Origin: a virus
Reading direction: 5' to 3' (one strand)
IMG/VR virus record: IMGVR_UViG_3300031963_000940
Location: 1 to 23,460 of that record
DNA length: 23,460 nucleotides
A program made the translations under genes and the position numbers. Below, in pieces: positions 1-23,460 of this stretch; positions within the stretch are counted from its first letter, which is position 1; the number at the start of each line of letters is the position of its first letter. The notes under the pieces are model-generated. The model was not told the DNA's origin, ran no database searches, and saw nothing but the letters and a program-made list of their open reading frames with translations.

Positions 1-352
1 ATGCTGCTTCTTCTTCTTTGTTGTCAAAGCCATCCCAATTAGTTATACGTTGTAGTTTTCTATTGCCTTTGTAATCAGCAAATAAATTCTTTTTGTTTGT
101 TGTACTGCCTGTACCATCAAATACTAGAATTACTCTAGTAGGTTTAATATGTCTAATTGCAAAACCGATCGACTTTAAGAAACCAGTGAGCCCACCAATG
201 TGGGCTCCTCCTGGATTCATATGATTGATCATGGCAAAGCTTCTTAGAAATGTGTTCATTGAATCTACTAGTAGTATTCTACTATTTAAATGCAATGGAT
301 CCTCTTGTGAGTTTTGTATACCATCAAGTATTTGCTTAAGCGTCTTGTTCAT
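1..352 (-). CDS. rnh: 5'-3' exonuclease / T4 RNase H-like, N-terminal part (runs off the window)
   Basis: I read 117 codons without a stop from an ATG at 352 to the window edge, so the 3' end is missing. The visible part has the FEN/5' nuclease layout: ILLVDSMNTFLRSF (about residues 26-39) carries the first metal-binding Asp, GGLTGFLKSIGFAIR follows, then VILVFDG (about 74-80) with the second Asp, and ADYKGNRK, the basic helical-gateway region. In T4-type phages this enzyme removes RNA primers and flaps behind the fork. The start lies inside the end of uvsX (17-base overlap), so the two are probably translationally coupled. The family assignment is firm; T4 RNase H versus another phage FEN homologue cannot be settled without the C-terminus. 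Confidence 0.85.
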   Translation of the reverse strand, partial: MNKTLKQILDGIQNSQEDPLHLNSRILLVDSMNTFLRSFAMINHMNPGGAHIGGLTGFLKSIGFAIRHIKPTRVILVFDGTGSTTNKKNLFADYKGNRKLQRITNWDGFDNKEEEAA

Positions 353-1445
353 CGTCATTGTCAATTTCAATCATTGGTGATATTTTACTACTTTCTTCCC
401 ATTCACTATTGTCTTCTGTAACTTGAATTTCTTCAATTTTTACATTTTCACCAAACCACTCATGTGCGTGAGCTGCCTTATAAGCTTTCTCATCGTCTTT
501 AGTGTCAGGAATAAATCCATGTGGTGTAACAATTACTGTTGATGTTGTAGCAATACCACAATCAGCGTGAATCTTGTCAATTGATATTTTGGTACGTTTA
601 GCAAACTCTACTTTTTTACCTTTATTTTGAGCGTGTATTTTAGATGTACCACTATTTGTAACATTACCAAATGTAATTACTAATGAAGCATCCCAATACA
701 TTGTATTACCACCTTTATTAGTCATTCTTGGTTGACTCATAGGTGTAAGTGCTGGTTGAACTCCTACTTTATTAATTACAAAGAACGTGTTAGTGAATTG
801 GTAACTTTCTTTACGTGACATTGGAAACTTCTGGTTAATGAAATTACCAAATTGTGTCGACATAGCACCTGCATTCCACATTGGATTATTTTTTCCTTGT
901 TCAATACTCATATCACATGGTATAGAACCTACTGAATCCCATAAGAATAACAAGTCATGAGGTAAGTTACCTTTCTTTTGCTCATCTAAAATGTCAGCGA
1001 TAAATGCTGCTACATCCTCAATTGAATTTAGAGTTGATCTGTCAACATATAAGAAGAAACCACTATAGTTTAATACTTCTCCTGTTGCTTCATCAGGAAC
1101 AGCTTCACAACTGAATCCCATTTTTTGAGCGTGAGCGAAATCCCATTTCATCTCAGTAATAATGAATACAGGTAACACTCCCATTTTTTGGGCAGCTACT
1201 GCTGCTTCAATCATTAAAGTTGTTTTTCCTGTATCCGATCCACCTCTAGCAATTGTGATATGACCCATTGGTATACCAGGAATTGAAAGTGCATCTTGTA
1301 CTGCAGGTGAGAATGGAATCCACTTCTGCGCTTTAAAATTTGATGATTGATCTAGTTTTTTAGTTTTCTTAAACTTATCAAGATCAAATGTACCTTTAAT
1401 AGCTTGAGAAACACTAGCGTTTACGCTTTTTGCTGTTTTAGCCAT
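336..1445 (-). CDS. uvsX: UvsX/RecA-like recombinase
   Basis: A 369-aa strand-exchange ATPase. Walker A is GGSDTGKTT (residues 68-76) and Walker B is LLFLWDS (165-171). The downstream stretch around NKVGVQP and PRMTNKGGN matches the DNA-binding loop region of RecA/UvsX cores. The tail is strongly acidic (EIDNDDEQDA), as in many RecA-like proteins. T4 UvsX is of similar length (about 390 aa). It would load on ssDNA with the gp32-like protein encoded just upstream and drive recombination-dependent replication and repair. ATG at 1445 follows the extended gp32 frame by only 7 bases, and the 3' end overlaps the nuclease start. No intein or frame break is visible. Confidence 0.93.
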   Translation of the reverse strand: MAKTAKSVNASVSQAIKGTFDLDKFKKTKKLDQSSNFKAQKWIPFSPAVQDALSIPGIPMGHITIARGGSDTGKTTLMIEAAVAAQKMGVLPVFIITEMKWDFAHAQKMGFSCEAVPDEATGEVLNYSGFFLYVDRSTLNSIEDVAAFIADILDEQKKGNLPHDLLFLWDSVGSIPCDMSIEQGKNNPMWNAGAMSTQFGNFINQKFPMSRKESYQFTNTFFVINKVGVQPALTPMSQPRMTNKGGNTMYWDASLVITFGNVTNSGTSKIHAQNKGKKVEFAKRTKISIDKIHADCGIATTSTVIVTPHGFIPDTKDDEKAYKAAHAHEWFGENVKIEEIQVTEDNSEWEESSKISPMIEIDNDDEQDA

Positions 1446-1452
1446 TGTTTAG

Positions 1453-1680
1453 TTATTTTTGGAATAATTCATCAAATTCATCTTCATCAAACCCTTTTTT
1501 CTTAGTGTTAAGAGTGTAGTTAGTTTTAGGTGCTTCTACTACTGGTGTTTCAGCGACTTCTTCAGTTGTTTCTTCACCACTGTCTTCACTTGGTTCTAAC
1601 CATTCCATTAACATGGTTTTCATTTCATCAAACTCATACTTCTTATATAATGAAAGTACGTCTGGTTGTTCTGAAATTCA
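1453..1680 (-). other. 32: in-frame acidic C-terminal tail of the gp32-like gene, beyond a UGA codon
   Basis: Read in the same frame as the upstream gp32-like core, codon 193 is TGA (1680-1678) and 74 sense codons follow to TAA at 1455-1453. The peptide begins ISEQPDVLSLYKKYEFDE, becomes Glu-rich (EPSEDSGEETTEEVAE) and ends FDEDEFDELFQK, resembling the acidic protein-interaction tail of gp32. A Trp (TGG) would fit the TGA position, giving VIKKWISEQ. The extended stop leaves only 7 bases before uvsX, matching gene spacing elsewhere. Possible causes are UGA readthrough, a TGG-to-TGA change in the phage, or a base-call error. No ATG near the junction suggests independent translation. Confidence 0.75.
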
Positions 1681-2256
1681 TTTTTTAATCACTTCATTAT
1701 CTTCTGATAATGGTGATGTTTTTGGTTTAATACGAATAGATGATTTGTTGAATTTAGTACCTGTAACTTCAGGTCCAACTGTATCAACTGTTAAGTCTCT
1801 ACCATCCATAATGTCTGTGTAATCTCCGATATCATCATCTTCAGCAATACCTAATAGTTCAAGATACATTTCCTTACCAAATTGCCACATGCGAACACCT
1901 TTGTCTTCTTCGCCTTTAACAATTACAGGAACAAATACTCTCATTTTAGGTTCAATCTTTTTAGCTAATGACCAATTTTCTTTGTCACTAGTTTTACGTA
2001 GTTGTTGTGCAAATTCAACAATTGGATCTTTTTCACCAAAGTTAGTTAATGACAACATGGTTTTGTTTCCAATACCATAATGGAACATTACTTCTTTGAA
2101 TGGATTTGATTTGTTGAACTTAGATGGAACAATACGAATCACTGATTTGCCTACTGGTGGTATCCAGAAATTTTTAGCACGGTCGTCATTCTTGGCGCCG
2201 CCTTTGCCTTTGTTTTGCAACGATTGCATACGTTGCTTAATTGCATTTAAATCCAT
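1678..2256 (-). CDS. 32: gp32-like single-stranded DNA binding protein, core up to an in-frame UGA
   Basis: From ATG at 2256 the frame encodes 192 aa and then meets TGA. FWIPPVGKSVIRIVPSKFN (about 30-48) matches the start of the T4 gp32 core, and RMWQFGKEMYLELL fits a later strand of the OB fold. I prefer 2256 to a longer open frame starting at 2337: the extra residues look non-coding and overlap the homing endonuclease. The T4 zinc site is not preserved: a His remains at residue 59 but the core has no Cys. The protein coats ssDNA and recruits recombination and replication proteins; uvsX and the nuclease follow. Oddly, the frame stays open for 74 codons beyond the TGA with a typical acidic tail (separate entry), so the real product may be 267 aa, closer to T4 gp32 (301 aa). 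Confidence 0.85.
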   Translation of the reverse strand: MDLNAIKQRMQSLQNKGKGGAKNDDRAKNFWIPPVGKSVIRIVPSKFNKSNPFKEVMFHYGIGNKTMLSLTNFGEKDPIVEFAQQLRKTSDKENWSLAKKIEPKMRVFVPVIVKGEEDKGVRMWQFGKEMYLELLGIAEDDDIGDYTDIMDGRDLTVDTVGPEVTGTKFNKSSIRIKPKTSPLSEDNEVIKK

Positions 2257-2321
2257 GTTATAACTTTTATTGTTTAAATTGTATATAGTAAATATAGCAT
2301 CAAAATTCTTAGATGCCAAAC

Positions 2322-2879
2322 TTATTTCCATCTCCATGTAAAACCTCTAGCTATTTTTAATTCTCCACGACAACACCTTCCTATATTATCATTATAATAA
2401 CCATACATTTTTACAGCGGCATGTTTAGATGATTCCCATTCTTTAACAAATTCTCCTTGTTTAGTGAATTGAAGAACTGGTTTTCTTATTTTGTTAATAA
2501 ATTTAGCTGTTTTAGGTCTAGAATTAGCTTTAGTCATTTTTTGTTTTGATGACTCTGAGAATTTGCGACCTAAAAGACGTTTACTTATTTTTTGTTTAGT
2601 ACTATCAGTATGATATTCAGGACCGCCTCCACCTTTTTTGTTAGGATTCATTATAATAAATCCCCATTGTCTAAATTGTTCTATCCAATATATTTCTAAT
2701 GGCGTCCAATCTTTACGATCTAATGAATGTATTTCATCAATATAATCAAAGGTAATTTGAGGACCAAATTTAAATTTATGGTCCTTTTCACGGGAATTGT
2801 TTTTAGTCTTACCTATATAAACTTTATTAGGATTATTATCTATATTAGTAATTAAATATATTTTAGTGACATCTGTCAT
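2322..2879 (-). CDS. free-standing GIY-YIG homing endonuclease with NUMOD DNA-binding modules
   Basis: A 185-aa protein. The N-terminus has the GIY-YIG core as KIYLIT (6-11) and KVYIGKT (19-25), followed by Arg30, His34 and a candidate catalytic Glu in LEIYWIEQF (61-69). Residues about 91-122 (STKQKISKRLLGRKFSESS region) look like NUMOD3, and about 131-185 (KPVLQFTKQGEFVKEWESS and the Arg/Trp-rich end) look like NUMOD1; both are DNA-binding modules of homing nucleases. It lies as an intact independent gene between the 139-aa gene and the gp32-like gene, with its own upstream TATAAATA-type element. Such enzymes cut endonuclease-free relatives and spread by gene conversion. There is no sign that it is inside an intron or intein. 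Confidence 0.88.
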   Translation of the reverse strand: MTDVTKIYLITNIDNNPNKVYIGKTKNNSREKDHKFKFGPQITFDYIDEIHSLDRKDWTPLEIYWIEQFRQWGFIIMNPNKKGGGGPEYHTDSTKQKISKRLLGRKFSESSKQKMTKANSRPKTAKFINKIRKPVLQFTKQGEFVKEWESSKHAAVKMYGYYNDNIGRCCRGELKIARGFTWRWK

Positions 2880-2883
2880 CTAT

Positions 2884-2893
2884 TATAAATATC
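2884..2893 (-). promoter_or_regulatory. TATAAATA element before the homing endonuclease gene
   Basis: TATAAATATC on the plus strand, 4 bases before ATG 2879. In the 45-base gap after the 139-aa gene. Confidence 0.33.
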
Positions 2894-2924
2894 CCCGTGT
2901 GTTACGAAGGAGGCCATTTATAAC

Positions 2925-3344
2925 TTAGAGATTAACTATCTTGTAAATAGTTGTTTCCAACTTACGAAGATCAGGGCCATTAGTGAGTAAAATGGTGTTT
3001 TTATAATCATTCCATTCTACTTTGTAATTAGGATCAGCATAACCGTTATTCAATGTTTTGATTAAAGTATTCAAAGCATTAATTGTATATAAAGTATTTG
3101 ACTCTTTTTTGCGATGCAATAAGATAGTATTAGGCAAAACTGAGGTTGTGCTCAGATTTCCTGGATCGATGTTGTAAGTACAAATGAACTCATCACTATC
3201 TTTAGATTCTAAGATGAAAACCTTATTATATAAGATGTTATAACGTCCAGTTATAGTTTCAAGCGTTTGCTCTATGTCTTCCTTCTTTGAGAAGGTTGCG
3301 AATAACTTGTTTGCCAATTCCTCTATTGTTAAATTCCAGGTCAT
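2925..3344 (-). CDS. hypothetical protein, 139 aa, between polymerase and homing endonuclease
   Basis: I do not recognise this family with certainty. It is a soluble 139-aa protein with a helical N-terminus (TIEELANKLFATFSKKEDIE) and a probable alpha/beta C-terminal half ending in YKNTILLTNGPDLRKLE and a short hydrophobic strand. No signal peptide, membrane segment or catalytic motif is apparent. It starts 7 bases after the polymerase stop and is probably co-transcribed with it, suggesting a role around DNA replication, but that is inference from position only. The TATAAATA-like element overlaps its start codon. It does not look like a missing polymerase piece. Confidence 0.8.
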   Translation of the reverse strand: MTWNLTIEELANKLFATFSKKEDIEQTLETITGRYNILYNKVFILESKDSDEFICTYNIDPGNLSTTSVLPNTILLHRKKESNTLYTINALNTLIKTLNNGYADPNYKVEWNDYKNTILLTNGPDLRKLETTIYKIVNL

Positions 3345-3351
3345 AAATATG
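3342..3351 (-). promoter_or_regulatory. TATAAATA-type element overlapping the start of the 139-aa gene
   Basis: CATAAATATG on the plus strand; in gene direction CATATTTATG contains the ATG start itself. A variant of the recurrent element, whose position argues against a simple promoter for this gene. Confidence 0.25.
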
Positions 3352-4611
3352 TTATTTTTTTATTAAAGCGCCATAATTCTCGCCAACACTCATACGAGTT
3401 GGAAAACCATCAGCTTCTAGTTCTTGTTTAATTTTTGGTAATAATGTTTTAACGTCCTCCTTAGCCACATCTAATAGAATTGAATCGTATGTATATAATA
3501 CTATTTTAGTTTTTTTACCATCTAATAATTTTAACACACGATCTAATGTTAATGTATTATAATATGTTTCGTATGCCTGGATTAGATAACTTAATATTTT
3601 ATTTTTATTTGGATTTTCTATTTTAGTTTTATAGATATTAGTTCCCCATGGTAATTTTAATCTATTTGTAGAGTTAAATTCTTCCCATTGGCTTTCTAAC
3701 CATTCACTTAATTTAGCGAAAAATGGAAACCAAGCATATTCGTCTCTAATACCACCATATAAATTTTGAAACATTATTTCTTTAGGTACTTCATCATATG
3801 GATCAATTTCAAAATCATACCCTATAGCTTTACCAATGATGCGGGGATGATAAGCACTGTAATCAAATTCAACAAACATGTAATTATTTGGTTCAAATGA
3901 CTCACGCGGTACACCCTTAGGAAGTGCGGCGAAATTAACACTATTAAAGGCGTTTGACGGACGATAAGTTAAATTATATAGATTGTATTGAGTAAAAACT
4001 GTATTCCCGTAAATCGAATTATCTTTCCAAGTTACTTCAAAATGTTTATTAAATTTACGTGGATCAATGCCTATACCATTTTTTTCAATTTGATAAAATA
4101 CATTAGTGAAATTATAATTTAAAAATGTACTAGCTACTTGCCATTTAGAAATTAATCCTCTTTCTTTTATATTCCTGTGTATTTTTTCCCATTTCTCATA
4201 ATGTTTAGGGATAGGAATAAGTGTACTTAATTCTTGTATATAATATTTTTCACGATTGAAATCAATGTGTACTTTAGTATCAAATTGTGATTCATCTATG
4301 TAACTGTAAAAATTTACATCAATTAAATTATGTCCTGGTAGAAAATACAAATGGAATTTTTTATCTAAAACATAAACTGTGTTAATGTTAGATATAAATT
4401 CCTTAACTGTTTCCCAATCTAATTTAAATGCTTCACTATGGTCGATAGGTAATATATAACCTTTTTCTCCATCATTATAATATACTAAACATGGTTTAGT
4501 TAGAGATGGATGGCGATTATCATTTGTAGTGATGATATTAACAAAACACTTATCATGTTCTGGTTTACCTAGATAATCTAATTGTTCTTTTGTCTCTATT
4601 ATATAAAACAT
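3352..4611 (-). CDS. small family A (Pol I-like) DNA polymerase
   Basis: A 419-aa protein, much shorter than T7 polymerase (704 aa). A template-contact motif appears as YRPSNAFNSVNFAALPKG (216-233). Motif A is EFDYSAYHPRII (248-259) with metal ligand Asp250. Motif B is KEIMFQNLYGG (277-287); Lys277, Phe281 and Tyr285 keep the spacing of E. coli Pol I K758/F762/Y766. Motif C is LYTYDSILLDV (372-382) with Asp376. Oddities: the Pol I E710 position is His255, the R754 position is Asp273, and motifs A and B are only 27 residues apart versus 53 in Pol I, so the fingers are shortened. The N-terminal 200 residues may be a degenerate 3'-5' exonuclease; I see no complete DEDD set. T4-like phages usually carry a family B polymerase instead. 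A hairpin abuts the start codon. Confidence 0.82.
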   Translation of the reverse strand: MFYIIETKEQLDYLGKPEHDKCFVNIITTNDNRHPSLTKPCLVYYNDGEKGYILPIDHSEAFKLDWETVKEFISNINTVYVLDKKFHLYFLPGHNLIDVNFYSYIDESQFDTKVHIDFNREKYYIQELSTLIPIPKHYEKWEKIHRNIKERGLISKWQVASTFLNYNFTNVFYQIEKNGIGIDPRKFNKHFEVTWKDNSIYGNTVFTQYNLYNLTYRPSNAFNSVNFAALPKGVPRESFEPNNYMFVEFDYSAYHPRIIGKAIGYDFEIDPYDEVPKEIMFQNLYGGIRDEYAWFPFFAKLSEWLESQWEEFNSTNRLKLPWGTNIYKTKIENPNKNKILSYLIQAYETYYNTLTLDRVLKLLDGKKTKIVLYTYDSILLDVAKEDVKTLLPKIKQELEADGFPTRMSVGENYGALIKK

Positions 4612-4629
4612 AACCTTTATTATTAGGTT
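4612..4629 (-). promoter_or_regulatory. hairpin abutting the polymerase start codon, possible translational operator
   Basis: On the transcript, AACCU, loop AAUAAUAA and AGGUU form a 5-bp stem with an 8-nt loop that ends at the base before AUG. The T4 gene 43 operator, bound by its own polymerase, is also a short stem with an 8-nt loop beginning AAUAA. The pairing is seen directly; the regulatory role is inference, and AAUAA is common in AT-rich DNA. Confidence 0.35.
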
Positions 4630-4672
4630 AAATATATAGTAGAGATTTTAGGACACCAAACTTAGATATTAT

Positions 4673-7600
4673 TTAAATACATGTTCCATCACCAGCTGTT
4701 AATACTGGGTTTACAGATCCGTTTATTACAACATTAGAGAATGTCATGCTATTAAATCCAGTTAATGTGTTATTACAATATACATTATAGTCACTATCAA
4801 CTAAAGATATATTTTGTCCTGATATAGTAGAACTATATACTACTACTATATCATATGTTCCTATTTGATTTGTATCAACAGTTGCACCATTGCCTGGGAC
4901 GTTTGGATCTACTCCTGTAACATTTGTCACTCCAACACCATTCACTGTTATACTAGATAAGTATATTTCTACATCTAATGATATATTAGTTGCTATTTGT
5001 ATTGTAACTGTTGAAGCTGCTGGTGATGAGCTAGGACATGGTGTAGGATCAGGTGTAACACTAGGTGTAACACTAGGTGTAACACTAGGTGTTCTAGTTG
5101 GTGTTGGGGTGAATGATGGTGTAGGGGATGGATCTTGACTACATGTTGAACCTTGTGTTAATGTTATATATGGACTAGTAAAGAATACTGTACCTTCTCT
5201 AGCACAAACATATCTTTGGTATCCATTAACTACTGAGCCTTCTCTAAATGTTCCTCCACAATCTATATAGCTAAAGTCATAAGCATTTCTATTTGAAGTG
5301 CCATCATCAGCTGATAATTCATATGTGTAACAAACTATAGGAGGTGTTGTAGTTGGTGTTATACTTGGAGTAATACTTGGTGTAACACTTGGTGTCACAC
5401 TAGGTGTAGAGGTACTTGTTGGTGTGATAGACGGAGTCACACTAGCAGTTCTAGTAGGTGTTATACTAGGTGTTGGTGTATTTGAAGGAGTTATACTTGG
5501 AGTTACACTAGCAGTTCTAGTAGGAGTTATACTTGGAGTAACAGTATTACTTGGAGTAACACTAGGTGTAGCTGTGTTACTTGGAGTAGCTGTTATACTA
5601 GGTGTAGCTGTATTAGTTGGTGTAATACTAGGTGTTCTAGAAATACTAATACTAGGTGTTACACTTGGTGTAGCTGTATTAGTTGGTGTAACACTAGGTG
5701 TAGCTGTGTTACTTGGTGTTGCAGTAATACTAGGCGTAGCAGTGTTAGTAGGTGTAATACTAGGTGTTCTACTGATGCTAATTGATGGAGTAGTACTTGG
5801 AGTAGATGTGTTAGTAGGTGTAATACTAGGAGTATTAGAAATACTAATTGATGGAGTTATACTTGGTGTAGCAGTAATACTAGGCGTAGCAGTGTTAGTA
5901 GGTGTAATACTAGGTGTTCTAGAAATACTAATACTAGGTGTTACACTTGGTGTAGCTGTATTACTTGGAGTAACAGTGTTACTTGGTGTAACTGTATTTG
6001 ATGGAGTAATACTTGGAGTAGCAGTGTTACTTGGAGTAACAGTATTACTTGGTGTAGCTGTTATACTTGGTGTTATACTCGGAGTATTAGATATACTAGT
6101 TGAAGGTGTTATACTTGGAGTACTACTAATTGAAATACTTGGTGTTACACTAGGTGTAGCTGTATTACTTGGGGTAACAGTATTGCTTGGTGTAACTGTG
6201 TTACTTGGAGTAATGCTAGGAGTATTACTAATTGAAGTACTAGGTGTTATACTTGGAGTACTACTAATAGAAGTACTTGGAGTGATACTTGGAGTAGCTG
6301 TTATACTTGGTGTAACTGTGTTACTTGGAGTGACAGTGTTACTAGGTGTTATGCTTGGAGTATTAGATATACTTGTTGATGGTGTAATACTTGGAGTACT
6401 ACTGATAGAAGTACTTGGTGTGATAGAAGGTGTCGCACTAAAGCTAGTACTTGCTGTAACACTAGGAGTAGTACTAATACTAATACTTGGTGTCGCAGAA
6501 GGTGTAGCAGTATTACTTGGTGTAACTGTTACTGTTGGAGTGAAACTAATACTTGGAGTTATACTTGGAGTAACACTAATACTGATACTTGGTGTTGTAC
6601 TAGGTGTAGATGTTAAACTTGGTGTTATTGAAGGTGTTGCTGTTATACTAGGAGTAGCAGTTACACTTGGAGTCATAGATACACATACTCCACTTCCTAC
6701 AACAATAGCATCTCCTGTACCATGACTTCCACTAACTATTAAATAATTTCCTGATGCTATACCTGGACCTGTTAAATAGAATGCATCTAATGAACTTCCT
6801 ACTAATGTTTGAATTTCAGCTATAGTCCATTTATCTGTTCCATTTGGTACTTGATATAAAAATTCTCCTATTTCTAGTGGCTGATCAGCATCATAAACTA
6901 ATATTTGTATTGTTGGGTTATAACAAGTATTATATGAATTATCAGATATGTAATAGTATTCTCCATCTAATGGATTAGAAGTAGAAGGTGTTACTGTTAC
7001 TGATGGTGTTGCAGATACAGTAATTGAAGGTGTTCCACTAGGTGTAATACTTGGAGTTGTTGTAGCTGTTATTGATGGAGTAACAGTATTTGTTGGTGTT
7101 ATTGAAGGTGTTAAACTTGGTGTTTCACTAGGTGTGATACTTGGAGTAACTGTATTACTTGGAGTTATAGAAGGAGTAATACTTGGAGTAACAGTGTTAC
7201 TTGGTGTTATACTAGGTGTGACTGTAGAAGTTACACTTGGTGTTGGTGTTTCACTAGGTGTAGCAGTAATACTAGGTGTGTTAGATATACTAATAGATGG
7301 TGTTGTTGAATTTGTTGGAGTAATACTTGGAGTATTACTTATACTAATACTTGGAGTAGCTGTAGTGGTAGGTGTTAATGATGGTGTTCTACTTACACTT
7401 ATAGATGGTGTTGTAGAGTTTGTTGGAGTAATACTAGGTGTATTACTAATAGAAATACTTGGGGTAATACTAGGTGTATTACTCATTGTTGGAGTAGAAG
7501 TTACAGTTGGTGTAACACTTATACTTGGTGTTTCACTTGGTGTAGCTGTAATACTTGGAGTAACACTAATAGAAATACTAGGCGTTATACTTGGAGTAGT

Positions 7601-8527
7601 AGATATACTAATAGATGGAGTAATACTAGGTGTGTTACTTATACTAATAGATGGAGTAGCACTAATAGAAATACTAGGAGTAGCAGTTATTGAAGGTGTG
7701 TTACTGATAGAAATACTAGGAGTAGCACTTGGTGTTTTACTAACACTAAATGATGGTGTTAAACTAATAGTAGGAGTTATACTAATAGTAGGTGTAATAG
7801 ATGGAGTAATACTTATTGTAGGTGTTACACTTGGTGAAGGCATTTCAGCTATGCTCATATCTATTTCTTCACGAATAGATCCAAAATCCACTATTTTTGG
7901 TCCAATAGATACTAAATTTGATATTACACGAGTATATTGTAGAGGATCATTTAAATAAATAGATAAACCTGGTATTGTTCTTTCAGCGTTTTGGATTGAT
8001 CTTAAATTAGTATCTTTAACTCCAGATTCAATTCTAACGTTGTTATCATATATGTCATTTAATGGTCCTACTAGTTTCCATATAATCTCAACTACATTGT
8101 AAGAAATAATAGCAACACTATTATTGATTATTCCATCATATGTTGCTCTACTTATCTCAACTATATAAGGAGATACTGATGCTTTTAATTGAGCAAAGTA
8201 TCTAGTAAAATATTTTAAAGCGTAATTAGATTCTGTTGGTGGAATATATTCTCCTGTAATTAAAGGAGTATTTAATAAATCACCAAACCTTTGAGTAAAA
8301 CCTCCTGATATGACATTATTTTTCAATAAAAAGTCACTACTCATAGGTGTGTCAGATGTCACACGGGTTAGAAGTATTGATGTGGAAGTATGATTTTCTC
8401 CTGTCCAATAATTATTATTTTTATCTTTATGATAAAAACCAGAATAAGATTCATTAGATGCGGCGGTAACAAAGTTTCCACCTTGATCGTATCCTCTCTC
8501 TATAATATATGATTCTGGTATGAACAT
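4673..8527 (-). CDS. giant TPS-repeat structural protein, probably tail-tip or surface-exposed
   Basis: A 1284-aa protein with a modular layout. Residues 1-229 form a normal-composition N-terminal domain, probably the anchor to the virion. Residues 230-515 and 619-1063 are almost entirely Thr-Pro-Ser repeats (TPSITPSISISNTPS style), with a shorter block at 1132-1169. Between them lie compact domains at 516-618, about 1064-1131 and 1170-1284, with paired Cys in short motifs such as CYTYEL, YIDCGGTF and YVCAREG. The Pro/Thr/Ser stretches are expected to be extended spacers displaying the small domains. The ATG shares its first base with the TAA of the upstream baseplate gene, so it is translationally coupled to tail genes. 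Similar Thr-Pro-Ser proteins occur in environmental phages, but I know no assigned function. Adhesin or fibre is the best guess. Confidence 0.8.
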   Translation of the reverse strand: MFIPESYIIERGYDQGGNFVTAASNESYSGFYHKDKNNNYWTGENHTSTSILLTRVTSDTPMSSDFLLKNNVISGGFTQRFGDLLNTPLITGEYIPPTESNYALKYFTRYFAQLKASVSPYIVEISRATYDGIINNSVAIISYNVVEIIWKLVGPLNDIYDNNVRIESGVKDTNLRSIQNAERTIPGLSIYLNDPLQYTRVISNLVSIGPKIVDFGSIREEIDMSIAEMPSPSVTPTISITPSITPTISITPTISLTPSFSVSKTPSATPSISISNTPSITATPSISISATPSISISNTPSITPSISISTTPSITPSISISVTPSITATPSETPSISVTPTVTSTPTMSNTPSITPSISISNTPSITPTNSTTPSISVSRTPSLTPTTTATPSISISNTPSITPTNSTTPSISISNTPSITATPSETPTPSVTSTVTPSITPSNTVTPSITPSITPSNTVTPSITPSETPSLTPSITPTNTVTPSITATTTPSITPSGTPSITVSATPSVTVTPSTSNPLDGEYYYISDNSYNTCYNPTIQILVYDADQPLEIGEFLYQVPNGTDKWTIAEIQTLVGSSLDAFYLTGPGIASGNYLIVSGSHGTGDAIVVGSGVCVSMTPSVTATPSITATPSITPSLTSTPSTTPSISISVTPSITPSISFTPTVTVTPSNTATPSATPSISISTTPSVTASTSFSATPSITPSTSISSTPSITPSTSISNTPSITPSNTVTPSNTVTPSITATPSITPSTSISSTPSITPSTSISNTPSITPSNTVTPSNTVTPSNTATPSVTPSISISSTPSITPSTSISNTPSITPSITATPSNTVTPSNTATPSITPSNTVTPSNTVTPSNTATPSVTPSISISRTPSITPTNTATPSITATPSITPSISISNTPSITPTNTSTPSTTPSISISRTPSITPTNTATPSITATPSNTATPSVTPTNTATPSVTPSISISRTPSITPTNTATPSITATPSNTATPSVTPSNTVTPSITPTRTASVTPSITPSNTPTPSITPTRTASVTPSITPTSTSTPSVTPSVTPSITPSITPTTTPPIVCYTYELSADDGTSNRNAYDFSYIDCGGTFREGSVVNGYQRYVCAREGTVFFTSPYITLTQGSTCSQDPSPTPSFTPTPTRTPSVTPSVTPSVTPDPTPCPSSSPAASTVTIQIATNISLDVEIYLSSITVNGVGVTNVTGVDPNVPGNGATVDTNQIGTYDIVVVYSSTISGQNISLVDSDYNVYCNNTLTGFNSMTFSNVVINGSVNPVLTAGDGTCI
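5021..5134 (-). repeat. short Thr-Pro-Ser coding repeat block C
   Basis: About 38 codons encoding DPSPTPSFTPTPTRTPS and TPSVTPSVTP units, a spacer between the last two compact domains of the TPS protein. Confidence 0.8.
5619..5681 (-). repeat. 63-nt exact direct repeat, copy 1 (copy 2 at 5901-5963)
   Basis: Identical over 63 bases to 5901-5963, offset by 282 nt (94 codons). It encodes the SISISRTPS-containing unit and keeps frame. Confidence 0.9.
5721..5771 (-). repeat. 51-nt exact direct repeat, copy 1 (copy 2 at 5871-5921)
   Basis: Identical over 51 bases to 5871-5921, offset by 150 nt (50 codons), with mismatches at both flanks. It lies in TPS block B and keeps the reading frame. Confidence 0.9.
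5871..5921 (-). repeat. 51-nt exact direct repeat, copy 2
   Basis: Second copy of the 5721-5771 repeat. It partly overlaps a different 63-nt exact repeat at 5901-5963. Confidence 0.9.
5901..5963 (-). repeat. 63-nt exact direct repeat, copy 2
   Basis: Second copy of the 5619-5681 repeat. Recombination between the two would delete or add 94 codons in frame. Confidence 0.9.
6983..7840 (-). repeat. Thr-Pro-Ser coding repeat block A (286 codons)
   Basis: Degenerate short repeats encode TPSITPSISIS, NTPSITP and related units of 3-10 residues. Base periodicity is obvious on the plus strand as recurring ggtgta/ggagta and acttgg/actagg words. It begins at MPSPSVTPT and ends just before a non-repetitive island. 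Confidence 0.9.
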
Positions 8528-11500
8528 TATTGTGGTTTTTCAAATCTAATAACTCTGAAATTAGCTGTGCTAGTACCAACACCACCACTTAATAGTGGTC
8601 CCCCATAAATACTTAATCCAGGTATATAATTATTAGATGCGTTTGCTTGTAAAAGATTATAAAATGTTAAAAATAATTGATCAAAAGAATTAGCTGGAAA
8701 TAAATAGTATGTTGATAAGTCTGTACCATCATTTGCTATTTGATAATCATCCATTGATGTATTGACATGCAAAATAGCAGTATTTATTTTACTATTATCA
8801 ATATGATCTATTTTTGATATTTGATTAGATGAACTTCCTATAGTTGTAGATGCTGTAAATGTTTTTATGTTTATAAAACTTTCAACTTGTCCAAAATATG
8901 TTTTACTATAAGCATCTTTAAGTCTAGTGATATCATTATCTCCTCTGTTAACAGCATCTATATTTCCATTAGAATCTTGTCCTAATAATAATCTACTAAC
9001 AGTTTGATATAAGGATGAAGAACTACCACCTCCAGAAGGTGTTATAAAAGTATTATAATCAGCAGGAAAGTTTGGAGCAGTTCCTCCATATCTAGAAAGT
9101 GCTACAGCATGCCAGTTTCTTAAATAATATTCTATAGATGCTGTATCATAAAGAAAATCTAATATTTGTCTAATATAATTACCTTTTTCAGTAGCACTTG
9201 CTCCAGAATTTAAAAAATTATTTATACCTAAACTAAATTGTTTATATAAATCAAAATCAAACTCTGGTTTTTTATTTCCTGTTCTTCCAGAATTATATTT
9301 AGAAATAATATAAGTATATTGATTAACCATATAGTCAGCTATAGCACATAATAGATATCCATTTTTTGCTTGGTCAACCCTAGCAGCTGATATTATTGAT
9401 TTTAGTCTTGTTTTATCAACAATATATTTGTCTGTTATCTTATCATTATCTAATAAACAAATTTGAGTTCTTACAGTTGTAGTCCAATCATTATTTTGTA
9501 AATTATGATTAATACCTGTTATAATAAATCCTAAATTTTTGTTATAATAATCTCTAGGCAATATTGATTTATCAATAGTGAAAATTTGTCCTATAACTAA
9601 ACCACCTATACCATCAAGAGTAATTTCTAATTCAAAAGGAATTAAAGCTTTAAAATCAACATCACTTCCATTTAATTGATAATGCATTGTTTTTAATAAA
9701 CTACCAGCATTTATTACTTCATTTTCTTGAGGTACTGATGTTACCATCCATCCACTTCCTCCTGTTGGTTTTCCTAATACATTTACATTTAAATAACTAG
9801 ATAAAGATTCTAAGTTTTTAAATATATTATAATAATAAACATCACTTCCGCTAATAATTGTAGTTCCTAAAGTGAGGGTAGCTGGTGCTGTAGGATCGTC
9901 AAATGTAGGAGACATAATTCTATCAGTCAATCCTCTATTAAAGTATGTTTGAGTAGATGAATATATATCACCTAAGTTTCCAGTATCAGAGCCAGCGGTA
10001 CCAGCACCAATAGCTATCATAGTTGATTGCTCAGCAAATATACGAGAGTTTATTTTAACATCTCTACAAATACTTTTTAAACCAATTAAATCAAATTTAA
10101 ATTTACTATTTTTACTTGAATTTTCAAGGTATTTAGCATCAATAATTTGGACAAAATTTCTATCAGTATATAATTTAAAGTCATTTATACCACCTAAAGC
10201 TAAAGAAACAGCGTCTAAAACTTCTTGTAATAATTGAATAATATCAACTCCATCTGGTCCTCCATATAAACTTCTATATAACTGAATAATTTTACTCATT
10301 GATACAAATATATTTCCTACTAAACCAACACTTGTTGTACCTGGGGCTAAAAATTCAAATTTACTTATTGAAGCAGGAGTAGCTGTAGCTCCTAATGTTA
10401 AACTAGTGGTATCTAATTGTGAGTACACAACTGGAGAAAACCCAGTTGTTTTGTCTGTTATGAATGTAGCTTGAGAATTTTGAATTAAACATGTTGTAGG
10501 ATCAATACTCACAGAATCAATACTAGCTAAACATGGAGTGTTATATGGTATTGCTATAGATACAGCTGGTTTATTGTTTTTTTTATTTTTATATATAAAA
10601 AATTCATTAATGATAGCTATAAAAGCATTCATACTAATGTATTCTATACCAGTACCTTGAGTTTTACCATCACTTAATTTTATAATAACTTGTGTATCTA
10701 AATCTATACCAGTACCTCCAGTAGTATCTACTATGTAATTATCCCATGGACCTTTAATATAAGCGGATACATTTTTGGTTAATCTGGTTTTAATGTCTGC
10801 ATATATAGCATCCGCTTGGTCACGTAATATTTTTTGGTCATCAGTTGTTGAACCAGATATATATAATTCTCCTTGTATATTTCCACCACCAAATGAATAA
10901 GATTTTACCCATTCACTTTCATTAATTTTTCCAATAATATTTAAAAATATTTTTTCAAAATTGCTAAGTACTGGTTTTGGAGGAACTGAGGATGATAATG
11001 ATGGTGGAGTGTAGCTAGATCCTAAAATAATATTTGGGTTACCACTAGCTTTTAAAGTTTCAATTATTTCTCCTCTTGATATTAATGTAGTACTACATTG
11101 AAAACCTCCATTAGGCATTAATTGCCAAGAAAAGTTTTTAACATATCCTAATAAAGCATCATAATTACCATTAGTTTTGTCAATATCACTATCAATTTTA
11201 GTGTGTATTTTATCATCATTGAACCTAGCATCAAATACATCTATTGTTGGAATTTTAAATGTTGTTACTTCCTTAATGTTAGGATAGTCATTTAAATTAG
11301 TTGGAACATCATGATCAATATATTGAGACCAACCCCATTCTAAAAGAACAGTATATCCTGTTCTCATAAATAAAATTTCCAATTCTTCAAGTTGGTGTTT
11401 ATCCCAAGCCATAAATTGTATAGTGGCTTCTCTTAAAGAACCATAAGCGCTTTTATTAGTGATAGTTACTCCTGTGATACCAGGCATTGGTCTTAAACCA

Positions 11501-11889
11501 AATGATCTACTTACACCTAGTCCTTGCTTAACATCAAATTTTTCACTAGCGTTATTAAAATCTATATTACTACCATAGATACTATCAGAATTACCTACTC
11601 CTGATCGTAAAGAAAATCCACTTGATCCACTATATAATGTACCTCCTTCTAAAATATATTTTTTAGCTAATTGATCACCTGTATATTTTCCATCATTAAC
11701 TAATTTTCCTGTTTTAGCATCATAAACTTTAGAGTTATAATTAACAAATGATGCCATTCTAACCCATGAATTTTTACCAGTAGTATATCTTAAAAAGTCA
11801 GATCCTCTAACTTCTGATGATATTAATTTTTCACGAGCTTTTAATTGAGCTGCTATTTTAGGTTTGAGAGTACTTTTAAATATAGACAT
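8527..11889 (-). CDS. large baseplate-hub-like tail protein (1120 aa)
   Basis: A 1120-aa protein with no signal peptide or membrane segment. A conserved-looking N-terminal segment at about 135-191 contains MPGITGVTITNKSAYGSLRE and YTVLLEWGWSQYI. A second landmark at about 765-815 contains IGQIFTIDKSILP and GFIITGINHNLQNNDWTTTV; this pattern of a hydrophobic strand, His-Asn, then Asp-Trp-Thr-Thr resembles the C-terminal part of gp27/gpD-type tail hub proteins, where the last strand closes a barrel. It sits directly after the gp53-like gene and overlaps the TPS gene start by one base, so it belongs to the baseplate block. The hub identification is inference from one motif and gene order; a wedge or other tail-tip protein remains possible. 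Confidence 0.6.
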   Translation of the reverse strand: MSIFKSTLKPKIAAQLKAREKLISSEVRGSDFLRYTTGKNSWVRMASFVNYNSKVYDAKTGKLVNDGKYTGDQLAKKYILEGGTLYSGSSGFSLRSGVGNSDSIYGSNIDFNNASEKFDVKQGLGVSRSFGLRPMPGITGVTITNKSAYGSLREATIQFMAWDKHQLEELEILFMRTGYTVLLEWGWSQYIDHDVPTNLNDYPNIKEVTTFKIPTIDVFDARFNDDKIHTKIDSDIDKTNGNYDALLGYVKNFSWQLMPNGGFQCSTTLISRGEIIETLKASGNPNIILGSSYTPPSLSSSVPPKPVLSNFEKIFLNIIGKINESEWVKSYSFGGGNIQGELYISGSTTDDQKILRDQADAIYADIKTRLTKNVSAYIKGPWDNYIVDTTGGTGIDLDTQVIIKLSDGKTQGTGIEYISMNAFIAIINEFFIYKNKKNNKPAVSIAIPYNTPCLASIDSVSIDPTTCLIQNSQATFITDKTTGFSPVVYSQLDTTSLTLGATATPASISKFEFLAPGTTSVGLVGNIFVSMSKIIQLYRSLYGGPDGVDIIQLLQEVLDAVSLALGGINDFKLYTDRNFVQIIDAKYLENSSKNSKFKFDLIGLKSICRDVKINSRIFAEQSTMIAIGAGTAGSDTGNLGDIYSSTQTYFNRGLTDRIMSPTFDDPTAPATLTLGTTIISGSDVYYYNIFKNLESLSSYLNVNVLGKPTGGSGWMVTSVPQENEVINAGSLLKTMHYQLNGSDVDFKALIPFELEITLDGIGGLVIGQIFTIDKSILPRDYYNKNLGFIITGINHNLQNNDWTTTVRTQICLLDNDKITDKYIVDKTRLKSIISAARVDQAKNGYLLCAIADYMVNQYTYIISKYNSGRTGNKKPEFDFDLYKQFSLGINNFLNSGASATEKGNYIRQILDFLYDTASIEYYLRNWHAVALSRYGGTAPNFPADYNTFITPSGGGSSSSLYQTVSRLLLGQDSNGNIDAVNRGDNDITRLKDAYSKTYFGQVESFINIKTFTASTTIGSSSNQISKIDHIDNSKINTAILHVNTSMDDYQIANDGTDLSTYYLFPANSFDQLFLTFYNLLQANASNNYIPGLSIYGGPLLSGGVGTSTANFRVIRFEKPQ

Positions 11890-11897
11890 AACACTTT

Positions 11898-12215
11898 TTA
11901 ACTATTTAATTGTTCAAAATCACTTAATATCTGAGTTATATTACCTGGTATTCTAAGTTGAAAACCAAGTGTTGGATATAAAGAATCATTTGGTAGATCT
12001 GGGTTAGCTATTTGTATAATCCACCATAATGATGAATCACTATAGAATTGAAATGCTAAATTATCTAATCTATCTCCACGTATTGTACTTAAAAATACAT
12101 CAGCATCAGATAATGGTATATCTGGGTAACGTGTGGATGAACGGTATCTAATAACCTTTGGGTATTGAACCGTTGGTTTAGTTTGAATTATTGGAATATT
12201 ATCATAGCGATCCAT
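11898..12215 (-). CDS. 53: gp53-like baseplate wedge protein with LysM-type fold
   Basis: A 105-aa protein. Residues about 43-92 carry the LysM-like signature of gp53 and related tail proteins: STIRGDRLDNLAFQFY, then SLWWIIQIANPDL, then SLYPTLGFQLRIPG. Short LysM-like proteins are standard in contractile-tail baseplates, where T4 gp53 joins neighbouring wedges. It lies between the 629-aa tail protein and the 1120-aa hub-like protein, 8 bases before the latter. A TATAAATA-type element lies a few bases upstream of its ATG. It is shorter than T4 gp53 (about 196 aa), so this is the minimal LysM form. The domain is clear; calling it strictly gp53 rather than a P2 gpX-type analogue is less certain. 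Confidence 0.7.
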   Translation of the reverse strand: MDRYDNIPIIQTKPTVQYPKVIRYRSSTRYPDIPLSDADVFLSTIRGDRLDNLAFQFYSDSSLWWIIQIANPDLPNDSLYPTLGFQLRIPGNITQILSDFEQLNS

Positions 12216-12218
12216 GAT

Positions 12219-12228
12219 AATAAATATG
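12219..12228 (-). promoter_or_regulatory. TATAAATA-type element before the gp53-like gene
   Basis: AATAAATATG on the plus strand (CATATTTATT in gene direction), 3 bases before ATG at 12215. Variant of the recurrent intergenic element. Confidence 0.3.
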
Positions 12229-12244
12229 ACCTTTATTAAGAATT

Positions 12245-14134
12245 TTAATCTAAGTACTTGTTAGATGCTGGAGTTAATAACTTTTTTGTATCTGGATCAT
12301 ATTTTTCTCCAGCTTGAGTAGGATATGCTTTTTTATCAAGTGTAACAAATGGTGCATTTGCAAATTTATCCTTTTGTACTTTTCTAGGTAAGAATGTATG
12401 AATTGGTTTAAATGATAAATTAACAGTAATATGTTTAGGTACTTCATATTGTGTTTTATCAATAGGATTATTTTTATCTAATGATATTTCCCAATTTGAT
12501 TCTAACATTCCTGATAATTTAATATCAGTGAATATACCTGGTTGTCTATAAATGTAGTCACCAACTGTTAAGTAACCTATATTTCCTCTCATTTTATTAG
12601 ATGCAGTATAGTCAGGAGCGAATGAAGACATTAAATAGTTTAATTTACTATAAATAGGTTTCATTTCTTCAGGTGAATGAGCATATAGTGTGAATCCAAC
12701 AGATATATCTCTTGTGAATCCATCATATACATAAAAATCTTCACCTCTACCCATGTAACGATATGAGTTCCATCTAGCATTCATTCCATCACTAAATTCA
12801 TTTAAATATGCTCTAAATGCTAAAACATCTGTATTAATAGTATTATTTGCTATAGGAGTATCATTATTTAAAAATTCTATTCTAAATTTAATAATATCAC
12901 GACCAAAATATCCATCTACTTCTTTATCGCCTTTATTTAATAATTCTTTTGGTAGATTTGGATCATTATTTGGTTTTAATGAATTATCATAAAATGTAGA
13001 ACTATTAGTTACATTAATGACATTTATAGAATCAACTTTAGACTTGAATTTAATATTGTTAGGACCATACTTACTAGTTGAAGTACCTATTCTTGATTGA
13101 ATATTTTTATTTCTGTATGATGAATGATTAAAAATATCAAAATCATTATCTGCTATATTATTATTTAACTCATCAATTGCTTTTTGTCTAGCATCTGCTT
13201 CAAGTTCTATTTCTGATGCTTTTCTATTTAAGCGATCAATTGTATTTCTATCTACATCACTTGTGTCAACTGTTTCTCCTGTAGATGGATCTATTTCATT
13301 AGAAATATTACTACTAATAAAATTAGAAAGACCTCTATTAATAATAGCTTCATTTCTTAATCCTGATATTAGATTTTGTTGATCAGGTATGTAACCAGAA
13401 CTAGTTTTAGTTTTATAATCATCAAAATAATTTAATATACCGTTATATGATAAAGTAGATAAAGTTGGTTTATTAGTATGTAGTGTAGTGGTAGTAATAA
13501 ATGTTTTACCAATACCATAAACTGAAGAAGCACCACCATTATATGAGTTTAATCCAATAACATTTGTATCACTAGCATCTATACTTTTTATTTTATCAAG
13601 GTAACCAACTAATCTATTTTTATTATTGTTATTATTGTCTATAGTTATGTTTTCATAATTATAACCTTTAATATTAGTTAAACTATCACCTTCTAAAAAT
13701 CCAACACCACCAACTGGAAGAATACCATGACGAATAATATGACCTCCAAATGCGTTTAGAGGTACTTGAGCTAAAGTGTTTATACCTAAATTATATAACT
13801 GAGTGTTGTTGTTACTTAGAGCTCTAAAATCTTCTGGTTGTTCTAATCTTGGGTTTGATTTTTGTAATCCAACTTGCTTAGCTATCCATACAAGACCTTT
13901 AGGTGATTTTAAAAAATTACCTACACGAGCTGTGTCTCTAAGTGATGCTAACCCAGCATTTACAACACCTCCTCTTACAAGACCATCATCAAATGAAGTG
14001 AACTTAAGTCTTGGTTGTTCTGGTTTTTGAGTATAAGTAACATTATTAGGACTAGAAAAAGATCCATTACTATTAACAGAGTTATAGTATGGGGCTAAAT
14101 TAGACCATGCACTATTTAAGTTTGAAAAGGGCAT
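12245..14134 (-). CDS. tail/baseplate structural protein (629 aa), unrecognised family
   Basis: A 629-aa soluble protein. The N-terminal part has IAKQVGLQKSNPRLE (about 84-98) followed by NTLAQVPLNAFGGHIIRHG (about 118-136), a segment I associate with tail proteins of environmental T4-like phages. The middle (about 280-380) is polar, Asn/Asp-rich and may be flexible. The C-terminal region (about 405-580) contains YVYDGFTRDISVGFTLYAHS, EEMKPIYSKLNYLMSSF and NIGYLTVGDYIYRQPGI, a pattern of tail-tube-like baseplate domains. It overlaps the upstream 187-aa gene by one base (TAATG), so the two are coupled. Placement between tape measure and gp53-like gene supports a baseplate or tube-initiator role, which is inference. 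Confidence 0.6.
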   Translation of the reverse strand: MPFSNLNSAWSNLAPYYNSVNSNGSFSSPNNVTYTQKPEQPRLKFTSFDDGLVRGGVVNAGLASLRDTARVGNFLKSPKGLVWIAKQVGLQKSNPRLEQPEDFRALSNNNTQLYNLGINTLAQVPLNAFGGHIIRHGILPVGGVGFLEGDSLTNIKGYNYENITIDNNNNNKNRLVGYLDKIKSIDASDTNVIGLNSYNGGASSVYGIGKTFITTTTLHTNKPTLSTLSYNGILNYFDDYKTKTSSGYIPDQQNLISGLRNEAIINRGLSNFISSNISNEIDPSTGETVDTSDVDRNTIDRLNRKASEIELEADARQKAIDELNNNIADNDFDIFNHSSYRNKNIQSRIGTSTSKYGPNNIKFKSKVDSINVINVTNSSTFYDNSLKPNNDPNLPKELLNKGDKEVDGYFGRDIIKFRIEFLNNDTPIANNTINTDVLAFRAYLNEFSDGMNARWNSYRYMGRGEDFYVYDGFTRDISVGFTLYAHSPEEMKPIYSKLNYLMSSFAPDYTASNKMRGNIGYLTVGDYIYRQPGIFTDIKLSGMLESNWEISLDKNNPIDKTQYEVPKHITVNLSFKPIHTFLPRKVQKDKFANAPFVTLDKKAYPTQAGEKYDPDTKKLLTPASNKYLD

Positions 14135-14697
14135 TAGTATCTTCCTTCTTTAGGTCCTTTATTTTTATAGACATTACCTATTGGTAATCCGTTTCCGTCT
14201 AATTGAGACGCAGGTACAAATACTGTAAATCTTCCTTTACCATATTTTCTACCAGTTAATAAATCTTGAGATGATATTATTTTATTATTTTGGGCTCTTG
14301 CTTGAATATCTGAAGTAGACATTTGACTTACACTTTCAAAAGATGGTTGGGTTTTACCTTGTAAACCTAACCCACTAAGAGGTAATCTTTTTTCAAGTAC
14401 AAATCCAGTACCTGTAGCTGAATTAAAAGTAGGACCAGAGTTAGTTGTACCTGAAATTCTAGTATATTCTTTAGGGGTAATACCACCTAAATCTAAACCA
14501 GAAGGTGCCACTTTAACTCTATTTGGAGCTTGACCATATGTTCTTCCAAGAGTCATATCTTGAGAAGAAACTATTTTATTATTTTTAGATAAGGCTTGAA
14601 TATTTGATGAAGTACGTTGCCCTTCATTTTCAAAATTAGGTCCTGGTTGCCCTTTTAAACCTAATAAGCCTGTTTTTAATTTATCAAATAATGCCAT
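14134..14697 (-). CDS. hypothetical tail-region protein with an internal duplication (187 aa)
   Basis: I do not recognise the family. The protein contains two copies of a module of about 59 residues, at roughly 11-69 and 109-167. Shared features are GLxG, a downstream PxF(E), S-x-IQA, then NNKIVSSQD / NNKIISSQD followed by GRTYG / GRKYG and a hydrophobic strand ending APSGLD / PASQLD. The linker between them is Gly/Thr/Ser-rich. No signal peptide or membrane helix is present. It follows the tape measure and is coupled to the 629-aa gene by a TAATG overlap, so a baseplate role is likely. A TATAAATA element sits 15 bases upstream of its start. Confidence 0.75.
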   Translation of the reverse strand: MALFDKLKTGLLGLKGQPGPNFENEGQRTSSNIQALSKNNKIVSSQDMTLGRTYGQAPNRVKVAPSGLDLGGITPKEYTRISGTTNSGPTFNSATGTGFVLEKRLPLSGLGLQGKTQPSFESVSQMSTSDIQARAQNNKIISSQDLLTGRKYGKGRFTVFVPASQLDGNGLPIGNVYKNKGPKEGRY

Positions 14698-14712
14698 GAT
14701 GTTATTGTTTTA

Positions 14713-14720
14713 TATAAATA
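14713..14720 (-). promoter_or_regulatory. TATAAATA element before the 187-aa gene
   Basis: Exact octamer on the plus strand, 15 bases upstream of ATG 14697. In gene direction it reads CATATTTATATAAAACAATA, closely matching the leader of the tail tube gene. Confidence 0.35.
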
Positions 14721-14722
14721 TG

Positions 14723-17146
14723 TTAAGCAAATGAGTTATTAGCACCGTTTTGGCTAGAATATGTATTCCATTTACCAATGGTTTCATTAGTAACATTTAA
14801 TTCAATAGGTCTAATAGCCATTTGTTCTAATGCTTCTTGTGTTCGTTTTTGAGCTTCATCTCTAGCAGCTTTATTAGCTTCTTCTTTTTCTCTAGTGGCT
14901 TGCATTTCAGTTACTAAACTACTAACACCTCCAAGTAATCCACCAATAATAGCCCCAGCAGCTGTTCCAAGACCTGGTATGACAGAGCCCATAGCAGCTC
15001 CAGTTAAAGCACCAGAAGCAGCTCCTCCTACTGTGCTTACAGCTGTTTTGCCAGCTCCTGTATCCATATTTGAAGCAATAGCTGAAGTAGCTAATCCAAC
15101 ACCCATACCAGCTAAACTTAATCCTAAACCACCACCAAATCCACCACCACCAGTTCCTGCTTTGTATTGTTTAAAAGCAGCAGCACGCTGAGCAGGAGTC
15201 ATTCCTTTTCCAGCTACAGATGTTTGGAATTGATTCCAATTCATCATTCCGCCTCCTCCAAACGCACCTCCTCCCATTCCTCCAGCTAACATAGGTCTAG
15301 TCACCATTGGATTAGCATCAGTACCACGTTGGAATAGTAATCCTTTTAAACCACCAGCCATTAATCTAGTAGCACCTATCAATAATGGAGCTCCTAAAAT
15401 AGCAGCTCCTAAAGCATTACCTAATCCTCCACCTGTCATTTTGCTAAAAGCACCAAGTATACCTTCAACTCCTTTTAAACCTTTTTCTATATACTTGTAT
15501 ATAGTAGCCATTGGACCAGAAGCTATTTTTGATAAAATAGATGATATTTTTTCAAATGTATATTTTTGTAATTCAGCTAATGATTTTGCTTCAAGATCTT
15601 TCTTAACACTTTCTTCAATTGTTATACCTCTTTCTTTAGCTAATTTAAGTTGTTCAGTTGCTGTTTTTGAAGCATCTGCTCCTAATTTATTTTCAAACTC
15701 ACGTTTACGAAGCATATCACCCATTTCTGAGGCTGACATTCCAAATGCTTCAGCGTATGCTTGTCTTTGAAGAACATTCATTCTTTCAAACTTATGAATG
15801 TTGCCTACTTCCTCAGCTATAGCCGTGGTTAATTTAGCTGTATCACCACTTAAAGCAGCTGATCTGGCTTTTTCTAGGTTAATAGCTTTACCAGTTAATA
15901 ATTCAGCTTTAAGTTCAGCTTCAATTGATTGTTCAAAATTAAGTAATGACTCACCAATTTTATCTACTTGTTCTAATGTTAATCCTAATCTATCAGCTTG
16001 CATTACAGCTTTAGTTAGTTCACCAACATTACCTTTAAATTTAGTTAATATTTCACCACTAACTGAACTTACTTTTTGCAATATTTTTTGTTGACTTAAT
16101 GTACCACCAAATTGTGATTTTTGATTTACAGTTGTTTTAATAACTGTATTTAAAATATCATCATTTGTTTGTCCTATTTCTCTGGCTAGTACAGCTAAAT
16201 GAGCATTTTGTTCTTCACTTATACCGTAGTAATGAGATAATTTTTCAGCTGTGATTGCTTCTTTATTAGTGAATGCAATTGATGTACCTAATGCTTCATT
16301 TAATTTATATCTACCTTCTAGTATTCTAGCTTCAGTAACAAAAGCATTTCTTTGTTCAGCAGCATATTGATAAGCACTCTCATATAAAGCTTGAGATTGC
16401 TCTTTACTTATATTTAATTGTTTACCTTGCTCAACTATTCTTTTATTAACACCACCATATAAATCAAAAAATTTCTTAATTAAACCTATTTGGGCTGTAA
16501 ATAAAACTACAGGATCAGTTAATTTTTTACCAATCTGACTAAATGTAGTAGTTAAACCTGAGCCAAATGCTGCCCATTTATTACCTGTGTTAGCAGCTGT
16601 TTCATAAACATTTTCTAGTATTTTTTCAGTGTCAACTAATTTTCCTAATAATGGAATTTGAGATATACCTTCAAATATCTTACCTGTTAAACCAGCTGTT
16701 TTTTCAATTTGTTTAGCTCTAGTTAACTGAGCAGTTAATGTAGCTACTTGTTGTTTAGATGCTTCTAGAGCATCATTTCTCCATTGAGCTTCTTCTTTAG
16801 TTAAAGTACCAATTTCTTGCTCTAATAATTCAAATGTAGCAGCAGCTTTATTTTGCTCTTTTAATGCTTTAGCGATCTGAGTTTGAATAGTATTTGATCT
16901 TAAAGCACCACGATTTAATGACTCTTGATTTTCTGCAATTGTGAAAACATCTTTAGCAGATGCTTTAAGTGTTTTGGCTAGATCTTTATAGTAATCATTA
17001 GCAGTTTGTTCAACTTCCTTACCAATCTTCTGCTGTAATTTAAACTGCTCAGCTAAATTATTAGCAATTGAGTTAAGAGTATTATTAGTTATCTTTAACT
17101 CATCATTTAATTTATCTTGTAATTGTACTTCTTCTGGGGTAGCCAT
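14723..17146 (-). CDS. tail tape measure protein
   Basis: An 807-aa protein with the usual tape-measure profile. The first 170 residues are Gln/Lys/Glu-rich and largely coiled coil. A hydrophobic segment near 210-232 (PVVLFTAQIGLIKKFF) follows, then a long helical region with many Ala, Glu and Lys. The C-terminal third is Gly/Ala-rich (MGGGAFGGGG; GLGTAAGAIIGGLLGGV) with membrane-compatible helices, then a charged helix (TREKEEANKAARDEAQKR). Its place after tube and gp26-like genes and before baseplate genes is typical. Such proteins scaffold the tube and set its length; at about 0.15 nm per residue, 807 aa would predict a tail near 120 nm (inference). A terminator-like hairpin and TATAAATA element precede it. 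Confidence 0.85.
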   Translation of the reverse strand: MATPEEVQLQDKLNDELKITNNTLNSIANNLAEQFKLQQKIGKEVEQTANDYYKDLAKTLKASAKDVFTIAENQESLNRGALRSNTIQTQIAKALKEQNKAAATFELLEQEIGTLTKEEAQWRNDALEASKQQVATLTAQLTRAKQIEKTAGLTGKIFEGISQIPLLGKLVDTEKILENVYETAANTGNKWAAFGSGLTTTFSQIGKKLTDPVVLFTAQIGLIKKFFDLYGGVNKRIVEQGKQLNISKEQSQALYESAYQYAAEQRNAFVTEARILEGRYKLNEALGTSIAFTNKEAITAEKLSHYYGISEEQNAHLAVLAREIGQTNDDILNTVIKTTVNQKSQFGGTLSQQKILQKVSSVSGEILTKFKGNVGELTKAVMQADRLGLTLEQVDKIGESLLNFEQSIEAELKAELLTGKAINLEKARSAALSGDTAKLTTAIAEEVGNIHKFERMNVLQRQAYAEAFGMSASEMGDMLRKREFENKLGADASKTATEQLKLAKERGITIEESVKKDLEAKSLAELQKYTFEKISSILSKIASGPMATIYKYIEKGLKGVEGILGAFSKMTGGGLGNALGAAILGAPLLIGATRLMAGGLKGLLFQRGTDANPMVTRPMLAGGMGGGAFGGGGMMNWNQFQTSVAGKGMTPAQRAAAFKQYKAGTGGGGFGGGLGLSLAGMGVGLATSAIASNMDTGAGKTAVSTVGGAASGALTGAAMGSVIPGLGTAAGAIIGGLLGGVSSLVTEMQATREKEEANKAARDEAQKRTQEALEQMAIRPIELNVTNETIGKWNTYSSQNGANNSFA

Positions 17147-17171
17147 TTGTATACTTGCAGTTTATATCACG

Positions 17172-17179
17172 TATAAATA
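17172..17179 (-). promoter_or_regulatory. TATAAATA element before the tape measure gene
   Basis: Exact octamer on the plus strand, 25 bases upstream of ATG 17146 and immediately after a terminator-like hairpin at 17185-17205. Confidence 0.4.
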
Positions 17180-17184
17180 TCAAA

Positions 17185-17205
17185 AGCGCCTATTTTTTAG
17201 GCGCT
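17185..17205 (-). terminator. intrinsic terminator-like hairpin at the end of the gp26-region extension frame
   Basis: In gene direction AGCGCCUA and UAGGCGCU pair perfectly (8 bp) around a 5-A loop and are followed by UUUGAUAUUUAU. The TAG stop of the small frame lies inside the hairpin. It separates the tube-side genes from the tape measure. Confidence 0.6.
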
Positions 17206-17489
17206 CTTGCGTTAAATGCGAAATCTGGTATTGGTGGACGTTCTTTAGTGGTTTTATTTGGTTGCGCCATTTCTGCGCCGCCACTCACATTGAATCTTTT
17301 ATCTATTTCTTCTTGTTGTTTTTCAATAAGTTCTGATAGTTTTTGTAAGTAATATTGTCTATATCTTATAGGCATATTATATACTTGATCATGAGTGAAT
17401 CCACCTTGACTATGATAACAAAGTAAAAATACTTCGTCTAGTATTATTTTCTTATACTCCGGAGTCAGGCCAAAAAAAGCTAACCCCAA
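17190..17489 (-). CDS. small protein or frameshift extension of the gp26-like gene, upstream of the tape measure
   Basis: This frame is open from about 17510 to TAG at 17190. It has no ATG before the middle of the protein (first at YNMPIRY); the only early start is TTG at 17489, inside the gp26-like gene. The conserved-looking body, LTPEYKKIILDEVFLLCYHS followed by GGFTHDQVYNMPIRYRQYYL, begins right where a 7-T run (17472-17478) would let ribosomes slip +1 out of the gp26-like frame. Slippage would give a product of about 342 aa ending in this 93-aa extension. The position before the tape measure is that of tail assembly chaperones (lambda G/GT, P2 E/E'). A stand-alone gp51-like or other small assembly factor started at TTG is the alternative. 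Confidence 0.7.
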   Translation of the reverse strand: MGLAFFGLTPEYKKIILDEVFLLCYHSQGGFTHDQVYNMPIRYRQYYLQKLSELIEKQQEEIDKRFNVSGGAEMAQPNKTTKERPPIPDFAFNARAPKK

Positions 17490-18219
17490 TTGGTAAATCG
17501 ATGCCCTCCACTACATCGCCGTTAGATTTAACCGCGTTAACTTTCATGTCAACATCTGGCATTACTTTGTTAATCTGTTCGCGTAAAGCTTTTACGTCTC
17601 TAGCTAACATATTTTCAGCAAATTCTCTAACCGCTGCTGTTTCTCTATCACCATTAACTGCTACAATAGTGTGTTTCAAACGAGTTGTAACATCATATGA
17701 ACCTTGAGCATTGATTTTTTCTAAACCTTTAATTTCTTTATCTATTTTTTGCTCATCACCATGTGTTAATAACTTGAATGTAACCATAGTTTTAGAGAAT
17801 GGTAATTCAAAATTAAATTCATTTTTACCTGGTGTGAATAGACTTTCATCGATTTTCTTAGTATCTAATGTTGTTAAATCAACAGTAGCTTTTTCAGCTC
17901 TACCTGTATTAGGATCAACAAAGGTAAAATCATAATCTTTACCATATCCTAAAATACGTGCTGCTATCAAAATAGCGTTTTTATCACCATTTAATAACAT
18001 ATTATAGTCTATACCTGTTGTCACAATCATTGATTGTAATAACTTATCAATAACTGTTCCTTGACGAATAAAGTTAGCATTAGATAGAATATCTTCTTCT
18101 TTTGCAGTCATGTACTTCATTTCAATAACACCTTTTGATAATGGTGATTCAGGAGGGTAAATTAAACCTTTAGAAGGTAAATCGATTTGTTCAGTAGGAT
18201 ACTTAAACTTTTGTTCCAT
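17452..18219 (-). CDS. 26: gp26-like baseplate hub/assembly protein (T4_baseplate family)
   Basis: From ATG 18219 it encodes 255 aa. I reject the longer open frame to 18255 because the added residues (MYIYIYKNNIN) are translated leader. Family landmarks are LPSKGLIYP (14-22), MTAKEEDIL (37-45) and LLNGDKNAILIAARILGYG (75-93), the pattern of T4 gp26-type proteins. The gene lies between tail tube and tape measure. Its last codons contain a 7-T run where a +1 slip would extend the protein by 93 aa, as for tail assembly chaperones. A hairpin terminator and a TATAAATA element precede it, suggesting its own late promoter. Confidence 0.82.
   Translation of the reverse strand: MEQKFKYPTEQIDLPSKGLIYPPESPLSKGVIEMKYMTAKEEDILSNANFIRQGTVIDKLLQSMIVTTGIDYNMLLNGDKNAILIAARILGYGKDYDFTFVDPNTGRAEKATVDLTTLDTKKIDESLFTPGKNEFNFELPFSKTMVTFKLLTHGDEQKIDKEIKGLEKINAQGSYDVTTRLKHTIVAVNGDRETAAVREFAENMLARDVKALREQINKVMPDVDMKVNAVKSNGDVVEGIDLPIGVSFFWPDSGV
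17472..17478 (-). other. candidate +1 ribosomal frameshift site (7-T run) in the gp26-like gene
   Basis: In gp26 frame the codons read AGC TTT TTT TGG; seven T's allow Phe-tRNA to re-pair one base forward, after which GGC CTG ACT CCG reads into the downstream frame. The gp26 frame stops 6 codons later at 17452. A -1 slip would enter a different frame and is not supported. Confidence 0.5.
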
Positions 18220-18242
18220 AACGTTTATATTGTTTTTATATA

Positions 18243-18250
18243 TATAAATA
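18243..18250 (-). promoter_or_regulatory. TATAAATA element before the gp26-like gene
   Basis: Exact octamer on the plus strand, 23 bases upstream of ATG 18219, lying directly after the terminator hairpin at 18265-18286. Confidence 0.4.
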
Positions 18251-18264
18251 TACAAAGATAAAAG

Positions 18265-18286
18265 AAGTCATCCTCTCGGATGACTT
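18265..18286 (-). terminator. intrinsic terminator after the tail tube gene
   Basis: In gene direction AAGUCAUCC and GGAUGACUU form a perfect 9-bp stem with a GAGA (GNRA) tetraloop, followed by CUUUUAUCUUU. It lies between the tube stop (18312) and the gp26-like start. Confidence 0.72.
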
Positions 18287-18311
18287 TCTTATTAAATATA
18301 TGGATGAACGA

Positions 18312-18797
18312 TTAGTAGTTCAGGATACAATAATCCATTGCTATTGTTAAGCTGATTGAAACATATGCTTCGTTAGCCCAATCGTATTCACCAAAGTTAG
18401 CTTCTTTAACAAAAGAACCTTTAACTATCCACTCACCAACTACATCACCAACAGGACCTAAAATGTCTAAACGTAAATCTTTTTTATAGAAATCACTATA
18501 GCCATCACGTCCAGTTACTGATTCGTGAGCCAAACGAGCCCATTCCATTACAGCTTGAGCGCCACTTGGAGTTACAGGATCATAAAGTTCTAAAGTCATA
18601 TCATTCCAACGAACTTTACCCTTAACTTTACGGTAAACGTTGATATGATCTAATACGATTTCACCAGCGTTGAAAGACGGAGTTGAAGCTTTTCTAATTA
18701 AATATGAAGGGATACCGTCAATATACATTAAAAAGCGATTCTGAACTTTTGGTTCAAAAGCGGTGAACATAATTTCGGTAGGATCTAATACTGCCAT
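18312..18797 (-). CDS. 19: tail tube protein (gp19-like)
   Basis: A 161-aa protein, nearly the length of T4 gp19 (163 aa). NRFLMYIDGIPSYLIRKAST (20-39) is the typical N-terminal strand pair of phage tube proteins, followed by the loop PSFNAGEIVLDHINVYRKV and WNDMTLELYDP (about 64-74). The C-terminus YVSISLTIAMDYCIL closes the barrel. The protein stacks as hexameric rings to form the inner conduit around the tape measure and inside the sheath. It follows the sheath gene, with one 95-aa gene between, and is followed by a strong terminator, consistent with high expression. A TATAAATA element sits 15 bases upstream. Confidence 0.87.
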   Translation of the reverse strand: MAVLDPTEIMFTAFEPKVQNRFLMYIDGIPSYLIRKASTPSFNAGEIVLDHINVYRKVKGKVRWNDMTLELYDPVTPSGAQAVMEWARLAHESVTGRDGYSDFYKKDLRLDILGPVGDVVGEWIVKGSFVKEANFGEYDWANEAYVSISLTIAMDYCILNY

Positions 18798-18812
18798 TGT
18801 ATTGTTATTTTA

Positions 18813-18820
18813 TATAAATA
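18813..18820 (-). promoter_or_regulatory. TATAAATA element before the tail tube gene
   Basis: Exact octamer on the plus strand, 15 bases upstream of ATG 18797. The gene-direction leader ATATTTATATAAAATAACAA nearly matches that of the 187-aa gene. Confidence 0.35.
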
Positions 18821-18830
18821 TTAATAGTTA

Positions 18831-19118
18831 TTATTTTTGCGCAACTGGATTTTCAACTGGTTTCTTTTCAGTTTCAGCGTCTGATTGCATTTTATTTAAG
18901 TAACTCAATACCATTTTATAGTTTGGGTTACTATCAAGACCAGATAACTGAGAACCTTTTTTATTTTTTAGCCACATCATTAATGCTTCAATCACTCTAG
19001 AGTAATCTTTTACATTAGTTACTGCTGATGCTATTTTTGTTAAAGAAGGGCCAACGCCAGCAACCGAAGTATCGGCTGCTGCGTCGTCCTTGAATTCTTT
19101 TATTTTTTTATTTTCCAT
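18831..19118 (-). CDS. hypothetical protein between tail sheath and tail tube (95 aa)
   Basis: I do not recognise it. It is a small, mostly helical, charged protein. The N-terminus is Lys/Asp/Ala-rich, the middle (SRVIEALMMWLKNKKG and NYKMVLSYLNKMQ) suggests two amphipathic helices, and the end is a polar Glu/Lys/Pro tail. No signal peptide or membrane helix is seen. It starts 19 bases after the sheath stop, has no recognisable promoter element of its own, and is probably co-transcribed with the sheath. Position suggests a tail-assembly role, but nothing in the sequence proves it. Confidence 0.72.
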   Translation of the reverse strand: MENKKIKEFKDDAAADTSVAGVGPSLTKIASAVTNVKDYSRVIEALMMWLKNKKGSQLSGLDSNPNYKMVLSYLNKMQSDAETEKKPVENPVAQK

Positions 19119-19137
19119 TATTTAAATTATAATTTTA

Positions 19138-20907
19138 TTAACTTCCAAATTCTACACCAGTTGGTAAGATGTTGAAATCTAATAAGATAAATTCAGCTGT
19201 ACGAGTTGGTTGTAAGTAAATTTGACCTACTAATTGATTTCTATCAATTACATCTGGAGTGTTATTTGTGTCATCCATTACTACTCTGAAAGCATATAAA
19301 CCTTGTCTTTGTTGTACACTTTCTAAGTATGGAGTAACTTGAGATAAGAATCTGTTTCTTGTTACAGTTGTGTTTTGTTCAAATACTAATGTCTTAGAAA
19401 CATTACCAATGTAACGCTTAAGAGCAATTAATAATCTACGAACGTTAATTCTATCTAAAGCACTAGCTTTTTGTTGTAATGTCTTTTGACCAAATGCTGT
19501 AACACCTACGTTAGGGAAAGTAGCGATTGGGTTAACTTTACCAGCATATAAATTATCACGATTTGTTGGAGATAATTTTCTTTCTGCTTGAATAACACCA
19601 CCTAAACCACCACGATTTAAACCAGCAGGAGCAAACCATTCAGCACTTACATTATCGTTGAAAGCATAAACACCAGCCATAATTGTTGAAGCAGGTACCC
19701 ATACGTTTCTACCAGTTTCTTGAGATACAACTTGAACCCAAGGCCAATAAGCACCAGCATAGTTAGTATCTAAACCTTGTGCTTCAGTTACTGGAGTGTT
19801 AATAGTTGAACCATATGGAGTTAAATCCATAATATAGAAATGATCACCTCTTTCTTCAGCATTTGAAATATAATTTGTTTGAGCTGTAGCGTGATCAGCT
19901 TGTTGTAAACCTGGAGTGATTAGTAATTCATAATCATAATCATCTTTGTTACTTAAAATGTTACTTGCAGTAGCATAGTTAGCAACTGGAACACCTTGAG
20001 GAGCAGTAGCTGAGTTGTTTTGGAATAAACTATTTCCAATAAATGGAATGTCATTACCAACAGCACCACTAAATGCACCACCAAATGAACCACTACCAAT
20101 TTGAGGTAATGAAGCTGAATAGCTTTGGTTATTTGAATCTGTAGCAACACCACCTACGTTATTAAAATATGATGGAGTATCTCTAACAGATTTAACTCTT
20201 ACATAGCGGCTATTGTTTGGATAGCTACCAGATAATTGAATATAATATCCACCCATATCAACATCATAAGATACAGTTCTTGATTGATCACCAATTACTG
20301 CGGCGATATAGTTAGGTTGTAATGGATCTAAAGATACATTAGAATAAGTTTCTAAAACAACTTTAGTATTTGTATTGTCATCACCACGACGAACTAATAC
20401 TGTGAAAGTACCTTGTTGTAAATTTACATTTGATACTTCCCACTTAACGTTATCTTGAGTTCCAGTAGCTAAAGCACCATTACTTAATAAAGAACTAGTG
20501 TTGTTGTTCATTGTACCAACATTGATTGTTTCTAAAACAAACGATGCAGTAAATCCACTGTTACCTGGAATTCCACTTGTACTAGCAGTTGTAGCACAAC
20601 TAGCTGTAGCAGCGGTGAATGAACCACTTGGTACTCTTGTTACTAAAATTGATTCACCACCTTGTAAAAAGTAGTTGTAAGCAGCAATGCTTGTTAAAAA
20701 CTCATAATTAGCACCTCCGCTAATAAATGAACCACCAAATCTGTTTTTAAAGTCACTATATGAAGTAACTACAGTTGGGATATACGGTTGACCTTTAACA
20801 GTCGGACCTACTAATGCCAAACCCACAGTTGGAGGTAATTGGGTTATTTGAGATAAGTCATTCTCACGTGTTAGTACACCTGGAGAAATTAATGTTTCTT
20901 GCGCCAT
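19138..20907 (-). CDS. 18: contractile tail sheath protein (gp18-like)
   Basis: A 589-aa protein (T4 gp18: 659 aa). The N-terminus ISPGVLTREND (7-17) is the standard sheath start, followed by VGLALVGPTVKGQP (28-41). The C-terminal core has NPIATFPNVGVTAFGQKTL (about 458-476), LDRINVRRLLIALKRYIG (about 481-498) and the final GQIYLQPTRTAEFILLDFNI strand-exchange region shared by sheath proteins. The Ser/Thr/Asn-rich middle is the variable outer domain. Subunits polymerise around the tube and contract to drive it into the host. The gene opens a transcription unit: a hairpin terminator and a TATAAATA-like element lie directly upstream. Confidence 0.93.
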   Translation of the reverse strand: MAQETLISPGVLTRENDLSQITQLPPTVGLALVGPTVKGQPYIPTVVTSYSDFKNRFGGSFISGGANYEFLTSIAAYNYFLQGGESILVTRVPSGSFTAATASCATTASTSGIPGNSGFTASFVLETINVGTMNNNTSSLLSNGALATGTQDNVKWEVSNVNLQQGTFTVLVRRGDDNTNTKVVLETYSNVSLDPLQPNYIAAVIGDQSRTVSYDVDMGGYYIQLSGSYPNNSRYVRVKSVRDTPSYFNNVGGVATDSNNQSYSASLPQIGSGSFGGAFSGAVGNDIPFIGNSLFQNNSATAPQGVPVANYATASNILSNKDDYDYELLITPGLQQADHATAQTNYISNAEERGDHFYIMDLTPYGSTINTPVTEAQGLDTNYAGAYWPWVQVVSQETGRNVWVPASTIMAGVYAFNDNVSAEWFAPAGLNRGGLGGVIQAERKLSPTNRDNLYAGKVNPIATFPNVGVTAFGQKTLQQKASALDRINVRRLLIALKRYIGNVSKTLVFEQNTTVTRNRFLSQVTPYLESVQQRQGLYAFRVVMDDTNNTPDVIDRNQLVGQIYLQPTRTAEFILLDFNILPTGVEFGS

Positions 20908-20930
20908 GTTTTGAATAGATTTTGTCTAAT

Positions 20931-20940
20931 GATAAATATG
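20931..20940 (-). promoter_or_regulatory. TATAAATA-type element before the tail sheath gene
   Basis: GATAAATATG on the plus strand (CATATTTATC in gene direction), with 23 bases between it and ATG 20907. It follows the terminator at 20964-20988. Confidence 0.4.
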
Positions 20941-20963
20941 TAAGATAATTTATAAAACGAAGA

Positions 20964-20988
20964 AACCCCGGCAATTACTGCCGAGGTT
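20964..20988 (-). terminator. intrinsic terminator upstream of the sheath gene
   Basis: In gene direction AACCUCGGCA and UGCCGGGGUU form a 10-bp stem with one G-U wobble around GUAAU, followed by UCUUCGUUUUAU. On the other strand the wobble would be a C-A mismatch, so the hairpin works best for minus-strand transcripts. It ends the unit of small genes at 21026-21944. Confidence 0.7.
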
Positions 20989-21025
20989 CTCTTCTATATT
21001 AACTCCTAACACCTAACAATACATA

Positions 21026-21253
21026 TTATGAATTTACTTCACCTGTTTCAAGATTAATAGAACCTTCACCATATTTATCTTGTAATTTTTTAGCTAAAAC
21101 TAATTCAGCGTCGCTTAAATTTTTACGGTATTCAAGTAAACGAGATTTTTCAATCTCTAATTCACCTAATGATATAGCTAAATCGTTGTAACTAGCTTTA
21201 ATCTTTTTAATTTCGTCTAACTCTTCAATAGTTAGTTTTTTAACTTCACTCAT
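21026..21253 (-). CDS. small coiled-coil protein (75 aa), hypothetical
   Basis: A 75-aa, highly charged protein predicted to be almost wholly helical: LTIEELDEIKKIKASYNDLA followed by GELEIEKSRLLEYRKNLS with heptad-like Leu/Ile spacing. It ends in a short strand-like tail (SINLETGEVNS). The ATG shares a base with the stop of the upstream 152-aa gene, so the pair is translationally coupled and may form a complex. Short Glu/Lys coiled-coil proteins of this kind are common in environmental phages; I know no established role. It is the last gene before the terminator in front of the sheath. Confidence 0.78.
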   Translation of the reverse strand: MSEVKKLTIEELDEIKKIKASYNDLAISLGELEIEKSRLLEYRKNLSDAELVLAKKLQDKYGEGSINLETGEVNS

Positions 21254-21711
21254 TATTCAGGTTTTACAAGTTTAAAGAAAGTAACATAAACTCCTTCTGA
21301 TTCTACATTTTCAAAATCAACGAGTTTAAATTCTTTATGTTCTAATTCTTTTTCTTCTTGTAAAAGTGTATTGAAGTCATTTTGAAATTCTACAAACTTT
21401 GGATTTACTTCTCTGCTTGTTATTTCACCTTCTTCATTAGTAACAACGTTGATATACATTGGAATACTGATATTACCAGTTTCGTCAGTTTCACCGTGTT
21501 TTTTAATTAATTCTTCTTTAAGTTTCTCAACAGATTCTTTTTCAGTTGTTACTTTTTTAGCTAAATCTGATAACCAATATTTAGTTGATAACTTAATTTT
21601 TTCAGTTAGTAAGCCTTTAGAAAGTACTTCACCAGTCTGATTATTCACAACACCATTAAGTTCAGCTTCTAAAGCATAAAACTCATGTAATTTTAATGTA
21701 ACTTTTTCCAT
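21253..21711 (-). CDS. hypothetical protein, 152 aa, coupled to the 75-aa coiled-coil gene
   Basis: Not recognised with confidence. The N-terminal half is helical (LKLHEFYALEAELNGVV, then EKIKLSTKYWLSDLAKKV and a Lys/Glu coiled-coil stretch). A central beta-like part contains short acidic turns (DETGNIS, NEEGEIT), and a further helix (NTLLQEEKELEHKEF) leads to a final strand GVYVTFFKLVKPE. No membrane segment or catalytic motif is visible. It overlaps the next gene by one base and starts 5 bases after the membrane-protein gene, so the three form one operon. Position before the sheath suggests late expression; function is unknown. Confidence 0.78.
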   Translation of the reverse strand: MEKVTLKLHEFYALEAELNGVVNNQTGEVLSKGLLTEKIKLSTKYWLSDLAKKVTTEKESVEKLKEELIKKHGETDETGNISIPMYINVVTNEEGEITSREVNPKFVEFQNDFNTLLQEEKELEHKEFKLVDFENVESEGVYVTFFKLVKPE

Positions 21712-21716
21712 ATATA

Positions 21717-21944
21717 TTATTTAGATTTTTTCGCTGGTTTTTTAACATCTTTTTTTGCAGGTGCTTTTTTAGCTACTGGTTTTTTCTCAGTTGGTTTTTT
21801 AGCTATCTCCGCCATAATAGTTGGTGGTGGAGTTGATTCAGGAGCTAACTCTTCAACATGATTTACTGATGTTTCTTTTTTCTTGTTGTTAATAACAAAT
21901 GCTACTACTACAGCAGCAATTAATAAGATAATAATTAAAGCCAT
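21717..21944 (-). CDS. small single-pass membrane protein with Lys/Pro/Ala-rich tail (75 aa)
   Basis: The N-terminus LIIILLIAAVVVAFVI (about 3-18) is one clear transmembrane helix or uncleaved signal anchor, followed by NNKKK, which by the positive-inside rule places the C-terminus in the cytoplasm. A short acidic/Pro stretch (EELAPESTPPPT) leads into a histone-H1-like tail (KKPVAKKAPAKKDVKKPAKK) that could bind nucleic acid or the acidic membrane face. It is first in an operon with two coiled-coil genes, 24 bases downstream of a TATAAATA element. A holin or spanin role cannot be claimed; no lysis enzyme is visible nearby. Confidence 0.75.
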   Translation of the reverse strand: MALIIILLIAAVVVAFVINNKKKETSVNHVEELAPESTPPPTIMAEIAKKPTEKKPVAKKAPAKKDVKKPAKKSK

Positions 21945-21968
21945 TTTATTTAATTTTTGTTTTATATA

Positions 21969-21976
21969 TATAAATA
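21969..21976 (-). promoter_or_regulatory. TATAAATA element before the small membrane-protein operon
   Basis: Exact octamer on the plus strand, 24 bases upstream of ATG 21944, in the 83-base gap after the 91-aa gene. Gene-direction leader: ATATTTATATATATAAAACA. Confidence 0.38.
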
Positions 21977-22027
21977 TATAGTAAGTTTAGAAAACAACCA
22001 AATTTATTTTTATATTATGTAAATATT

Positions 22028-22303
22028 TTAAGGTTTTGGGTTATTATCTTTTACTTCTTTAACAGCGGCGAACCACTCACTTGTTTTAGCATTATTACCA
22101 AAAAGACCATTATTAATATCATGCCATAATAAATCTAATTGTTCTCCTATTTTAGGATATTCTTTTGCTTTTTTATCCTTACACTGATTTTCTAATATTT
22201 TTATTAAGTCTCCTTCAGGTAAATTCCATTCAATAGTTTTATCAGTGATAAACTGTTCTTTGTTTTCTGCTTCTAAATAATAATTGTATGCTGTTTTTTC
22301 CAT
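22028..22303 (-). CDS. small conserved phage protein downstream of the tail fibre (91 aa)
   Basis: A 91-aa protein. The C-terminal segment YPKIGEQLDLLWHDINNG, then a Lys/Ser/Glu turn, then EWFAAVKEVKDNNPKP, is a pattern I associate with small proteins beside tail-fibre genes in T4-like and other environmental phages (YPxIGDQLDxLW ... VKxxNPKP). The N-terminal half is helical and charged (NYYLEAENKEQFITDKTIEW). It begins 11 bases after the fibre stop, so it is co-transcribed with it. A role as fibre-associated structural or chaperone protein is plausible but inferred from position. No signal peptide or membrane helix. Confidence 0.72.
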   Translation of the reverse strand: MEKTAYNYYLEAENKEQFITDKTIEWNLPEGDLIKILENQCKDKKAKEYPKIGEQLDLLWHDINNGLFGNNAKTSEWFAAVKEVKDNNPKP

Positions 22304-22314
22304 TTTAATTTATT

Positions 22315-23460
22315 TTAATATATTGCTACACCACCCCATCTATTGTACATTACATTACCAGTGCTGCTACCATATCGGTTATTAACCACCCAGTAAACAT
22401 CTCCCACTCTACCATTAGCAACCATCCAGAAGTGATTTGGATCTGTTCCTCCATCAGGGTTATATTCATAAAGAATATTATCATTTACTGTTGTTCCATT
22501 TGTTATTTGCATTACACCACCTGTAGAACCGTGGGAATTAGGGAAATAAGCAGTACCTGTATTACCATCTGAACTATTAAAAGTTCCTGTGAATTGGGTA
22601 GAGTTATATTTGTTTGTAAATATTAAATTGTATTGTGTTGTGGTTGGTCCTGTAAATGCAACCCAGTTAAAATAAGAAGCTCCTGTAATACCACCCGCAG
22701 CGCTACCTCCTGTTCTTGCAAAAACAGCTAATTTTGTTACTCCATAATTTGATATCATTGCAGTTGGGCTAATTTGATATTCAGTATCCCATCCTGCTGT
22801 TGATATTGTTGAACTAGCAAAGCTTGTATTACTAGGACCAGTTTCAGCTCCTGTAAAATATTGATTGAATATTATTGCATATCCAACACCACCATCCATT
22901 GTAAAATCACAATAACATTGGAAAGCATTACCACTATTAACATTTGGTATTTGTAACCAGTAAACTCCACTTGTTGGATTACCTACTATTTGTTTAATAG
23001 CTTTAGCTGATGTAGCTGGAGAAGATGAGGTTGAACCATCACCACTTCCTCCTACATTCACCCAAACAGTACCATTATAGAATTCTGTTCTAGTTGTTGA
23101 TGTATTAAATCTACCCATACCTGCTGTAGGAGAGGATGGTCTTTGTGCTGTAGTTCCGTTTGGTAAACGTATTGCATCTGTTCTTGATCCTACATCTAAA
23201 GAACATCCTGGGGATGTAGTACCTATACCAACATTACCATTAGGAAACCATTGATTTGTTGTATTAAACTGTAATCTATTTAAATCAGCATAATAAAATG
23301 ATAATAAATCATCTGTTGGGTTGTTTGTTAATATAAAGTCTCTTTCTTCGTTTGTAAGTCTTAACCTAACAGCGTTTTGACCAGTATTTTGAACCATTAA
23401 TGTTGTATCAGTTGCTCCTCCATTAACATGTAATTTGTAGCCTGGGGATGTAGTACCTAT
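22315..23460 (-). CDS. tail fibre, C-terminal part with fibrinogen-like tip (5' end outside the window)
   Basis: The frame is open to the right edge (381 visible residues); an internal Met at 23397 is not the true start because IGTTSPGYKLHVNGG reads in frame upstream of it. Two shaft repeats carry IGTTSPG plus a beta-strand (YKLHVN; CSLDVG). Then comes a common fibre segment, TTAQRPSSPTAGMGRFNTS followed by TEFYNGTVWVNVG. From about residue 150 the protein resembles a fibrinogen/ficolin C-terminal domain: AKAIKQIVGNPTSGVYWL, then CYCDFTMDGG (compare VYCDMTTDGGGW), and ends with NPDGGTDPNHFWMVANGR and YNRWGGVAIY. This tip is the likely receptor-binding part. The 91-aa gene follows. Confidence 0.8.
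   Translation of the reverse strand: MGTTSPGYKLHVNGGATDTTLMVQNTGQNAVRLRLTNEERDFILTNNPTDDLLSFYYADLNRLQFNTTNQWFPNGNVGIGTTSPGCSLDVGSRTDAIRLPNGTTAQRPSSPTAGMGRFNTSTTRTEFYNGTVWVNVGGSGDGSTSSSPATSAKAIKQIVGNPTSGVYWLQIPNVNSGNAFQCYCDFTMDGGVGYAIIFNQYFTGAETGPSNTSFASSTISTAGWDTEYQISPTAMISNYGVTKLAVFARTGGSAAGGITGASYFNWVAFTGPTTTQYNLIFTNKYNSTQFTGTFNSSDGNTGTAYFPNSHGSTGGVMQITNGTTVNDNILYEYNPDGGTDPNHFWMVANGRVGDVYWVVNNRYGSSTGNVMYNRWGGVAIY
23207..23226 (-). repeat. 20-nt exact repeat encoding IGTTSPG in the fibre shaft, copy 1
   Basis: Identical to 23441-23460, offset 234 nt (78 codons). It marks successive shaft modules, and the second copy touches the window edge, so more may lie beyond. Confidence 0.8.
23441..23460 (-). 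repeat. 20-nt exact repeat encoding IGTTSPG in the fibre shaft, copy 2
   Basis: Second copy of the 23207-23226 repeat, truncated by or ending at the window edge. Confidence 0.8.

Follow-up and report, generated by a model that had tools for sequence, protein, structure and literature searches.

The in-frame TGA at codon 193 of the gp32-like gene described here is probably, judging from sequence comparison, a strain-bubble chimera or a base error and not the mark of a programmed two-product gene. The window, which is the whole 23,460-nucleotide stretch analysed, is the only sequence among all those examined that carries this TGA. The tract around the TGA is mosaic, and intact copies of the gene exist.

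The gp32-like gene and its in-frame stop

The gp32-like frame runs on the minus strand from 2256 to 1453. It opens with ATG at 2256, reads TGA at codon 193 (1680-1678) and continues for 74 sense codons to a TAA at 1455-1453. The C-terminus of the continuation is ...KKGFDEDEFDELFQK, and its last residues are DEDEFDELFQK. The ATG of the uvsX-like gene is at 1445, 7 bases past this TAA. The preliminary description had reported a TGA at codon 193, an acidic 74-codon continuation with this ending and a final stop 7 bases before uvsX; translation of the frame from ATG 2256 to the TAA confirmed all three. The ORF list gives 2337 as the start of the frame; relatives support ATG 2256. All features are listed in Table 1.

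Table 1. Features in and around the gp32-like gene of the window
Feature	Position	Strand	Basis or remark
UvsX/RecA-like recombinase	336..1445	-	ATG 7 bases after gp32 TAA; profile matches
gp32-like ssDNA-binding protein gene, broken at codon 193	1453..2256	-	PF08804, phrog_1192, phrog_224, relatives
Variable acidic tail with conserved EFDELF tip, then TAA	1453..1590	-	Alignment of relatives
Codons 194-222, conserved body segment 3' of the TGA, not acidic tail	1591..1677	-	Conservation
Haplotype-switch tract, 82 bp, with 6 of the 10 differences from the 60-kb contig	1648..1729	.	Five other alleles found in relatives
In-frame TGA, codon 193	1678..1680	-	TGG in 66 of 67 distinct relatives, ATC in 1
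Homing-endonuclease-like ORF, upstream of the gp32 gene	2322..2879	-	In all near-identical contigs

Because the frame past the TGA is kept open in all relatives covering the codon, its openness is not due to chance, and by this comparison the sequence 3' of the TGA reads as genuine coding sequence. The gene is predicted to encode an ordinary phage gp32-like ssDNA-binding protein (SSB), which is 267 aa long in close relatives. The first 192 aa match the Pfam gp32 family (PF08804) with 44.1 bits against a cut-off of 26.8. The read-through form gave no Pfam match; it matches phrog_1192 (E 9e-20) and phrog_224 (E 1.5e-9) over residues 2-247, which span the TGA. An acidic C-terminal tail is present in relatives and in the window frame 3' of the TGA. 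The AlphaFold model of the SSB has a mean pLDDT of 40.5, too poor to use for the OB-fold core, and places codon 193 within a helix (187-196) with low confidence.

The protein resembles T4 gp32 in the profile match of its first 192 aa, which is above the curated cut-off, in its acidic C-terminal tail and in its position next to a UvsX-like gene. However, it is remote from T4 gp32 in sequence, and a sequence search of solved structures gave no match. The gp32-like SSB of Flavobacterium phage vB_FspM_immuto (Immutovirus) is 46-48% identical to the window SSB, and the neighbouring genes come in the same order in both: SSB, RecA-like recombinase, 5'-3' exonuclease. A further likeness is that the vB_FspM_immuto SSB is full-length with an FDDLF tip; it differs in its longer tail and in having no internal stop.

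Codon 193 in relatives

From two IMG/VR scans, 67 distinct gene sequences covering codon 193 were obtained. The codon is TGG in 66 of them and ATC in one; none has a stop. All 67 continue past the codon, and almost all finish in an acidic tip of the EFDxLF type. Since none of the 67 stops at codon 193, the gene is full length throughout the group. The TGA haplotype was found in no other viral or species-genome contig searched, in searches from which records very close to the genome of the window itself may be missing. A looser, degenerate TGA pattern matched 8 contigs, none of which encodes gp32.

These counts bear out the earlier suggestion that a Trp codon (TGG) would fit the position. The preliminary description had also considered homologues that all end at this codon and lack an acidic tail, and the relatives are the opposite of that. 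Its proposal of a base-call error or a recent loss of the tail holds in a narrower form: because 66 of the 67 distinct relatives read TGG, a base error or a very recent loss private to the window is supported.

Position of the break in the protein

W193 and the ~30 residues after it (WISEQPDVLSLYKKYEFDEMKTMLMEWLEP) are part of the conserved body. In 16 sequences, W193, Q197, P198, D199, K206, M212, K213, L216 and L220 are invariant or nearly so. Segment 193-222 can still be aligned in relatives of only ~46% identity; from about residue 223 on, the sequence is the variable acidic tail. The TGA had been taken as the boundary between the gp32 core and its acidic tail; that boundary lies ~30 conserved residues away, and codon 193 is inside the conserved body. 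Truncation at codon 193 therefore takes away these ~30 residues and the entire tail.

The conserved tip EFDELF (1453-1482) is acidic-aromatic, ends the SSB tail and is strongly conserved in almost all relatives. It recalls the tip with which bacterial SSB binds its partners.

In T4 gp32, the acidic domain is the site that binds the partners UvsX, UvsY, gp59 and Dda (PMC3016280). By its title, a study cited in that review shows the acidic domain to be required for assembling the replication machine.

A mosaic tract around the TGA

Five IMG/VR contigs (G001-G004 and G012) are near-identical to the window, at 99.7-99.98%. G012 begins at window position 2036, short of codon 193. The other four cover the codon, come from other IMG datasets and all read TGG. 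One of them, the 60-kb contig G003 (IMGVR_UViG_3300031857_000191), spans the whole window with 10 differences in 23,460 bases. Six of the 10, the TGA included, fall within 82 bases (1648-1729), for which a union bound gives ~7e-10. They are synonymous changes at I176, E188 and L203 (a two-base TTA/CTT swap), the substitution V189L, and TGG/TGA.

The five companions of the TGA are alleles present in other relatives. One relative, locus L044/L086, is the same as the window over 1583-1701 (119 bases) except at 1678, where it has TGG; across the gene it is only ~90% identical. No perfect donor for the whole tract was found among the sampled contigs. The codons 3' of the TGA are undecayed. The clustered differences carry alleles of other relatives and the flanks are identical to another strain, which is the pattern of a strain-chimeric tract. 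From the clustering, the alleles of the relatives and the near-matching relative with TGG, the TGA emerges as a private base in a tract switched from another strain. On these alignments, the window switches haplotype over ~100 bp, and of the bases in the tract the TGA alone is shared by no relative.

Co-conversion by the homing endonuclease is an unlikely source of the tract, because the near-identical contigs do not differ from the window anywhere between that ORF and the tract. Two more differences private to the window are in the tail sheath gene at 20032 and 20061, 29 bp apart, and are possibly a small strain switch.

Readthrough and recoding of the TGA

The preliminary description had proposed that UGA readthrough gives tailed and tailless forms of the SSB. 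Leakiness at some rate in the window strain, with Trp or another residue inserted, is very improbable. The downstream frame is intact, and a UGA with A as the next base is comparatively prone to leak. Against it, the stop occurs in 0 of the 67 distinct relatives, and the protein is broken within its conserved body instead of at the junction of core and tail. RNA folding 3' of the TGA is unremarkable (z -1.35; matched by 22 of 200 shuffles), so no significant stimulatory structure was seen there. No suppressor tRNA was found in the searches, which included 60 kb of near-identical contig G003, a result compatible with basal leakiness. Less probable still is a TGA that is both real and leaky, by which one genome would give a majority of truncated SSB and a minority of full-length SSB.

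Conserved UGA readthrough was rejected on the relatives' codons. The window gene resembles programmed readthrough genes in the open frame after its in-frame UGA, but its stop is conserved in no relative and no stimulatory element was identified. Nothing points to a programmed site, and there is no programmed two-product system. The proposal of two forms thus fails: the TGA is unconserved and lies in a mosaic tract, TGA is a normal stop in the lineage, and no suppressor tRNA was found.

A general reading of TGA as Trp by this phage, that is, an alternative code, has a negligible probability and was rejected. No other called gene of the window ends with TGA (20 end with TAA and 1 with TAG), as such a code would allow. 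However, the window genes have 74 TGG codons and no in-frame TGA besides the one at codon 193. Three ORFs of G003 end at TGA with the next stop 1-7 codons on, and a tRNA with a UCA anticodon was not found in this contig.

G003, which is also locus L091, carries at 6870-9155 a phage-borne tmRNA predicted by ARAGORN, with the tag ANEYALAA. Beside it are six tRNA genes (Leu, Gln, Asn, Ser, Thr and Glu), with no stop suppressor.

Origin of the TGA

Mixtures of related strains are known to yield chimeric contigs (PMC7299287). When an assembler follows one branch of a mixed-strain bubble, possibly with an error, the expected product is a mosaic tract about as long as a read that holds a private nonsense base. 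The TGA is a private G-to-A base on the coding strand, within a short tract carrying the haplotype of another strain. Most probably the assembler took the minor-strain branch of a graph bubble together with a sequencing error, or the TGA comes from a consensus error or a rare nonsense read. If the TGA is such a stray base, most real genomes of the phage would read Trp there.

The TGA allele could also be real in the sampled population. Genuine recombination over a short tract, together with a real nonsense mutation, would leave an indistinguishable pattern. In that case a single phage genome would carry a sporadic nonsense mutation, in a tract acquired by recombination with a relative; we regard this as possible but unlikely. 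The companion alleles are true variants carried by relatives, T4-like phages recombine readily, and the undecayed frame 3' of the TGA is what a very recent mutation would leave. The 192-aa SSB would probably be defective, and the genome would survive through coinfection or be a dead end. Against this mutation stands the loss of the conserved residues and of the whole tail, the partner-binding site in T4 (PMC3016280); a genome crippled in this way would not be expected to dominate a consensus.

An artefact is favoured because, by analogy with T4, a stoichiometric replication protein lacking segment 193-222 and its entire tail should be crippled. A strain-bubble chimera or base error is the most likely origin and a sporadic nonsense mutation comes second, and the cause is most likely assembly or sequencing instead of a real mutant. 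In metagenomic contigs, one private base is enough to mimic a recoding event. Clustering of differences against a near-identical contig, here 6 of 10 in 82 bp, is a quick check before recoding is called in viral contigs.

Other features of the window

The homing-endonuclease-like ORF separates the gp32 gene from the next gene. Several relatives are without ~600 bp at this ORF, and homology to them jumps from 2324 to 2909-2922. Three loci (L038, L041 and L051) have copies of this ORF just upstream of gp32 that are 84-90% identical. The window encodes at 4673-8527 a 1284-aa protein with long Ser/Thr/Pro repeats of the TPSITPSISIS type. The long open frames on the opposite strand of this region are probably a by-product of the repeats.
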